Below, one piece after another: positions 1 to 64,000 of a stretch of 64,000 nt of DNA. The position numbers were made by a program, and so were the translations under genes. Location of the stretch: the NCBI RefSeq assembly GCF_009618275.1, contig NZ_WIAD01000014.1:1-64000 (forward strand), read 5' to 3'. Within the stretch, counting starts at the first letter, position 1. The number at the start of each line of letters is the position of its first letter. This DNA is from Roseimaritima sediminicola. GTDB taxonomy: Bacteria > Planctomycetota > Planctomycetia > Pirellulales > Pirellulaceae. A model generated the notes under the pieces. The model searched no databases. It was given only the letters and a program-made list of their open reading frames with translations, and was not told the DNA's origin.

Positions 1-451
1 AAGTCCGTTCTTTCTTCAACGCATCTAGTTTTTGTTGATCCTCAACGATCACAATGTGAGAAGTTCTGGTTACCATTCCTTCGATACGAGTTTGAAGACT
101 GTCCACGATATGATTCAGTGCGTCAATTTCTACTTGCAACGTAGACGATTCCAGCTGTCCTTCAAGTGCACGGGCTGATTGCTGATGCGCCAACCGTGAA
201 TCTCGTATCTCGCGCCGCTGTTCTTCGAGTTCCATCTTCTGCAAGATGATGGCGACGATTACTCCAAGAAACGCTAGACCCGAAAACAACGCGTTCACAG
301 CCCCAAACATATCCCCGAACGTGCCGCGAAGTTCAGGCGATTCAAATGACCGCCACGTGAGCAAACCGGCGATGGCCCACACTGCGACAACAAGTACAGC
401 GCCAACCAGCGACCAGAAAACGAAGCCTTTCGAGTTGGTGCTGTCTTTCAA
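1..451 (-). CDS. Two-helix membrane protein, 3' end beyond window (putative AbiC-like)
   Basis: This partial gene runs off the left edge; about 150 N-terminal residues are visible. Two hydrophobic segments (about residues 9-30 and 45-65) flank a motif reading GTFGDMFGAVNALFSGLAFL. A charged, probably coiled-coil stretch rich in E, Q and R follows. This layout matches a widespread family of small membrane proteins, some annotated as putative phage abortive infection proteins (putAbiC type); the functional link is inference. No ATG lies near the N-terminus in this frame: a stop precedes it, and a TTG at 449-451 is the best start, with a weak purine-rich AAAGAA upstream. GC content looks lower than in neighbouring genes, which may hint at acquisition. 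Confidence 0.6.
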   Translation of the reverse strand, partial: MKDSTNSKGFVFWSLVGAVLVVAVWAIAGLLTWRSFESPELRGTFGDMFGAVNALFSGLAFLGVIVAIILQKMELEEQRREIRDSRLAHQQSARALEGQLESSTLQVEIDALNHIVDSLQTRIEGMVTRTSHIVIVEDQQKLDALKKERT

Positions 452-724
452 ATTGATCCAATTCTTTGCGTAACGATGAATTATTAGCGGGTTAGTGCGT
501 CAGTATAGGGAGTTTATGGCGGCTCAGCCGCGGATATTGCGGAGTTTTTATTGGCTGAGCTGGGCAATATCACAAACACCCCATTCGAGCTATGGCGTTT
601 TGTTCACTTGCGATGCCGGGGCGGCTCGGCAACGGTCGGCCGCTGTGCGCTACGGCCCTCGGCTTTCCTTTAGACGGGCTGTCGCTTCGGATGTGGGAAT
701 GCTCCGAGCTTCGGGGTTTGCGAC

Positions 725-1177
725 CTACCGCTGCTGGCTGTCGTTGCCGGACGGCGGATCGCCCCCGGCGCGGCGGAGGGCGGGCGGCCGACGCAGTTCC
801 GGCCGCTGGTCTTCGGCCAAGCGTTTGCGGTTCTCCCGTTCCGGGTCCCGCTGCGACCAGCTCTCCCGGTACAGCGGCGACCAGACTTCGCGCAGGACAC
901 CGTCGTCGTGCCAGATGCAGCGGTAGCGGTGGGGTTTCCATTGCCGCACGGGCAGCTGATCAGGGGTTTTGACCAACCGCCAGGCGCGGACATTGTAACA
1001 GCGATCGGCCTTGGACCAGTCGTAGAAGACGATCTGGTCGAACACATGCCGCCCGTTATCGTCCAGGAAATGGTTGACTTCGATCAAATCGACTCGCTGC
1101 TGGACCACCGGTTCGTCGCCGGTCGAAGCGGTCATCACACTGGCGGCAACCAGCGACAGGCAGATAAATCCGTTCAT
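725..1177 (-). CDS. Secreted protein of unknown function
   Basis: The protein has 150 residues starting MNGFICLSLVAASVMTAS, a clear signal peptide, so it should be exported. The mature part is acidic then basic. It holds a Trp/Tyr-rich centre (motifs FYDWSKADRCYNVRAW and RYRCIWHDDG) and ends in an Arg/Glu-rich, low-complexity tail. No known domain was recognised. The start at 1177 is chosen because AAAAAAGG lies 9 nt upstream; an ATG three codons earlier sits too close to that ribosome site. It is a single-gene unit, divergent from the next gene. Planctomycetes often encode such short secreted proteins, and the tail length is the least certain part. Confidence 0.6.
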   Translation of the reverse strand: MNGFICLSLVAASVMTASTGDEPVVQQRVDLIEVNHFLDDNGRHVFDQIVFYDWSKADRCYNVRAWRLVKTPDQLPVRQWKPHRYRCIWHDDGVLREVWSPLYRESWSQRDPERENRKRLAEDQRPELRRPPALRRAGGDPPSGNDSQQR

Positions 1178-1574
1178 CAGGTCCATCCTTTTTTGTTCGC
1201 CCTTCGATCGTGACCGCCGCCGCCAGGCTTGCCGGCAGCGGATCCGGCTTCCTTGCCGTTCTGGTTTCGCCGGTACGAAAACCAGCGTTTTGCCGTCAAG
1301 GTTGATGCCGCATTCCGCCTTTTGGCAGCGACGTTCCGCCCGTTGGAGCCAGCCGGGTAGTTTGAATAGCGGGACTGAACAAACCAGTGAAGTTCCTGTG
1401 GTCGCTAGCAAAGACGAGCTGGCGAAATCGCGGGCAGTTTGCTCCAGCGGCCTGCACTCGGCGGCCGAAGTAGCAAGTCAGATGGCCCCTTGGCTGCTCG
1501 ACGATCTCCTCTTTGTTTGCCATCGACACGACTTAACTAAGCGATTCCCCCCAAGGATGAAGGACGCTCTGCCG
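1178..1574. other. Intergenic region between divergent genes
   Basis: About 400 bases separate the starts of two divergent genes, so promoters for both should lie here. Open frames cross it in several phases, but none has a plausible start or protein-like composition. No repeat or strong hairpin was seen. Confidence 0.5.
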
Positions 1575-2321
1575 ATGCGCATGTCGTTTCGTATCGTTTG
1601 TCTCTCGCTGGTCGCCTTGTCGGTTCATTGTGGCGTGGCCGCCGGCCAACAACCCAACCCCGCTCCGGCCGGCAGTGGGTTCTACACCGATCCCGCCACC
1701 GGGAACGTCTATCGCCGCGTCCAGCGGACCATCGAAAAACCGGTCAGCGAGGTGCGCACGCAAGTCCGCGAGCGAACGATCTACAAACCGCAGGTCGTCA
1801 CCCAGGTGCAATCCCAGCAACGCACGGTGTATTCGCCCACGGTTCAGTACGAGCTGGAGCCGCGGCTGTACAACCGCTGGAACCCCTTCGTGCCGGCGTC
1901 GCTGGGCTACGCCTACGTGCCGCGCACTCGCTGGCAAGCGCGCAGCGAAACCATCCAACAACCGGTCACGTCCACGCAGTGGGTGGCTGAGAAACAGACC
2001 GACACGGTGCCGACGCAGGTGACCCGGATGGCTCGGGAATCGGTCGTGCAGTACGAGTTGGTGCAGGGGTCGGCGGCGCCCACGGCCGACAACACCGTGA
2101 TCGCGCGTCTCCAGCCCTATCAGCCCAGCACGCAGATTGCCGCGGCGGCCCCGGCACCGACGATTCCCGCCAGTGCGGTCGTCGGCGGAATCGCTTCGCT
2201 GGCCAGCGATCCGCCCAACCGTTCGACCACCCAGACCGGCATGCAGCCCTCGGTGCTGCAGCCGAGTGTGTTGCCGCCGCCGGTCGTCGCCAGCACGCCG
2301 ATCATGACCTGGTTGCGCTAG
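1575..2321 (+). CDS. Secreted protein of unknown function, Pro/Gln/Val-rich
   Basis: The product is 248 residues. Its N-terminal signal peptide (about residues 3-26) ends near VAAGQQ. The mature protein has repeated short TV, QV and YE patterns, for example RTQVRERTIYKPQVVTQVQ, that suggest an extended beta-strand or fibrous structure. It ends in a low-complexity Ala/Pro/Ser/Thr region. Similar proteins are common in planctomycetes and may be envelope or matrix components, but no function is assigned. The start at 1575 has a GAAGGA site about 10 nt upstream; ATGs at 1557 and 1581 are alternatives. The last four bases overlap the 3' end of the convergent ABC ATPase gene. Confidence 0.65.
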   Translation: MRMSFRIVCLSLVALSVHCGVAAGQQPNPAPAGSGFYTDPATGNVYRRVQRTIEKPVSEVRTQVRERTIYKPQVVTQVQSQQRTVYSPTVQYELEPRLYNRWNPFVPASLGYAYVPRTRWQARSETIQQPVTSTQWVAEKQTDTVPTQVTRMARESVVQYELVQGSAAPTADNTVIARLQPYQPSTQIAAAAPAPTIPASAVVGGIASLASDPPNRSTTQTGMQPSVLQPSVLPPPVVASTPIMTWLR

Positions 2322-3244
2322 GTTACCAGGCCCTTGGTCACGGTCATGAACACGTCTTCCAGGGTGGGGTCTTTGTCGTTGAAGGATTTGATCCGCACCC
2401 CTTCGCGGATCATGTGCTCCAGTAGATCCGCCAGACCCTGATCATCGATCGCCATTTCCGCTACCACTCGCGTCGGTTCGACTTCCAGTCCCTGCAGCGA
2501 CTCATGGCTGCGGAGGATCGACAAGCCCGCATCGCGGCTGTCGTGGAACTGGATTTCGACGACGCGATTGCGGCGGATCTGGCGATAGACTTCGTTGATC
2601 GGTCCGTGCATCAACAGTTGCCCGCGTTCGATGATCCCGATCGACGTACAGCAATCGGCCAGCTCGGTCAGGATGTGGCTGCTGATCAAAATCGTCTTGC
2701 CCATCCGCCGCAGTTCTTTCAGCAGGGCTTTGACCTCGACGCGAGCCCGCGGATCCAGGCCGCTGGCCGGTTCGTCCAAAATCAATACCGGCGGATCGTG
2801 CACCAGGGTTTTGGCCAGACACAGCCGCTGTTTCATGCCTCGCGACAACCCGTTGACGAAGTCGTCGCGTTTGTGGGTCAGGTCCAGCAGTTCGAGGACT
2901 TCGGTGATGATCTGCTTGCGTTGGGTGCGGCCGATGCGGTAAGCGACCGCGAAGAAGTCCAGAAACTCCCAGACCTTCATGCCGTCGTAAACGCCGAAGT
3001 TATCGGGCATGTACCCCACGGCTTTGCGCACCGCGACCGGGTCCCCGGTGACGCTGTGGCCGGCGACCGAACCGCCGCCGCGAGTGGGTTTCAGCAGGGT
3101 GGCCAGGAAGCGGATGGTGGTGCTCTTGCCGGCCCCATTGGGACCGATAAAGCCGAACGTCTCCCCGGCCTCGATCTGGAGGTCCAGGTTTTCTACCGCG
3201 GTGAAATCGCCGTAGTCTTTGCCGAAGCCGTGTAATTCGATCAT
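2318..3244 (-). CDS. ABC transporter ATP-binding protein (ABC-2 type)
   Basis: This 308-residue ATPase should power an ABC-2-type export system at the inner membrane. Visible motifs are Walker A GPNGAGKST (34-42), signature LSRGMKQR (133-140), Walker B VLILDEP (153-159) and the switch His in SSH (190). At the usual Q-loop position the sequence reads GYMPDNFG, with Asp where Gln is typical. The C-terminal 90 residues form the extra domain common in ABC-2 and drug/Gld-type ATPases. The next gene upstream on the same strand (stop about 30 nt away) encodes a large lipoprotein with membrane segments and is the likely partner. No adjacent ABC-2 permease is present; one is found at 61569-63203. Confidence 0.93.
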   Translation of the reverse strand: MIELHGFGKDYGDFTAVENLDLQIEAGETFGFIGPNGAGKSTTIRFLATLLKPTRGGGSVAGHSVTGDPVAVRKAVGYMPDNFGVYDGMKVWEFLDFFAVAYRIGRTQRKQIITEVLELLDLTHKRDDFVNGLSRGMKQRLCLAKTLVHDPPVLILDEPASGLDPRARVEVKALLKELRRMGKTILISSHILTELADCCTSIGIIERGQLLMHGPINEVYRQIRRNRVVEIQFHDSRDAGLSILRSHESLQGLEVEPTRVVAEMAIDDQGLADLLEHMIREGVRIKSFNDKDPTLEDVFMTVTKGLVT

Positions 3245-3275
3245 CCGCAGCGAGAGTCCTTACAAACCGAAGGCT

Positions 3276-5819
3276 TTAAAACGAAGCGTCGAGCTCCTGG
3301 TCCAACATCATGTCGTCGACCGTCTCTTGGGGCGGCGGTGCGAGGTTCACGTCGGGCCGAGCGGCGGGCGGAGCAGCGTGTTGCAGGTGTGCCACCAAGA
3401 CGCTCTGTCGGTCGATCTGATTGGCCGCCGGTTCGACCCGCAGTTTGCTCGGGACCGAAGAGACGGACGCCACCACTCGGGCTTCGCCCGCACGCAGCAC
3501 ATCCGGCGAGGAGAGCGCGACGAGCAATTGCCGGACCGGCAAAGTCAACTCGCGAGCGGCGTCGCCGTCCTGCCAGCTTTCGTCCAGTCGGCTTTCATCG
3601 TAACGGCTGAACCGCAAGCCGTGCGTGCCGCCGGACGCCACGTCGCGAACGACCGCCAATTCGGCTCCCTCGTCGCCAGCGCTTCGCACCACAAAGGCGT
3701 GTTCTAGCGTCAGGTCGGAATCGTTTTGCAGGGCCTGTCCGTCGGCGGACAGCGCGATCGAGCCGCCGACCGAAAGGATCTGTTCGGCGTGCACCAGGCG
3801 GGTCTGGTTCGAGGCGACCTGCACGCCCGCCAGGATCGGGCCCGCGCCGTAGCCGAATCGCAAGCGCACCGAATCCGATTCCAAACTGTCGTGCCAAATG
3901 CCCACCGGCAAGGCCACCGCGTCGGCCGTGTCGAAGGCCAGTTCGTAGTCCGTGCCCAACGAGCTGTACAGCGCCAGAAAACTGCTCAGGTGCGCTCGGT
4001 CGTAGCCGGGTTGCATCTCCAGCACACAGAGCTCGTTTTGCAGTCGCGCAAAACCGATGTCCAAGCGTGCCGCACGAGCGACCCAGACGGCGCCGCCGAT
4101 GGCGATCAGGGGCACCGCGATCCAGGCGTACTCCAGCCGCCGGAAGAGGCGAAAAATCAGGTAGTTCAGCGGCACCAGAATTACCAGGTACCAGGCCAGC
4201 GACTTGGCGACAAAAGATGGCGGCGGGATCGAGATCCCCGATTCGCGGACCAGACCATTGAGCACCAACGTGGCGACCTGGCTGCGGTCGGTCCAGGCAC
4301 CGACCCCGCCCAGCGGTTCGGCGATGCTGGCCGGCGGAGCCCAGGCGGCCAGTTGCGACGAGACGGCCTGGGAGCTCCGGTCGCGGGACGAGGGCTCTTG
4401 CGGCGCGGCGCGACCCTCGTCCGCCTCGCCGCTGGCGGCCCGCCGAGCCGCGGGAGCCGGCGCGTCGTCTTCGAGGTTCCAGCGGCGGGCATCGAACGGT
4501 GCCAGACCGTCGCGAGCCAACAGCCGAACCCAAGTATTCAAAGCCGGCAGATTGTCGTTGCTGGTGGGATCGTCCGCGTACTCGAGCAACAGCCGCGAAT
4601 CGCCCGAATCGTTGTAGCGACGCGGCGGCCGAGTGAGCAGGACGTTGTTAAAGAAGCTGTCGCGCGAGGCCCAGTTGCCCAGCACGTCGGTGGTCAGATC
4701 GAAACGCGTCATCACGATTCGGCCCAGTCCCACGCGGCGTGAAAGCACCAGGTCGCCCGTATTGGGCACCGCTTCGGCCTCGCTGCGAAGACTGCCCTCA
4801 AGAGCCACGCGGGCGCCGCTCTGACGAACCACGGCCTGCTGCTGGACGGTCGTGGCATCGTCCTCGACCGACCAGGACTCCAGCATCGCGGCAAAAGCCT
4901 CCGGCTCCCACTCCCCCAAGCGTTCCGCCGACATCGGCAGCCAGGGGTCCAGCGGGCTGCCCGCAAGCGTTTGGTCGGCGTACCGACCGTTGATCAGGAT
5001 GCGGCCGCCCCAGTGCAACCAGTCCACCACGGCCTGTTGCTGGGCGGGGGTCAAGCGATCGATCGGGACATCGTCCCACAACAGGTACGCCGTGCTGGTC
5101 CAGTCCAGCATCGTGTCGGGCAGAGGCAGCAGGTCGTCCTCTTTGGGAAACACGACCCGATAATTGACCGGGTTGGCCGAAGACTCGTCGCGGTTGATAT
5201 CTCGCGGCGGCTTGACCCAGTCGGCGACCTGCAAACTGACAAAGCGCTCGGGACGACTCGTCAAGATGACAAAGAAATACTGTTCGGGTCGCAACATCTC
5301 GACGATCTTATCGCCGCTGTCGTAGGCCAGCCCCTGTTGCCGGCTGATCAAGCGGTCGCGGAAAAAACCTTCGCGAGCATCGATCCGCCCGGGCAGCGGT
5401 GCCAGAGCGCGGAAGTCCAATCGTTTGCGCTGTCCCTTGGGCAGCACGGCCGGGCGCTGGGCCAGCACCGGCTGGGCGACGCGTTGGGCTTTGCCCCATT
5501 CATCGCGAAGCACGTGTCCGGTGAACACTTCCAGCGTGCCGCGTTGGTCTTCGCGATTGGCTTGCAGCGGTTTGCTGGCCGACAACCAGTGACCGGGTTT
5601 GAGGCGGTAGTCGGACGGTGCCTGACCGCTGGGCGCCGGGGCCACGGCCGAGGCGGTGAACTGGTTGACCGGCAACGCCTCGTCGTCCTCTGGGTCGTCG
5701 TGACGACATCCCTCACAGCCGACCAGTGCGGGAAGGAGCAGCAGCAAACAGAGCCAACGCCAGAACGGCCGCCGGCGAGCCAAAGAGGAATCAGACGAGC
5801 GACCGCTGGCATCCACCAC
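3276..5819 (-). CDS. Large membrane lipoprotein, probable partner of the ABC ATPase
   Basis: The product is 847 residues. The N-terminus has basic residues, a hydrophobic stretch (20-34) and a lipobox LVGC with Cys35, so it is likely lipidated. The middle holds a region around WLHWGGRILINGRY that resembles glutamine-amidotransferase-like or DUF4350-type folds found in planctomycete membrane proteins; this is a weak inference. Two transmembrane helices lie near residues 540-590. The C-terminal part is predicted beta-rich and extracytoplasmic. It sits directly upstream of an ABC-2 ATPase in the same direction, an arrangement like GldA with GldG-type proteins. A low-complexity Ala/Glu/Ser stretch precedes the helices. 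Confidence 0.75.
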   Translation of the reverse strand: MVDASGRSSDSSLARRRPFWRWLCLLLLLPALVGCEGCRHDDPEDDEALPVNQFTASAVAPAPSGQAPSDYRLKPGHWLSASKPLQANREDQRGTLEVFTGHVLRDEWGKAQRVAQPVLAQRPAVLPKGQRKRLDFRALAPLPGRIDAREGFFRDRLISRQQGLAYDSGDKIVEMLRPEQYFFVILTSRPERFVSLQVADWVKPPRDINRDESSANPVNYRVVFPKEDDLLPLPDTMLDWTSTAYLLWDDVPIDRLTPAQQQAVVDWLHWGGRILINGRYADQTLAGSPLDPWLPMSAERLGEWEPEAFAAMLESWSVEDDATTVQQQAVVRQSGARVALEGSLRSEAEAVPNTGDLVLSRRVGLGRIVMTRFDLTTDVLGNWASRDSFFNNVLLTRPPRRYNDSGDSRLLLEYADDPTSNDNLPALNTWVRLLARDGLAPFDARRWNLEDDAPAPAARRAASGEADEGRAAPQEPSSRDRSSQAVSSQLAAWAPPASIAEPLGGVGAWTDRSQVATLVLNGLVRESGISIPPPSFVAKSLAWYLVILVPLNYLIFRLFRRLEYAWIAVPLIAIGGAVWVARAARLDIGFARLQNELCVLEMQPGYDRAHLSSFLALYSSLGTDYELAFDTADAVALPVGIWHDSLESDSVRLRFGYGAGPILAGVQVASNQTRLVHAEQILSVGGSIALSADGQALQNDSDLTLEHAFVVRSAGDEGAELAVVRDVASGGTHGLRFSRYDESRLDESWQDGDAARELTLPVRQLLVALSSPDVLRAGEARVVASVSSVPSKLRVEPAANQIDRQSVLVAHLQHAAPPAARPDVNLAPPPQETVDDMMLDQELDASF

Positions 5820-5823
5820 CGCG

Positions 5824-6150
5824 TTACCAGCCCATGACCATGTTGGATTCGATCACCTTGCGAGCGGTCTCCAGGTCGGAGCCCGTTTCCTGGCGATACA
5901 GGCGGATCGCGTGAACCTTGTCGCCGGCGGACTTCGACAAACAATCACGAGCCACGCCGCAAGGGTCGATCGCCGGCGTGCTCAGCCCCAACGCCCCCTT
6001 GCTGATCACCCAGCTGTCACGCGGGCGTTTGGTCAAGCGGATGACCTCGTCACTGGGATACGCTTCGTCGACGACACTCTGAGCCGCCGACTCGTCTTCG
6101 GCCCAGGTAATAATAATGTGTGCGTTGGTTTCAATCTCGAACAGAGGCAT
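5824..6150 (-). CDS. Small protein with L7/L12 C-terminal-domain-like segment
   Basis: The protein has 108 residues. The last 25, with motifs HAIRLYRQETGSDLETAR and KVIESN, resemble the ribosomal L7/L12 C-terminal domain (pattern IKxxRxxTGxxLxEAKxxVE), which contacts GTPase translation factors. The first 80 residues (MPLFEIETNAHIIITWAEDE) look like a separate alpha/beta domain not recognised here. The start at 6150 is preceded by AGGAG 9 nt upstream. The frame stays open far upstream, but that part translates palindromic repeats and is not protein-like. The gene ends 5 nt before the lipoprotein start, so the three genes 5824, 3276 and 2318 may be co-transcribed. Confidence 0.75.
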   Translation of the reverse strand: MPLFEIETNAHIIITWAEDESAAQSVVDEAYPSDEVIRLTKRPRDSWVISKGALGLSTPAIDPCGVARDCLSKSAGDKVHAIRLYRQETGSDLETARKVIESNMVMGW

Positions 6151-6307
6151 CGCGTCCACTCCTGTCAGTACGAACGAGGCGAAGTATGCAGCAACCGGCA
6201 ACCTGCGTAGTTGTGCATCATACCGCCCCCTGACGGGGCTGCAACAATTCCAACCGCCGGGCAAATGAAACGCAAACAGAATCGTTCCGAAGATGCGGCC
6301 TGCGCCA

Positions 6308-6400
6308 AAGTAGCTCGGCTGCCCCAGCCGTGAGGCGCCAAAGTAGCTCGGTTGTCCCAGCCGAGAAACCAAACAAAGTAGCTCGGTTGTCCCAGCCGAG
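6308..6400. repeat. Three copies of the AGCTCGGCTG palindrome
   Basis: Three near-identical imperfect palindromes of the form AGCTCGG(C/T)TG-(T/C)CC-CAGCCGAG stand at 6311-6333, 6344-6365 and 6379-6400, spaced about 34 nt apart. They fill most of the 308-base gap between the genes at 5824 and 6459. The same unit recurs at 30532, 31559, 54101 and inside the gene at 60072. Confidence 0.85.
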
Positions 6401-6458
6401 AAAAACCGAATAAACGCCACCGCCGCTTGAAAACATCCGCCCCCTCGCGGACTGCGGT

Positions 6459-6623
6459 TTACGACTTGCGCAGGTCCGTACTGCGCATGCAGAGGAACCC
6501 AAAGGCCACCGCGCAGGCCGCCAGGATGCCCCACTGGGTCATGTTCAGGTTGTTGCAGTACCGCACCAGGTCGTCCAGGGCGTACCGAAAGCTGAAGCTG
6601 GAAGCAATCGAGAGCGGGTTCAT
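6459..6623 (-). CDS. Small single-helix membrane protein
   Basis: This 54-residue product starts MNPLSIASSFSFRYALDDLV and has one transmembrane helix (about residues 29-48, WGILAACAVAFGFLCM). It ends in a short basic tail, RSTDLRKS. No family was recognised. The chosen ATG at 6623 gives a compact protein; upstream codons in frame look noncoding. Only a weak ribosome site (GAG) is visible. It lies between a repeat array and the tRNA-Asp gene. It may be a small regulator or membrane anchor. Confidence 0.5.
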   Translation of the reverse strand: MNPLSIASSFSFRYALDDLVRYCNNLNMTQWGILAACAVAFGFLCMRSTDLRKS

Positions 6624-6828
6624 GATCGACTCGGAAAGAAACGGACAGGGGCCATTGTGAGATCCTCCAAGGAAGGCTAGGTTAGGGATTCTTCGGCGGT
6701 CGGAGCCGAGCGAGTTTTTGAGAAAAAAAGTCCTCGAAAACTCATCCACCCCGGCTTGCGAGCCGATAGACCAAACGTATAATCCTCATCCTGTCAGACG
6801 TTAAAGCGTCTGCGACGCCAGGACATCT

Positions 6829-6902
6829 GGCGCGGTAGCTCAATTGGTTAGAGCCCCGGACTGTCGATCCGGAGGTTGCGGGTTCGAGTCCCGTCCGCGT
6901 CG
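6829..6902 (+). tRNA. tRNA-Asp (anticodon GTC)
   Basis: A complete 74-nt cloverleaf is visible. The 7-bp acceptor stem pairs GGCGCGG with CCGCGTC (one G-U pair) and G73 is the discriminator. The D-loop has the AATTGG motif, the anticodon arm CCGGA-CTGTCGA-TCCGG carries GTC, and the T-arm has GGTTCGAGTCC. The 3' CCA is not encoded. A T-rich run (TTTCTTTCTTT) follows directly. Confidence 0.97.
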
Positions 6903-6921
6903 CTTTCTTTCTTTACAGCCG

Positions 6922-6943
6922 ATCCCGCTCTCTTTCGCGGGAT
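6922..6943 (+). other. Hairpin downstream of tRNA-Asp
   Basis: A perfect 7-bp stem (ATCCCGC/GCGGGAT) with an 8-nt loop lies 20 nt after the tRNA, behind the T-rich run. It may help end or process the tRNA transcript. It lacks a T-run on its 3' side, so it is not a typical intrinsic terminator. Confidence 0.35.
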
Positions 6944-7032
6944 GCTTGCTCCGGCTGCTGACCGCTCCGCCGATGTGGTGGACTGCGGTTCGCTCATTCG
7001 GCCACATCGAGCGGTGACTCTGTGTTGTCCGG

Positions 7033-7758
7033 TCATTCGCGCGATGTGGGACGAACGACCCAGGCGTCTTGCACTTTGGATTCGACGGCACCGCGAGCGA
7101 GGTTAAACCACTTCGCCGCGCGGTCCAGGATCTGGCTATCGGCCGAAGCGACGACTTGCGGGGCTTTCACCAGCACGGCATCCGGGTCCGGCACCAACTC
7201 GACCTCCCAGTCCCAGCCGTGCTGCCGAACGGTTTCGCGGAGCATTGTTTTCAAGCGGCCGCTGTTGGAGACCGGCCGGTCGAGCAGCCAGCGACAAGAG
7301 CTCACCTTCCAGGCCGCCAGCCGTTCGCCCAGGATCTGGATCGCTCGAGCGGTTTCCTCCACGCGGCGGTAGCTGCCGTGCATGCTGGCCATGTCACGAA
7401 AACAACCATCTCGAGCCTGCAGAATCACCCCACCCGACAAGGCGGCTTCCAGCGTCGTCAGCACGTTGAACCCATCGATCCACAGGGCGTTGCCCGGCAG
7501 GTTGTGCACAGAAACTTGATGCTGCTTTCGCCGCGTTGCATCGCCATCGCTGCAGCTGCACCGCCCCACGGCCACCCGTTGCCGCGTCCGGAGCGCATAA
7601 CGGTCGCCTACCAGTTTGAGCGCGGAAGCCGCCGCATAGCGACGGCTCAGCAGCCAGGACAGGTCCTCAACGGCATGGGAAAGACGAGCCAACACGTCGT
7701 CGCCGAACAGGCGCCGATCGTAGGGGTGCGGGCCGCGATGCTTGCGATGGTCGGGCAT
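7033..7758 (-). CDS. DUF434 domain-containing protein
   Basis: The product is 241 residues starting MPDHRKHRGPHPYDRRLF. The N-terminal third matches the DUF434 pattern (HRGPHPYD, then a helical region with SHAVEDLSWLLSRRYA). The remainder matches the partner DUF5616-like domain with the characteristic WIDGFNVLTTLEAALSGG and RDGCFRDMASMHGSYR. The family is cytoplasmic, found in bacteria and archaea, and has no established function; the conserved Asp and Arg residues suggest a nucleotide- or nucleic-acid-related enzyme, which is inference. The start at 7758 has a GGAAG site upstream; a longer frame exists but is less protein-like. Confidence 0.85.
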   Translation of the reverse strand: MPDHRKHRGPHPYDRRLFGDDVLARLSHAVEDLSWLLSRRYAAASALKLVGDRYALRTRQRVAVGRCSCSDGDATRRKQHQVSVHNLPGNALWIDGFNVLTTLEAALSGGVILQARDGCFRDMASMHGSYRRVEETARAIQILGERLAAWKVSSCRWLLDRPVSNSGRLKTMLRETVRQHGWDWEVELVPDPDAVLVKAPQVVASADSQILDRAAKWFNLARGAVESKVQDAWVVRPTSRE

Positions 7759-7959
7759 GACAACAATTCTTCCAAGAGGGGACGGGGATCTTCTTGCGGA
7801 AAAGACCTCCATCCCCTCTTTCTGGCTGGCACGCGTTCTGGCTGGCACGCGGGCCAGTGCCATCGTGGGCCTGCTGATCCTCGGCCTCGCCCCGGCAGCC
7901 GCCCAGGAACCGCAAGTGACGAAGTCCCGCGCTGTTCGTGCGAGCGTGTTGTTGCCAGC

Positions 7960-8118
7960 TTAGCCCGCCTGCGTGAAGCGTTGCTGAAGCTGGTCGGCGA
8001 TTTGTTCCGATGCCTTCGTGCCTTGACTTTGCCGCTGATGTTCGCTTAACAGCTCCTCTGGATCCTCCAGCAACTCTCCGCTGGATTCTCCGCTTGCGGA
8101 CTGTTCGATGGCCTGCAA
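7960..8118 (-). CDS. Possible 52-residue protein coupled to the upstream gene
   Basis: A TTG start at 8116-8118 lies 3 nt downstream of the TGA of the 8121-8366 gene and opens 52 codons. The peptide is Glu/Gln/Ser-rich and helical (motifs ELLEDPEELLSEHQRQ and EQIADQLQQRF), unlike random translation. There is no clear ribosome site, so translation would depend on re-initiation. It could also be noncoding. The rest of the 360-base gap 7759-8120 holds only a 17-bp direct repeat (CTGGCTGGCACGCG, near 7823 and 7839). Confidence 0.3.
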   Translation of the reverse strand: MQAIEQSASGESSGELLEDPEELLSEHQRQSQGTKASEQIADQLQQRFTQAG

Positions 8119-8120
8119 AA

Positions 8121-8366
8121 TCAGAAGCAGTCTTTCTTGACTTCCGTGGCGACCAACTCTTTTAGCTTGGCCACGTTCTCCTGGTCCTGCTGTTTCAGCG
8201 AACGCCAGAAATTCTGGAGTTCCGAGTTGCCTTCGGCGTTGGCGATGTACTGATCATACCGCCAAACGCCATCGATCCGCTTACTCAGTTCGTGGACCAG
8301 ATCGTGATCGTGATCGGCGATGGCAGCCGTATCACCTATATGCTGGGTTTGTTGTGCGGTGGTCAT
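8121..8366 (-). CDS. Small helical protein, unknown function
   Basis: The product is 81 residues, starting MTTAQQTQHIGDTAAIADHD. It is strongly helical and charged. The C-terminal half (DGVWRYDQYIANAEGNSELQ, then a Gln/Asp/Lys-rich helix) resembles ferritin-like or DUF892-adjacent small proteins, but no catalytic residues can be named. GGGAG lies 8 nt upstream of the ATG. In-frame codons extend further upstream and look noncoding. It is on the opposite strand from the pyrophosphatase gene. Function is unknown; similarity to stress-induced small proteins is a guess. Confidence 0.65.
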   Translation of the reverse strand: MTTAQQTQHIGDTAAIADHDHDLVHELSKRIDGVWRYDQYIANAEGNSELQNFWRSLKQQDQENVAKLKELVATEVKKDCF

Positions 8367-8673
8367 CCGAGGACTCCCGTCTACTGTTGAGTAAAAAGTG
8401 AAGATACGGTCAAGTTCGGTGCATGTGGCTTCGAATCCAAGCCACGGCTCGGCGAGGAAAATGCCGCAAATCGTGTGCCCCCTGCGAACAGAACGGCGAT
8501 GCAAACGAAGGGTCACACCAGCCGATCTTGTTGACCCGCCCAGGGGACGCGGTCCCGGCTCGCGCTGGCCTTTGCGAGGCCTAGCCGTAGAATGGTTGCC
8601 CGTGGCTGTCCCCATCCAGACTCAGTCGCCATCCTGACTCACCGACGACAGACGTTCCTTCTTCCCCGGCAAG
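8367..8673. other. Divergent intergenic region
   Basis: About 307 bases separate the divergent starts of the small helical protein and the pyrophosphatase. No gene, repeat or convincing hairpin was seen. Promoters for both flanking genes are expected here but no strong -35/-10 pair stands out. Confidence 0.4.
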
Positions 8674-9213
8674 ATGCCTATGACTGTCCATCCCTTTCAC
8701 GACGTCTCCGCAGGCGATCACGCACCGGAGGTGGTCAATACGATCGTCGAGATCGGGCGCGGGGGCACGATCAAGTACGAACTGGACAAAGCGACCGGCT
8801 TGTTGCGGATGGACCGCGTGCTGTACTCGGCGGTCCACTTTCCCGCCAATTACGGATTCATTCCGCAGTCCTGGGGCGAAGACGACGACCCGCTGGACAT
8901 CCTGATCCTCTGCCAGTTCGCCGTGCAGCCGTTGACGCTGATGGAAGCCAAGCCGATCGGGATGCTGACCATGGACGACCAGGGCAAGGCCGATCACAAA
9001 ATCATCGCCGTCGCCACCGCCGATCCTGAATACAGCGGATTCGACTGCATCGACCAACTGCCCCCACATCGGCTGAGGACCGTGCAACGCTTCTTTCTCG
9101 ACTACAAGCAATTGGAAGGTGTCGAGGTAGACGTTCGCGACATGCAGTCCGTGGAAGTCGCCCATCGCATCATCGCAGAAGCTTGCCAGCGGTATCGGCG
9201 GAAACGCGTCTGA
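8674..9213 (+). CDS. ppa: Inorganic pyrophosphatase (family I)
   Basis: This 179-residue cytoplasmic enzyme hydrolyses pyrophosphate to two phosphates (EC 3.6.1.1), pulling biosynthetic reactions forward. The N-terminus has the family lysine/glutamate pattern (VEIGRGGTIKYELDKATG), then DRVLYSAVHFPANYGFIPQ. The metal-binding signature EDDDPLDILIL follows at residues 69-79, with Asp70, Asp72 and Asp75 in the expected positions. Length fits the hexameric bacterial type (about 170-180). Either ATG at 8674 or 8680 could be the start. The gene stands alone; strong hairpins follow at 9310-9340 and 9354-9417. Confidence 0.96.
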   Translation: MPMTVHPFHDVSAGDHAPEVVNTIVEIGRGGTIKYELDKATGLLRMDRVLYSAVHFPANYGFIPQSWGEDDDPLDILILCQFAVQPLTLMEAKPIGMLTMDDQGKADHKIIAVATADPEYSGFDCIDQLPPHRLRTVQRFFLDYKQLEGVEVDVRDMQSVEVAHRIIAEACQRYRRKRV

Positions 9214-9353
9214 GCGGGGCGGAGCTCTCCCTATCAGGCTATGAAACGGTCGCCGAAGTTGGCATCGTTGTTGCACCATCTGGTCCTCTAGAACTCTCCT
9301 TCGCTTGCAGCCGCCCGGCGCCGCCTGCCGGGCAAGCGGCCTGTGGATTTATC

Positions 9354-9417
9354 GAGCCGTTTAGGTGCTAGCCTCGGTTTCGGCACCGCAAAACCGAGGC
9401 TATCGCCCAAACGGCTC
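9354..9417. repeat. 64-bp cruciform-type inverted repeat
   Basis: An outer 9-bp pair (GAGCCGTTT/AAACGGCTC) encloses a perfect 12-bp pair (TAGCCTCGGTTT at 9369-9380 and AAACCGAGGCTA at 9391-9402) with a 10-nt loop. A second GC-rich stem (GCCGCCCGGC/GCCGGGC..GCGGC) stands just before it at 9310-9340. The pair lies between the pyrophosphatase stop and the YqaE gene and could end the first transcript or form a structured leader for the second. Confidence 0.8.
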
Positions 9418-9488
9418 ACGAAAGCCATGCGTTTTCGAATCAGTCGACGGGCCGCAAGCTGAGGCGTCTTCTTCGAGGGATTATTACG

Positions 9489-9668
9489 ATGGAATTCATC
9501 CGCCTTCTGCTGGCTTTTCTGCTTCCGCCGGCTGCCGTCTACATCCAGTTCGGCGTCGGAAAACATTTTTGGATCAATTGTGGGCTGACCCTACTGGGCT
9601 TCATTCCCGGGATGCTGCACGCGGTCTATATCATGGCGGCTCGGCAGCCCGGAATGACGAAACTGTAA
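9489..9668 (+). CDS. YqaE/Pmp3 family membrane peptide
   Basis: This 59-residue protein is a Pmp3/YqaE (UPF0057) peptide, a family of two-helix inner-membrane proteolipids linked to salt, cold and membrane-potential stress in bacteria, plants and yeast. Diagnostic features are the N-terminal FLLPPAAVYIQFGVG, the central INCGLTLLGFIPGMLHAVYI and a short polar tail ending MTKL. The two helices are about residues 5-21 and 28-50. GAGGG lies about 9 nt upstream of the ATG. It lies behind a 64-bp cruciform that may regulate it. Confidence 0.9.
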   Translation: MEFIRLLLAFLLPPAAVYIQFGVGKHFWINCGLTLLGFIPGMLHAVYIMAARQPGMTKL

Positions 9669-9795
9669 GATCCAAAAAACTCCGTCAGCGCAGCGAACCT
9701 TGGTCGGCGATCATCCAGCCCTGATCGGTCGCGGACCGATATCGGGGTCGTTTGGGGTCGTTTAGGATCGTTCATCCGATGCACAGCCGGTTGGC

Positions 9796-9826
9796 TTGAC
9801 GTTTGCACGCCTTTTTTCGGTATTAC
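9796..9826 (+). promoter_or_regulatory. Candidate promoter of the YciF-like gene
   Basis: TTGACG (9796-9801) and TATTAC (9821-9826) are separated by 19 nt, longer than the ideal 17. It lies 32 nt before the start codon of the gene at 9859. It resembles a housekeeping promoter by eye only. Confidence 0.4.
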
Positions 9827-9858
9827 GGTTTGTGATACGCGCAAAAAGGAGAATGGAA

Positions 9859-10371
9859 ATGGGACTGTTTACGAGCACCGAATTCAACTCGTTGGAAGAC
9901 CTGTTGGTCGAACAACTGCAAGACCTCTACGACGCCGAACATCGCTTGGTCGAGGCGCTGCCGAAGATGGCCGAAGCCGCTTCGTCGAGCGAACTAAAGC
10001 AAGCCTTCCGCGAGCACTTGGAAGAGACCAAGGGGCACGTCCAGCGACTGGAGCAAGCCTTCAAGTTGCTCGATCGCTCGGCCAAACGCGAGTCCTGCGA
10101 AGCGATGAAGGGGCTGGTCAAAGAAGGCGAAGAGATGATCGAAGCGAAGGGTGATCCGATGGTGCGCGATGCGGCCTTGATCGCCGCGGCCCAACGTGTC
10201 GAACACTACGAGATGGCCGGCTACGGTTCGGCTCGTAACTTCGCCCAGCGATGCGGCCGCAGCGACGTTGCCGATCTGCTGCAGCAGACCCTGCAGGAAG
10301 AAGGCAACGCGGACAAGAAGCTGAGCTCGATCGCTGAGTCGTCGGTGAATGTGGCCGCGTCGAACGCCTGA
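9859..10371 (+). CDS. YciF/DUF892-family ferritin-like protein
   Basis: The 170-residue product starts MGLFTSTEFNSLEDLLVEQL and continues with LQDLYDAEHRLVEALPKMAE, the hallmark of the YciF/DUF892 family of ferritin-like four-helix proteins. Family members have Glu/His clusters that can bind a di-iron centre; here the clusters DAEHRL, REHLEETKGH and RVEHYEMAGYG occupy the expected helices. Such proteins are usually general-stress induced. The start at 9859 has AAAAAGGAG 7 nt upstream; an ATG two codons earlier is an alternative. It stands as a single gene with its own candidate promoter. Confidence 0.92.
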   Translation: MGLFTSTEFNSLEDLLVEQLQDLYDAEHRLVEALPKMAEAASSSELKQAFREHLEETKGHVQRLEQAFKLLDRSAKRESCEAMKGLVKEGEEMIEAKGDPMVRDAALIAAAQRVEHYEMAGYGSARNFAQRCGRSDVADLLQQTLQEEGNADKKLSSIAESSVNVAASNA

Positions 10372-10435
10372 TCGAGCGCCCCGAGTCGACGTATCGCGGC
10401 ACGCTCGCCGGCGGTGGGTTTGCCGGCGAAAGGTG

Positions 10436-10525
10436 ACCGCGTGCTGGCGTCCTGCGGCTGATGGTAACCGCGGGCTAGCGCACTGCGGCTGATGGTAACC
10501 GCGTGCTAGCGCACTGCGGCTGATA
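10436..10525. repeat. Tandem 31-bp repeat, about 2.9 copies
   Basis: Units start at 10436, 10467 and 10498 and each holds ACCGCG(T/G)GCT(A/G)GCG followed by CTGCGGCTGATGGTA. The last unit runs into a hairpin (GGCTGATA/TATCAGCC, 10518-10545). A 12-bp palindrome AGCCCCGGGGCT and a TTTTTTT run near 10563 follow. This is the main content of the 430-base gap 10372-10800. Confidence 0.8.
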
Positions 10526-10776
10526 AAGGCTGTGGCCTATCAGCCCCGGGGCTGGCACGCGTTTTTTTATGCGCTGGAGTCTAGCCTTTAGGCGATTCCT
10601 ATCCTGAGTTGGCACCCAGGGCTACCGCGTATCGCCACTCCGTGGCTGTTGCTTGCTGGTGGCGACAACGCCTGCCGGAATCGCAGAGCGATGGCGTGTG
10701 GTAGCCCCAAAGCGGGCGAGCCCCGCGGTGCGGTCGCCCGCGCAACCGCGTTTCAGTCCCGGTGGGACGACGTCCA

Positions 10777-10797
10777 GCGTCTGGCGACTTCAGCTAC
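10777..10797 (-). repeat. GTAGCTGAAGTCGCC element, 3 nt after a stop codon
   Basis: On the minus strand it reads GTAGCTGAAGTCGCCAGACG. It lies 3 nt beyond the stop of the ExoD-family gene and in the same orientation as that gene. Confidence 0.8.
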
Positions 10798-10800
10798 CAC

Positions 10801-11394
10801 CTAACCCGCCAACTGATAGACGATCAGCCCGACCATCGCGACCGATAAGGCGATGGCGATTGCGGCCACCAAACCATCGCGGGCCATCACCGCCAAACCG
10901 AATGCGGCGATCGCGGCTCCGGCCAGGTTGGCGCTGAAGGGAATAAACTCCAACACCGGTGTCGTCATGGCCACCACGATGCAGGCCACCGCGATCATCG
11001 TCACGCTGCCATGGTTGAGCAACGCTTGGTAGCGAGGCTTGGTTACGCGGTCCAGCCAACCGGCCGGCTTGCGAAGCCACGAAATCATCTTGTCGACGTG
11101 CTTGCGTCGCACTTTCCGGCGTTCCATCCAGCCCGGGATCCACAGGTGCTCGCGGCGCATCACCATCTGCACGGCGATGAGGATCACGACGATACCCAGC
11201 AACGTCGGGACGCCGGGAATGTCTGCCGGCCCCGGGACGGCCATCACCAGTCCAATCACCAACAACAGCGACGCGTAGGACTGGTGACCAATCTGGTCCA
11301 TGACCTGCCCGAGGGTCAGCGGATCATGGTCTTCGGCAGTGGCCTGCACCTCGTTTAATAGCTGATGGAGAGGAGCGGTACGGTGGGCAGGCAT
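10801..11394 (-). CDS. ExoD family membrane protein
   Basis: This 197-residue protein matches the exopolysaccharide synthesis ExoD family. Its N-terminal cytoplasmic segment has LTLGQVMDQIGHQSYASLLLV, then the characteristic AVPGPADIPGVPTLLGI loop between helices. Four hydrophobic segments are visible (about 44-58, 63-80, 130-150 and 155-195). ExoD was first linked to exopolysaccharide production and alkaline tolerance in rhizobia; its biochemical role is unsettled. The gene is monocistronic and its stop is followed 3 nt later by the GTAGCTGAAG repeat. Confidence 0.9.
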   Translation of the reverse strand: MPAHRTAPLHQLLNEVQATAEDHDPLTLGQVMDQIGHQSYASLLLVIGLVMAVPGPADIPGVPTLLGIVVILIAVQMVMRREHLWIPGWMERRKVRRKHVDKMISWLRKPAGWLDRVTKPRYQALLNHGSVTMIAVACIVVAMTTPVLEFIPFSANLAGAAIAAFGLAVMARDGLVAAIAIALSVAMVGLIVYQLAG

Positions 11395-11467
11395 GAAGTT
11401 TCCTTTTCATTCGTGTGACCAAGGGCGGAGAGCGTCCCCCGGAGCGGTGAACGCTCGGGCACGGCTG

Positions 11468-11539
11468 CTTGCTGCGGTACGGCCGCTCGCTGCGACACGG
11501 ATGCTCGCTGCGACACGGATGCTTGCTGCGGTACGAACC
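11468..11539. repeat. Four tandem 18-bp repeats
   Basis: Four adjacent 18-bp units of the form CT(T/C)GCTGCG(G/A)(T/C)ACGGNNG stand at 11468, 11486, 11504 and 11522. They alternate between two variants and lie between the divergent ExoD and SDR genes, within the upstream region of the SDR gene. Confidence 0.8.
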
Positions 11540-11643
11540 GCTGCAAATCCGAGGCCAGCACGCCCCGGGCGGGAACGAGACTTGCACCGGCAATGGGCGT
11601 TTGCAATTGACTCCGCTCCCTTTCCCCAACCGAGGCTTTATCG

Positions 11644-12546
11644 ATGTCCACCGCGACCGAGCACCGTGTCACCCTGGTCGATCCCCGCACGCTGTACAGC
11701 CAACCGCCATTCAAACAGCAGGAGCAGTTCGCCGTCCCCGGCAAAACGACTCAGATGACGCCGACGCCCGATCACGGCGAGCAAACCTACAAGGGCAGTG
11801 GCAAACTGAGCGGTTTGACGGCCCTGATCACCGGTAGCGATAGCGGCATCGGTCGAGCGGTGGCCCTGGCCTACGCTCGCGAAGGCGCCGACGTGGCGAT
11901 CAGCTACCTGTCCGAAGACGAGGACGCCAAACGCACCGCCGAACTGGTGCGCGAAGCCGGCGTGAAGAGCGTGACCCTCAAAGGCGATCTTCGCGAACAG
12001 TCCACCTGTGAATCGCTGATCCAACAAGTCGTGGACCAATTCGGGAAACTGGAAATCCTGATCAACAATGCCGCCTACCAACAAACTCGTGAACAGGTCG
12101 ACGAGTTTTCCACCGAGGTCTTCGACCGCGTCTTCAAAACCAACGTCTACGCACCGTTCTGGTTGTCGCGAGCGGCGCTTGCGCATCTGCCGCCCGGCGG
12201 CAGCATCATCAACACGGCGTCGATCCAGAGCTTCGACCCCAGCGGTTACCTGCTGCCCTACTCGGCCAGCAAGGGAGCCGTCGCGGGAATGACCAAAGCC
12301 ATGAGCGAGTTGGCCATCAAGCGTGGCGTGCGGGTCAACGCGGTGGCGCCCGGGCCGGTGTGGACGCCGCTGATTCCCAGCACCATGCCCGAAGACAAAC
12401 TGGAAAAGTTCGGCGGCAATACGGTCTTCGAACGCCCGGCACAGCCCGCGGAACTGGCGCCGTTGTACGTCTGGCTGGCCAGCCCCGAAGCCAGCTTCGT
12501 CACCGGCGAAATCTTCGGCTGCACCGGCGGACGCACGCCGCTGTAG
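11644..12546 (+). CDS. Short-chain dehydrogenase/reductase (YghA/glucose-dehydrogenase type)
   Basis: This 300-residue SDR should be a cytoplasmic NAD(P)-dependent oxidoreductase. The cofactor motif TGSDSGIG lies at 63-70, NNAA at 141-144, and the catalytic residues are Asn167, Ser193, Tyr206 and Lys210 (YSASK). The C-terminus ends GEIFGCTGGRTPL, close to the usual TGQ(V/I) dimer motif. The 50-residue N-terminal extension with Pro and Gln residues is typical of the YghA/YhdF subgroup, often annotated as general-stress glucose dehydrogenase or aldehyde reductase. The substrate cannot be told from sequence. It ends 28 nt from the convergent 1402-residue gene. Confidence 0.93.
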   Translation: MSTATEHRVTLVDPRTLYSQPPFKQQEQFAVPGKTTQMTPTPDHGEQTYKGSGKLSGLTALITGSDSGIGRAVALAYAREGADVAISYLSEDEDAKRTAELVREAGVKSVTLKGDLREQSTCESLIQQVVDQFGKLEILINNAAYQQTREQVDEFSTEVFDRVFKTNVYAPFWLSRAALAHLPPGGSIINTASIQSFDPSGYLLPYSASKGAVAGMTKAMSELAIKRGVRVNAVAPGPVWTPLIPSTMPEDKLEKFGGNTVFERPAQPAELAPLYVWLASPEASFVTGEIFGCTGGRTPL

Positions 12547-12574
12547 GCGGGACTGCCCCGGCCGCCTCCGCCGC

Positions 12575-15500
12575 TCACTCCACAATCATCACGCCGTTCA
12601 TCACCATCGCATGCCCCGGGAACGTGCACACAAATGGATAACGTCCGGGGGCTTTCGGCGCGGTGAAGTACAGCGTCTGCGCGGTGCCGGGTTCGACAAT
12701 GTCGGTGTGGCAGAGGATGTCGTCGGAGTCCGGGATGTAGTGCCGCGCAAAGGCTTCCGGATCGGCGATCAGCTCGTTGGCCGCCGCTGCCACACGCTGC
12801 AGGGAACCCGGCCGAGCCAGCACCCAGTTGTGCGGGACGACGTCCGGATTGGCGAGGGTAAACGCCAGCGGCTCGCCCGCCCGAACGCGCACCTCGGTCG
12901 TCCGGTAGGTGAGGTTCGTGCCGGTTTCGATCGTCAACTCTCGAGCCCCTTCGATGGGCTGCAGCCAGGGATTGGGCACCCGCAGGGCGCTCAACGCCAT
13001 GTCCGCCAGGATCGGGTGCGCGGCGAGAGTCTTTTCCTGCCGAACGTAACCGGGAAAATTTTCGAAATCGTCATCCAGGGCGTGTACGGTTAACAGCAGA
13101 TCATGCCCCTCAGCAGTGCGTCCGGCCGTCACGAACCGGTCGGATCCATTGACGTGCATCCTCAGGTGCAACTGATTGACCGGCTGGAGGTCGGGGATCT
13201 CCAGAAACAGCGAACGGCCATCGGGCAAGACGTGCGCCGAACGGATCGCCAAGGGATCGTGGCCAGCCACGCCGGGATGCATCGGCGAGTACTCGGGCGA
13301 ACCGTAGGCACCGCCGTAGCGGTAGTTCCAGCACTGCGCAAAGTGACTGCCGGTATCCGCCGCGGTATCCGCGTCCAGTGGCCGAGCGAAATCAACACGT
13401 ACGCCGTTGCGATGAACGTGAAAACCGATCGGCATCTGAACCGCTTCGCCCCTGTACCGGATTCGCTGGAAACAACCGTCCTCCGGCACGTAAGCCCCCC
13501 AGCCCTGCATACCGGTTACGTACAGGTGTCCGTCGTGCGGCGAAAAACGGCCGCGATGAACGCCGGAACGGAAGTCGCCCGCCAGCGGCACGACTGCGCC
13601 CTGACGCTGCGAGCCGACGCGATCCTGAAGGATCATAAACCACGTCCCGGCACCGAATGAGAAATGCAGCAACTTGCCGCCCATCTCGCCCCAGTGGTTT
13701 TTGGGCACCACGGTCTGGCCGCCACTGCTATTGTCCAGGCCTCGCGGCAGATATACCAAGGGCAACTCCGGCGGCTGGCCGTCGCGCGGGCCGCGGTAAC
13801 CGAAGTGCGGCGGCGCCGCCCCCGGTGAACCGTCGCCGGCCAGTGTTTGCGCTTCCAGCGGCACCGCGCACACCATCGACGCCGGCGTCCACTCTCCTTC
13901 GGAACACGGCACGGTCAACAGGCCCTCAGGCGTCAGGCCCAGGCCGTCGGAATTACGAAACCCGGTCGCCAACACGTCCGCGCGGCGTCCATCGGCGGTG
14001 ATTCGCAGCAGGCCTTGGTTGCCCGAGGCCGTGTAGAAATTACCGGCCTCGTCCCGCTCCAGACCGCAAATGAAATCGTGTCCGGCCGGTGAGGTTTCGA
14101 ATGCGTTGGAAAAGCATTCGTAGTAATCCGCTTCGCCGTCACCATTCAAATCGCTCAGACGCATCAATTGGTCGCGGCACTGCACGTAAACGCGTCCCTC
14201 GGCGACGACCACTCCCAAGGGCTGGTGCAGCCCGGCCGCAAACCGCCGCCAGCGAGCGACGCCCGCGCTGTCTGCATCGCCAAGCCCCGACACATGCCAC
14301 ACGTCGCCGGTCATCGTGCTCACCATCGCACTGCCGTCGGACAGGAAGTCGTGACCGGTGCAGTACAGCGGAACGTTCCAGGGATTCGGTTCGGGAAGCT
14401 CGATGGTGTCGATCGCAAATGGGCGTCCGCGACCAGGCCGAATGGCGGTCTCCAGACGTTGGGGCCACCGGGCCGATAGAGCCGACGCATCCTTGCCGCG
14501 CACCGCATCACGCATCGGGTGTTCGTCGCGAAGCCTTCGCACGCGGGCAAAGCGCCCCTCCTCGATGCTGGGCATGTCCAGGTATTCGGTGTCGCCCAGG
14601 CGATAGGCAAACACCACGCGATCGCCGACGCGGTAGTAGCCGTGGTAGACGAACGGTTCGTCGGGAGCCGACGTCTGCGGAGCCTGTACCACGGTGCCCT
14701 CTAGTCTCAGACCATGCATGAATCCGTGGCGCACCGAAGACAGCGACACAAACCCATCTCGCCAAACCGCTTCATAGGCCAGCGTGTCGGGGTTGAAGCA
14801 CACGGCCCAATTTTTGTTCGGGCCGATCCGCACGCAAATGCCGCGGGCAATCGTCTTGCCACCACCGCGAAACACGCCGGACTGAACCGTCCCCAGGTCC
14901 GCTTGTTGCCAACGCTCCGCCGCCCACGTCTGTTCGTTCTGATTACCCCAGTGACTGTGCTTGCCACCATCCAGGCCCGGGTAGGGAGCCAACACCATGG
15001 GCACCCGGTCCTGCGTTCGAAAGTGTTCGGCCTGCTTGGTATAGAAATCGTAGATTCGGTCGCGATTCACGTGGTGCGCGGCGTGGGACCAACGCCGGGG
15101 AGCCAGCGGAGCGGTGTCCAGCGGAAAACGGGCTGGACCGTGTCCCGGACCGTGATGCAGTGCGTGCTGTAGTTCCGAGGGGAGTTCGGCATCGTTGCCG
15201 GTGACCTCGATCAAGAACCGAACCAGGTCTCGCAGCTGCTTTCGCGAAAGCGCTTGTGCCAGGTCGCCGGGCATGGGCGAGCCCTGCTGCAGTTCCGCAT
15301 CGATGTGGTCCTTGGCAACAACGGTTTCCTCCCCCGAGGCGGGGTCTCGCAGCGTCACGCTCGCCTCGTCTTCGCCGACTTTGTAACCCGTGGCGATGTG
15401 CCCATCATCGGTCAGAACCTGCCACGAAACGTACTCCGGGCGAACTTGTCGATTGGGCCACAGCAGTGATTCAACCAAGTGTTCGGCACTTGGACGCGGA

Positions 15501-16783
15501 GCCAGTTTGGTCAGATCCGGACCGATCACCCCGCCGCGGCCGCCGACGCGATGACAGGACAGGCAAGCCGACTTGGCACCGGCAAAGACGGCCGCCCCGG
15601 ACGCGGCGTCGCCTCGCTCGAGTGCCTCATCCACCAAGGCCGCCACATACCGCGGATCCTCGGGCGGCGAGCCGGACTCAACCGTCGCCGGCCGACCAGC
15701 GGCCGATGACAGATTTACTTCACCTCCTGCTCGGCCACCGTCACCAAGTGACCGATTTCGCTCACCCGATGATTGATTTCCGTCATCTGACGACGGAATT
15801 CTGTCTTCGGCGGAATCATTGCTTTGATCCGCTGTCTCTGGTGGTTTGGCTGGTTTCGGCGGCTGGTAGGACGCCGGCGCCGGCGGTTTCGGGCCCGCGG
15901 TCCCGGGAGCGATCAACTCGGTACGCACCCAGCGGAGGCCGGCGAGGTTTTCTTGCAGCGATTCGCGAGCGTCCAGATTGTTGCGGTGATCCAGGATCCC
16001 GACCGGACCGTCGTAGCCGCTGCGCACCAGGGTGCGGATCATCGCCAGTTCGTGTTCGCCTTTGCTGATCCCCATGATCTTGGGCTGGGCACCTGGGTTC
16101 ATACCGTTCAGGTTCACGCAGTGCAGGTAGGGCAGCATCGCCGCAAGCAACGCCGGCCAATCGTCGATGTGGTCGTGGCCATGGTGGAAGTTGTAGGTAA
16201 TGCCGACGTGGTCGAAACCACGCCTACGCAGCTCGCGACAGACGGCCACCAGGTTTTCGGGTTCGCCGCCCCAGCCGCCGTGGTTGTAGAGGGCCAGTTT
16301 GCAGCCCAAACGCTTGGTACGCTCCGCGGCGGGGATCAACGCCTGCGCGGCCGCGCGCACCTTTTCGGCTTGGTCGCCTTCCGCCGGGTTGGGCGGCATC
16401 AACCAGATCTGCGGATGCAGGTCCAGTTTCTCGAACAACCGGTAGGCTTCGTCGTGCTCGCCCCAAAACGCGAACAATTCGATCCCATGCCGTTGGTAGG
16501 CCAGAAACTCTTCTTCGAATTCCGCGACGTGCTTGGCTCGCCAATCGTAGGCACAGCGATCGATGCCCAGATCGGCCAGCATCTGGGCGCGCTGCCTTGG
16601 ACCGCGCTGGGCCGCGTCGAACGGCACGATGCACCACGCCACCAAATTGTCGGGGGCCAGGACGGCCGCGCCAGATACAGGACTCGCCGCTGTCTCAGGG
16701 GTCGGCGCCTGAGTCCAAGCAACGGGACCGTACGCGAGGAGGGCGAGCCACGCAGCGAGGATGTTTCGGAGCGGGTGATGCAT
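12575..16783 (-). CDS. Giant secreted fusion: isomerase-like barrel, heme c, DUF6797-like, propeller and cupredoxin
   Basis: The product is 1402 residues. Residues 1-25 are a signal peptide. Residues 45-290 resemble a xylose-isomerase-like TIM barrel. A Ser/Pro/Asp linker (295-375) follows. Residues 380-530 form a c-type heme domain with the site C407-x-x-C410-H411 (CLSCH), like the planctomycete heme-binding family. Residues 550-760 resemble a DUF6797-type domain, and 790-1240 look like a beta-propeller, with a DLNGDGEADYYEC stretch. Residues 1285-1402 match a plastocyanin/azurin fold with ligand candidates H1318, C1386, H1391 and M1395 in azurin spacing. It is presumably an extracytoplasmic electron-transfer sugar or glycan enzyme. 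The start at 16783 is chosen for the signal peptide; the frame stays open upstream but overlaps the opposite gene. The call is a domain reading only. Confidence 0.85.
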   Translation of the reverse strand: MHHPLRNILAAWLALLAYGPVAWTQAPTPETAASPVSGAAVLAPDNLVAWCIVPFDAAQRGPRQRAQMLADLGIDRCAYDWRAKHVAEFEEEFLAYQRHGIELFAFWGEHDEAYRLFEKLDLHPQIWLMPPNPAEGDQAEKVRAAAQALIPAAERTKRLGCKLALYNHGGWGGEPENLVAVCRELRRRGFDHVGITYNFHHGHDHIDDWPALLAAMLPYLHCVNLNGMNPGAQPKIMGISKGEHELAMIRTLVRSGYDGPVGILDHRNNLDARESLQENLAGLRWVRTELIAPGTAGPKPPAPASYQPPKPAKPPETADQSNDSAEDRIPSSDDGNQSSGERNRSLGDGGRAGGEVNLSSAAGRPATVESGSPPEDPRYVAALVDEALERGDAASGAAVFAGAKSACLSCHRVGGRGGVIGPDLTKLAPRPSAEHLVESLLWPNRQVRPEYVSWQVLTDDGHIATGYKVGEDEASVTLRDPASGEETVVAKDHIDAELQQGSPMPGDLAQALSRKQLRDLVRFLIEVTGNDAELPSELQHALHHGPGHGPARFPLDTAPLAPRRWSHAAHHVNRDRIYDFYTKQAEHFRTQDRVPMVLAPYPGLDGGKHSHWGNQNEQTWAAERWQQADLGTVQSGVFRGGGKTIARGICVRIGPNKNWAVCFNPDTLAYEAVWRDGFVSLSSVRHGFMHGLRLEGTVVQAPQTSAPDEPFVYHGYYRVGDRVVFAYRLGDTEYLDMPSIEEGRFARVRRLRDEHPMRDAVRGKDASALSARWPQRLETAIRPGRGRPFAIDTIELPEPNPWNVPLYCTGHDFLSDGSAMVSTMTGDVWHVSGLGDADSAGVARWRRFAAGLHQPLGVVVAEGRVYVQCRDQLMRLSDLNGDGEADYYECFSNAFETSPAGHDFICGLERDEAGNFYTASGNQGLLRITADGRRADVLATGFRNSDGLGLTPEGLLTVPCSEGEWTPASMVCAVPLEAQTLAGDGSPGAAPPHFGYRGPRDGQPPELPLVYLPRGLDNSSGGQTVVPKNHWGEMGGKLLHFSFGAGTWFMILQDRVGSQRQGAVVPLAGDFRSGVHRGRFSPHDGHLYVTGMQGWGAYVPEDGCFQRIRYRGEAVQMPIGFHVHRNGVRVDFARPLDADTAADTGSHFAQCWNYRYGGAYGSPEYSPMHPGVAGHDPLAIRSAHVLPDGRSLFLEIPDLQPVNQLHLRMHVNGSDRFVTAGRTAEGHDLLLTVHALDDDFENFPGYVRQEKTLAAHPILADMALSALRVPNPWLQPIEGARELTIETGTNLTYRTTEVRVRAGEPLAFTLANPDVVPHNWVLARPGSLQRVAAAANELIADPEAFARHYIPDSDDILCHTDIVEPGTAQTLYFTAPKAPGRYPFVCTFPGHAMVMNGVMIVE

Positions 16784-16966
16784 AGCGAACAGAGAAGGAT
16801 AGGCGGGGAGGAGCTGTGGAGTAGGCCAAGAGGGCGGAGTGACGTTTGATTGTCCTGCAGCCGCGGCGGTCGGGCAACAAGGTTCAAGTCCGGGCCCAGG
16901 GAAGGACGAACAATAGTAACGGTTCTTCGGGTAAGGATGACTTTTTCGACGCGGACAGCGACTTCT

Positions 16967-17878
16967 ATGCAGATCGATTCGTTGCTGGACACCGGTGCGT
17001 CCCGCAGCACCGCGGGGAGCCCGCGGCAACAGCAGGTGCGTGCCGAACGGACCTTGCAGGGCGTCTTTGCCGAGGTTTTGGCCGCTGCGGGCCGGCAGGG
17101 ATACCTGTCGGGTACGGCGCCGGTATCGCCGTCGCCGGACGCAAACACAGTCGCAAACGCAGATGCAGACGCCGAGCCCGAGGCCATTACGGCGGCTTGG
17201 CAGGACTGGTTGACGGTAGGACGTGGGGCGATGCGTTACCGCGATGTCCAGGCGCCGCAGCAACTGTTCGACTCCTTTCACGACATCATGTTGCAGGCGA
17301 GTCGGCAGAACGCTTACGCGGCTCCGCAAGCTTTTCTCCGCGGCCTGAACGACCAGCAACTGGCGACGGTCCAGCAGATGCATCATCTGGCCCAGCCCAT
17401 CGAAGTCGAGCCGTTGACCGCGGAGGGGGCGATGAATCTGCTGCTGCCGCCGGTCGCACAGGTCGATGTCGACCACGATGGGCTGACCGAATCCGGTGCG
17501 GCTTATACGCTTCGTTTCCCCGACAGCCGCACGCCCGCGGCGGTCGCCGACGCTTGGTACGAGGCCACCGCGGACTTGAGTCCGGCGGAGCGGTCGCTGC
17601 GAGAGATGCAGATGAAGATCGACGTGGTGCTGGCCAATTTTCATGTCGATTCGCAAGGACGCTTTTCGCACCGCGTCGAACCCGGTGATCCGGACTGGGT
17701 CAATCCGATGGCCGACCCGAAGTACTCATTCGGCGAACAGACGCGTCGCCAACTGGAATCGATCGAGTACTTTAAACATCAAACGCCGCCCGAGCAGTAC
17801 CAGCGCGACCGCCGGTTCTGGACGCATTTTCAAGCTTCGCTACAAAACGCGGGAGCCCTTTCCAGCCGCGGAACATAA
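16967..17878 (+). CDS. Conserved hypothetical protein
   Basis: The product is about 303 residues from the ATG at 16967; an ATG at 16937 is an alternative. It has no signal peptide or transmembrane helix. It is Gln/Asp/Leu rich and mainly helical in the first 200 residues. Its C-terminal part contains DWVNPMADPKYSFGEQTRRQ and YFKHQTPPEQYQRDRR. No family was recognised. It is divergent from the giant fusion gene, with about 180 bases between the start codons. Low-complexity segments (DANTVANADADAEPEA) lie near residue 65. Its function is unknown. Confidence 0.6.
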   Translation: MQIDSLLDTGASRSTAGSPRQQQVRAERTLQGVFAEVLAAAGRQGYLSGTAPVSPSPDANTVANADADAEPEAITAAWQDWLTVGRGAMRYRDVQAPQQLFDSFHDIMLQASRQNAYAAPQAFLRGLNDQQLATVQQMHHLAQPIEVEPLTAEGAMNLLLPPVAQVDVDHDGLTESGAAYTLRFPDSRTPAAVADAWYEATADLSPAERSLREMQMKIDVVLANFHVDSQGRFSHRVEPGDPDWVNPMADPKYSFGEQTRRQLESIEYFKHQTPPEQYQRDRRFWTHFQASLQNAGALSSRGT

Positions 17879-17908
17879 TACGTCCTGCCCTCAAACCAGT
17901 TACCGATG

Positions 17909-18139
17909 TAGCGGAGCGGCGCAAGCCGCCCGGTGTTTTCGGGGTTTGTAGTATCGCGACACCGGAAAAACCGGAGGGCTTGCGCCCTGCCGCTACAAGG
18001 TATCGCGACACCGGAGGGCTCGCGCCTCCAACCGATTTAGCGGAGCGGCGCAAGCCGCCCGGTGTTTTCGGGGGTTTTGGTGCTTTCGGTATCGCGAAAC
18101 CGGAAAAACCGGAGGGCTTGCGCCCTGCCGCTACAAGGT
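17909..18139. repeat. Duplicated ~100-bp element with terminal inverted repeats
   Basis: Two copies (17909-18000 and 18038-18139) each begin TAGCGGAGCGGCGCAAGCC and end with the inverse of TAGCGGCAGGGCGCAAGCCC. Both contain GGTGTTTTCGGGG and CCGGAAAAACCGGAGGG. Copy 2 overlaps the 3' end of ccoS and carries its TAG stop codon. The elements are noncoding. Confidence 0.85.
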
Positions 18140-18349
18140 AAACCCTTCGGTTTGGTCGGCGGATGAGCGTGCTTGCGGCCGCGGTTCTTTGGGAGGCGAC
18201 GTTTCCTCCGGCTGGTCGTCGACCAGGATCCGTACCGCCGGCGTGTCCAGGTCTTCATACTGGCCGCTGCGGATGCACAGAATGCAAGCGATCATCCCGC
18301 CGCCACCGAGCAACAACGCCAGCGGCAGGGCGATGAACAGAACACTCAT
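18131..18349 (-). CDS. ccoS: cbb3 oxidase assembly protein CcoS
   Basis: This 72-residue protein has one transmembrane helix (4-26) followed by the CcoS hallmark SGQYEDLDTPAVRILVDD. CcoS is needed for cofactor insertion into cbb3-type cytochrome oxidase in purple bacteria. The ATG at 18349 is preceded by GGAGAGG and overlaps the ccoI stop by 4 nt (ATGA), so translation is coupled. The tail is charged and variable. The stop codon TAG lies inside the terminal repeat of the neighbouring 18038-18139 element, so the C-terminus may have been set by that element's insertion. Confidence 0.92.
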   Translation of the reverse strand: MSVLFIALPLALLLGGGGMIACILCIRSGQYEDLDTPAVRILVDDQPEETSPPKEPRPQARSSADQTEGFTL

Positions 18350-20844
18350 CCCGCCTCTCCGGATGTCGAGTAAATCGGCCAGGCAAAACACAGCGACAGC
18401 ACACTGACCGAGCTGATCGGCATCAACACGGCGGCCACCAAGGGACTGATCTGTCCGGCCATGGCCAGGCTGACCGCCACCACATTGTAGCTGAGCGAAA
18501 CGGCGAACGCGGTGTGAATCAGCCGATGGGTGCGGCGCGACGCTCCGGCCAACTGGCCCAGGGACCGCAGGTCGTTGGACGCGACGAAAACCGGCGCCGC
18601 CCGCAGGCTGACCTCCGCTCCGCCACGCACCGCGATCCCGACATCGGCCGCCGCCAGCGCCGCGGCATCGTTGGCGCCGTCGCCGACCATCACCGTGGTC
18701 CCCGCGCCGCCCTGGCGGATGCGTGCCAATTTGTCTTCCGGCTGTAGTCCCCCCAGCGCATCGGCCGCTTCGATTCCCAGTTGCTGGGCAATGCGGTCAA
18801 CAACCTCCTGGTGGTCGCCCGACAGGATGCCCACCTGCCATCCGGCTCGCCGCCAACGCCCCACGGTTTCGACGGCCGCATCCTTCAGTCCATCGCTCAT
18901 CGACAGCACCGTGGTGGCAACCCCATCGAGGGCAACCCAGACCGGACTGAGCCCCTGTTGCAAACACCGCTGGGCGGCCTGCTGCAGGGCGTCGTCGATC
19001 GCGACGTTGTGCTCGGCCATCAGTTCGCGGTTGCCGACCAACACCTCACGGCCGTCGACGCGCCCACTCAATCCACCGGAGAGCCGAACGACCTGGTCGG
19101 CGGCAGGTCCGGTTTCTTGAACAGGTCCGGCCGAGGACGGGCGATAGGCCTCGGCGGCGCGGACGATGGCGGCGGCGATCGGATGGGGAGACGTTTTCTC
19201 CAGGGCCGCGGCGGCCAGCAGTCCGTCGCTGCTTCCCGCCACCAGCGTCGCCGCGATACGCCCCTCGGTCAGCGTGCCGGTTTTGTCGAACCAGACGCGG
19301 CCGGGCGAAGCCAAACGGGAAAAGGTCTGACCGTCGCGAACGAATACTTTCCGGCGAGCCGAACGACCGATCGCGACGGCGATGGCCAGCGGCGTGGCAA
19401 GGGCCAGGGCACAGGGACAGGCCACGATCAACAGCGACGTCGCGGCCGAGACGCCGATCTGCCAATCGTACCGGGCCCACGCCAAGCAGGTTAGAATCGC
19501 CAGCGTCGCGACGACGACCACAAACACGCCGCCGACGCGGTCGGCCAACTGGACGATCGGCGTCCGCTCCGCCGCCGCTTCGGCAACCCGCTGCATCACT
19601 TGACCGACCCGTGTGTCGGCGCCGCTGGCGGTTACCCGGACGTCGACTTCACTGTGCAAATTCACAATCCCCGCCTGAACTTCGTCACCCACGGCGACCG
19701 CTACGGGCAGGCTTTCGCCGGTCAGTAGCGAGCGATCGACCAGGCTTTCACCGTCGACGATCTCGCCGTCGGCCGGAAAGCTGTCGCCGGCGGCGACGCG
19801 AACAACCTGTTCGCTTCGCAAACGGTCGGCCAACACGGTTTGCGGCGTTCCCTGGTCGTCGAGGCGGCGAGCGTGCCGAGGTGTGATTCGCAGCAACAGG
19901 TCCACGGCGCGAGCCGAACGGTGTTGTTGGTGGAACTGGACCCAACGTCCGATCAACAACAAAAACACCAGGACCGCCAGGGAATCAAAGTACACGTCGC
20001 CGCTGCCGCGAAGTGCATTGATCACGCCCATGATCGATCCCACGCCCAGCCCCAGAGCCACCGGCAGATCCATGTGCGGCGTCCGGGTTCGCAGGGCTGC
20101 GACGGCACCGTGCAAGAACGTCCGCCCCGGGATCGCCACGGCGGCGATCCCCAGCGCGGTCCCGGCCAACAACAGGAACTGGCGGTGATCGGTTTCGACG
20201 TCGCTGGCGTCCCCGGCATACAGCGCGATGGCGATCCACATCGCGTTGGCCGCGCAGAAGCCCGCGATGGCGATATTCATCAACAGCTTGCGATGCTGGC
20301 GTTGGTACGCCGTGTCGCGTTGATCCGTCAGCGGCGTCAGTTCGTAACCGACCCTCTGGAACAGTCTCGCGATTTCGCTCAGCCGGATCGTTTCGCGATC
20401 GAAAATAATCCGCACCGTGTGATCGCTCAATTTGACCCGAGCCAGGTGCCATCCGGCCGTTCGCGCGGCCACGTTTTCGATCAACCAGGCACAGGCCGCG
20501 CAGTGCAGTCCGACCACCGCCAGCTCGCACTGGTACAACCCATCGCTTTGCCGCTGCGGTTCGGATTGTCCGAGAAACTCCGGCTCGTCGAACGCCGTCA
20601 GATCCGACGCGGCGAAACGGCTGGCGGCCGTCGCCCCGGATTGATCTCGCAGGTCATAGAACGACTCCAGGCCCCAGCCGGAGATCAATTGATACGCGCC
20701 GCGGCATCCCTGACAGCAGAACACCGTCTCCGGATCCGACTGCGGCGGACAGGGCGTCGAGAGCCCACAGTGACGACAGGGCAAGCGAGCCGTCTGGCAC
20801 GTCGATGCCGCCGCGGCCTGCTCCGCTTGAGCTACGGGATTCAT
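18346..20844 (-). CDS. ccoI: Copper-translocating P-type ATPase CcoI/FixI
   Basis: This 832-residue P1B-type ATPase delivers copper to the cbb3 oxidase. A Cys-rich N-terminus (CRHCGLSTPCP, VFCCQGCRGAY) is followed by an HMA-like domain containing HCAACAWLIE. Transmembrane segments follow, with the ion motif C476-P-C478. The phosphorylation site is DKTGT (Asp520), and GDGANDAAAL closes the P-domain. It overlaps its neighbours by 4 nt on each side. The order ccoG-ccoH-TauE-like-ccoI-ccoS places it in the assembly half of the operon. The CPC motif argues for Cu(I). Confidence 0.95.
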   Translation of the reverse strand: MNPVAQAEQAAAASTCQTARLPCRHCGLSTPCPPQSDPETVFCCQGCRGAYQLISGWGLESFYDLRDQSGATAASRFAASDLTAFDEPEFLGQSEPQRQSDGLYQCELAVVGLHCAACAWLIENVAARTAGWHLARVKLSDHTVRIIFDRETIRLSEIARLFQRVGYELTPLTDQRDTAYQRQHRKLLMNIAIAGFCAANAMWIAIALYAGDASDVETDHRQFLLLAGTALGIAAVAIPGRTFLHGAVAALRTRTPHMDLPVALGLGVGSIMGVINALRGSGDVYFDSLAVLVFLLLIGRWVQFHQQHRSARAVDLLLRITPRHARRLDDQGTPQTVLADRLRSEQVVRVAAGDSFPADGEIVDGESLVDRSLLTGESLPVAVAVGDEVQAGIVNLHSEVDVRVTASGADTRVGQVMQRVAEAAAERTPIVQLADRVGGVFVVVVATLAILTCLAWARYDWQIGVSAATSLLIVACPCALALATPLAIAVAIGRSARRKVFVRDGQTFSRLASPGRVWFDKTGTLTEGRIAATLVAGSSDGLLAAAALEKTSPHPIAAAIVRAAEAYRPSSAGPVQETGPAADQVVRLSGGLSGRVDGREVLVGNRELMAEHNVAIDDALQQAAQRCLQQGLSPVWVALDGVATTVLSMSDGLKDAAVETVGRWRRAGWQVGILSGDHQEVVDRIAQQLGIEAADALGGLQPEDKLARIRQGGAGTTVMVGDGANDAAALAAADVGIAVRGGAEVSLRAAPVFVASNDLRSLGQLAGASRRTHRLIHTAFAVSLSYNVVAVSLAMAGQISPLVAAVLMPISSVSVLSLCFAWPIYSTSGEAG

Positions 20845-21743
20845 GATTCGCAGCCGCCCTCACAGCAGGGTAGGTCCGTGCCGGGAGCCTGCCGGACCCG
20901 CTCCAGCAATTGCTCGGTCGAAGCCTCGGTGGTCGATGCCGGCGCGTCGGCGAGCGTTCCTTGCAAACTTTCCAGCGACGTCATCGCCGCAAAGCCTCGC
21001 CCGCTGGCGGTAAAGCAACCGGTTGCCACCAGCAGCAACGCCGTGGCCACCGGCACGAATCCGGCGGTCCGCCCGGAAAGCCAGCGGGCCCCCAGGATCA
21101 GTCCTGTTAGCGCCGGCAGCGTCCCCACCCAGAACGCCGCCATCACCACGGCGCCCATCAACGGACTGCCTGTGGCCGCCGCGACCAAGGCGAACAGGTA
21201 CAACCATCCGCAGGGCAAGAACGTGGTCAGAAAACCGATGCCGTAAGCCCGCACCGCCGGCGACTGTTTGGCCAGCAGAGGGCGCAGACGCACCAGGATC
21301 GCGGCGACCCGCGACGGGGGCACGGACGCCGCCGGCGGGATGCCGCCGCCGTTTTGGACGGGCGGAGAGCCGTTGCCGGCAGCGGCCTCGGCGGCCGTGC
21401 CGGTGGTCCCACGGCCCGGCGAGCGCAGGGGCCAACGACGCCACAGTTTCCACACCCCGATCCCCACCATCGCCGCGCCGGCAAGCCGCGCGGCGGTGAC
21501 CTGCCAACCGATCATCTGACCGCCCACGTCGACCAACGACCCCAACAATCCGCCCACCCCACCGGCCAACAGGTACGTCGACAGGCGGCCGAGGTGATAC
21601 AGCGTGGTCGACAACACCAGCCGGGTTCGGGGGACGGAACTGCCCGCCCCGCTGGCCAACAGCGCCAACGGGCCACACATCCCCACGCAGTGCAGGCTGC
21701 CCAGGAGGCTGGCCGTGAACACGGCGATCAGCAAGTACCACAT
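20841..21743 (-). CDS. TauE/SafE (UreH-like) membrane protein in the cco operon
   Basis: This 300-residue protein has about six to seven transmembrane helices and begins MWYLLIAVFTASLLGSLHC, continuing with the CVGMCGP motif typical of the sulfite exporter TauE/SafE or UreH-like family found next to ccoI. A Cys-rich tail (LPCCEGGCES) could bind copper. The family is found in cbb3 operons and is thought to be involved in copper or cytochrome maturation; the exact substrate is unknown. A Gly/Ala-rich loop lies in the middle. Its stop overlaps the ccoI start by 4 nt, so it is translationally coupled. Confidence 0.85.
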   Translation of the reverse strand: MWYLLIAVFTASLLGSLHCVGMCGPLALLASGAGSSVPRTRLVLSTTLYHLGRLSTYLLAGGVGGLLGSLVDVGGQMIGWQVTAARLAGAAMVGIGVWKLWRRWPLRSPGRGTTGTAAEAAAGNGSPPVQNGGGIPPAASVPPSRVAAILVRLRPLLAKQSPAVRAYGIGFLTTFLPCGWLYLFALVAAATGSPLMGAVVMAAFWVGTLPALTGLILGARWLSGRTAGFVPVATALLLVATGCFTASGRGFAAMTSLESLQGTLADAPASTTEASTEQLLERVRQAPGTDLPCCEGGCES

Positions 21744-21795
21744 GATTTATCTTTCAACCGGGCAAAAGGCGGTCATGAAAACAAAAAAACTTCGC

Positions 21796-22305
21796 TCACA
21801 ACGTCACGGTCCGGCTCAACCGCACCGGCTCGGCGGCCCCCTCGACGTCCACCTCCAACCGCCACACCCCGCGGCGGGCCATCTCGATCGAACCGATGAA
21901 GCGGCCTTCGCTGGTCTCGGTCAAGGCGACGTGGTGCGCCTGCGACGCGCGAGCTTGATGAAACACGCGGGCGGTGACCGACAGATTCGACAGCGGCCGG
22001 CCCTGCCCATCACGCAGCTCCAGGACGATGGCTCGTTGGCCCGAGGTATTGGCCGTGGAGGAAACGTCCAGCTGGGTCTGCCAACCCCAGCGGCGGGGCG
22101 CCGAGAGCGCGGCCCGGTGCTGGTCCCAGTTCAAAGCCGCTTGATGGTAGTCGGGAACGATCGCCACGCTCGGGTCGCCGGTCGCCAAGGTGATGGCGAC
22201 ACCGCCGATCACGACCTGCAGCCCCAGCAGGCCCACCACCAACGAGACCCAAAAACGTTTGGCGCGGCGTTCGGCAGCTTGAGGATTTTCGGCGGTACGG
22301 TTCAT
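21796..22305 (-). CDS. ccoH: FixH/CcoH family protein
   Basis: This 169-residue protein has a cytoplasmic basic start (AAERRAKRFW) and one transmembrane helix (about 16-38). Its extracytoplasmic domain has the family signature VAIVPDYHQAALNWDQ. CcoH/FixH is a membrane protein needed for assembly or stability of the cbb3 oxidase. The ATG at 22305 gives a normal-length product; in-frame codons upstream are less protein-like. It lies between ccoG and the TauE-like gene, the usual place. Confidence 0.9.
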   Translation of the reverse strand: MNRTAENPQAAERRAKRFWVSLVVGLLGLQVVIGGVAITLATGDPSVAIVPDYHQAALNWDQHRAALSAPRRWGWQTQLDVSSTANTSGQRAIVLELRDGQGRPLSNLSVTARVFHQARASQAHHVALTETSEGRFIGSIEMARRGVWRLEVDVEGAAEPVRLSRTVTL

Positions 22306-22372
22306 CTGGCGATTACTCGATAAAGGGTAGGTCCGTAGCGTTTGGCTTCCAGCCTGTGCACGCGGCAATAGG

Positions 22373-23785
22373 CTAACGCGGTCCGATCAGTTGCAGTTTG
22401 AGTTCCCGTTGGTTTCCCTGTTCGTCGCTGACCACCAGTCCCGCGGCGTGGCTGCCCTGTCCCAGCGTCAAATGGATCGGAAAGGAAACCGTCAGCGGGA
22501 TGGCTTGACGCTGGTCGGGCTCGAGCGTCAGACGCTCTGCATCGATCACCGACAACGTCGCCCCTTCGGCATCGGCCAGCGACAAGCGGTAGGTCTGCGG
22601 TTGCTCCGAGCGGTTCAGCAGGCGGACCTGATAGGAGTTGGAAACCACGCCCACGGTGGTCATCGAAAACGGTGCCCCGCGGCCGCGGACGATTTGGGCG
22701 TCGAAGCCACGCATCGAAAGCAGGGCCCAGGTAAAGGCGGCGAACACGACCAACAGGATCAACGGATACAGCACGGTGCGCAGCCGCCACAGCTTCTGAG
22801 GTTTGCCGGCGATCGCATCTTGCGAGCTGTAACGGATCAGGCCGGTGGGCGTCCCCACGCGGCGCATCACGTCGTCGCAAGCGTCGATGCACTGGGTGCA
22901 ATTGATGCATTCCATCTGCAGACCATCGCGGATGTCGATCCCCGTCGGGCAGACGACCACACAGCGATTGCAATCGACGCAGTCACCGGCGTTGTCGCCC
23001 GGCGCATGCTTGCCCTTTTTGCGGGGCTCACCGCGGACCGGATCGTAGGCCACGATCAACGACTGCGAATCCAGCATCACCGACTGCAGGCGTCCGTAGG
23101 GACAGGCCAGCGTGCACATCTGTTCGCGGAAGTACAGAAAATCGAACAGCATGGCCACCGTGGTGCCGGCCATGACCAGGAACGCCGCGGGCTGCTCCAG
23201 CGGTGAAGCGCGCATCCACTGCGCGAGCCGCTCGGTACCGACAAAGTACGCGAGAAAGGTGTGGGCCAGGAACATACACAGCACCACGTACACCGCCACG
23301 CGGGCGACCTGCCACAGCGGGCTGCGATCGCGGCGCGGTAACCCGCCCTTGCCCACGGTGCCTTCGAACAGGCGGTCGATCGGCCGGAACAAGTACTCCA
23401 TATAAACCGTCTGCGGACACCCCCAGCCACACCACACGCGTCCGGCGACGGCGGTGATCAGCACGATGCTGAGAAAGATGCCCAACCAGAGCAGAACAAA
23501 GGGCACCGTATCGGTGGGCAGAAAGGTTTTGCCCAGGATCGTGAAACGGCGGGCCGTCACGTCCAGCAACAACACCGGCTTGCCGCCGATCCGCAGGTGC
23601 GGGATCAGGACAAAGATCACCATCAGCGCGTAGGCCACGATTCGTCGCCAGCGCCACCAGGTGCCCATGGCCAATCGGGGATACAGCCATCGTCGCCGAC
23701 CGTCCAGTTCGAGGGTGCTGAGGACCGGGGTTTCGGCAGATGAAACCGGATCGGCGATCGGCAAGGACGGTTGTTTTGAAGTCAT
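22373..23785 (-). CDS. ccoG: cbb3 oxidase accessory protein CcoG (ferredoxin-like)
   Basis: This 470-residue protein is a polyferredoxin-type membrane protein, implicated as a cupric reductase that assists copper delivery to cbb3 oxidase. Visible motifs are the helix-flanking CGWGCPQTVYMEYLFRPIDR, then CTLACPYGRLQSVMLD, then two CxxCxxCxxxC clusters (CVDCNRCVVVCPTGIDIRDG and CINCTQCIDACD). About five transmembrane helices are seen. The C-terminal 120 residues form a beta-rich Ig-like domain. The start at 23785 is a clear ATG, 30 nt after the ccoP stop. Confidence 0.95.
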   Translation of the reverse strand: MTSKQPSLPIADPVSSAETPVLSTLELDGRRRWLYPRLAMGTWWRWRRIVAYALMVIFVLIPHLRIGGKPVLLLDVTARRFTILGKTFLPTDTVPFVLLWLGIFLSIVLITAVAGRVWCGWGCPQTVYMEYLFRPIDRLFEGTVGKGGLPRRDRSPLWQVARVAVYVVLCMFLAHTFLAYFVGTERLAQWMRASPLEQPAAFLVMAGTTVAMLFDFLYFREQMCTLACPYGRLQSVMLDSQSLIVAYDPVRGEPRKKGKHAPGDNAGDCVDCNRCVVVCPTGIDIRDGLQMECINCTQCIDACDDVMRRVGTPTGLIRYSSQDAIAGKPQKLWRLRTVLYPLILLVVFAAFTWALLSMRGFDAQIVRGRGAPFSMTTVGVVSNSYQVRLLNRSEQPQTYRLSLADAEGATLSVIDAERLTLEPDQRQAIPLTVSFPIHLTLGQGSHAAGLVVSDEQGNQRELKLQLIGPR

Positions 23786-23814
23786 CGGTACAAAGCGTCG
23801 AAAACGCGACGCGG

Positions 23815-24471
23815 TTAGGATTCAGGCGGCGCCGCCGCAGCGGTCGCCTCTTCGGACGCATCCGGCTCGGCCGGCGGATCGGGCCAAGGCGGAATCTTTC
23901 GGCCCTCGGGACCCCGGGGGCCGGGCAGGTTCTGGCCTCGCAGCGAAGCGACGTAGGCGGCGACCAGGACGATTTCGTTGGTCTGCAGGCGATTTGCCCA
24001 AGCGGGCATGGCGCCGTTGCCGGCGCCTTTGATCACCACCGTGGCAAGGTCTTCGATCCCGCGAACGTTCTTAAAATGTTCGTCGGTCAGGTTCGGGCCG
24101 ATCTCGCCCTGGCCCTCGCGCCCGTGGCACTGGATACAGTTGGCTTCGAACACCGACCGCCCCACACCCACCCACTTCTCGTCGTGCATGTACTTGGCGA
24201 TCGTGGCGGCATCGGGCTGCAATTCACCGATCTCGGCGAACTGCAAACGCATCGTTTCGGCCAGGGCCGCATCGTGCTGGGCAATCACGTCGCGTCCCTC
24301 AACGCCGCTGTGGTAGTACACCCAGTAAAACGGCGAAAAAACGATCGTCGCGATGAACAACCACTTCCACCATCCGGGCAGCGGATTATCGAACTCCTGG
24401 ATCCCATCGTAGCTGTGATCGGTCAGGGGGCCATCGTTGGCGGGGGCATCATTCAGAGGGGCATCACTCAT
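23815..24471 (-). CDS. ccoP: cbb3 oxidase subunit III CcoP, mono-heme form
   Basis: This 218-residue subunit has an N-terminal cytoplasmic segment, one transmembrane helix (34-53, KWLFIATIVFSPFYWVYY) and a cytochrome c domain. Only one heme site is visible (C112-x-x-C115-H116, CIQCH) and Met155 (GAMPAW) is the likely sixth ligand. Typical CcoP has two hemes, so this is a short variant, as also known from other phyla. It carries electrons to CcoO. The start overlaps ccoQ by 8 nt. The C-terminus is Pro/Ala-rich. Confidence 0.93.
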   Translation of the reverse strand: MSDAPLNDAPANDGPLTDHSYDGIQEFDNPLPGWWKWLFIATIVFSPFYWVYYHSGVEGRDVIAQHDAALAETMRLQFAEIGELQPDAATIAKYMHDEKWVGVGRSVFEANCIQCHGREGQGEIGPNLTDEHFKNVRGIEDLATVVIKGAGNGAMPAWANRLQTNEIVLVAAYVASLRGQNLPGPRGPEGRKIPPWPDPPAEPDASEEATAAAAPPES

Positions 24472-24642
24472 GGCGTGGGTCCTCCACACGGTCGCTGATC
24501 GCAATCGCCGCAAACCGCTCGGCTGCGTCGCGGCTTAATCGAAAAGTGCTGAATAAAACGCCGACAAAGGCCAGAAAGAACAGCGCGAGCGCTCCTTCGG
24601 CAAACAGCGAATAATCCAGTTGGCTTACCAGGTCTCGCAACA

Positions 24643-24643
<1 letters not shown>
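24464..24643 (-). CDS. ccoQ: CcoQ-like small subunit
   Basis: This 59-residue protein starts MLRDLVSQLDYSLFAEGALA and has one transmembrane helix (about residues 14-33), then a charged tail with RLSRDAAERFAAIAISDRVE. Its position between ccoNO and ccoP, its size and its single helix identify it as CcoQ, which stabilises the cbb3 complex. The stop of ccoNO and its start overlap (TGATG), and its end overlaps ccoP by 8 nt, so translation is coupled throughout. Sequence similarity within CcoQ is always low, so the assignment rests mainly on context. Confidence 0.85.
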
Positions 24644-27006
<2,363 letters not shown>

Positions 27007-27200
27007 GACTGTCTCGGTGGGCTTCAGAATCTAACGAAGTCAATTCGTTGGCGGTCTCGCTCTGGTCTCATACCGTACCACCGCCATAGGGCGTCGCAAA
27101 GATCCAGCAAGCAATTCTACACCGGGCACTTTGTCGCGTTCGCCAGCCCCGCCGCGTCGACCGATCCCGCCGTAGTGGCTGGACCCACCGCGGGGGCGCA

Positions 27201-27234
27201 TAAAAAAACCGGCCAGCAATGATGCTGTCCGGTT
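27201..27234 (-). terminator. Intrinsic terminator of the histidine-rich gene
   Basis: On the minus strand, ACCGGACAGCA-TCAT-TGCTGGCCGGT forms an 11-bp stem with one A-G mismatch and a 4-nt loop, followed by TTTTTT. It lies 43 nt beyond the stop of the gene at 27277, so that gene is a separate unit from ccoNO. Confidence 0.85.
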
Positions 27235-27276
27235 GGTCGCTGGCCGCCAGCGGAGGCCCCGTCCCCGCCCCGGGGC

Positions 27277-27609
27277 TCAATAGCCGCCGAAGTCGAAATG
27301 CAGCGGACCGACGTCGAGGTGCAAGCCGCGATGGCGGTAGTGATGCGGACGATACGAGCGATATCCGCGGTAATAGCTGCGGTGGTGACCATGATGGTGA
27401 CCGCGGTAGTGGTGACGCCCGTAATGGTGGCCACGGTGGTGATGGCCACGGTGCCGGTAGCCGTGGCGGAAGTGGCCGTGATGACCACCGTGCCGCAGAC
27501 CGTGGTGGCCGTGACCGCGATAGAACCGGTCGGCAGCTTGGCTTTCGGCGGCCGGGATGACAAACGTCAACGTCGCACCGGCGATCAATAACATCAGCAT
27601 ACGCTTCAT
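27277..27609 (-). CDS. Histidine-rich secreted protein
   Basis: The 110-residue precursor has a signal peptide ending near residue 25 (PAAESQA). The mature part has about 26 His residues, with repeated GHH, RGHHH, YRG and GHHHGHH patterns, plus Gly, Arg and Tyr. Such composition suits binding of copper, zinc or nickel in the cell envelope; a role in metal storage or buffering for the adjacent cbb3 oxidase is inference. GGAG lies 8 nt upstream of the ATG. The downstream terminator is clear. Repeats make it a likely fast-evolving gene. Confidence 0.7.
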   Translation of the reverse strand: MKRMLMLLIAGATLTFVIPAAESQAADRFYRGHGHHGLRHGGHHGHFRHGYRHRGHHHRGHHYGRHHYRGHHHGHHRSYYRGYRSYRPHHYRHRGLHLDVGPLHFDFGGY

Positions 27610-27886
27610 GTTGATTCTCCGTAACAAAGGAAAGGTGTACGGAGAAACACGTGCATACGGCGTGCCATCGCAAGCTGTGGCGCCACAACGAACGGCAGCC
27701 GCGAGGCCGTTAAAAGGCAATTCAGCCCAGACCGAGCGAACTAAACGCCGCAAGCCCGACAAGAGACAGCCCCGACGCCTCGTCGTCGGAACGCAAGCGT
27801 GTCATCAAAAAGACGGCGCTGCGAAGTCGTTTCGGTGGCGCGGCCGCGTAGCTGAAAGCAGTCCGCAGCAGAGACGCGAAGCCGAC

Positions 27887-28072
27887 GATTTGAGATTTGA
27901 GATTTGCTGACTCAAACGGAATCTATTGTATGGCTCGGAGCGATAGAATGCAACGTTTTCTCCCCTCTCCCCCGCTGCGCCGCGAGCGTCAGCGAGTGAA
28001 GCAGTGGTGGGAGAGGGGAGTAAACGACTTTGGTCGTACATAGATTCCGCCGGAGTCAGCAGATTTGAGATC
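27887..28072. mobile_element. MITE-like element A (186 bp)
   Basis: The left arm contains GATTTGCTGACTC, then GGAATCTATTGTA. The right arm, read in reverse, contains AATCTGCTGACTCCGGCGG, then AATCTATGTA. The centre holds a perfect 10-bp inverted pair (CCCCTCTCCC at 27962-27971 and GGGAGAGGGG at 28009-28018). No coding frame of note exists. The same arms bound element B at 59493-59912. The rest of the gap 27610-28091 shows no gene. Confidence 0.7.
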
Positions 28073-28095
28073 CAAAGTCTGGCGACTTCAGCTAC
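28072..28095 (-). repeat. GTAGCTGAAGTCGCC element containing a stop codon
   Basis: On the minus strand the sequence GTAGCTGAAGTCGCCAGACT follows directly on the ThuA-domain gene. Its TAG is that gene's stop codon (28092-28094). It directly abuts the right arm of element A. Confidence 0.85.
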
Positions 28096-29288
28096 GGATT
28101 GCTGTTGTCGCCGAGCAGATCTGGGTAGCGTTGCTCGAGTCGCTGGCGCATCTCGGGGCGGTTACGGAGGATCGCATACCGCCGTTTCGCACGGCGATCA
28201 TCCGTCATCCCGGCGACCGGGGCGTCGGGCGGCATGATGCGTCCGCCGATATCCTGCAGGTCCGAGGGCCGGACACCCTCGTAGTAAAACATCCCGTTGG
28301 TGTAAGGCGTGGGGGCGTAGTCACCCACGACGCTGACGTCCAGGTCCGCGACGATCTTCGCCTCCATCCCGAGCGCCCACAGGCAAGCGTTGACCAGCAG
28401 GCGGCGGGCGTCGGCATCGAGCAAGTCTTCCGAAGCGCCCAGCGAGGTGTAGACGACGCGGGCTTGCTTGGTTTCGCCAGAGGGCGCGACGTAATGATCG
28501 CGGGTCCAGCCGGCGTTGACGGCCGGCGAATCCTGCTTGATGTCATCGCTGGGCTGGAACGTGTTCAGGACTTGGACGTCCAGCAGCGGCGTCGCGTCCT
28601 GGGGCAGCTGCGATTTGTAGGCGCCCGAGTAGGCATGGATCGCGCCCACGCCGCGCAGGATCGGGTGCTCGGCGGCCGAGTCCACGGCCGTGATCCGGCT
28701 GCCCATGACGTGGTTTCGCCCGTAGTGGCTCTGCCCACGCTGGCCGTGCCACGTATTGCCGAAAACCTGCTCGCCCAGCCCGCCGCGATAGTCTTCGCCG
28801 GCGTAGTTGTAGTTCAACTTTTCCCAGCCCTCGCCCTGGCCGTTGAAGGCGTGGGTGGAAGTTCGCACCCCGACGACCGGTCCGCCCCGCTCGAAGTAGT
28901 CGACCAAATGCTGGACCTGCGAAGCCGGCAAGTCCATAAAGCGAGTGAAGAAGAACAGCAGATCCGCATCTTCCAGTGCCTCCATCCCCGGAACGCTCTT
29001 CGCACCGGGATGGATTTCGCCCTGATCATTGACGCCAAACAGCACGGTGCAGCGAAAGCCGTGGTGGTGAGCCAGGATCTTGGCCAGCAGCGATGTGGTC
29101 TGCTCCGAACGGTACTCGTGGTCGTTGGCGATCAGGACGATGTGCTTGCCGGCCCCGATACCCTGGCCGCCCTCATAGACCAGGGTGTCGCTGCCGGGGT
29201 CAGCCGCGTGGGCCGCGGGCCCCGCGGCCAGGACGATCAGGAAGGCCGCGACAAGGCGGGCGGCGGGCAGCAGGAAACGGGATAGCAT
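28092..29288 (-). CDS. Secreted ThuA-domain protein
   Basis: The 398-residue protein starts MLSRFLLPAARLVAAFLIVL with a signal peptide to about residue 30. The ThuA-like domain follows: HIVLIANDHEYRSEQTTSLL, LLFFFTRFMDLPASQVQHLV, GGPVVGVRTSTHAF and GNTWHGQRGQSHYGRNHV. ThuA-like proteins occur next to sugar-use genes and resemble amidotransferase or alpha/beta hydrolase folds; the activity is uncertain. The family is abundant in planctomycetes. GGAG lies 9 nt upstream. The stop codon is the TAG of a GTAGCTGAAG repeat, so the last codons abut that element. Confidence 0.9.
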   Translation of the reverse strand: MLSRFLLPAARLVAAFLIVLAAGPAAHAADPGSDTLVYEGGQGIGAGKHIVLIANDHEYRSEQTTSLLAKILAHHHGFRCTVLFGVNDQGEIHPGAKSVPGMEALEDADLLFFFTRFMDLPASQVQHLVDYFERGGPVVGVRTSTHAFNGQGEGWEKLNYNYAGEDYRGGLGEQVFGNTWHGQRGQSHYGRNHVMGSRITAVDSAAEHPILRGVGAIHAYSGAYKSQLPQDATPLLDVQVLNTFQPSDDIKQDSPAVNAGWTRDHYVAPSGETKQARVVYTSLGASEDLLDADARRLLVNACLWALGMEAKIVADLDVSVVGDYAPTPYTNGMFYYEGVRPSDLQDIGGRIMPPDAPVAGMTDDRRAKRRYAILRNRPEMRQRLEQRYPDLLGDNSNP

Positions 29289-29432
29289 CGGTGACTGCTC
29301 CGGTTTTTCGGAAGAAGGGTGGGCGGACAGCGCGGCGCAAACAGCATCCATCAAAATCCACTGGCCGCCCAGACGCCAGCCTATTGTATCCGCTGCGCGA
29401 GCGCCGGCGACGCGGTGCCGGCCAGAGCGGCA

Positions 29433-30371
29433 TCACTGATGCAGGTCGCCTTCCAAAAATCGCAGCATCCAGGCGGCGAACAGGCCCAGCATCAGCATGC
29501 TCGACAGCGACACTCGGTCGTGCGAGTGAAACTCCATCTCCGGCAGCAGGTCGCTGAGCGCGATGCAGAGAAAGACGCCGGCCGAGAAAGCCAACAGATA
29601 GGCCACCGCGGACGAACCGCCCATCGTCAGCCCGGCATAGCAGAGGCCAGCGCCCAGGGGACAAGCCAACGCGAACACCAGGTTCGCGATCCGCCGCGCC
29701 CGCACCGATTTGCCTCCGGCGGCCATCATCGACGTCACCGAGATCGCATCCAGCGGCTTGTGTAGAAAGACCGCCAGGAAGGCGCCAAACCCCATCAGAA
29801 TCCCCGTGTGCCCCGGGTGACTGGCGTCCATCGCCACGGCCGCCGCCAACGTGACTCCGTCGATCAACGTATGGATCGTCAAGCCGGCCAGCACGGCCAG
29901 CCAGCTGTGCCGATGCGCGTGAGCCCCCTCATGCGTTTGCCCCGGACCGTGGCCCGCATGACCGTGGCCCGCATGATCGTGGCCGGCTGCTGCCGCATGC
30001 TCGGCGTCGCCATGCCCGCACTGGTCGTGGCCGTCGCCGGCGGCGTCGCCCTTAAACGCCTGCTCCTCACCGTGGTGGTGGTGGTGAAACAAACGCAGCA
30101 TCGCGAACGTTGCGACAATGCCCGCCATCACGGCCAACATGATATTGTCCAGCCTGACGCTGCGGCCGATGTCGTGCAGGGCGTGGGGCAGCAGGTGAAA
30201 CACGGCCGTGCCCAGCATCACTCCACCCACCAGGCTGATGATGTGCTGCATCCCGTTATGGGTGATCCGCATCCGCTGGGTAATACCACCACCAGCCAGG
30301 GAAGCGGCCACCACGGCCACGCAGTACGCCACCAGAACGGCGATCGGCAGGGCAGATTCAGCAGAAAGCAT
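29433..30371 (-). CDS. ZIP family metal transporter
   Basis: This 312-residue protein has about eight helices. The first helices hold SLVGGVMLGTAVFHLLPHAL, and a His/Asp-rich loop (FHHHHHGEEQ through HGHAGHG) lies between helices III and IV, a typical metal-binding loop. TIHTLIDGVTLAAAVAMD and LHKPLDAISV give the helix IV and V metal path residues (His, Asp, Glu or Gln). ZIP proteins import zinc, iron or manganese. The start at 30371 is chosen because GGGG lies upstream; an ATG at 30392 is an alternative. Confidence 0.9.
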   Translation of the reverse strand: MLSAESALPIAVLVAYCVAVVAASLAGGGITQRMRITHNGMQHIISLVGGVMLGTAVFHLLPHALHDIGRSVRLDNIMLAVMAGIVATFAMLRLFHHHHHGEEQAFKGDAAGDGHDQCGHGDAEHAAAAGHDHAGHGHAGHGPGQTHEGAHAHRHSWLAVLAGLTIHTLIDGVTLAAAVAMDASHPGHTGILMGFGAFLAVFLHKPLDAISVTSMMAAGGKSVRARRIANLVFALACPLGAGLCYAGLTMGGSSAVAYLLAFSAGVFLCIALSDLLPEMEFHSHDRVSLSSMLMLGLFAAWMLRFLEGDLHQ

Positions 30372-30531
30372 GGCGTCGGCCCCGCGAGGCATTGTCCGTA
30401 TAAATCAGAACGCCCCAAGTGAGCGAGCATTGCAGCGGCACGAGCAAGGTGGTGCCGAAAAAGCGGACGTATTGTTTGCCAGAGGGCGGATTGTTGCAAG
30501 GACCGTATCGGCTAGCTCAGCGGCCCAAAGC

Positions 30532-30554
30532 AGCTCGGCTGTCCCAGCCGAGCT
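30532..30554. repeat. Perfect REP-like palindrome AGCTCGGCTG-TCC-CAGCCGAGCT
   Basis: A 10-bp perfect inverted repeat with a 3-nt loop starts 2 nt beyond the stop (30556-30558) of the following minus-strand gene. It could serve as that gene's terminator, though no T-run follows. It matches the coding copies at 60722 and 60785 almost exactly. Confidence 0.9.
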
Positions 30555-30555
30555 A

Positions 30556-31419
30556 CTATTTGGCCGAGGCGGCTGTGGCGGTGGCCGCAGTGGCGCGGCG
30601 CTCGCGCAGATAGACCGCGCGGCTTTTCTCGGCGAAACGCTGCCGGATCTCCGGCAACACCTGCGGCAGGCGAACGGCCAGCTCCTCCATACCGCGGGGA
30701 TTCGACGCCGCCGCTCGCGAGATCTGCGAGATGAACTTGGCGCTCTCGGCGAAGTTATTGTCGGCGGTTCGCCCGATCAGCCCGCTGAGCGTCCGCGCGA
30801 TCAGGTCCGCGCCCAGATTATCCAGCTGGATAAAGCAGTCCAGCGTGCCGACCACGACCGCCTGCCCGCTCGGGTCGGTTTGCGTTTCGCTCCGCAAAAC
30901 GAACACGGCCTTGCCCGAAACCGGCACCGCAGCCAGCGGCCCGCTGTACTCGCCGCTGGCGTAATACAAATGCGTCTGCTGGTCGCCATAGACCAGATCG
31001 ATGTGGCACACCGTGCCGGCGTGGTCGTTGGCCTGCAGCTGGAACGGGGCAATTCGCTGGGTTTTGACCTTCGTGATCCCCATCTCGTCCCAGATACCGA
31101 CCATCACCTCGGGATGCCGCACCAGAAACACGAACATCTCCGGGTCGCACTCGATCTGCTGGGTGGGCAGCCGGCGAAACAGGGTCGGCGAGTGGACGAT
31201 CCGCCGGATTCGCTGCTGGGCTTCGGCGGTCAACCGATCCAGCGGAAGATGCTCGATCGCATCGGCTCGCGTCGCGCGGTCGGTGCCCCCGGCGGCCGCC
31301 CCGCCCGAAACCACCGGCCGCGATGCCTGCTGGCCCATCGCCGTGGGCAGCCCCACCGGGGACGCGAGGCACACGAAGCTGACCAGCGCCAAAATCGACA
31401 GGGCGTTATGACGTGGCAT
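30556..31419 (-). CDS. Secreted protein of unknown function
   Basis: The 287-residue product has an N-terminal signal (ALSILALVSFVCLASPVGL) and a mature domain with DRLTAEAQQRIRRIV, IECDPEMFVFLVRHPEVMVG and VSGKAVFVLRSETQTDPSG. The C-terminal Ala/Thr/Arg-rich helix has an RQRFAEKSRAVYLRERR stretch. No domain was recognised. It may be a planctomycete-specific envelope protein. Its 3' end abuts a perfect palindrome. Confidence 0.6.
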   Translation of the reverse strand: MPRHNALSILALVSFVCLASPVGLPTAMGQQASRPVVSGGAAAGGTDRATRADAIEHLPLDRLTAEAQQRIRRIVHSPTLFRRLPTQQIECDPEMFVFLVRHPEVMVGIWDEMGITKVKTQRIAPFQLQANDHAGTVCHIDLVYGDQQTHLYYASGEYSGPLAAVPVSGKAVFVLRSETQTDPSGQAVVVGTLDCFIQLDNLGADLIARTLSGLIGRTADNNFAESAKFISQISRAAASNPRGMEELAVRLPQVLPEIRQRFAEKSRAVYLRERRATAATATAASAK

Positions 31420-31558
31420 GCAAATCAGGGGCTAAAGGCACCGCAGGGTCAAGGCTCCGCGACCAAGACGCTCGTATCGATTATTCGGCTCGCGGAGCCT
31501 CCACGGCCCAGGAAAACTCTTCGCCTTTCAGGAAAAGGCACAGGTAGCCGCCCAATAG

Positions 31559-31628
31559 CAGTTCGGCTGTCCCAGCCGAGAAGAAAGTAGCTCGGCTGCC
31601 CCAGCCGAGCGACCCTGCCCCAGCCGAA
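31559..31628. repeat. AGCTCGGCTG palindrome copies upstream of rpsJ
   Basis: One full copy (31588-31610) and one nearly full copy (31559-31580) are followed by a truncated half (CCCTGCCCCAGCCGAATC). They share the unit found at 6308, 30532 and 54101. This is part of the 445-base gap 31420-31864. Confidence 0.8.
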
Positions 31629-31709
31629 TCAAAAAACTTGACCAACCGTCAAAAAAAACGACCAACAGCCGTTGACCGTCTTGAGGCGTGCCGATAGATT
31701 CTCACCTTC

Positions 31710-31738
31710 TTGACGAGACAGTCAGCGCGAAATCTACG
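31710..31738 (+). promoter_or_regulatory. Candidate promoter upstream of rpsJ
   Basis: TTGACG (31710-31715) and TCTACG (31733-31738) are spaced 17 nt. The -10 element is weak. It is the best such pair seen upstream of the ribosomal protein operon by eye. Confidence 0.35.
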
Positions 31739-31743
31739 CAAAC

Positions 31744-31761
31744 ACCGGCACGTGTGCCGGT
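31744..31761 (+). other. 18-bp palindrome in the rpsJ leader
   Basis: ACCGGCACGTGTGCCGGT is perfectly symmetric and is followed by TTCTTGTCGG. If transcribed from the candidate promoter at 31710 it could form a hairpin in the leader about 103 nt before the rpsJ start, a place where ribosomal protein operons often carry autoregulatory structures. Confidence 0.45.
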
Positions 31762-31864
31762 TTCTTGTCGGCCAGGATTTCCCTGGCCGGGCCCAAGGCG
31801 GTTCGGTGGGTTTGTGTTGCCAACGTCTCGAGTGCTTCAATACTTGTAACTTAGGTAGTTTGCC

Positions 31865-32191
31865 GTGGCGGCTGGGTCGCACGAAGTCATTCGTATCCGT
31901 ATGGAAGCGTACGACCACTCGATCTTGGATCAGAGTGCGCTGGATATTGTGGAAACCGTCAAGCGGACCCATAGCGAGGTTCACGGACCAATCCCTTTGC
32001 CAACGCGGATCGAGAAGTACACCGTCTTGTCCGGCCCCTTCGTCGACAAGAAGGCGCGCCAGCAATTCGAGATCCGCACGCACAAGCGGCTGATCGACAT
32101 CGTGGCGGCCACGGCCAAGACGATCGAAGCACTGAACAAATTAAGTCTTCCGGCCGGCGTTGATATCAAAATCAAGGCCTCGGCAAGATAA
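31865..32191 (+). CDS. rpsJ: 30S ribosomal protein S10
   Basis: The product is 108 residues starting at a GTG. The family core [20 protein letters not shown] is complete and the protein ends [19 protein letters not shown]10 sits in the 30S head and also joins antitermination complexes (NusE). It leads the S10-spc cluster; rpsL, rpsG, fusA and tuf are not adjacent. A 274-base gap separates it from rplC. Confidence 0.97.
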
Positions 32192-32465
32192 AAAACGTCT
32201 GAATCGGCCGTTAGGGCTTTCGCCCTGCGGCATGCACGATAAGATTTCGTCCCCGCCCGCGGCCGATCTGGCTCCGCGAGCGCCCAGGGTCTGCGTGAAG
32301 GTCCTGGGGTTGGTTTGTTTTGACTGTAAAACGGATTGTTGGCTCGCGACAACGGTATTCCATTTGAAACGGAAGCCGGCCCGATAACCTCCTGGCGCCC
32401 CGCGGCGTGACAAGGTTCGGGAGGCGACTCGCTCCACTTAACTTTGTTTACTGAAGGCACGTGAT

Positions 32466-33146
32466 ATGCCACGGGGAATCCTCGGCCGCAAAGTCGGGAT
32501 GACGCAGGTCTATTTGGAAGACGGTACGGCAGTGCCGGTAACGGTCATTCAGGCTGGCCCCTGCAATGTCTTGCAGGTCCGTACGCAGGAGCGAGATGGT
32601 TACGAAGCGGTTCAGCTCGGCTTTGAGGACAAACCTCGCCGGTTGGCCAATCGCAGCGAGCGCGGCCATGTGGCCAAGCTGGACAGCAAGCGGCAGAAGT
32701 CGCGAGCCGGTGTCGAAGCGGTCGCCAAGGCGGACTGCGAGCCGCAGCGATTCATTCGCGAGTTCCGCGGCCAAACCGACAGCGAAGTCGGTGCTCAGGT
32801 CACGGTCGCCGAATTCGAAGGCGTCAAAGCGGTCGATGTCACCGCCACCAGCAAGGGCCGCGGATTCGCCGGCGTCATGAAGCGTCACAACTTCAGCGGC
32901 CAGCGTGCGACGCACGGCGTCAAGAAAGTGCACCGCCACGCCGGCGGCACCGGCTGCAGTGCTTCGCCCAGTCGCGTGTTCAAGGGCCGCAAGATGGCTG
33001 GTCATTACGGCAATGAGCGAGTGACCACGCGCAATCTGCAAGTCGTCAAGGTGGACGAAGAGAATCATTTGTTATTGGTGCGTGGAGCGGTCCCAGGGCC
33101 CAACGGTGGCTTTGTTTCTGTTCGCGAAACCAATCGGTTGCGGTAG
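32466..33146 (+). CDS. rplC: 50S ribosomal protein L3
   Basis: The product is 226 residues. It starts [20 protein letters not shown], typical of bacterial L3, with the conserved [20 protein letters not shown] and the core [21 protein letters not shown]3 helps fold 23S rRNA domain VI near the peptidyl transferase centre. It is next to rplD, whose start is 60 nt downstream. A GAAGGC site lies 7 nt upstream of the ATG. Confidence 0.97.
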
Positions 33147-33206
33147 TTGGTCTGGGTGAGGCATGCTGCCCGCCGCTATTTGAAAGAAATACTGGAGTTT
33201 CCTAAC

Positions 33207-33878
33207 ATGGCCAGCCTGACGGTTTACGACGCCAGCGGAGAGAGTGTCGGCACTTACGACATCGATCCCGCGGCGATCGCGCCCCGAATCAGCAAGCAGT
33301 TGTTGCATGACGTCGTGGTGATGTACCAGGCCAATCAACGGCAAGGTTCGCACAACACGCGGACTCGCGGCGAAGTGAGCGGCAGTACCAAGAAACTGTA
33401 CCGCCAAAAAGGCACCGGTAACGCCCGTGCCGGCAGCAAACGCACCAACGTTCGTCGCGGCGGTGGCGTCGCACGGACCGTCAAGCCGCGCGACTACAGC
33501 TACCGCCTGCCGCGCAAAGCCGTGCGACTGGCCACCCGAATGGCCATCGCCAGCAAAATCGCCGACGGCCAGGTCGTGGTGATCGACAAATTGGAATTCA
33601 GCGAGCCCAAGACCAAGCAGATGGCGTCGGTCCTGAAGGCCCTGGGCCTGGACGACAAGACCACCCTGGTCACCACCGCCGGCCTCGACGGCATGGTGTA
33701 CCGCAGTGCACGCAACATCCAAGGCGTCAACGTGTCGCCGGTACGCGACTTGAACGCCTTGACGGTGCTGAAGCCACGCCGCTTGTTGGTCACTCGCGAA
33801 GCCCTGGACAAAATCAAAGATGGTACCTTCGCTTCGCCCGCCACCGCCGGCAACGAAGCTCAAGGAGCGGAAGCATGA
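33207..33878 (+). CDS. rplD: 50S ribosomal protein L4
   Basis: The product is 223 residues, starting MASLTVYDASGESVGTYDID. The conserved loop region contains TRGEVSGSTKKLYRQKGTG and GSKRTNVRRGGG, which reaches the exit tunnel. L4 binds 23S rRNA and, in E. coli, autoregulates the S10 operon. The start at 33207 has GGAG upstream and is preferred over in-frame codons from 33147. The stop overlaps rplW by 4 nt. Confidence 0.97.
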   Translation: MASLTVYDASGESVGTYDIDPAAIAPRISKQLLHDVVVMYQANQRQGSHNTRTRGEVSGSTKKLYRQKGTGNARAGSKRTNVRRGGGVARTVKPRDYSYRLPRKAVRLATRMAIASKIADGQVVVIDKLEFSEPKTKQMASVLKALGLDDKTTLVTTAGLDGMVYRSARNIQGVNVSPVRDLNALTVLKPRRLLVTREALDKIKDGTFASPATAGNEAQGAEA

Positions 33879-34198
33879 GCCGAATTCAACCCCCAGCCCA
33901 GTCGGAAGGCGGACTGCAACTCGAACCGCACCAGGTTCTGCTGCGACCGCTGGTCACCGAAAAAGGCGTCCATCGCGCCAGTCGAAACAATCAGTACGCT
34001 TTCGAGATCCATCGACAAGCGACCAAGATCGACGTGCGAAAGGCCGTGGAAACATTGTTCGACGTCAAGGTCGCGAAGGTGCGGACGCAGACTCGCAAGG
34101 GCAAGGCCCGGCGGTTCAAGTTCCGTGTCGGCCGCACCGGTGACTGGAAGAAAGCCATCGTGACGCTCGATCCCGAGCATCGCATCGACTTCTTCTAG
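33875..34198 (+). CDS. rplW: 50S ribosomal protein L23
   Basis: The product is 107 residues. The conserved core is [20 protein letters not shown] and [21 protein letters not shown]23 sits at the tunnel exit and docks trigger factor and SRP. Its N-terminal tail of about 20 residues ([15 protein letters not shown]) is longer than usual. It overlaps the rplD stop by 4 nt. Confidence 0.96.
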
Positions 34199-34245
34199 GC
34201 GTTCGTCGCAACCGAAACCGTATCGAGAGCATATCAGGCAAAGCC

Positions 34246-35106
34246 ATGGGCATTCGAGTATACAAACCTACCACCAACGGACGGCGCAACGCCTCGGTCA
34301 GCGATTTCGCTGAACTGACGCCGGGCGCCAAGCCCGAACGGAACCTGTTGGTTCCCAAGCGCAAGACCGGTGGCCGCAACAACCAAGGCAAGATCACCGC
34401 GCGTCACCGCGGTGGCGGCCACAAACAGAAGTATCGCATCATCGACTTCCGCCGCAACAAGGACGGTGTCGAAGCCCGCGTCGATTCGGTTCAGTACGAC
34501 CCGAACCGCTCGGCACGGATCGCGCTGCTGCACTACGCCGATGGCGACAAGCGTTACGTGATCGCACCGGCCAGCCTCAAAGCCGGCGACCGCGTGATGA
34601 ACGGCCCGGACGCGCCGGGCAAAGTCGGCGACTGCATGCCCCTGAAGAACATTCCCGTCGGAACCACCGTCAGCTGCGTCGAACTGCGACCGGGCGGTGG
34701 AGCTTCGATGTGTCGCTCGGCCGGTACCGAAGCCCTGTTGATGGCTCGCGAAGCCGAATGGGCCCAGTTGTCCCTGCCCAGCGGCGAAGTCCGCCGCGTG
34801 CCTGCGGTATGCCGAGCCACGATCGGACAGGTCGGCAACACCGATCACAGCAAAGTGCGGTTGGGCAAAGCCGGACGAGCCCGCTGGTTGGGACGTCGTC
34901 CGCACGTTCGCGGAACGGCCATGAACCCGATCGACCACCCGCACGGTGGTGGTGAAGGCCGGACCAAGGGCGGTCGTCACCCGGTCAGCCCGCAGGGCAA
35001 GAGCGCCAAGGGCGGCGCCACGCGTCAGCGTCGCAAGCCCAGCAACACGTCGATCGTCCGGCGTCGCAAGAGCCGGCGTTACGGCCAGTTGAAACTGCAC
35101 AACTAA
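34246..35106 (+). CDS. rplB: 50S ribosomal protein L2
   Basis: The product is 286 residues, with [20 protein letters not shown] at the start and the conserved [20 protein letters not shown] type motif (here [18 protein letters not shown]). L2 is a primary 23S rRNA-binding protein needed for subunit joining and peptidyl transfer. It follows rplW by 47 nt. Length matches bacterial L2 (about 275), with a slightly longer C-terminal basic tail. Confidence 0.97.
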
Positions 35107-35224
35107 ACGGCCCGCGGCAGCCAGCCTCCGCGGAGCTCAGCCCGCCGGTTGGCCCTAGCCAGCCGGTCGGCCGTGAGCTTGACAACCAATTCACTAGATC
35201 CTTCCACCTGTACCCCCGAATGCT

Positions 35225-35497
35225 ATGAGTCGCAGCTCGAAAAAAGGTCCGCACGTCGACCCCAAGCTGTATTTCAAGGTTCAGAAGCAAGCCGAAGGCG
35301 GCAAAGCTGAACCGATCAAGACTTGGGCTCGGTCCTGCACGATCGTTCCCGAGTTTGTGAATGTGACCTTCATGGTTCACGATGGCCGCAAGCACGTCAA
35401 AGTGCTGGTCACCGAAGACATGGTCGGACACAAGCTGGGCGAGTTCGCACCGTCGCGCACCTTCCGGGGTCACGGCGGCAAAGGCAACAAGCGTTAA
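35225..35497 (+). CDS. rpsS: 30S ribosomal protein S19
   Basis: The product is 90 residues, starting [20 protein letters not shown]. The core [20 protein letters not shown] and the [11 protein letters not shown] end are typical. S19 sits in the head of the 30S subunit next to S13. It is separated from rplB by 118 nt, which shows no gene. Confidence 0.97.
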
Positions 35498-35552
35498 TCA
35501 GATAGTTAAGCGTTAAACATACGGAACGATCCGCGAGACAGCGGCCACTGCT

Positions 35553-35912
35553 ATGACCACCATCACTGCCCGTCACAAGAATGCCCGCATGAGCGCCCGC
35601 AAGGTGCGTTTGGTTGCCGATATGGTGCGTGGCAAGTATGCCGACGACGCCCTCAACATCCTGCAGTTCCAGCCCCAACGCGGGGCTCGCCTGCTGGAGA
35701 AGGTTATCAAGAGTGCCGTCGGTAACGCGGCGGACCCGGAACAGAATGGCGGCCAAGCCTTTCGCGTCGAAGACCTGGTGTTGACCGAGGTGCGCGTCGA
35801 CGGCGGGCCGATGTTCAAGCGGATCCGTCCCCGGGCCCGCGGCATGGCCTTTATGATCAAGAAACGCACCAGTCACATCACCGTCGGCCTGACGCCGATC
35901 GATGAACTGTAG
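35553..35912 (+). CDS. rplV: 50S ribosomal protein L22
   Basis: The product is 119 residues. Its conserved parts include the N-terminal TARHKNARMSARKVRLVADM and the C-terminal loop (GGPMFKRIRPRARGMAFMIK), which lines the peptide exit tunnel. It contacts all 23S domains. The gene lies between rpsS and rpsC, the normal order. Confidence 0.97.
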   Translation: MTTITARHKNARMSARKVRLVADMVRGKYADDALNILQFQPQRGARLLEKVIKSAVGNAADPEQNGGQAFRVEDLVLTEVRVDGGPMFKRIRPRARGMAFMIKKRTSHITVGLTPIDEL

Positions 35913-35978
35913 TCGTACCGAGACCCGTTAGAAAACATTTGATCCTGCCCCGAGTGGCCAGAACGAACGAGCAAGGTT

Positions 35979-36689
35979 ATGGGACAAAAAGTCAATCCAA
36001 TCGCATTCCGAACGGGCGTCACCCGTGGATGGTCCAGTCGTTGGTATGCGTCGAAGAAAGACTTTCCTGAACTGCTGTTGGAAGACAAGAAGGTTCGCGA
36101 ATTCATCAAGAACCATCCCAAGAAAACGCAGTACCGCAATGCCGGAATCGACCGCATCGAAATCGAACGTACCCGGGATGAGGTTCGCGTCATCCTGTAC
36201 GTGGCTCGTCCGGGTCTGATCATCGGCAAGAAGGGTCAGGAAGTGGAGATCCTGCAGGGTGAACTGCAGAATTTGATCGGCCGCCGTGTCAACCTGAAAG
36301 TCGAAGAGGTTGGGCGTCCGGAACTGATGGCGCAGTTGGTGGCCGAGGACATCGCCCAACAACTGAGCAAGCGGTCGAGTTTCCGCCGAACCATGAAACG
36401 TTCGATGGAACAGACCATGGATGCCGGTGCCAAAGGGATCAAGATCCAGTTGGCCGGGCGTCTGGGCGGTGCCGAAATGGCTCGCCGTGAGAAGCAGCAA
36501 AGCGGCTCGATTCCGCTCAGCACGTTAAACGCAAAAATTGATTACGGATTCACCGAAGCGATGACGCCACAGGGGCACATCGGTATTCAAGTGTGGGTCA
36601 ACCAAGGTACTTACGGAGACGACGCCGATGGCTCTGATGCCGCGACGGGTCAAACATCGAAAAAGCCAAAGAGGACGTATAAAAGGTAA
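35979..36689 (+). CDS. rpsC: 30S ribosomal protein S3
   Basis: The product is 236 residues, starting MGQKVNPIAFRTGVTRGWSS. The KH domain carries GLIIGKKGQEVEILQGEL. The conserved C-terminal domain ends near GIQVWVNQGTYGDD, then a lineage-specific tail of about 25 residues (SKKPKRTYKR end) follows. S3 helps form the mRNA entry channel. The tail overlaps the first 62 nt of rplP in another frame, an unusual dual-coding stretch. Confidence 0.96.
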   Translation: MGQKVNPIAFRTGVTRGWSSRWYASKKDFPELLLEDKKVREFIKNHPKKTQYRNAGIDRIEIERTRDEVRVILYVARPGLIIGKKGQEVEILQGELQNLIGRRVNLKVEEVGRPELMAQLVAEDIAQQLSKRSSFRRTMKRSMEQTMDAGAKGIKIQLAGRLGGAEMARREKQQSGSIPLSTLNAKIDYGFTEAMTPQGHIGIQVWVNQGTYGDDADGSDAATGQTSKKPKRTYKR

Positions 36690-37044
36690 CGCGACGCGCG
36701 GCAATCGCGTGGTCTTTGGTGACTACGGTATCCAGTCCCTGGAGCCTGGTTGGATCAAAGCCGCCACGATTGAAGCGGGTCGTATCGCTGCCCAGCAATA
36801 CGTCCGTGGTGAAGGCAAACTGTACATCCGCATCTTCCCCGACAAATCCGTCTCCAGCACGCCGCTGGAAACCCGGATGGGTAAGGGGAAAGGTGAGCCC
36901 GACTTTTGGGCGGCCTCGGTCAAACCGGGGACCGTGCTGTATGAGTTGAGCGGTGTGACCGAACAACAAGCCAAGGTGTGCTTTGCACGTCTGGCCAGCA
37001 AAATGCCTGTCAAGGTCCGGTTCGTCGCCCGACGACCGGTTTAA
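36628..37044 (+). CDS. rplP: 50S ribosomal protein L16
   Basis: The product is 138 residues, starting MALMPRRVKHRKSQRGRIKG, with the canonical LMP(K/R)RVK(Y/H)RK pattern. An internal ATG at 36637 would remove three residues. L16 is close to the A-site tRNA and peptidyl transferase centre. The first 62 nt overlap the rpsC tail in a different frame, which is longer than the short overlaps seen elsewhere in this cluster. Confidence 0.96.
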   Translation: MALMPRRVKHRKSQRGRIKGNATRGNRVVFGDYGIQSLEPGWIKAATIEAGRIAAQQYVRGEGKLYIRIFPDKSVSSTPLETRMGKGKGEPDFWAASVKPGTVLYELSGVTEQQAKVCFARLASKMPVKVRFVARRPV

Positions 37045-37114
37045 CTGATTCATACATTCCGTGACCGGGCCGTTCGGCCGAAACGAACGGTCGGCAACGC
37101 CTACGAGATGTCCC

Positions 37115-37309
37115 ATGAGCAAAGCCGCTGAACTTCGCGAAATGAGCGACGAGCAGTTGGAACTGACCTGCAAGGAAACGGCCGAAAAACTGTTCCGCTT
37201 GCGGTTCCAGTCGCAGTCGGAACGGCTGGACGTTCCCAGTGAACTGAAGAAGAACCGCCGTTTGATCGCGCGGATCAAGACCATCCAGACCGAGCGGGCC
37301 AAGTCCTAG
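37115..37309 (+). CDS. rpmC: 50S ribosomal protein L29
   Basis: The product is 64 residues starting MSKAAELREMSDEQLELTCK, followed by LFRLRFQSQ and the helical ARIKTIQTER end. It forms the usual two-helix bundle near the tunnel exit. The ATG at 37115 is used because upstream in-frame codons are not protein-like. Confidence 0.95.
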   Translation: MSKAAELREMSDEQLELTCKETAEKLFRLRFQSQSERLDVPSELKKNRRLIARIKTIQTERAKS

Positions 37310-37427
37310 GGACACCGCCGCGGCCCGCCTTCGGGCCAGCCGAGCACTGCCGAGACCCGTGTTGTATGAGTCCGGTGGTCCATTGAATTTTGTAACCGAT
37401 TAAAGCCTACGTTTCAGTCAATCCATC

Positions 37428-37817
37428 ATGCCAAAGCGCGTTGTAACCGGGATCGTCACCAGCGACAAAATGAGCAAGACGCGGCGCGTCGAAATCGCTC
37501 GCCGGGTCAAGCACCCCAAGTACGGCAAGTACGTCAAGCGGCGTACGATCTGTTACGCCCACGACGAGGAAAACACCTCCGGTGCCGGCGACTTGGTGGA
37601 ATTGATCGAGTCGCGGCCGATGAGCAAGCTGAAGCGTTGGGAGTTGACGCGGGTGATCGAGAAGAGCACCGCCGTCGACCTGGCAGCCCTGAGGGCCGCT
37701 CGCAAGCACGCCGCCGAAACCGAAGCCATCGAAGCGGCGCACATCGGTGACGAAGACGAAGCCCAACCGGCCGCCGACAGCGACACGACCGACAACAACA
37801 CCGAGAACGCTCAGTAA
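37428..37817 (+). CDS. rpsQ: 30S ribosomal protein S17 with acidic extension
   Basis: The product is 129 residues; the family usually has 80-90. Residues 1-85 contain the core ([40 protein letters not shown]). The last 40 residues are acidic and low in complexity ([20 protein letters not shown] end). S17 binds 16S rRNA helix 11. A perfect hairpin follows at 37856-37882. Confidence 0.94.
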
Positions 37818-37855
37818 CCCTGAACGTCCTTTCGGCCCTGATCCCCTATTAACCG

Positions 37856-37882
37856 CTTCGCCGCGGCCCCTTCGCGGCGAAG
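37856..37882 (+). other. Perfect 10-bp hairpin between rpsQ and rplN
   Basis: CTTCGCCGCG pairs with CGCGGCGAAG around a 7-nt loop (GCCCCTT). It lacks a T-run, so it may be a transcript-processing or pause element rather than a terminator. Confidence 0.6.
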
Positions 37883-37926
37883 GCCCAACCACACAAAACG
37901 AACCTGCCGGGAATCGGCTTAGTTTC

Positions 37927-38295
37927 ATGATTCAGCAAGAAACACGACTGGATGTTGCCGACAACACCGGTGCTCGGGAAGTAATGTGCATCAAGGTGCT
38001 GGGTGGTTCCCGACGTCGCTTCGCCACGATTGGCGATGTGATCGTCTGCAGCGTCAAGAGCACGATCCCGGGCAGCGAAGTCAAGAAGAAAGCCATTGTG
38101 CGAGCGGTCATCGTGCGGGCCAAGCAGCCCACGCGGCGCGGTGACGGCAGCTACATCCGTTTTGACAGCAACGCCGTGGTCTTGATCGATAAAGATAAAG
38201 CCCCCCGCGGTACCCGTATCTTTGGTGCGGTCGCCCGCGAGCTGCGCGAGCAGAACTTCATGAAGATCGTCAGCCTGGCCAACGAAGTCGTTTGA
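37927..38295 (+). CDS. rplN: 50S ribosomal protein L14
   Basis: The product is 122 residues, starting [20 protein letters not shown]. Its [20 protein letters not shown], core [20 protein letters not shown] and ending [16 protein letters not shown] are typical. L14 forms an intersubunit bridge with the 16S rRNA. The start at 37927 is an ATG; upstream codons in frame belong to the rpsQ tail region and are not used. Confidence 0.97.
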
Positions 38296-38364
38296 GCCGC
38301 GGGCGAATGCCAGACCATCTTCCGCAACCCAATCCATTACACACTTATAGATCGCAGTACCGCA

Positions 38365-38715
38365 ATGTTGTTTCGCGTCGATGACCAAGTAGTCGTGATT
38401 ACCGGAGCCGACAAAGGCGTCAAGGGCAAGATCCTGAAGGTCGATCGTCAGAACCGCAAGGTGCTCGTCGAAGGCGTGGCGAAGGTGTATAAACACGTCC
38501 GCCGCAGCCAGAAGAACCCCCAGGGCGGCCGCTTGAGCAAAGAGATGCCGATCGACGTCAGCAACGTGATGTTGGTCGACCCCAAGACCGGCGAACCGAC
38601 CCGGATCGGCGTCCGTTACCTGGACGACGGCAGCAAAGAACGATACGCCAAAAAGTCCGGCAACAGCCTGGGCAAGATGAGCCCCGCCAAGCCGCGCTAC
38701 GCCACCCAGTCGTAG
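38365..38715 (+). CDS. rplX: 50S ribosomal protein L24
   Basis: The product is 116 residues. The KOW motif lies in VVITGADKGVKGKILKVDRQ and the core contains VKVYKHVRRSQKNPQGG-like sequence (AKVYKHVRRSQKNPQGGRLS). L24 is an early assembly initiator on 23S rRNA. The ATG at 38365 is a clear start. Confidence 0.96.
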   Translation: MLFRVDDQVVVITGADKGVKGKILKVDRQNRKVLVEGVAKVYKHVRRSQKNPQGGRLSKEMPIDVSNVMLVDPKTGEPTRIGVRYLDDGSKERYAKKSGNSLGKMSPAKPRYATQS

Positions 38716-38787
38716 CCCCCATTCGCACAACCGTTTTCACACCAGCTCGACCACTTTCGCCGAGCGCTACAACGAGAACCCCAGACC

Positions 38788-39360
38788 ATGGCATCCGTAC
38801 CACGGTTACAACAGAAGTATCAAGAGCAGGTTCGCTCCGCACTGCAGGAGAAGTTCAACTTCGCCAACGTGCATCAGATCCCGCGTCTGGAAAAAGTCAC
38901 CATCAACATGGGCGTCGGTTCGGCGGTCGGTGACAAGAAGCACCTGGACATCGCCTTCGATGCCTTGACGGAAATCGCTGGCCAGAAACCTGTCTACACC
39001 CTCGCTCGCACCTCGATCTCGAACTTCCGCCTGCGGGAAGGGATGCCGATCGGATGCATGGCGACGCTGCGTCGGGCTCGGATGTACGAGTTCATGGACC
39101 GCTTGATCTCGGTCGTGTTGCCGCGTGTTCGTGACTTTCGCGGGATCAGTCCCAAGAGTTTCGACGGCCGGGGCAACTACAGCATGGGCCTGGTCGAACA
39201 GTTGGTGTTTCCGGAACTGAACCCGGACAAATACACCCGCCCCCAGGGCATGAACATCACGGTCGTGACCACGGCCGAGAACAACGATCAGGGTCGTGAG
39301 CTGCTGCGGCTGTTGGGCATGCCCTTCCGCGAGAGCAAGCCCAAGGGCTCCGCAGCGTAA
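38788..39360 (+). CDS. rplE: 50S ribosomal protein L5
   Basis: The product is 190 residues. Conserved features are PRLEKVTINMGVGSAVGDKK and GRGNYSMGLVEQLVFPEL. L5 binds 5S rRNA and contacts P-site tRNA. Length fits bacterial L5 (about 180). Confidence 0.97.
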   Translation: MASVPRLQQKYQEQVRSALQEKFNFANVHQIPRLEKVTINMGVGSAVGDKKHLDIAFDALTEIAGQKPVYTLARTSISNFRLREGMPIGCMATLRRARMYEFMDRLISVVLPRVRDFRGISPKSFDGRGNYSMGLVEQLVFPELNPDKYTRPQGMNITVVTTAENNDQGRELLRLLGMPFRESKPKGSAA

Positions 39361-39414
39361 TTAGTCCGTTCTTCGTCCATACAATGAATCGCAAAACCGA
39401 TAGGTAGCCGCCCA

Positions 39415-39600
39415 GTGGCCAGCAAATCAAAAGTCGCCAAGGCGAATCGAGAACCCAAATTTTCTACCCGCCGTGAGAACCGTTGCAATATCTGTGGACG
39501 CCCGCGTTCGGTGTACCGCAAGTTTGGCCTGTGCCGAATTTGTTTCCGCCAGTTGGCGGATAAAGGCTTGATTCCTGGCGTCCGTAAGAGCAGCTGGTAG
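39415..39600 (+). CDS. rpsN: 30S ribosomal protein S14 type Z (zinc form)
   Basis: The 61-residue product uses a GTG start. The zinc ribbon is intact, CNIC near residue 24 and CRIC near residue 41, so this is the zinc-dependent short form rather than the long C- form. It lies between rplE and rpsH as usual. Confidence 0.95.
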
Positions 39601-39612
39601 GGGACCGATACC

Positions 39613-40008
39613 ATGATGACCGACCCAATCGCAGATATGTTGACCCGCATCCGCAACGCCGTTCGAGTGGAACGACGCTTCGTGGATATTCCCGCCAGCC
39701 GCGTCAAACGCGGCGTCGCCGACGTGCTCAAACGCGAAGGCTTCATCTGGGACTGGAAAGAGGTCGAAGCCCAGCCCGCTGCGGTGCTGCGAATCGAACT
39801 CAAGTACGGCCCCAATGGCGAACGCGTGATCCAGAGCATCCGCCGCGTCAGCAAACCGGGACGCCGCCAGTACAGCGGCAGCCGCGAACTGAAACCCGTC
39901 CTCGGTGGACTGGGCATCCGTATCATCAGCACCAGCCGGGGCGTGATGAGCGACCGCGAAGCACGCCGCGACAAGGTCGGCGGTGAAGTGCTGGCCGAAG
40001 TCGCCTAA
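39613..40008 (+). CDS. rpsH: 30S ribosomal protein S8
   Basis: The product is 131 residues. The start MMTDPIADMLTRIRNAVRVE and the end GLGIRIISTSRGVMSDREAR are typical of S8. S8 is a primary 16S rRNA-binding protein and, in E. coli, represses the spc operon. It follows rpsN by 12 nt. Confidence 0.96.
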   Translation: MMTDPIADMLTRIRNAVRVERRFVDIPASRVKRGVADVLKREGFIWDWKEVEAQPAAVLRIELKYGPNGERVIQSIRRVSKPGRRQYSGSRELKPVLGGLGIRIISTSRGVMSDREARRDKVGGEVLAEVA

Positions 40009-40098
40009 ACCACCGGGGCTACACCTCGACACGGGTCGTCGCGGCCCTGCCGCAGGTTCCAATCCAATCAGATCACCTTTTAAACCTTTGCAGTTGTC

Positions 40099-40644
40099 AT
40101 GAGTCGTCTAGGCAAGAAACCGGTCACCATCCCGGGCGGTGCAACCGTCGCGGTCGACGGCCGTACAATCAGCGTTGAAGGCCCCAAGGGCAAGCTGGAA
40201 TACATGCACCGGCCAGAGGTCTCGGTCAGCGTCGATAGCGATGCCGGCCAGGTTACCGTCACCCGGGAAGAAGACTCCCGCGATGCCGGCGCCTACCATG
40301 GCCTGACGCGGACCCTGATCCAGAACATGGTCGTCGGCGTGACCGAAGGTTACGAGAAACGGCTCGAGGTCGTGGGCGTGGGTTACCTGGCGGCGATCTC
40401 CGGCGACACCCTGCAGTTGCGGGTGGGTTATGCCAATGAACTGCACAAAAAGATCCCGGCCGAGCTGGACGTCACCTGCCCCGACCAAACCCACGTGGTG
40501 GTCAAGGGCTGTGACAAACAGAAGGTTGGCCAGTTCGCCGCGGAAGTCCGCGCCCTGCGTAAACCCGAACCCTACAAGGGCAAGGGCGTGCGTTATCAGG
40601 GTGAACAGGTCAAACTGAAACCTGGTAAAGCGGCCGGTAAGTAA
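40099..40644 (+). CDS. rplF: 50S ribosomal protein L6
   Basis: The product is 181 residues, MSRLGKKPVTIPGGATVAVD at the start. Its second domain has GVTEGYEKRLEVVGVGYLAA, and the end PYKGKGVRYQGEQVKLKPGK is typical. L6 binds 23S rRNA near the factor-binding centre. Length is normal. Confidence 0.97.
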   Translation: MSRLGKKPVTIPGGATVAVDGRTISVEGPKGKLEYMHRPEVSVSVDSDAGQVTVTREEDSRDAGAYHGLTRTLIQNMVVGVTEGYEKRLEVVGVGYLAAISGDTLQLRVGYANELHKKIPAELDVTCPDQTHVVVKGCDKQKVGQFAAEVRALRKPEPYKGKGVRYQGEQVKLKPGKAAGK

Positions 40645-40696
40645 ACCCACTTGGCAATCAACCGACCACGCTCGTTGGTCCGCATAGAGTAAGACG

Positions 40697-41065
40697 ATGG
40701 ATAAGAACAAGAAACTGAATGTCAAACGGCTGCGTCGTCGCCAGCACGTCCGCAACAAACTGCGTGGCACCGCTGAAGCGCCTCGGCTGTCGGTCCAGCG
40801 CAGCTTAAAACACTTCGCCTGCCAGCTGATCGACGACACCGCGGGCAAGACGTTGGCCAGCGCCAGCACCCGCGACAAGGACGCCCGCGATTCGATCCAG
40901 TACGGTGGCAACTGCGACGCGGCCGCTGCGGTCGGCAAACGAATCGCCGAAAAGGCTGCCGCCGCGGGCATCACTCGCGTGCGTTTGGATCGTGGACACA
41001 ACCGCTACCACGGTCGCGTCAAAGCCTTCGCCGATTCGGCTCGCGAAGGCGGATTGCAGTTCTAA
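40697..41065 (+). CDS. rplR: 50S ribosomal protein L18
   Basis: The product is 122 residues. The basic start ([14 protein letters not shown]), [18 protein letters not shown] and the ending [18 protein letters not shown] are typical. L18 binds 5S rRNA. It is followed by rpsE after 103 nt. Confidence 0.96.
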
Positions 41066-41168
41066 GCCGGCTGGCTGAAGACCCCACGAAGCGCGACCGC
41101 CGTTGTCGATTAGGTGCCCGGTCGCTGTGCTCCTGTTCCCCGAAACCAACTAAACATTCGAGTCGAAC

Positions 41169-41738
41169 GTGTCTCAATCAACTCAACCCGGCGAATTGCT
41201 CGATCGCGTCGTCAAAATTAAACGCTGTGCTGCCGTGGTCAAAGGCGGTCGCCGCTTCAGCTTCGCAGCCATGGTGGTCGTCGGTGACGGGAAAGGTAAA
41301 GTCGGCTGGGGTTACGGCAAAGCCAACGAGGTTCCGCCCAGCGTCAGCAAGGGCCAGAAACAGGCCAGCCGCAATATGATCGAAGTTCCGGTTGTCGACG
41401 GAACGATCCCCCACCAGGTCTGGGGCCATTTTGGCGCTGCCAAAGTGCTGCTGATCCCCGCCGGTGCGGGTACCGGTGTCATCGCCGGACAAGCCGTGCG
41501 TGCGGTCTGTGAAGCAGTTGGTTTGCACGATATCCTGACCAAGAGCTACGGCACCAACAATCCGGTCACGCTGGTCAAAGCCACCATCGATGCCCTCAGC
41601 AAGCTGCGGACCCGCGAACAGGTCGCCGCCCTGCGTGGACTCGACCCCGCCGAACTGATGGGCGCCACCGCCCCGGCCCCGGTCAAGGCAGAGAGCGCCG
41701 AGCAGGCAGCGAGTGCCACGACCGAGAGCGCCGAATAA
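41169..41738 (+). CDS. rpsE: 30S ribosomal protein S5
   Basis: The 189-residue product starts at a GTG. The conserved [20 protein letters not shown] and core [20 protein letters not shown] and [10 protein letters not shown]-like stretch ([20 protein letters not shown]) mark S5. It acts in decoding fidelity. The C-terminal 35 residues are a lineage-specific Ala/Glu-rich tail. No rpmD (L30) follows. Confidence 0.96.
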
Positions 41739-41776
41739 ATCCTCCGTCCAAATTTTGCAAGTCAGAAGACAAAGCC

Positions 41777-42277
41777 ATGAATCTCGAAGACGTCCATCGC
41801 GGAATACACAAGCACAAGGCCCGCAAGCGGATCGGCCGCGGCCCCGGCTCGGGTACTGGCAAGACGTCCGGTCGAGGCCACAAGGGTCACAAGAGCCGTA
41901 GTGGTTACTCGCGTAAACCCGTCTTCCAAGGCGGTGCGATGCCCATGATTCGCCGCATCCCCAAACGCGGCTTCAACAACAAATGGGGCGTCGAGGTGTT
42001 CGCCGTTAACGTGGCTGCGCTGGACAAGGCTTTCGAGGACGGTGACGAGGTCACCCTCGAGGCGTTGGCCGCCAAGCACGTCGCCACCGGAACCTTCGAC
42101 GAAGTCAAAATCCTGGGCGACGGCGAGCTGACCAAGAAACTGACCGTCACGGCTCATCGCTTCAGCAAGCAAGCCGAAGAGAAGATCACCAAGGCCGGCG
42201 GTACCGTCAATCGTATTGCTCCCAAGCGAACGCCCAAAGAACGCGTTGCCGCACTGAAGTCTGAAAAGAACGGCTAG
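41777..42277 (+). CDS. rplO: 50S ribosomal protein L15
   Basis: The product is 166 residues. The start ([20 protein letters not shown]) leads to the Gly-rich [20 protein letters not shown] and [20 protein letters not shown] segment. L15 contacts 23S rRNA and is needed for late assembly. It follows rpsE directly, with no L30 gene between. A strong terminator follows. Confidence 0.96.
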
Positions 42278-42345
42278 CACGACCGCAAGGATGTGGGCAT
42301 CGCGGATTCCCGTCTCGCATCGGTCAGCGGGAATCGCTAGATTGT

Positions 42346-42380
42346 CGGCGGCCGTCCACTTCGGCCGCCGTTTTGTTGTT
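42346..42380 (+). terminator. Intrinsic terminator between rplO and secY
   Basis: A perfect 9-bp stem (CGGCGGCCG/CGGCCGCCG) with a 7-nt loop is followed by TTTTGTTGTT. It marks the end of the ribosomal protein transcript, or acts as an attenuator before secY. Confidence 0.85.
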
Positions 42381-42439
42381 ACTTCCAGCGCCGCCCGTTT
42401 GCTGCGCTTGTCCTCCGTCGGACGAATGGACACCCCGCG

Positions 42440-43786
42440 ATGTTAGAAAAGATTCGCATCATATTCTCGATCCCGGAACTGCGTCGCAAGATTTTGCTGA
42501 CGCTGGGTCTGTTGGCGATTTACCGCATCGGTTTCCATATTCCGTTGCCGATGATCGCGGCCCCCGACGAGAGTGGCCCCCAGGGCGGTGCCGCCGACTT
42601 CTTCGAAAAGGTCAGCATCTTTGCCGCCAGTGACCTGCGCAACGCCACGATCTTCGGTCTGGGCATCATGCCCTACATCTCCGCGTCGATTATTTTTCAG
42701 TTGCTCGGCAGCGTCTGGAAGCCGCTGGAAGAACTGAAGAAGGAGGGCGAGGCAGGCCGCAAGAAATTAAACGAATACACGCGGTATCTGACCGTCTTGA
42801 TCTGCCTGGTGCAGAGCTACCTGTACCTCAGCCTGATGCTGGTCGGTGGCGACCGTATCGACCCCGACTTTTTGATCGACGGATCGTTGGGCATCGGCTG
42901 GCAAATCGCTGCCGTATTGGTGATGACCTGCGGCACGGTGTTCCTGATGTGGCTGGGCGAGCAGATCGACGAGTACGGCATCGGTAACGGGATCAGTTTG
43001 TTGATCATGGCCGGGATTTTGGCCCAGATGCCTTCGGCTCTGTTTGAGTTGATCAACAACATGGAATACAACCTGGTTGGACTGGGCAGCGGCACGATCG
43101 GGGTGGAGACCTTGATCATCCTGGTGCTGTTGTTCGTCAGCGTCGTGTTTGGCGTGGTGTTCATCACGCTGGGCCAACGCCGGATCCCGACCCAGAGTGC
43201 CAAATTTACCCGTGGGCGACGCGTCTACGGCGGCACGCGTCAGTTCCTGCCGCTGCGAATCAACCAGGCCGGCGTGATGCCGATCATTTTCGCCAGCAGT
43301 CTGTTGATGATCCCCGGTGTGCTGTTGGGTTTCTTGGCCGGACGGTTCGAAGGGCGGACCAGCGAAGTGCTGAACGCAACCAGTATCACGCTCGGTGACG
43401 GAACCTCGTACATCTACAACATGATGTACGTGCTGTTGATCTTCTTCTTCTGCTACTTCTGGACGGCGATCACTTTTAATCCCAAAGAGATGTCCGACCA
43501 GTTGAAGGAGAGCGGCACGTTCATCCCGGGTTACCGTCCCGGCAAACGGACGACCGATCACCTGGAACGCGTCATGGTCCGCATCACCTACGTCGGAGCC
43601 GCCTTCCTGGCGATTGTCGCAATCGTCCCGACAATCGTGTATGCTTCGCTGAACGTGCCCTACTCCATCGCAGGTTTCTACGGTGGGACGGGATTGCTGA
43701 TTGCCGTGAGTGTGGCCTTTGATTTGATCCAAAAGATCGACAGCCACCTGGTGATGCGAAACTACCGAGGAATGCTGGAAGCCTAG
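42440..43786 (+). CDS. secY: Protein translocase subunit SecY
   Basis: The product is 448 residues with ten transmembrane helices, starting MLEKIRIIFSIPELRRKILL. Conserved features include the plug-containing DLRNATIFGLGIMPYISASI, the GGTRQFLPLRINQAGVMPII cytoplasmic loop and FNPKEMSDQLKESGTFIPGY. SecY is the channel of the Sec system. It lies between a terminator and adk, 46 nt before it. Confidence 0.96.
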   Translation: MLEKIRIIFSIPELRRKILLTLGLLAIYRIGFHIPLPMIAAPDESGPQGGAADFFEKVSIFAASDLRNATIFGLGIMPYISASIIFQLLGSVWKPLEELKKEGEAGRKKLNEYTRYLTVLICLVQSYLYLSLMLVGGDRIDPDFLIDGSLGIGWQIAAVLVMTCGTVFLMWLGEQIDEYGIGNGISLLIMAGILAQMPSALFELINNMEYNLVGLGSGTIGVETLIILVLLFVSVVFGVVFITLGQRRIPTQSAKFTRGRRVYGGTRQFLPLRINQAGVMPIIFASSLLMIPGVLLGFLAGRFEGRTSEVLNATSITLGDGTSYIYNMMYVLLIFFFCYFWTAITFNPKEMSDQLKESGTFIPGYRPGKRTTDHLERVMVRITYVGAAFLAIVAIVPTIVYASLNVPYSIAGFYGGTGLLIAVSVAFDLIQKIDSHLVMRNYRGMLEA

Positions 43787-43832
43787 GCTTGGGCGATCCG
43801 GTCGCTGTCCCCTCAGGCTGCAAGAGAGCGTC

Positions 43833-44408
43833 ATGCGGATCGTCTTTATCGGACCGCCCGGAGCCGGCAAGGGCACGCAGTGCAAACGGCTGACCGAGCG
43901 ACTGCGGATCCCTCATCTGTCCACGGGCGATATGCTGCGAGCGACGCTCCAGCAGCAATCCGCCCTCGGGCGGCAGATCGCCTCGTTCATCAATCAGGGT
44001 ATGCTGGCCCCTGATTACCTGGTGATGCGAATCGCCAAAAAACGGTTGCTGGAACAGGATTGCCAACGCGGCTGCCTCCTGGACGGCTTCCCCCGCACCA
44101 TCCCGCAGGCTCAGTTGCTGGACGAGTTTCTCAGCAACCTCGGATGCCGACTGGATCTCGTGCTGCACCTGCACTGCCCGCAGGAGGAACTGGTCAAGCG
44201 TATGCTGCGGCGAGCGATGATCGAGTTCCGAGCCGACGACACGGCCGAAACCATCGCCTCGCGGCTGCGCATCTTCCGCACTTCGACCGAGCCGCTGCTG
44301 GAGTACTATCGTGAGCGAGGCGTTCTGTGCGATGTCGATGGCATGCAGTCGCCCGAAGAGGTCGCCCAGCAGATCGCCGACCATGTGGCCTCACGCCAGG
44401 CCAGTTGA
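43833..44408 (+). CDS. adk: Adenylate kinase (short lid)
   Basis: The product is 191 residues. The P-loop GPPGAGKGTQCKR lies at 7-19. The HLSTGDMLRATLQQQSALGR and GCLLDGFPRTIPQAQLLDEF motifs follow. The lid region (LHCPQEELVKRMLRRAMIEF) is short, without Zn cysteines. Adk balances AMP, ADP and ATP in the cytoplasm. Its stop lies 14 nt before nrdR. No map or infA gene follows, unlike many bacteria. Confidence 0.95.
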   Translation: MRIVFIGPPGAGKGTQCKRLTERLRIPHLSTGDMLRATLQQQSALGRQIASFINQGMLAPDYLVMRIAKKRLLEQDCQRGCLLDGFPRTIPQAQLLDEFLSNLGCRLDLVLHLHCPQEELVKRMLRRAMIEFRADDTAETIASRLRIFRTSTEPLLEYYRERGVLCDVDGMQSPEEVAQQIADHVASRQAS

Positions 44409-44422
44409 TTGAGAGGACGGCG

Positions 44423-44872
44423 ATGAGATGCCCGTTTTGCAAACACGATAACGACCGCGTCGTCGACACCCGGGCCATGGAAGACGGCTTCCTGATCCGC
44501 CGTCGCCGCAGCTGCGGAACCTGCCACCGCCGGTTCACCACCTACGAACGGCTGGAAGAATTCGATATTCGCGTCATCAAACGCGACCAGTCCCGGCAAC
44601 CGTTCGATCCCGAAAAGATCCGCAGAGGAATCGAACGCGCCTGCTGGAAGCGTCCGGTCAGTACCGAACGGATCCAGTTACTGGTCCAGGAAATCGAAAC
44701 CGAACTGTACGTTGACGGTGCGATGGAGATCGCTTGTCAGGCGATCGGCGAGCTGGTCATGAAGCGTCTGTACGCCGTCGACGAAGTGGCCTACGTCCGC
44801 TTTGCCAGCGTCTACCGCGACTTCGCCAACGTCGATGATTTCTTCCGCGTCATCGAAGGCATCCGCGAGTAG
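44423..44872 (+). CDS. nrdR: Transcriptional repressor NrdR
   Basis: The product is 149 residues. The N-terminal zinc ribbon has C3-x-x-C6 and C31-x-x-C34 (MRCPFCKHDND, RRSCGTCHRRFTTYERLEEF). The ATP-cone (about 47-137) follows. NrdR represses ribonucleotide reductase genes through NrdR boxes, in response to nucleotide levels. The ATG at 44423 is used (GAGAGGA upstream); a longer in-frame start is not protein-like. It sits in a secY-adk-nrdR arrangement. Confidence 0.96.
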   Translation: MRCPFCKHDNDRVVDTRAMEDGFLIRRRRSCGTCHRRFTTYERLEEFDIRVIKRDQSRQPFDPEKIRRGIERACWKRPVSTERIQLLVQEIETELYVDGAMEIACQAIGELVMKRLYAVDEVAYVRFASVYRDFANVDDFFRVIEGIRE

Positions 44873-44886
44873 CGATCCGCCCAGTG

Positions 44887-44933
44887 GCATAGGCTTCCAG
44901 CCTGTGAACAGTAGCATAGGCTTCCAGCCTGTG
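44887..44933. repeat. Two copies of GCATAGGCTTCCAGCCTGTG
   Basis: The 20-nt unit occurs at 44887-44906 and 44914-44933, beginning 14 nt after the nrdR stop. A partial copy (CACAGGCTGGAAGCC) occurs between ccoG and ccoH near 22350. Confidence 0.75.
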
Positions 44934-44941
44934 GTAAACCG

Positions 44942-45195
44942 TACTCCTACTCCTACTCCTACTCCTACTCCTACTCCTACTCCTACTCCTACTCCTACTC
45001 CTACTCGTGCTCGTACTCGTGCTCGTGCTCGTGCTCGTGCTCGAAATTCGGCGTTTCCCAGTAACCATCCCGCTCAAAGCAGGTCGAGTACGAGCACCGC
45101 TGCGCTGAGTACGAGCACCGCTGCGCTGAGTACGAGTACCGCTGCGCTGAGTACGAGTACGAGTACGAGTACGAGTACGAGTACGAGGACTGCTG
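44942..45195. repeat. Microsatellite with TACTCC, GTRCTC and GAGTACGAG units
   Basis: About ten TACTCC hexamers (44942-45006) lead into GT(A/G)CTC hexamers up to about 45042. Beyond a 44-nt spacer, three 21-bp units of GAGTACGAGCACCGCTGCGC type (45086-45148) lead into repeated GAGTAC units (to 45190). The left and right halves are roughly inverted relative to each other (GTACTC/GAGTAC), so a long hairpin can form. The block lies between convergent genes. Confidence 0.85.
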
Positions 45196-45226
45196 CCCCT
45201 GAGGACGAGAGCCGCCACCTTCTCGC

Positions 45227-45742
45227 TCACGGCAGTTCGATATCCAGCCCGTGATTGAAGCGGTTGGTAAAGTTGGCCAGGGCGACGGCGGCGGCCAGCG
45301 TGACCAATTGCGGCTCGTCGAGAAACGCTTTCAGTTGCTCGACCACCTGCGTGTCCACCTGCGCGGTGCGCGTCAGTTGCTCGGTATAGCGCAGCACGGC
45401 CTTCTCTTGGTCGTCGAAAACGTCGCTGTCGGCAAAGTTGTCGATCGCCGCCAGCTGCTCGTCGCTGATGCCGGCCTGCTTGGCCGCCTGTTGGTGGTAG
45501 TGCGAGCAGTAATCGCAGCGATTGATCTGCGAGGCTTTGAAATAGGCCAATTCGCGATATTTGGCTGGCAAGTCGTTCTGCAGGCCATCATTGATCTGGG
45601 TCAGACCGCCGAGAACATCGGGCTGGTGGGCAGCGGTCGAAAAGATGTTCAGCGACTGCCCGAATTTCTTTTCGATCGCCTTGAGGATGGGTTGCGATTT
45701 TTCCGGGGCATCGTTTGTCTGCAGAGGGGCAACATGCGGCAT
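45227..45742 (-). CDS. Carboxymuconolactone decarboxylase/AhpD-like protein
   Basis: The product is 171 residues. The AhpD-type site CDYCSHYH (Cys-x-x-Cys with a downstream His) lies in SQINRCDYCSHYHQQAAKQA. Such proteins have alkylhydroperoxidase or peroxidase-related activity. The start at 45742 has AAGGA upstream; 15 codons further upstream are not used. The gene lies convergent with nrdR, the microsatellite lying between. Confidence 0.88.
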   Translation of the reverse strand: MPHVAPLQTNDAPEKSQPILKAIEKKFGQSLNIFSTAAHQPDVLGGLTQINDGLQNDLPAKYRELAYFKASQINRCDYCSHYHQQAAKQAGISDEQLAAIDNFADSDVFDDQEKAVLRYTEQLTRTAQVDTQVVEQLKAFLDEPQLVTLAAAVALANFTNRFNHGLDIELP

Positions 45743-45959
45743 GAGGGTCGTTCCTTGAGTTGCAGCGACAGAGATTACGGGACACACAGTCCATACTACA
45801 GGCCAATGGCCTTGGGATGGGCAGCGTCCGCCACCGAAACAATCGAGCTGCCGCTCCGGGGGGGAGCGGCCGATCGAGGCCTTCGATCAGCTATCCTCAG
45901 AATCTCGGCGATTCGCTAGGATAAACGGGTTCATTGGCTGAGTTTCATTGTGAGACGAG

Positions 45960-47792
45960 ATGGTAGCTTATTTGAAGGTTCGCAGCGGTCCCGAAGCCGG
46001 CAGGCAGTACCCGCTGGATCCGAGCCGCACCATGCACGTCGGACGCGGTAGCAATTGCGAAATCGTGCTATCGGATCCGATCGCTTCGCGCTTCCACGCG
46101 GTGGTCTATTTCGAGGACGACCGCTGGCAGGTCCGCGATACGCGCAGTCGCAACGGCATGCTGGTCAACGGTCAGAAAACCGATCACGCCATGCTGCTGG
46201 ATCAATCGGTCGTCCAGGTCGGTGGCACGGAACTGCAACTGCACGCCCCCGAAGACGAATCCAGTGACGAGCAGGTGCTGTCGCAGACCGTCCAGTTGGA
46301 TCGTCCGATGTCGGACCTGACGCTGGTGGGAGCCGACGTCCATACGGCCACCGCGGCGATGCTGCGGACCGAGACCGGTCACCTGATGGACCTGTACCAG
46401 TTGAGCCTCAGCCTGCTGCAAAGCGCCGACCCCGAAGCGGTATCCAACCTGGCGGTCGAACTGCTGCGCGATCGCACGGGTTCGGACGTGGTGGGATTCC
46501 TGTGGGACAGCGGCAATGGCCGGCTGACTCCGGAGCGTGTTTTCCCGCCCGGCGCTGTCGGCCGCGTACGGCTCAGCCGCAACCTCACGCAGCGCGTCGT
46601 CCAGGACGGCGAGGCGATCTGGATCAAAGAACGTCCCGAAGCGCTCGAAGGCTCCACCTCCAGCGATCAATGGTCCGATGCGATCTGTGTCCCCATGATG
46701 TCCCAGGACACGTCGATGGGCGTGCTGCACCTGTACCGTGAACAGAGTCGTTTTCAGACGGCGGATTTCGAGTTCGCCGTGGCTTCGGGACGCCTGATCG
46801 CGGCCGCGTTGGCCAGCGTCCGCAAGACCCACGCCCTGCAGACCGAACACCGTCGTTTGGCCGATCGCAACGCCCACAGCGACGAACTGATCGGCAACAG
46901 CCGCCCGATGATCAAGCTGAAGGAGAAGATCACCCGCATCGGCCGTGCCAGCGGTTCGATTTTGGTTCGCGGCGAGAGCGGCTCGGGCAAGGAACTGGTT
47001 GCACGGGCCCTACACCGGGCCAGTCCCCGCAGCGAACGCCCGCTGCTGAGCGTGAACTGCGCGGCGATCCCGCGGGACTTGATGGAGAGCCAATTGTTCG
47101 GCCATCGCAAAGGAGCCTTCACCGGCGCGGACGCCGATCACACCGGCTGGTTCGAGCAAGCGCACACCGGAACGCTGTTTCTTGACGAGATCGGCGAGCT
47201 GACCCTGGACGGCCAAGCCAAGCTGTTGCGGATTCTGGAAGGCCACCCGTTCCTGCCGGTCGGCGGGGTCAAGGAAGTGAACGTCGACGTCCGTGTGATC
47301 GCGGCCACCAACCGCGACTTGGCCGAGTTCGTACGGGAACGCAAGTTCCGCGAAGACCTGTACTACCGGCTGAGCGTGTTTGAGTTGATCGTGCCGCCAC
47401 TGCGCGATCGGGGCGATGATATCGCGATGCTGCTGGACCACTTCCTGGAGCATTTTCGCCGCCAGCACGGTCGCCCCAATCTCCAGCTGGACAGCGTCGC
47501 CCGCGAGCATCTGCTGCAGTACCCCTGGCCGGGCAACGTCCGGCAGCTGCGCAACGTCATCGACAGCGCGGTCGTCATGGCCGAAGATCCGATGATCGAG
47601 CTCGAGGACCTCGGGCTCCGCGACGCCGGCGTCAGCGCACTGGACACCCTGCGGATCGACCTCTGGGAGAAACGGCTGATCCGCAAAGCCATCAAGCGGA
47701 CGCAGGGCAGCATTCCCGAAGCGGCGAAGCTGCTGGGGATCAGCCGAGCGACGGCCTATCGCAAGATTGCCGAATACGAAATCGACCGCTGA
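45960..47792 (+). CDS. Sigma-54-dependent activator with FHA and GAF domains
   Basis: The product is 610 residues. FHA domain at about 20-95 (MHVGRGSNCEIVLSDPIASR); GAF at about 135-290; AAA+ at about 305-545 with Walker A GESGSGKE (338-345), GAFTGA (385-390) and Walker B (GTLFLDEIGEL); Fis-type HTH at 586-610 (AAKLLGISRATAYRK). GAFTGA shows it can contact sigma-54. FHA suggests control through a phosphothreonine partner. It lies alone, with a GTAACCGAAG-type repeat array beginning 9 nt after its stop. Targets are unknown. Confidence 0.95.
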   Translation: MVAYLKVRSGPEAGRQYPLDPSRTMHVGRGSNCEIVLSDPIASRFHAVVYFEDDRWQVRDTRSRNGMLVNGQKTDHAMLLDQSVVQVGGTELQLHAPEDESSDEQVLSQTVQLDRPMSDLTLVGADVHTATAAMLRTETGHLMDLYQLSLSLLQSADPEAVSNLAVELLRDRTGSDVVGFLWDSGNGRLTPERVFPPGAVGRVRLSRNLTQRVVQDGEAIWIKERPEALEGSTSSDQWSDAICVPMMSQDTSMGVLHLYREQSRFQTADFEFAVASGRLIAAALASVRKTHALQTEHRRLADRNAHSDELIGNSRPMIKLKEKITRIGRASGSILVRGESGSGKELVARALHRASPRSERPLLSVNCAAIPRDLMESQLFGHRKGAFTGADADHTGWFEQAHTGTLFLDEIGELTLDGQAKLLRILEGHPFLPVGGVKEVNVDVRVIAATNRDLAEFVRERKFREDLYYRLSVFELIVPPLRDRGDDIAMLLDHFLEHFRRQHGRPNLQLDSVAREHLLQYPWPGNVRQLRNVIDSAVVMAEDPMIELEDLGLRDAGVSALDTLRIDLWEKRLIRKAIKRTQGSIPEAAKLLGISRATAYRKIAEYEIDR

Positions 47793-47800
47793 CCGCCCCC

Positions 47801-47940
47801 CGTAACCGAAGGCGCCAGACAGTGTCGCCTTTCGCTCCGCCGAAAGTAGCCCTCCGTAGCCGAAGGCGGTAGACAGTGTCGCCTTTCGCTCCGCCGAAAG
47901 TAGCCTCCGTAGCCGAAGGCGGTGGACTTTGGACGAGAGA
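47801..47940 (+). repeat. Tandem ~54-bp repeat (2.6 units), GTAGCTGAAG-related
   Basis: Units begin at 47801, 47855 and 47908 and contain CGTAGCCGAAGGCGGTAGAC and CCTTTCGCTCCGCCGAAAG (a hairpin). The third unit ends GGACTTTGGACG. The start of each unit resembles GTAGCTGAAGTCGCCAGAC, found after other stop codons. The array begins 9 nt after the activator gene. Confidence 0.8.
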
Positions 47941-47947
47941 GACTTCG

Positions 47948-48915
47948 CCCCAAGGGGGCAACCCTATGTCAGCCCAGGGCAACGCCCTGGGTAATCCCGC
48001 ACAACACCGATCTCCAGCCCCAAGGGGGCGGCCCTAACACCAGACCGCCGGCACACCGCACCAAACACCCCCAAACATTCACCACGAAAACGTCCAAACA
48101 ACCCCGGCCCTGACCCCACACGCAACTAGGGCCGCCCCCTTGGGGCTTGCGGTGAACGACATACCAAAACCCAGGGCGTTGCCCTGGGCTGACGTACGGC
48201 CGGCCCGTTGGGCCTGGATACCGCGACCGTCGGCGACGCCGAAACCGTTGGGCCGCGTGGCCGTTGGCGACGCCGGGACCGTTGGGCGTCGTCGCCGCGT
48301 TGTACGCGGTGTGCACCCTCGTCCAACACCAAATTCACCACACGTCAACACATCGACGCGTACCGCGCCGACCGGTCCGCCCCAAGGGGGCAACCTTATG
48401 TCAGTCCAGGGCAACGCCCTGGGTAATCCGGCACAACATTGATCTCCAGCCCCAGGGGGGAGGTCCTAGCATCAGACCGCCGGCACACCGCACCACCCCC
48501 CCCAAACATTCACCACGAAAACGTCCAAACAACCCCGGCCCTGACCCCACACGCAACTAGGGCCGCCCCCTTGGGGCTTGCGATGAACGACATACCAACC
48601 TCCAGGGCGTTGCCCTGGGCTGACGTACGGCCGGCCCGTTGGGCCTGGATACCGCGACCGTCGGCGATGCCGCGACCGTCGGCGATGCCGCGACCGTCGG
48701 CGACGCCATGACCGTCGGCGACGCCATGACCGTCGGCGACGCCGGGACCGTTGGGCGTCGTGGCCGTTGGGCGTCGTCGCCGCGTTGTACGCGGTGTGCA
48801 TCCTCGTCCAACACCAAATTCACCACGCGTCAACACATCGGCGCGTACCGCGACGACTGGTCCGCCCCAAGGGGGTAACCCTATGTCAGCCCAGGGCGTT
48901 GCCCTGAGCTGACTT
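47948..48915. repeat. Noncoding tandem repeat (432- and 485-bp units) with nested inverted repeats
   Basis: Two head-to-tail copies start at 47948 and 48380, and a truncated third starts at 48865. In copy 1 a perfect 24-bp inverted pair (47968-47991 with 48170-48193) encloses a perfect 21-bp pair (48016-48036 with 48127-48147). Copy 2 has mutations in the inner left arm and carries an 18-bp tandem run (GACCGTCGGCGAYGCC type) at about 48655-48750. No protein-like reading frame is found. It fills most of the 47793-49046 gap. Confidence 0.9.
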
Positions 48916-49007
48916 AGGACCGGCCGCTTGAACCTGCTACCCCCCAGGCGTCGCCTGAGTTTTCGCAACAGCAACCGGCGCGTCCGCTGATCTCGACTCT
49001 CAGCGTT

Positions 49008-49031
49008 CCAAGCGCTGGCGAATTCAGCTAC
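49008..49031 (-). repeat. Divergent GTAGCTGAAG element downstream of the DUF502 gene
   Basis: On the minus strand it reads GTAGCTGAATTCGCCAGCGC. It lies about 16 nt beyond the stop of the 49047 gene in the same orientation. Confidence 0.75.
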
Positions 49032-49046
49032 GCCCCATCGCAACCA

Positions 49047-50000
49047 CTAACCCTCATCCGGCGGCGTCGTGGGCAGGTTCAGCTGCAGCCGTCCCTGCCC
49101 GCCGACCTGCTGGTTGCTGGGCACGACCACACCACAGCTGACCACGAACTGGATTGCCTGGTCGATCGTCAGGTCCAGATCGACCGCCTCGCTTTTTCGC
49201 ACCGTGATCGTGAACCCGGTCATCGGCATCGGCGAGGTGGGCATCAACACGCTCAGGACCGGTTCGTTGGCCGCGGCCGTGATGTCGGCCATGGAATTAC
49301 CGGTCACGAAGCCGACCGACCACATGCCCTTGCGCGGATACTCCACCGCCACCACTCGGTTGAATTCGATGTCTCGATCGCTGAACACAAAATCGGTGAC
49401 CTGTTTGACCGATCCGTAGACGTTGCTGATCACCGGCAGGCGACTAATAAAGCCGTCGAACATATTCACCAGCCAGCGGCCGATGCCGTGGGTGAATAGC
49501 CGCCCGAGGAAGTACAGCACGACCAGGAAGACGATCAGAAAGATCGGCACCACCATGTACCGCGGCAGGTAACGCAATTCGACGTAGCGGTGCCAGTAGG
49601 CGTTGGCGGTCGCCGGCGCCGGCTGGTAGGGCCCCAATCGTTCGAGATTGCTGTTCACATACTGAACGACCTCCGAGGGCAAGAAACGCTTGCCGGTCGG
49701 ATCCGGAATGTACTTTTGGCCGTCGGCATAAAACCCGGCCGACAGATCCCCGGGCTGGACCGGCTCGTAGCCCTCGGGCGGCACGGTCAGCGACTCGCTC
49801 ATCGCCAGCACCACCGCGTAACGGATCCCGGCCTCCATGGGCCGCAGGATGTAGCTTTCGATCGCGTTCCAAGCCCAGATGAACAGCACCAATGTCAGCA
49901 ACGGGGGCATGACGACACCCAAACCGCGCAGGATGGCACGCCGAACAGGGCTCGCGTCCGGCTTGGGCTCGGGCGGCGTGGCGCTATGCACTGGAGTCAT
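49047..50000 (-). CDS. DUF502 family membrane protein
   Basis: The product is 317 residues. The DUF502 family pattern is seen: an N-terminal helix (GLGVVMPPLLTLVLFIWAWN), then a second helix near residues 155-175 and the motif GFISRLPVISNVYGSVKQVT. Further residues match the conserved MPTSPMPMTGFTITVRKSEA. The protein is an inner-membrane protein of unknown function. It follows comF by 19 nt, so the 64-residue gene, comF and this gene likely form an operon. Confidence 0.88.
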   Translation of the reverse strand: MTPVHSATPPEPKPDASPVRRAILRGLGVVMPPLLTLVLFIWAWNAIESYILRPMEAGIRYAVVLAMSESLTVPPEGYEPVQPGDLSAGFYADGQKYIPDPTGKRFLPSEVVQYVNSNLERLGPYQPAPATANAYWHRYVELRYLPRYMVVPIFLIVFLVVLYFLGRLFTHGIGRWLVNMFDGFISRLPVISNVYGSVKQVTDFVFSDRDIEFNRVVAVEYPRKGMWSVGFVTGNSMADITAAANEPVLSVLMPTSPMPMTGFTITVRKSEAVDLDLTIDQAIQFVVSCGVVVPSNQQVGGQGRLQLNLPTTPPDEG

Positions 50001-50019
50001 CGCTTTTGGATCATTCTGG

Positions 50020-50889
50020 TTATGCGGGGGAGCGGGAGCCGGTTGCTCGGGCGAGCACGACCATGGTCACTTCGGTGGCGCCGGCTTGTCGCAAGGCGCC
50101 GGCCGCGGCATTGGCCGTGGCCCCGGTCGTCAGGACATCGTCTACCAACAATACGTGTTTGCCCCGGGGTGAAAAGCCCGTCAACGAGAAAACATAGCCC
50201 GTATTTACCGCAAAGGAACCATCCACGTTCTCGCGTCGCTGTGCGGGGCTGAGCATGCCCTGCTTGCGGGTGTGCCGGATGCGGCGAAGCAGGGGGCGAG
50301 TGGCGACCGCTAGCGACCGGCCCAGGGTTTCGGCGATCACCTGAGAAGGCGTGCCGCGACGCTTCAGCCGGCGCCGCCAATGCGAGGGGACGGGGCAGAC
50401 ACAGTCGATCCCCAACTGCCCGAGAGCGGCCCCGTGATGCTGGGCCAACAGGGCGGCCAGCGTCTTGGCAACGACCCGACGCGACGGCTGCTTGGCAAGA
50501 ATCACCGCCTCTTTCAAGACGCCTCGATAAGCCCCGAGAGCAAAGGTTCTGGCGAACCGCAGCGGCTGTTTGCGGCAGTGTACGCATCGAGGCTGCGAGC
50601 CGTCATCGGCCTGCATGCCGTTGCTGACCACCGGCAGCGGCATCGCACAGCGAGGACAAGTGCGAGCCGGCTGGCAAGCCGCCAGACGCGTGCGACAGCG
50701 AGAACACAACGCTCGAGCCGGCGGAGGCGTTTCCGCTCCGCAAAACACACAGGACATGGGCAGGATCGCCGCAAGCGTCCAGTGCCCAACCCGCTGCAGC
50801 CGGCAGGCAGCCTGCCGCAACCGGTCCCGCTGCTGCAGCCAGTGCTGCTGCTGCCACCAGTGCTGCGCCGCGTCCCCACCGCGAGGCAT
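50020..50889 (-). CDS. comF: ComF family phosphoribosyltransferase-like protein
   Basis: The product is 289 residues. Zinc-ribbon motifs lie at MSCVFCGAETPPPARALCSR and CPRCAMPLP, then CVHCRKQPLRF. A PRPP-binding motif LLVDDVLTTGATANA lies near residues 246-260. ComF homologues function in DNA uptake or in bacteria without competence have unknown roles. The start overlaps the stop of the upstream 64-residue gene by 1 nt (TAATG). The long N-terminal part is Gln/Trp rich. Confidence 0.92.
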   Translation of the reverse strand: MPRGGDAAQHWWQQQHWLQQRDRLRQAACRLQRVGHWTLAAILPMSCVFCGAETPPPARALCSRCRTRLAACQPARTCPRCAMPLPVVSNGMQADDGSQPRCVHCRKQPLRFARTFALGAYRGVLKEAVILAKQPSRRVVAKTLAALLAQHHGAALGQLGIDCVCPVPSHWRRRLKRRGTPSQVIAETLGRSLAVATRPLLRRIRHTRKQGMLSPAQRRENVDGSFAVNTGYVFSLTGFSPRGKHVLLVDDVLTTGATANAAAGALRQAGATEVTMVVLARATGSRSPA

Positions 50890-51083
50890 TAGCGCCGCAG
50901 GCTTTTCTTCAATGAGCGTTGCGTAATAAAGCGAGCCTGTTTCTTTTCCAATACCGCCAACTGGCCATCAAACCAAGCGTCCAGATGCTGGATCGACTCA
51001 GGCAAACGACGAGTCAGTTCTTCCCAGTGCTGGCCATCGGGCCGAGGCACCGCAGGGGTCCGATTATCAGATGATGTAGTCAT
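50889..51083 (-). CDS. Small protein coupled to comF
   Basis: The product is 64 residues, MTTSSDNRTPAVPRPDGQHW at the start, then helical with LTRRLPESIQHLDAWFDGQL and a basic end (RFITQRSLKKSLRR). GGAG lies 8 nt upstream of the ATG at 51083. Its stop overlaps the comF start by 1 nt, which supports translation coupling. It is of unknown function. Confidence 0.7.
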   Translation of the reverse strand: MTTSSDNRTPAVPRPDGQHWEELTRRLPESIQHLDAWFDGQLAVLEKKQARFITQRSLKKSLRR

Positions 51084-51644
51084 GGGAGAGACTCCGCTAG
51101 CACTCCATTGCAGGTTGATAAACAAAAGCCGATTGCGGCCAGATTTGGTCTTCACACCCCGAAGACCCATTTCGCTTGATTCAGGTTCAATGCAATCGGT
51201 GCGCCGCACCGCGACGACACGTCCGGAAAAAGCTCCTAAGTCGCTTGCAGGAAAAGGGTTAGAAATAAAACACGCTTTTTTTGCTTTGACGACAAGCGAT
51301 GCGTGAACGCGACAGCGTTGTCTCATTCTGCCATCACTGACTGCCAAAGTGCCGCCGGAAATGGCCGTTTGCATGGATAGCACGCCGTTAACGCGCCTCT
51401 AGCGCCCGGTCATTCCCCCTTAATTGTACTTCGGCAAACGAGCTTGCCTACCTGGAGCAGCAACAAAATCTTTGGCACTTTCCACATGTGGGGGGCTGCG
51501 ATCACCGTACCGGGTTGTCGGTACCTGCCGTCGGTGCTGGGCTGTCGCCGATCTCGCCAGAGAATGGATGAAAGCGGCGAAAAAGCCCAAACAACTGGCG
51601 ACTTCAGCGACGGCCAGACCCTGAAATCTGATGCTGACGCAGCC
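51084..51644. other. Intergenic region, probable promoter of the comF operon
   Basis: This 560-base gap shows no convincing gene. An A/T-rich stretch (around 51262-51290, with TTTTTTTGCTTTG) lies upstream of the comF operon and may hold its promoter. A divergent GTAGCTGAAG element lies at 51592-51611. Confidence 0.4.
51592..51611 (-). repeat. GTAGCTGAAG-type element downstream of a small gene
   Basis: On the minus strand it reads GTCGCTGAAGTCGCCAGTTG, a variant of the GTAGCTGAAGTCGCC consensus. It lies about 33 nt beyond the stop of the 36-residue gene at 51645 in the same orientation. Confidence 0.7.
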
Positions 51645-51755
51645 CTAGCTTCCGAAGACCATTTTGTAGGCAAGGTAGATGGCAACTGCGGCCAGGATCA
51701 GCAGGAACGTCTGCCGTTCCTGGCGTCGCATTTGTCGTCGGCGCGATTCGTCCAT
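51645..51755 (-). CDS. Possible 36-residue membrane peptide
   Basis: The frame encodes a basic N-terminus (MDESRRRQMRRQERQ), a hydrophobic helix (TFLLILAAVAIYLAYKMVF) and a stop. It lies 15 nt after the stop of the coiled-coil gene, on the same strand. Its signal-anchor layout and the element after its stop support a real gene. No known family is recognised and the ribosome site is weak. Confidence 0.45.
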   Translation of the reverse strand: MDESRRRQMRRQERQTFLLILAAVAIYLAYKMVFGS

Positions 51756-51770
51756 GGTGCGGGAACTGCC

Positions 51771-53432
51771 TCAGCTGCCTTCGCGCAGCAGATCCAGATA
51801 CTGCTGGGCGTGTTCTCGTTCGGTCCGCGGCAGCGAAGCGTTTTCCACCGGATCGCTTTCTTCGGACAAGGCTCCGCGAACGGTCTCTTGCAGCTCCTCG
51901 CGTGAGACTCCCTTCTTGTTGCGGCCCCCGGCCACGCCGGCGATGATGGCTCGGCCCTTCTGGGCCTGGCCGCGAACCTGAGATTCGTAGGTGTTGGTGT
52001 CGTCTTCGGCTTCGGGGCGTTCGCCCTGTCCGGCACCGCGGCCCAGGCCGTTACCGGGTTGCTCGCCGAACTGGTTCCCCATGCCGCCACCTTGGCAACT
52101 GGGACAGCCGCCGCCCTGACACTGCTGGCACCGCATCTGGTCCTTGGCCTGCCCCAGTTCTTCCATGGCCGCGTCCAATTCTTCCAGCTCTTCGAGTTCC
52201 TGCTGCATCTCGCCCAGCTCATCAGCCAGGCTTTCCATGGCTTCGGCGGCGGATTGCGAGTCGCCGTTCTGCATCGCGTCGGCCGCCTGTCCCATGCTTT
52301 CGGCCATCTGCTTCATGCGATCCATCTGCTCCTGCTTGGCCTGCATCTGGTTCAGTTTCTTCTGCAGCTCGTCGGCGTCGCCATTGCGTCCTTCGCGTTT
52401 GGCCTTTTCGATTTGCCGCTGCAGCTCCTGCTTGGCCTGCTCGTGTTTGCGGACCATGTCTTCCATTTTTTCCTTCATCTGCTGGACCTGTTCGCCCAGC
52501 TGTTTCTTTTCCGCTTCGCTCAGCTCACCGCGCCGCATTTTTTCGGCCAGCTCGTTGATCGCTTTCTGGGCAGTCGAAAAATCGCCTTTTTCCAGCGATT
52601 TAGCGACTTTCTCGGCCGGTCCTTTGCGCATGTCGCCGCTCAGGTCCGAGAGGCTCTTGCGCATCTGGTCGGGCGACCCCAAGCGTTCGCGGCGTTCTTC
52701 CAGCGACTTCTTCAGGTCGTTCAGGGCGATCATGGCGTCTTTGCGATCGACGTTTTCCTTCTTGATCACGTCGTCGACTTTGCGTTCCAGTTTATTGAAC
52801 AGGTCTTCGGCATCAGCCAAGCCCTTTTCCTTGGCTTGATCGCGGGCGTTCTGGATCTTGCGTTTGAGGATCTTAGCCGAGCGTTTCACCTGTTCGGCTT
52901 CCTGTTTGGCCGCCAGAGCGGCGCTGGCGTCGACTTCGTTTTCCCGCGTGGCGTTGGGAATGAACACCAGGATGGCCAGCATGGCCACGGGGATCAGCGG
53001 CAACAGGCCCAGACGAGCGGGCTGCAGACGAAACCGCTGGCCGATTTCCAACTGGGCCGCTCGCCGCTGGGCATCGGCGATCAACGCCTGACCGGCTTTG
53101 CTGTCGCGGTCGCCGGCGGTCAACGAAAGCGAACTGCTGAGCCGTTCGCGAAGCTGAAATCGACGATCCACCTCGGTGGCAGCTTCGGTCAACGAAGGCC
53201 CCCGCCACCAGGTCCAAACCGCCGCGGCCAACACCCCGGCCGCCACCGCCGCGGCCGTCCAGCCCCAGTACCAGTGGACCGAATCGATCGACAAGGCCCA
53301 GATCTTGGGAACAGCAAAGGCCAGCATGGCCACCATCAGCGAGACGAACAGCGACCACGAAACCACTCGGCCGAAGTGCTGCAGCAATAACCGGCGTCGC
53401 GCTCGAGATACCTGAGTTTCGATTTGGTTCAT
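51771..53432 (-). CDS. Membrane-anchored coiled-coil protein (DUF4175-like)
   Basis: The product is 553 residues. Two helices (about residues 20-45 and 50-70) are followed by a short linker and long charged coiled coil (about 160-440, Lys/Glu/Gln heptads such as KEKMEDMVRKHEQAKQELQR). A CxxC pair (CQQCQGGGCPSC) and a Gly/Asn/Gln-rich end follow. The shape suggests an envelope-spanning or structural protein. DUF4175 similarity is weak. The start at 53432 (MNQIETQ) gives the best N-terminus, though its ribosome site is close; a GTG at 53471 is an alternative. Confidence 0.75.
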   Translation of the reverse strand: MNQIETQVSRARRRLLLQHFGRVVSWSLFVSLMVAMLAFAVPKIWALSIDSVHWYWGWTAAAVAAGVLAAAVWTWWRGPSLTEAATEVDRRFQLRERLSSSLSLTAGDRDSKAGQALIADAQRRAAQLEIGQRFRLQPARLGLLPLIPVAMLAILVFIPNATRENEVDASAALAAKQEAEQVKRSAKILKRKIQNARDQAKEKGLADAEDLFNKLERKVDDVIKKENVDRKDAMIALNDLKKSLEERRERLGSPDQMRKSLSDLSGDMRKGPAEKVAKSLEKGDFSTAQKAINELAEKMRRGELSEAEKKQLGEQVQQMKEKMEDMVRKHEQAKQELQRQIEKAKREGRNGDADELQKKLNQMQAKQEQMDRMKQMAESMGQAADAMQNGDSQSAAEAMESLADELGEMQQELEELEELDAAMEELGQAKDQMRCQQCQGGGCPSCQGGGMGNQFGEQPGNGLGRGAGQGERPEAEDDTNTYESQVRGQAQKGRAIIAGVAGGRNKKGVSREELQETVRGALSEESDPVENASLPRTEREHAQQYLDLLREGS

Positions 53433-53632
53433 GCTCCTGCCGCTCGCAAAAGAAAGGGATCGGAAAATCACCCCGGCGCGGTTAATTCCGGCCGCCCAGC
53501 CCTGTTAGTATAAAGGCCTGAGTAGGGCTCGGGGGGGTAGGAAAACGCCGCCCGCGTTGGTTTTTGCTGGTTTTTACGACACTCGCCACCTTCCAAACGG
53601 CTCTTTCAGAAAGCGGACACGTGCAAAACTCA

Positions 53633-54052
53633 ATGTCGCTGCCCGATCCGGACGCGTTTCCTTGCGACGATGTCGATGTCGTTATCTTCGATGGGCACTG
53701 CGCGTTTTGTCAGTCCCAGGTGCGGAGATTGCATCGCTGGAGCGCCGGTGCAAAGCCGCTGGCCTACCTCTCGTTGCACGATCCGCGGGTGGCCCAGCGG
53801 TATCCGCAGCTGAGCCATGAAGCGCTGATGCAGCAGATGTACGTCGTTTCGGCCGAGGGCACGGCCTACGGCGGCGCCGTGGCGGTGCGTTATTTGTCTC
53901 GCCGCTTGCCGTTGCTGTGGTGGGCCGTGCCCGTGCTGCACCTGCCGGGATCGGCCGGCGTGTGGCGGTGGCTGTACGGTCAAGTCGCCAAGCGGCGCTA
54001 TCGCCTGGCCGGCAAGACCTGCGACGGCGACGCCTGCCGCGTCCATCTGTAG
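53633..54052 (+). CDS. Thiol-disulfide oxidoreductase, DCC family (DUF393)
   Basis: The product is about 139 residues. The DCC signature DGHCAFCQSQV lies near residue 20, followed by the RWSAGAKPLAYLSLHDPR segment. Family members are small redox proteins of unknown partner. The ATG at 53633 or an in-frame GTG at 53621 could start it. It is followed 13 nt after the stop by a GTAGCTGAAG element and then by AGCTCGGCTG repeats. Confidence 0.88.
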   Translation: MSLPDPDAFPCDDVDVVIFDGHCAFCQSQVRRLHRWSAGAKPLAYLSLHDPRVAQRYPQLSHEALMQQMYVVSAEGTAYGGAVAVRYLSRRLPLLWWAVPVLHLPGSAGVWRWLYGQVAKRRYRLAGKTCDGDACRVHL

Positions 54053-54065
54053 AAACCGCAAAGCC

Positions 54066-54090
54066 GTAGCTGAAGTCGCCAGACTTTGGA
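54066..54090 (+). repeat. GTAGCTGAAGTCGCC element after the DCC gene
   Basis: GTAGCTGAAGTCGCCAGACT followed by TTGGA lies 13 nt after the stop codon of the DCC gene and in the same orientation. It is the best full-length copy in the window. Confidence 0.9.
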
Positions 54091-54100
54091 CGCTGTTGCC

Positions 54101-54150
54101 ATCTCGGCTGGGACAGCCGAGCTGCTTTGCTGGGACAGCCGAGCTGCTTT
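54101..54150. repeat. AGCTCGGCTG palindrome copy plus partial copy
   Basis: A copy (TCTCGGCTGGGACAGCCGAG at 54102-54121) is followed by a half copy (TGGGACAGCCGAGC at 54131-54144). It lies between the DCC gene and the convergent secreted-protein gene. Confidence 0.85.
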
Positions 54151-54155
54151 GCTGA

Positions 54156-54839
54156 TCAAGGCGATGCGCCCGGCGGCTCGCCCGCCGCTGGGGGCAGACG
54201 CGGATCGCGGAAGAATTGGCGGTCGTTCAAACGCGGCCGGTGCGGCGTCGATGGATAATGCCCCTCGTAGTAAGGCGGCACCTCATAACCGCTGCCCGGA
54301 ATGCTGGGATACGGGTTGGGGATCCCGCTTCCATAGCCCGGTGGGTTTCCATAGCCCGGTGGGTTTCCATAGCCCGGCGGAACCTCGCCGCCGGAATCAC
54401 CGTCTCCCCGATAGCCACCGTAGCCGACGCCCGGGTAGGGAAAGGGGCCGTAACCGCCCAGCGGACCGAGGCCTGCCAGGGGGGCTCCCCAAGCGGCGTA
54501 GGGCTGGGAATAGGGCCGATACGGGAACCGCCATTCACCATAGGGACGCACTGGGTCGCCCCATTTTTCGACACGATGGTAATTGTCTGCCGAGGGGCCG
54601 AACTGCAGCGAGCTGCGAGCGTGCGTGTATCCGCTGGTGCGAAAGTTCGACACCTGAGGCGCGTAGGCGGCCGCGGGCTGGGCGTACTGTTCGACTCGCT
54701 GGCCGTAGGCGTCGTGCGTGTAGGTAGAGGGCAGGGTCAGCCAGTCGGCGGCCGCAGCCGCGCCGGGAACCAACACCGACAGGCCTGCGAGGACTGCCGT
54801 GGCGAGGCAAAACCGAATCGGACGAGCCATGGAGAACAT
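54156..54839 (-). CDS. Secreted Gly/Pro/Tyr-rich protein
   Basis: The product is 227 residues. An N-terminal signal (RFCLATAVLAGLSVLVPGAA) precedes a low-complexity mature part rich in Pro, Gly and Tyr, with a three-fold GYGNPP repeat near residues 160-180. It resembles planctomycete envelope or adhesion proteins. An ATG at 54830 is an alternative start. No catalytic motif is visible. Confidence 0.6.
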   Translation of the reverse strand: MFSMARPIRFCLATAVLAGLSVLVPGAAAAADWLTLPSTYTHDAYGQRVEQYAQPAAAYAPQVSNFRTSGYTHARSSLQFGPSADNYHRVEKWGDPVRPYGEWRFPYRPYSQPYAAWGAPLAGLGPLGGYGPFPYPGVGYGGYRGDGDSGGEVPPGYGNPPGYGNPPGYGSGIPNPYPSIPGSGYEVPPYYEGHYPSTPHRPRLNDRQFFRDPRLPPAAGEPPGASP

Positions 54840-55010
54840 GGATTCCCAACATAGTTCACGATTTGCGTCCGGGCGGAATCGGGAGAAATTAATTTCCGCG
54901 AACGCCCTCCGCCGGGCAAATCAACCCGTACGATCCGCACCATCATGCTAACCGCACCCCCCAAGCCCGTCGCCCCGACGCAAATGGAATCGATTCCTAA
55001 GAACGATTTC

Positions 55011-55029
55011 GTCTGGCGACTTCAGCTAC
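55011..55029 (-). repeat. GTAGCTGAAG element supplying the ribulokinase stop codon
   Basis: On the minus strand GTAGCTGAAGTCGCCAGAC covers the end of the ribulokinase gene. Its TGA (55022-55024) is the stop codon and the preceding AGC codon encodes the last serine. Confidence 0.85.
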
Positions 55030-56641
55030 GGACGGGGTGACTGCTCTCTGCGACGATGCGGGCCCACTGGCGATACTCCTGATAGGGCTGGTCGTAGGCG
55101 GCCGTTCGCTCCGGCCGCGGAGCCAGGATGTCGCGCTCCGCTTCGGCGACGCCCGCCATCGCGGTCGCGGCGGCGGCGACCGAGTCGAACCCAGAAACCT
55201 CTGGTCCGGCGGCCAACATGCCCAGCACGGCCGCACCGGTCGCCGGCCCCTGGGTCGAGGGATGAACTTCGATTTCGGCATTCAGGACATCCGCATAGAC
55301 TTCGACGAACGCTCGGTTGTGATGCGGCAATCCGCCGGTGGCGACGAAGCGATCGATCGGCACCCCGTGCTCCCGCAACCGCTCGACGATCCAGCGCAGC
55401 CCGAACGCGGAGGCTTCCATCAGGGCCAGATACAGATGCGCCGGGCCGTGTTCCAGTCCCAGGCCGGCGAACAGCCCGCGCAGCGAACCGTCCATCAGCG
55501 GCGTGCGGCAACCGTTCATCCAGTCCAGACAGCGAACCCCTTCGGCACCGGGCGGCAGGGCCATCGCCTCGGCCGCCAGCGTGTCGAACGAGTCCAGCCC
55601 CAGCAGATTGCGGAGCCAGGCAAAGGCGTCGCCCACGGCGGCTTGTCCGGTCTCGTAGCCGAACAGGCCCGGCAAAATACCGCCTTCGACAACGCCCGCC
55701 ACCCCGGGCACGTCGTGCCACCGGCGGCTGTTCAGCATGTGACAGCTGCTCGTGCCCATGACCATGACCAACGTCCCGGGATCGGCCGCTCCCACGCCCG
55801 GCACCGCCGCATGGGCGTCGATGATTGCGGTCGCCACCGGGGTTCCGGCAGCCAGCCCCAGTCGCTGGGCCATCGCCGGGCACAGCCTGCCGGCGACTTC
55901 GCCGGGAGCACGCATCACGCCGGGCAGTTTTTCGGCGGCCGCGGCAGCCAATTGCGGATGCACCGCGGCCAGATAATCCTGCGCAGGATAACCCTCGGCG
56001 GCCGACCACATGGCCTTGTACCCGGCCTGGCAGGTCGAACGGGCCAAGCCGTCGGCCGGGCCGCCGACCAACTGCCACACGAACCAATCCCCGCCCTCGA
56101 TCCAGACTTCGGCCGCCTCGGCCACCTCGGGCGCCCCTTCGATCGTTTCCAGCATCTTGGGAAAGAACCATTCCAGTCCGATCGTACCGCCGTAGCGTTT
56201 TAAAAAGGGCTCGTCTCGCTGCCGGGCCACCTCGTTCATCCGCGCGGTCTGCTCGAGCGCCCCGTGATGCTTCCACAGTTTGGGCCAAGCCAACGGCACG
56301 CTGCGGAGGCGGTCGACCTGGCACAGCGGCGTGCCGTCGCGGAGCGTGGGCAACATGGTGCAGCTGGTAAAATCCACCCCGATGCCGACGACCGCCCCGG
56401 GTTCAAGCCCGCTGTGCTGTAGCGCCGCCGCGGTGGCTTCGGCGGCGGCGTCCAGCCAATCTTCGGGGGCCTGCAGGGCGTATCGCGCCGGCAGCGGTTG
56501 GTCGCTCGAGGGCAACGTCGAAACGATCTGGCCGTGCGCAAAAGCGGCCTCGCCCAGGCCTCGGTGAGCGCCGTCGCGGTCGATCAATAAAGCGCGTACC
56601 GATTCGGTTCCAAAATCCAACCCCAATGCGACCTTGTCCAT
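55022..56641 (-). CDS. araB: Ribulokinase (FGGY family)
   Basis: The product is 539 residues. FGGY motifs are seen: ALGLDFGTESVRALLIDRDG at the start, the ribulokinase-specific GIGVDFTSCTMLPTLRDGTP, and the C-terminal VMGTSSCHMLNSRRWHDVPG and RFVATGGLPHHNRAFVEVYA. The enzyme phosphorylates L-ribulose to L-ribulose-5-phosphate (EC 2.7.1.16) in arabinose use; other sugar substrates are possible. No araA, araD or regulator is adjacent. Its stop codon lies in a GTAGCTGAAG repeat. Confidence 0.92.
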   Translation of the reverse strand: MDKVALGLDFGTESVRALLIDRDGAHRGLGEAAFAHGQIVSTLPSSDQPLPARYALQAPEDWLDAAAEATAAALQHSGLEPGAVVGIGVDFTSCTMLPTLRDGTPLCQVDRLRSVPLAWPKLWKHHGALEQTARMNEVARQRDEPFLKRYGGTIGLEWFFPKMLETIEGAPEVAEAAEVWIEGGDWFVWQLVGGPADGLARSTCQAGYKAMWSAAEGYPAQDYLAAVHPQLAAAAAEKLPGVMRAPGEVAGRLCPAMAQRLGLAAGTPVATAIIDAHAAVPGVGAADPGTLVMVMGTSSCHMLNSRRWHDVPGVAGVVEGGILPGLFGYETGQAAVGDAFAWLRNLLGLDSFDTLAAEAMALPPGAEGVRCLDWMNGCRTPLMDGSLRGLFAGLGLEHGPAHLYLALMEASAFGLRWIVERLREHGVPIDRFVATGGLPHHNRAFVEVYADVLNAEIEVHPSTQGPATGAAVLGMLAAGPEVSGFDSVAAAATAMAGVAEAERDILAPRPERTAAYDQPYQEYRQWARIVAESSHPVRS

Positions 56642-56849
56642 CCGTTTCTGCTCCGTGAAGTCGTTGTCATGTCGTGGTGTGCGTGCCCATCGCTGGCGTC
56701 AGCGGGCGTCATTCTAACACCGCTGCGGTCTCGCGATGGCTACAATGGACACACTCCCTCCGCCGCGCATCGCCGCGCAAATGCGAATCGTCTCGCGCTC
56801 GTCTTGTCCCGCCGTTTGTGTCTCCGTTTACGAACAGAAGTGATACGCC

Positions 56850-59426
56850 ATGCATCGTCTCTCCCGCACCAACTTCATCCGTTCGAACTGGCTCCCCGGT
56901 CTGTGCATGCTCTCGTGCATCACCGTGTGGACCAGCGGTGGTGCAGGCCTGTCGGCGGCCGAACGGGCTTCGCAACCCGCCGCCGAATCGGCGTCGCCGG
57001 CGATCGATGTGCCGGAGGTGCTGGACCCGCACTGGCAGATCGAACTGGTCGCCTCCGAGCCGGAGTTGGTCACGCCGGTGGCCTGTTGTTTTGACGAACA
57101 GGGGCGTCTGCTGGTGATCGAATGCCACACGCACTTTCCGCCCGATGACTACCCGGGTCCCGACCAGGACCGGATTTACTTGTTCGACGATCCCGACGGC
57201 GACGGACGCCTGGACCGGCAACGACTGTTCTACGCGGGCGGCCGGGCGACGATGGGGATCACGCCGCTGGCCGATGGCTGGATCGCCGTCTCCACGCGCA
57301 GCCAAGTCATTCGCATCCGCGACAGCGACGGCGACGACCGAGCCGACCAGCGCGAAGTCCTGCTGACGCTGGATACCAAAACCGACTACCCGCACAACGG
57401 CCTGGCCGGAATGGTGGTCGGTCCCGACGGTTTGCTGTACGTCAGCCAGGGCGAGAACTTCGGCGGCGACTATCGCTTGACCGCCGCCGATGGAAGCCAG
57501 CAGGTGGGCAGCGGCGAAGGCGGCAATGTCTATCGCATGACGCAATCCGGCGGACGGCTGGAACGAATCGCGACCGGGTTCTGGAACCCTTTTGGATTGG
57601 CTTTTGATCCCGCCGGTCGGTTGTGGACCGTGGACAACGATCCCGATTCCCGGCCGCCCTGCCGTCTGCTGCACGTGACTCCCACGGGCGATTACGGGTT
57701 TCAGTTTCGCTTTGGCCGCGCCGGCACGAACCCGCTGCTCAGCTGGGACGGCGAGTACCCGGGCACGTTGCCGATGGCCGCGGGAACCGGCGAAGCTCCC
57801 GGCTGCCTGGTCGCCCACGGGCCGCATCTGTGGGTGACGGGCTGGGGCGACAACCGTCTCGAACGCTATCGCCTCCAATCCTCCGGTGCAACCTGCGTCA
57901 GCCAGCTGGAAACCGTGGTCCAAGGCGGCGCGGCGTTTCGGCCGGTCGATATCGCGACCGCACCCGATGGCTCCTTGTACGTGACCGATTGGGCGGACCG
58001 CAGTTATCCGGTTCATGGCAAAGGGCGGCTGTGGCGATTGAGCCGACGTGCCGATGCGCCACCCCTGGCCGGCAACCTGCCGCCGCTGAGCAACGCGGAA
58101 CAGCGGGCGGCTGAGCTTCGTGAGCCGCGCGGCGTGAACACGAAGGATCGCCTGGCGACGTTGGATTCTGCCGATCCGTTCCTTCGCCAAGCCGCCATTG
58201 CCGGACTGGTCGCCGGCGACGACCTGCAGGACGTTGCACCGGAGGATGAGCTGACCGCCTCGCAGCGGCTGGGACTGTTGACGGCGTGGCGGTGGATCGA
58301 TCTGGTTTCCCCGGATCGGTTGACGGCGGATCAGCGCCGGCGGTGGATCCATGCCGCGTTTGCCGACGCCGACCAGCGCGTCGTGATGGCCGCTCTGCGA
58401 TGGGTCACCGAGCGGGGCGATACCACGGCGCTACCGCAGATCGAATCCCTTCTGAACCGCCCCGGGCTCTCCCCAGAATTGTTTTCAACCCTGCTGGCTG
58501 CGATGGCCTACTTGGAAGCGGGACGCGCCGACGGCGGCAAGCACGGCAAGCACATCCAGGACCGGCTGGCTCGCGTCCTCACCGATCCGGAGCGTTCGAT
58601 CGAGCTGCGGACGTTGGCCCTGGGCCGCTTGTCACCGACCTTCCGGCGCATCACCCCGGACCGGCTGCGCCAGTGGATGCGGGCCAGCGACCACCGGCCG
58701 TTCCGCGCCGAGGCCGTGCAGTGGTTGGCCACACGGTCCGACGAAGCCGCGACGAGTGCCCTGCGAAGCATCGCCGAAGACGCGCAGCTGGATGCTCAGA
58801 CGCGCGCCGATGCCGTGGCCGCGGTGGCCGCCAGAGCCTTGGAATCGGAAGCTATGAAACCGTGGTTGGAAACGTTGGCAGCGCGTGTCGGCGGTCCCGA
58901 TCAGGAGGCCTTGGCCGGCGAGATCCGGCGGGTCTTGCGAGCTCCCGAGTCGGCGGACATCGACACGCCGGAAATCGAACCGCTCAGCCGCTGGGAGGGG
59001 TTGGTTGCCCACGGCGGCGATCCCGCGGCCGGTCGCCGAGTCTTCCGGCGAGCCGGTTGCGTGAACTGTCACGCCTACAAAGGCCGCGGCGCGGACACCG
59101 GCCCGGACCTCTCGACCCTGGACGACAACACGAGCCGCCTGCTGGAATCGATCCTCCTGCCCAGCAAAGAGGTGGGGCCGCTGTACATGCCCTGGCAGGT
59201 GCTCACCCGCGACGGCCGGGTCTTGGTGGGATTAAAGGTCAACGGGGGCGGCGTGGGAACGAATCTGAAATTCCAGCAAGCCGACGGCAAAACCTTCGAA
59301 GTCCCACTAGCGGAGATCGAATCCCAGCGAGCGATCACCAAGTCGATCATGCCCGACGGCTGGCACGAGCGACTCAGCGTCGCCGAGCTACGAGACTTGA
59401 TCGCCCTGCTTGGCGGAGACGGCTGA
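56850..59426 (+). CDS. PVC-type CxxCH heme-binding dehydrogenase (membrane-bound dehydrogenase family)
   Basis: The product is 858 residues. A signal peptide spans about residues 1-40. A beta-propeller dehydrogenase domain (about 55-420) holds DPHWQIELVASEPELVTPVA and GFWNPFGLAFDPAGRLWTVD. A helical, HEAT-like middle (about 430-690) follows, then a heme c domain with C737-x-x-C740-H741 (GCVNCHAYKGRGADTGPDLS). It is a planctomycete-expanded family of secreted, putative polysaccharide or alcohol dehydrogenases. Substrate is unknown. The gene lies alone; ATG at 56850. Confidence 0.93.
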   Translation: MHRLSRTNFIRSNWLPGLCMLSCITVWTSGGAGLSAAERASQPAAESASPAIDVPEVLDPHWQIELVASEPELVTPVACCFDEQGRLLVIECHTHFPPDDYPGPDQDRIYLFDDPDGDGRLDRQRLFYAGGRATMGITPLADGWIAVSTRSQVIRIRDSDGDDRADQREVLLTLDTKTDYPHNGLAGMVVGPDGLLYVSQGENFGGDYRLTAADGSQQVGSGEGGNVYRMTQSGGRLERIATGFWNPFGLAFDPAGRLWTVDNDPDSRPPCRLLHVTPTGDYGFQFRFGRAGTNPLLSWDGEYPGTLPMAAGTGEAPGCLVAHGPHLWVTGWGDNRLERYRLQSSGATCVSQLETVVQGGAAFRPVDIATAPDGSLYVTDWADRSYPVHGKGRLWRLSRRADAPPLAGNLPPLSNAEQRAAELREPRGVNTKDRLATLDSADPFLRQAAIAGLVAGDDLQDVAPEDELTASQRLGLLTAWRWIDLVSPDRLTADQRRRWIHAAFADADQRVVMAALRWVTERGDTTALPQIESLLNRPGLSPELFSTLLAAMAYLEAGRADGGKHGKHIQDRLARVLTDPERSIELRTLALGRLSPTFRRITPDRLRQWMRASDHRPFRAEAVQWLATRSDEAATSALRSIAEDAQLDAQTRADAVAAVAARALESEAMKPWLETLAARVGGPDQEALAGEIRRVLRAPESADIDTPEIEPLSRWEGLVAHGGDPAAGRRVFRRAGCVNCHAYKGRGADTGPDLSTLDDNTSRLLESILLPSKEVGPLYMPWQVLTRDGRVLVGLKVNGGGVGTNLKFQQADGKTFEVPLAEIESQRAITKSIMPDGWHERLSVAELRDLIALLGGDG

Positions 59427-59492
59427 GCGGTTGGGGGGAGGACGGACGAGAGTTCAGGGTTGGATGGGCGTGCGAGCGTTCGCTGAAGAGTC

Positions 59493-59912
59493 GATTGCAA
59501 ATTGCAAATCTCCTGACTCCGGCGGAATCTATGTAGTGCTCGGAACGGTAGAAGACAATGTTTTCTCCCCTCTCCCCCGCTGCGCCGCGAGCGTCAGTGA
59601 GTGAAGCAGTGGTGGGAGAGGGGCCGGGGGTGAGGGGGCTCGGGTGCAACGGAATGCCTGTTTGCGCACGCCTTTCCGATTCCCGTACGGTATCGAGACA
59701 CCGCACTGGTGGTGCCGCTCTGCTGGGCCCAGAGGGACGACACGAATTGCGGTGCCAGACTTCCTGTCGCCCTTCCAGGGCTTTTGTTCGTGGTGTTTAC
59801 GTTTCCCCAGGCTCGCGCCTGGGGCTACCACATGTCGCCACTTCCGTGGCTGCTGCGCCCCGAGCTTCGCACGCCCTACATAGAATCCGCCGGAGTCAGC
59901 AAATCTCAAATC
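59493..59912. mobile_element. MITE-like element B (420 bp)
   Basis: The left arm ends CTGACTCCGGCGGAATCTAT (59513-59532). The right arm begins ATAGAATCCGCCGGAGTCAG (59880-59899), an inverted match. The outer ends continue with TGCAAATC and AATCTCAAATC. The centre repeats the CCCCTCTCCC..GGGAGAGGGG stem of element A. It covers most of the 645-base gap 59427-60071, which also holds a short (TCGCCACTCGCC)n-type array at about 59937-59975. Confidence 0.7.
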
Positions 59913-60071
59913 GAGCACGAGCACGATTCAACCCCGCCCCTCGCCACTCGCCACTCGCCCCTCGCCACTCGCCTCCAATCACGCCCCCGGAGGTTGCTAT
60001 TGCTCCTTCGGCGGGCTTCTTTTACTGTCGCGGGCGAATCGTTTGTTTCTTCAACACTGCGCGAGGCACGG

Positions 60072-61598
60072 ATGCACGTCAGCGGTACACGACTGCCAGT
60101 CCTGGTTGCCCTTACGATGATGGTCGCCACCGTCGGCTGCCGCACTCCCCCGTTCGATCGCTCGATCCAGGTGAGTCAGCAACCCAGCGAACAAGATCAT
60201 CGCCGCGACAAGCCGCCCACGCGTTTGGCTTACAGCAAGAAACCCGCCGCGGGTGTTGCTCCCGCCGGCGCGGCGGCGGCCACCGCGTCGATCGATGACA
60301 GCGGCCAGCAACTGACCAGCTCGCTGGCGGCCGCCGGCACGTCGGCGGCCGACGCCGACGGTGTGGTCCAGGACAAAGAACTGCTCGAAGCGTTCCGCGA
60401 TGCGGACCCGGTCATTCGCGATGCCGCTCGCCGACGTCTGGCGGCCACCAAGCAAACCCAGATCCAGAGCAAACCGCTGCCGGATCTGCCCACCCGCGCC
60501 GAACTGGATGCCGATCCCTTTGCCGCCGAACCCGATGCGGTCGCCACCGCCGACGCTCCGCGGCAAGCCGCTGCCGAAAAGAGCTCGCCGGTCGTGCCCG
60601 CTTCGCACAGCGCTCAGGCCGAGCAGGCTCCGGCTGAACGGCCCACTGCGCCGGCCGCCGCCGAACCGCTGCTCGGCCCCGATTCCACTACCGAACAACT
60701 GGCCGCCGACGAAGCCAAAGCAGCTCGGCCGTCGTCAGCCGAGGAAGCGAAACCTTCCCAGCCCGCCGCCGACGACGCCAAAGCAGCTCGGCTGTCCTCA
60801 GCCGAGGAAACGAAGCCTTCCCAGCCCGCCGCGGACGAAAATCCCAGCTCGGCCGCCAGCCTCGAACGATACAGCGACCAAAAGCTGCTGGCCGAACTGG
60901 CTCGGCGCTGGCAGACCATGCCCGAAGACCTCGACGAACCGGGCCAGCTGCGGCACCACGTGCGGCGCCGCATGCTACTGTTGCTCGACGGCCGGATCGA
61001 CGAAGCGGTCGAGCCGATCGACTCGCTCGGCAGCAGCGAGCAGGAGTACCTGCGAAACCAACTGCTCGCCCTCTGGACGGCGATGGACCCGCAGGGACAT
61101 CCCGTGCTGCAGCGGCGTTGGTCGACGGCACTACCACACCTGCGCGACGCCACCAAACACATGGCGGCCGCCACCGGAACGCTGGAAGTCGGCTCGTTGG
61201 CCTTCTGCACCGAAGTCGAATCGTACGGTCGCATCAAACCCTTCGAATCCACGCGGTTCAAAGCCGGCCAGCAGGTCATCCTGTACAGCGAAGTCGACGG
61301 TTTTGCTGCCGAACGGCTCAGCAACGGTTACGAGACCCAGTTCCAGGGCTCCTACGAGATCTTCGATCACAGCGGCAAACGCCTGTACCACAAAGTGCTG
61401 CCGGCCGACCGTCAGGTCTGCAACAACTACCGTCGAGATTACTTCATCGCCTATCGCCTGCACCTGCCCAGCCAGTTGGCCGAGGGCCAGTACCGCATGG
61501 AATTGACGATGGAGGATCTCAAGGGTGAAAAATACGGCCAGGCCAGCATCGATTTCGAGATCAACGGTTCAGTCGCCAAACCGCACGCGGGCAGCTAG
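60072..61598 (+). CDS. Lipoprotein with internal duplication derived from a dispersed repeat
   Basis: The product is 508 residues. The lipobox VATVGC has Cys23. A Pro/Ala/Ser/Asp-rich, probably disordered stretch (24-260) holds two 21-residue units (213-254). The C-terminal domain (about 260-508) has SLERYSDQKLLAELARRWQT and FKAGQQVILYSEVDGFAAER. No known family is recognised. The ATG at 60072 has GAGG 6 nt upstream and gives a proper lipoprotein signal. The final 30 nt overlap the convergent ABC-2 permease gene. Confidence 0.8.
   Translation: MHVSGTRLPVLVALTMMVATVGCRTPPFDRSIQVSQQPSEQDHRRDKPPTRLAYSKKPAAGVAPAGAAAATASIDDSGQQLTSSLAAAGTSAADADGVVQDKELLEAFRDADPVIRDAARRRLAATKQTQIQSKPLPDLPTRAELDADPFAAEPDAVATADAPRQAAAEKSSPVVPASHSAQAEQAPAERPTAPAAAEPLLGPDSTTEQLAADEAKAARPSSAEEAKPSQPAADDAKAARLSSAEETKPSQPAADENPSSAASLERYSDQKLLAELARRWQTMPEDLDEPGQLRHHVRRRMLLLLDGRIDEAVEPIDSLGSSEQEYLRNQLLALWTAMDPQGHPVLQRRWSTALPHLRDATKHMAAATGTLEVGSLAFCTEVESYGRIKPFESTRFKAGQQVILYSEVDGFAAERLSNGYETQFQGSYEIFDHSGKRLYHKVLPADRQVCNNYRRDYFIAYRLHLPSQLAEGQYRMELTMEDLKGEKYGQASIDFEINGSVAKPHAGS
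60708..60833 (+). repeat. In-frame 63-bp duplication built on the AGCTCGGCTG palindrome
   Basis: Two 63-bp units (60708-60770 and 60771-60833) encode 21 residues each, both with AKAAR and AKPSQPAA or TKPSQPAA. Each unit carries a version of the palindrome (60722-60744 and 60785-60807). The second copy shares CAAAGCAGCTCGGCTGTCC with the perfect intergenic copy at 30532. Confidence 0.9.
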
Positions 61599-63203
61599 AC
61601 GCCAGATGATGCCGCCCATCAAGGCGGCATTCAGCACGACGGTGGTCAGAAAGTAGGCCAGCACCAGCCACCAGTTGCCCTCGTTGGCCGGCATCGAATG
61701 GTCGGCGATCAACGTCGCGTCCAGGGGAATCGCGAACACGGCATTGAACGGGCTGGCCGCTCCCAACCACTGAAACCGCTCGACCGTCGCCGCTGGGAAA
61801 TCCAGAATCTGCAGCAGCAACGTCAGTGCCACCGGCGCGGCATAAGCCACCAGCAGGACCGAGTACGTGGTCATCAGGCTGATGCTGGTTTTGCGCGAAA
61901 ACACGCTGCAAAACATCGCCACCACACTGTTGGTAACACAGGTCGTCACGACGATCACAAACATCGCCACCAGCGCCAACCAGTTGCTCCAGAAATCGCT
62001 GACCAGGACGCCGCCCAACAGCAGTGGCCACAGCAGAAAACTGGTCAACACCGCCGAGACGCGGAAGCCCACAACCAGCTTGCCCCAAAAAATCTGCCAG
62101 GGCGTGATCGCCGTGGTTAACAACAGGTCCAGCGTTTGCCGCTCGCGCTCGCCGGTCATGCTGCCGGCCAGGAAGACCGGACCGATCAGGATGTTGAAGA
62201 CCAACACGAACACCGCGTACCAGGCGCAGCGATAGGACTGGGCGAACAACAACCAGGCCATCAACGGAATCGCCAGCAGCATGCTGATCTGAATCACCAA
62301 CCGCAGCATCAACGTGCCCTGGCTGAAGATCTCGCTGTGGATCTCCTTGTCATACACCGGATTGACGCCGTCGGGCATCAACTGCTGCTTCTTGGGCGGG
62401 GCGAACAGACGATCGGGGAACTGATCGCGGTTGATCACCAGGCCCACCGCCCGCTCGGCTTCTTCTTCCAGGTCCACGACCTCCTTGCCTTCGCTGCCCA
62501 CGTCCGGCGGGTACAGCATCCGGGCCGCGGCGTTGCCGCACAGCAACAGCACCGCCGTCAGGCCGTAGGCCGGAATCACCAACATCGCCAGCTTCAAACG
62601 CAGCTCGGCGTCGCTTTCGAAGGTTTTCCAGAACAGCACCCCGACCAGCACCAGTGCCAAGACCGTCAGATAGCTGACCGCCAGCGAGGCGCTGGTCCGT
62701 TTAAAGTAACTGCTGGCCGCGATCCCGATCGCGCCGAACAACACCACCGAAACGATCAAGCCCACGTAGGCGGCAACAACTTCGTACACGCTGACGCCGC
62801 CCAGCGGCAGACACAGCACGATGATCGGCAGCGATGCCAGGATCAGCATTCCGATGTGCGTCAGGGCCGCGATCATCTTGCCCATCACGATCGCCCCGGG
62901 ACGCAGCGGACTGGCCAACAGCATTTCGTAGGTCTTGCGTTCCTTCTCGCCGGTGATCGCTCCGGCCGCAAAACTGGGCGCCATCAGCGACGCGATCACG
63001 TACTGGCCCAGGAAAAACAAATCAACCAGCTTGCGCGCGGACTGCGGGTTACCGGTCAGGTCCAAACGCTCCTCGCTGGGCCAGGCGATCAACACGACGA
63101 CCGCCAGCAACAACTGGTACAGGGCCAACAGCACAAAGGCCCGGCCGGTGCGCAGGTTTACCAACAGCTCGCGCTGCAGGACCGGGTTTTCCATCAAATA
63201 CAT
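61569..63203 (-). CDS. ABC-2 type transporter permease
   Basis: The product is about 544 residues from an ATG at 63203; an ATG at 63194 is also plausible. It has about 12 transmembrane helices in two halves, and each half carries the ABC-2 loop ITGEKERKTYEMLLASPLRP or MTGERERQTLDLLLTTAITP, which implies an internal duplication. It should form an export channel with an ATPase; none is adjacent here. A candidate TATAAT promoter lies 51 nt upstream. The last 30 nt overlap the lipoprotein gene. Confidence 0.9.
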   Translation of the reverse strand: MYLMENPVLQRELLVNLRTGRAFVLLALYQLLLAVVVLIAWPSEERLDLTGNPQSARKLVDLFFLGQYVIASLMAPSFAAGAITGEKERKTYEMLLASPLRPGAIVMGKMIAALTHIGMLILASLPIIVLCLPLGGVSVYEVVAAYVGLIVSVVLFGAIGIAASSYFKRTSASLAVSYLTVLALVLVGVLFWKTFESDAELRLKLAMLVIPAYGLTAVLLLCGNAAARMLYPPDVGSEGKEVVDLEEEAERAVGLVINRDQFPDRLFAPPKKQQLMPDGVNPVYDKEIHSEIFSQGTLMLRLVIQISMLLAIPLMAWLLFAQSYRCAWYAVFVLVFNILIGPVFLAGSMTGERERQTLDLLLTTAITPWQIFWGKLVVGFRVSAVLTSFLLWPLLLGGVLVSDFWSNWLALVAMFVIVVTTCVTNSVVAMFCSVFSRKTSISLMTTYSVLLVAYAAPVALTLLLQILDFPAATVERFQWLGAASPFNAVFAIPLDATLIADHSMPANEGNWWLVLAYFLTTVVLNAALMGGIIWRLAARVRFGD

Positions 63204-63253
63204 AAGGCCAACGACGCCCCACTCAGACCGCGTAAGGGTAGACAAGCCGAATG

Positions 63254-63282
63254 ATTATAGAGCATCGTCGGCGGCGGCTCAG
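63254..63282 (-). promoter_or_regulatory. Candidate promoter of the ABC-2 permease
   Basis: On the minus strand TATAAT (63254-63259) matches the -10 consensus and a poor -35 (CTGAGC) lies 17 nt upstream. It is oriented toward the permease gene. Confidence 0.4.
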
Positions 63283-63291
63283 GATGGGGCT

Positions 63292-64000
63292 TTAGGACCA
63301 GTCCAGTCCTTCGGGCAAGCGGTTCAAGTTGCGAGGACCATCGGCGGTGACCACGATCATGTCCTCCACGCGGACGCCGCCGGTTTGTCGGCCGTACAGT
63401 CCCGGTTCGACCGTGAAGACTTCGCCCTCGAGGATCTCGCCACCGCCGTCGTCCAGCAGGATCGGCTCGTGGACTTCCAGTCCAATTCCGTGGCCCGTTC
63501 CGTGCTGGATGGTGGGGCCATCGCTGAGGGTGCCACGCGAGAGCTCGAAGCCGTGTCGCTGTTGGACGGCGATCACGGCTTGATGAACCTGGTCGCCGGT
63601 GTTGCCCGGACGCAGTTTGTCGATCCCCGCCGCCTTGGCTTCGACCACGGCCCGGTGCATCGCCACCACCTGCTCGCTGGGGCGGCCGTGAACCACACAG
63701 CGCGTGCAGTCGCCGCAGTACCGCGTGCTCTGATCCTGTGGGTACAGGTCGACGATGATGGGGACGCCGCTGCGGAGCGCCCCGGTGCCGGCATGGTGGC
63801 AATCGGCGGCGTGTGGCGCGGTGGCCACGATCGCCCCGTGGTTCAGCGCGTAACCGTGCTCCAGAAAGAACGCCGCGGCCATTGCGCGAGCCGCCTCGCT
63901 GGTCAGGATTTCGCCCTCGAAGACCAACTGTCCTTCGTCATCGGTGTCGCAGCGAGCGATGCGTTCGCACAAAAATCGGATGCCTTGCTCGGTGACGTTC
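63292..64000 (-). CDS. M24 family Xaa-Pro aminopeptidase (5' end beyond window)
   Basis: About 236 residues are visible, the C-terminal catalytic part. Metal ligands of the M24 family are seen: Asp in IIVDLYPQDQ, Asp in YCGDCTRCVV, His in HGTGHGIGLEVHEP, Glu in GEVFTVEPGLYG and Glu in GGVRVEDMIV. The two-metal peptidase removes the first residue before proline. The start lies beyond the right edge; the frame continues without a stop. Confidence 0.93.
   Translation of the reverse strand, partial: NVTEQGIRFLCERIARCDTDDEGQLVFEGEILTSEAARAMAAAFFLEHGYALNHGAIVATAPHAADCHHAGTGALRSGVPIIVDLYPQDQSTRYCGDCTRCVVHGRPSEQVVAMHRAVVEAKAAGIDKLRPGNTGDQVHQAVIAVQQRHGFELSRGTLSDGPTIQHGTGHGIGLEVHEPILLDDGGGEILEGEVFTVEPGLYGRQTGGVRVEDMIVVTADGPRNLNRLPEGLDWS

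Follow-up and report, generated by a model that had tools for sequence, protein, structure and literature searches.

The lipoprotein-like gene and its tandem array

The stretch of DNA analysed here, hereafter 'the window', comprises 64,000 nucleotides of the Roseimaritima sediminicola genome, whose assembly spans 6.25 Mb in 185 contigs and is 98.86% complete. It contains a gene (Table 1) whose product begins like a lipoprotein, continues into a long linker and ends in a conserved C-terminal part; the open frame starts at 59709 if the first GTG is used. The 508-residue product gave no match in Pfam or NCBIfam at an E value of 1, and matches to it occurred in 49 of the 60 genomes searched, its own genome counted. 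In the predicted model (mean pLDDT 58.7), pLDDT is below 50 at residues 150-261. The linker, of low predicted order, extends to residue 261, and its low pLDDT is partly due to the model's alignment, which covers mainly the C-terminal part; the model suggests that the linker is disordered. A fold search likened the C-terminal beta-sandwich to Wzt carbohydrate-binding domains (TM by target 0.47-0.56 for single-domain Wzt hits), the scores across the whole chain being low.

TRF detected a tandem array at 60702-60839, with a period of 63 bp and 2.2 copies, as well as a 33-bp sub-period in the linker. As the original prediction had it, the array holds two in-frame 63-bp units (residues 211-252), each carrying a version of a short palindrome, designated REP below, that is dispersed through the genome. 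The units share 58 of their 63 bases, and three of the five differences change a residue; this match indicates tandem duplication of a single segment bearing the REP. A decayed half-unit may follow them, since in 4,000 codon shuffles its 3-nt-loop REP score was reached 35 times, its 4-nt-loop score 462 times and its unit 1 score 218 times, which makes for weak evidence.

Table 1. Features of the window and four REP tags that supply a stop codon
Feature	Position	Strand	Remarks
Three intergenic REP copies, head to tail	6310..6400	+	
Intergenic REP copy	30530..30552	+	GCAG tag, TCC loop
Two intergenic REP copies, head to tail	31558..31609	+	
Intergenic REP copy and adjoining incomplete copy	54101..54147	-	22-bp period
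Lipoprotein-like gene	60072..61598	+	508 aa; lipobox Cys is residue 23 (by eye); REP-bearing
63-bp unit 1	60702..60764	+	encodes AADEAKAARPSSAEEAKPSQP
Coding REP copy 1	60720..60743	+	GCAGCTCGGCCGTCGTCAGCCGAG, diverged
63-bp unit 2	60765..60827	+	encodes AADDAKAARLSSAEETKPSQP
Coding REP copy 2	60783..60806	+	GCAGCTCGGCTGTCCTCAGCCGAG; last 22 bases identical to TCCT-loop subfamily
Possible third, decayed half-unit	60828..60861	+	other frame
Predicted tryptic peptide			LSSAEETKPSQPAADENPSSAASLER
REP tag TAG as stop codon	C97:182239, C88:38980, C117:36456, C153:15460		

The REP family

The palindrome has the form GYAG-CTCGGCTG-loop-CAGCCGAG, with an 8-bp stem and a short loop, and is about 24 bp long. 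From 68 ungapped copies with a 3-nt loop, found in 857,675 bases, the consensus CAaAGTAG-CTCGGCTG-TCC-CAGCCGAG-A was derived. Its tag, 8-bp stem and short loop make the family one of GTAG-type REPs. It is asymmetric: a GYAG tag is conserved at the 5' end, whereas the 3' 'CT' in the unit as originally written is not. Loops are of 3 nt (mostly TCC) or 4 nt (TCCC, TCCT), A/T variants occur in the stem, and four of the six reading frames are open. Within the window, the intergenic copies originally reported at 6308, 30532, 31559 and 54101 were all recovered; there are eight matches with at most three mismatches, compared to a mean of 0 in shuffled sequence, and the perfect palindrome as first written (with any 3-base loop) occurs solely at 30532.

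A sample of 1,235,458 bases contained 128 strong copies (at most three counted differences), two of them inside the lipoprotein gene. This 1.24-Mb sample, about 20% of the genome, is non-random, being made of stretches picked around listed matches and transposase genes, plus places with 4-nt loops, and the proportions that follow are not genome-wide. Among the 126 strong copies outside the lipoprotein gene, 104 have the tag GTAG and 15 GCAG; the loop is TCC in 76, TCCT in 26, TCCC in 13 and other in 11. By the gene calls of our own codon-usage caller, 116 of these copies lie between genes, 7 run into the 3' end of a gene and 3 precede a likelier start. The 119 copies that could be classed stood between unidirectional (64), convergent (49) or divergent (6) gene pairs, compared to 321, 116 and 146, respectively, for all gaps of at least 60 bp. 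In 4 of the 7 copies that overlap a gene end, the upstream gene terminates at the TAG within the tag (Table 1).

Two side observations concern the surroundings of intergenic copies. At L167 10596-10741 (C107), copies recur with a period of 61 bp, near the 63-bp period of the gene. Another dispersed repeat, CATAGGCTTCCAGCCTGTG-like, adjoins some REP dimers (window 44882-44933 and the C108:211415 region) and reads HRLEAYATV in an open frame.

Distribution of the REP among genomes

At no more than two mismatches, the genome of R. sediminicola yielded 219 forward and 219 reverse matches, spread over many contigs, compared to 1 and 0 for a control pattern read backward; with the TCC-loop pattern alone, the figures were 99 and 144. 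A palindrome may score on either strand; the genome has more than 200 places. The three congeners, searched with the TCC-loop pattern, had no match each at this threshold. With at most one mismatch, matches were found in 6 of 241 genomes of the family, own genome included: 221 strand places in the latter, 6 in G173, and 1 or 2 in each of the four others. G173, a 3.5-Mb genome from another genus of the family, thus holds six strand places of nearly the same REP, and the two inspected carry a GTAG tag; horizontal spread or contamination may account for them.

We also searched for recurring GYAG hairpins whatever their stem. None recurred in 200 kb each of the congeners G001 and G002, where 3 and 7 hairpins were counted, compared to 5 and 9 in reversed controls. 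The R. sediminicola sample contained 180, of which 87 share the stem CTCGGCT, compared to 111 in its reversed control, which itself also holds one recurring stem, 16 times. Among the genomes searched, the REP is abundant only in this lineage.

Orthologues and linker length

The units are absent from the four orthologues that were aligned, three from congeners and one from another genus. A tblastn search (filters off) with the 45-residue stretch was conducted on 65 homologous loci, which include the own locus and, in L033 and L093, two loci from one same genome. The 64 others gave no convincing match (best 29% identity, E 0.004), nor did they contain a REP with three or fewer tag and stem mismatches; units shared with distant orthologues, which would have spoken against the original prediction, were thus not found in these 64 loci.

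The prediction that each unit had added 21 residues held only in that each encodes 21. The linker does not exceed those of the four orthologues in length (299 residues from the lipobox Cys to a conserved SSEQE-type anchor, compared to 297, 306, 276 and 298, the 276 and 297 being shorter and 306 longer), and a net lengthening of the protein by 42 residues is therefore without support. Counted from PLPDLP to the anchor, the distance is 186 residues here, and 172, 185 and 179 in the three congeners.

Similarity of the coding copies to the REP

Over the 20 tag and stem positions, copy 2 has one mismatch; copy 1 has two, plus one loop difference. Copy 2, which reads KAARLSSAE, is from AGCT onward an exact member of the TCCT subfamily, over 22 bases. 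The one inserted loop base that had been ascribed to the coding copy is in fact part of an ordinary 4-base TCCT loop, present in 19 other exact copies: GYAG followed by the exact TCCT core has 20 exact places in the genome, and the lipoprotein copy is the only one with GCAG, the other 19 all having GTAG. Both coding copies bear GCAG. Copy 2 keeps the REP, whereas that of copy 1 carries two more changes; as read from the sequence, a T-A stem pair has become C-A in copy 1. The block shared by copy 2 and the 30532 copy, originally given as 19 bases, is at its longest 20 bases, including the upstream CCAAA (CCAAAGCAGCTCGGCTGTCC).

A genome search with the 138-bp array gave 63 matches, nearly all of which cover the REP core within positions 63-117 of the query (40 of 245 candidates scored); among the same scored candidates, two matches (72 and 74% identity) extend further, at C11 and C119, where they run over adjacent REPs. 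As nearly all matches are to the core, the flank seems to be local sequence, and unit 2 to have arisen in place. The coding copies lie wholly inside real coding sequence, with a continuous frame and homology on both sides. A coding score was calculated for the weaker flank at 97 distinct places, of which 67 belong to the sample and from which those close to a locus edge were omitted: it was 19.8 and 13.9 at the two lipoprotein copies, and 4.3 at the next best place.

Such similarity could in principle be convergent, the codons of a linker rich in Ala, Glu, Lys, Pro and Ser having happened to resemble the REP. The linker is indeed compositionally biased, and its 33-bp sub-period goes in the same direction. 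However, in 5,000 synonymous permutations of the lipoprotein gene alone, no place reached one mismatch or fewer, 5 reached two and 34 reached three; codon-order shuffles of the linker gave three mismatches in 2 of 5,000 cases and never fewer. When 881 called genes (1.03 Mb per set) were permuted 40 times, no place with 0 or 1 mismatch was obtained, 1 had two, 7 had three and 172 had four, and none of those with three or fewer fell in the lipoprotein gene. An earlier permutation of 10 sets, which included two doubtful REP-bearing frames, gave three places with two mismatches and three with three. Codon choice tells the same way: GCA, GCT and TCA, rare in the genes of the sample, stand where the REP requires them, and given the peptide, the codons of copy 2 have a probability of 4.6e-7 under the codon use of the sample. 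None of 200,000 back-translations of KAARLSSAE matched all 24 bases of the element, and 9 came within one mismatch. At the level of permutation and back-translation, chance and codon convergence are thus rejected, and we hold convergence to be highly improbable; because none of the 5,000 permuted genes comes as close, the match between gene and REP is one of DNA homology. The similarity is far better than that of shuffled sequence, as the original prediction required.

Origin of the coding REPs

We conclude, with a probability of about 0.8, that a GTAG-type REP of the TCCT subfamily entered the disordered linker of the lipoprotein and was tolerated, and that a 63-bp segment was then tandemly duplicated. 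The REP, with its 4-nt loop, would have inserted into the DNA encoding the linker, where it could be tolerated since four of the six REP frames can be read through and constraint on the linker is slight. The 63-bp segment, made of the REP and its flank, would next have been duplicated by slippage or unequal recombination, yielding the two in-frame 21-residue units. Insertion followed by duplication in a disordered region, already put forward in the original prediction, is the best reading because the repeat is lineage-specific and of high copy number, the subfamily match is exact, the orthologues are without the REP, the units match at 58 of 63 bases, and predicted order is low; the parts of the claim that lack support are the one inserted loop base and the growth by 21 residues per unit. 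The linker is too diverged for the edges of the insertion to be placed. The movement was probably from repeat to gene, entry may have occurred by RAYT-type transposition, and the units would have been tolerated as near-neutral rather than kept for a selected function. Several points count against this reading: first, the length of the linker, which does not exceed that of its orthologues; second, the combination of a GCAG tag with the exact TCCT core, which is absent from other copies; third, the lack of this REP within about 1.5 kb of any Y1 transposase gene in the genome; and fourth, the low pLDDT, which owes something to poor alignment coverage of the linker.

The first of these points would be met if gene conversion or template switching had put the REP in place of linker DNA, so that the protein was not lengthened. 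But in a linker of such variability, independent indels could offset an insertion, and the flank homology required for conversion was not found among the scored matches; we regard overwriting as unlikely. The second point bears on the direction of transfer. Were the REP family seeded from the lipoprotein linker and spread thereafter as non-coding DNA, the tag and core combination seen nowhere outside the gene would be less surprising, and sequence alone gives a pair no polarity. Against this, the family shows the hallmarks of REPs (the tag, two loop classes, A/T stem variants, more than 200 places), of which the gene copies represent one sample with a minority tag, and no other scored copy showed the flank of the unit. 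A transfer out of the gene is therefore very improbable.

It may also be asked whether the coding REP is kept as an mRNA hairpin or a protein-binding site, the peptide being a passenger. A 7-bp hairpin with a 4-nt loop is predicted at copy 2; however, the 138-nt array folds no better than shuffled sequences (z -0.91, 39 of 200 being at least as stable), and copy 1 is without one of the stem pairs. A role at the level of the nucleic acid thus seems quite unlikely, and we retain insertion into a permissive linker followed by duplication.

Relation to known systems

The passages of Di Nocera, De Gregorio and Rocco (2013, PMC3733652) that concern GTAG-tagged REPs describe stem-loops of 20-40 bp with a GTAG/GYAG tag at one end, grouped into 24 families, several of them in Rhodopirellula baltica; some are intragenic and encode 20-30 residues, or 43-82 residues when clustered. 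By those passages, the present repeat shares with them the 5' GYAG tag, the 8-bp stem, the short loop, the high copy number, the preference for unidirectional and convergent gene pairs, the arrangement in dimers and clusters, the use of the tag TAG as a stop codon and the existence of some intragenic copies. It differs in that no flanking RAYT was found here, and the likeness is one of class features (PMC3733652). Rickettsia palindromic elements, as passages in PMC10969869 and PMC3733652 present them, are likewise palindromic repeat DNA inserted in frame inside protein-coding genes, but they are about 150 bp long or CGTC-tagged and occur in many genes. The lipoprotein REP is about 24 bp long, has the tag GYAG and is found in one clear gene in the 20% sample; on tag and length, it is not a Rickettsia palindromic element.

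Tandem repeats occur in disordered linkers of exported proteins. The lipoprotein units resemble these in being an in-frame multiple of 3 and rich in alanine and proline, and differ in having been seeded by a dispersed repeat element. Our literature searches found no paper on this lipoprotein gene or this REP family. Events of this kind, from repeat to protein, are already published, as the passages on intragenic GTAG REPs and Rickettsia palindromic elements make clear (PMC3733652, PMC10969869), and the present one is not a first. It is a well-resolved planctomycete example of protein derived from non-coding repeat DNA, in which the repeat was not found in congeners, one copy matches a subfamily exactly, and a segment was duplicated in tandem; REPs can enter genes whose linkers are little constrained. 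The principle being known, the case extends the record rather than changing it.

REPs in other genes and transposases

Five of the 128 strong copies lie wholly within called frames, two of them being the lipoprotein copies. Those at C108:211415, C95:56686 and C95:56722 each precede a more plausible start codon and, on inspection by eye, were taken to be non-coding. Copies in C152 fell in a doubtful N terminus under looser start scoring, and were gone once the scoring was changed. The looser scoring also gave four weak matches within called genes, C97:26333 among them. The latter corresponds to a decayed candidate at C97:26334-26357, AGCTCGGC-AGGCAA-CAGCCGAG, which departs from the core pattern of the 4-nt-loop class by one mismatch and has three tag and stem mismatches and three loop mismatches. 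Its translation, KPARQATAE, uses the frame that gives KAARLSSAE in the lipoprotein and falls in the linker of a different protein, whose N terminus is signal-like; the best match in the congener G001 is without 17 residues around it. About 0.2 places of this quality are expected per permuted gene set (8 with at most three mismatches in the 40 sets), and the candidate is intragenic under the longer gene start, the shortened call leaving it outside. It is a lead only to a second intragenic REP. One may speculate that exported proteins of this lineage repeatedly acquire linker sequence from the REP, which would be read in one preferred frame (K-x-A-R-x-x-x-A-E), and that its palindrome then seeds in-frame tandem growth; if so, a selfish repeat would drive fast change of surface proteins. 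We consider this broader scenario rather unlikely.

Matches to PF01797 (Y1 transposase) numbered 7 in the own genome, 13 in G001, 8 in G002 and none in G003. None of the seven own genes has a REP of the lipoprotein type within about 1.5 kb, the nearest being one site with five mismatches. At one locus (C105:23125-23469 and flanks), a Y1 transposase gene has around it six GTAG hairpins that belong to a second family, of GTAGCCAGGGGC or GTAGCCTGGGGC type; this is likely a REPtron unrelated to the lipoprotein REP family.
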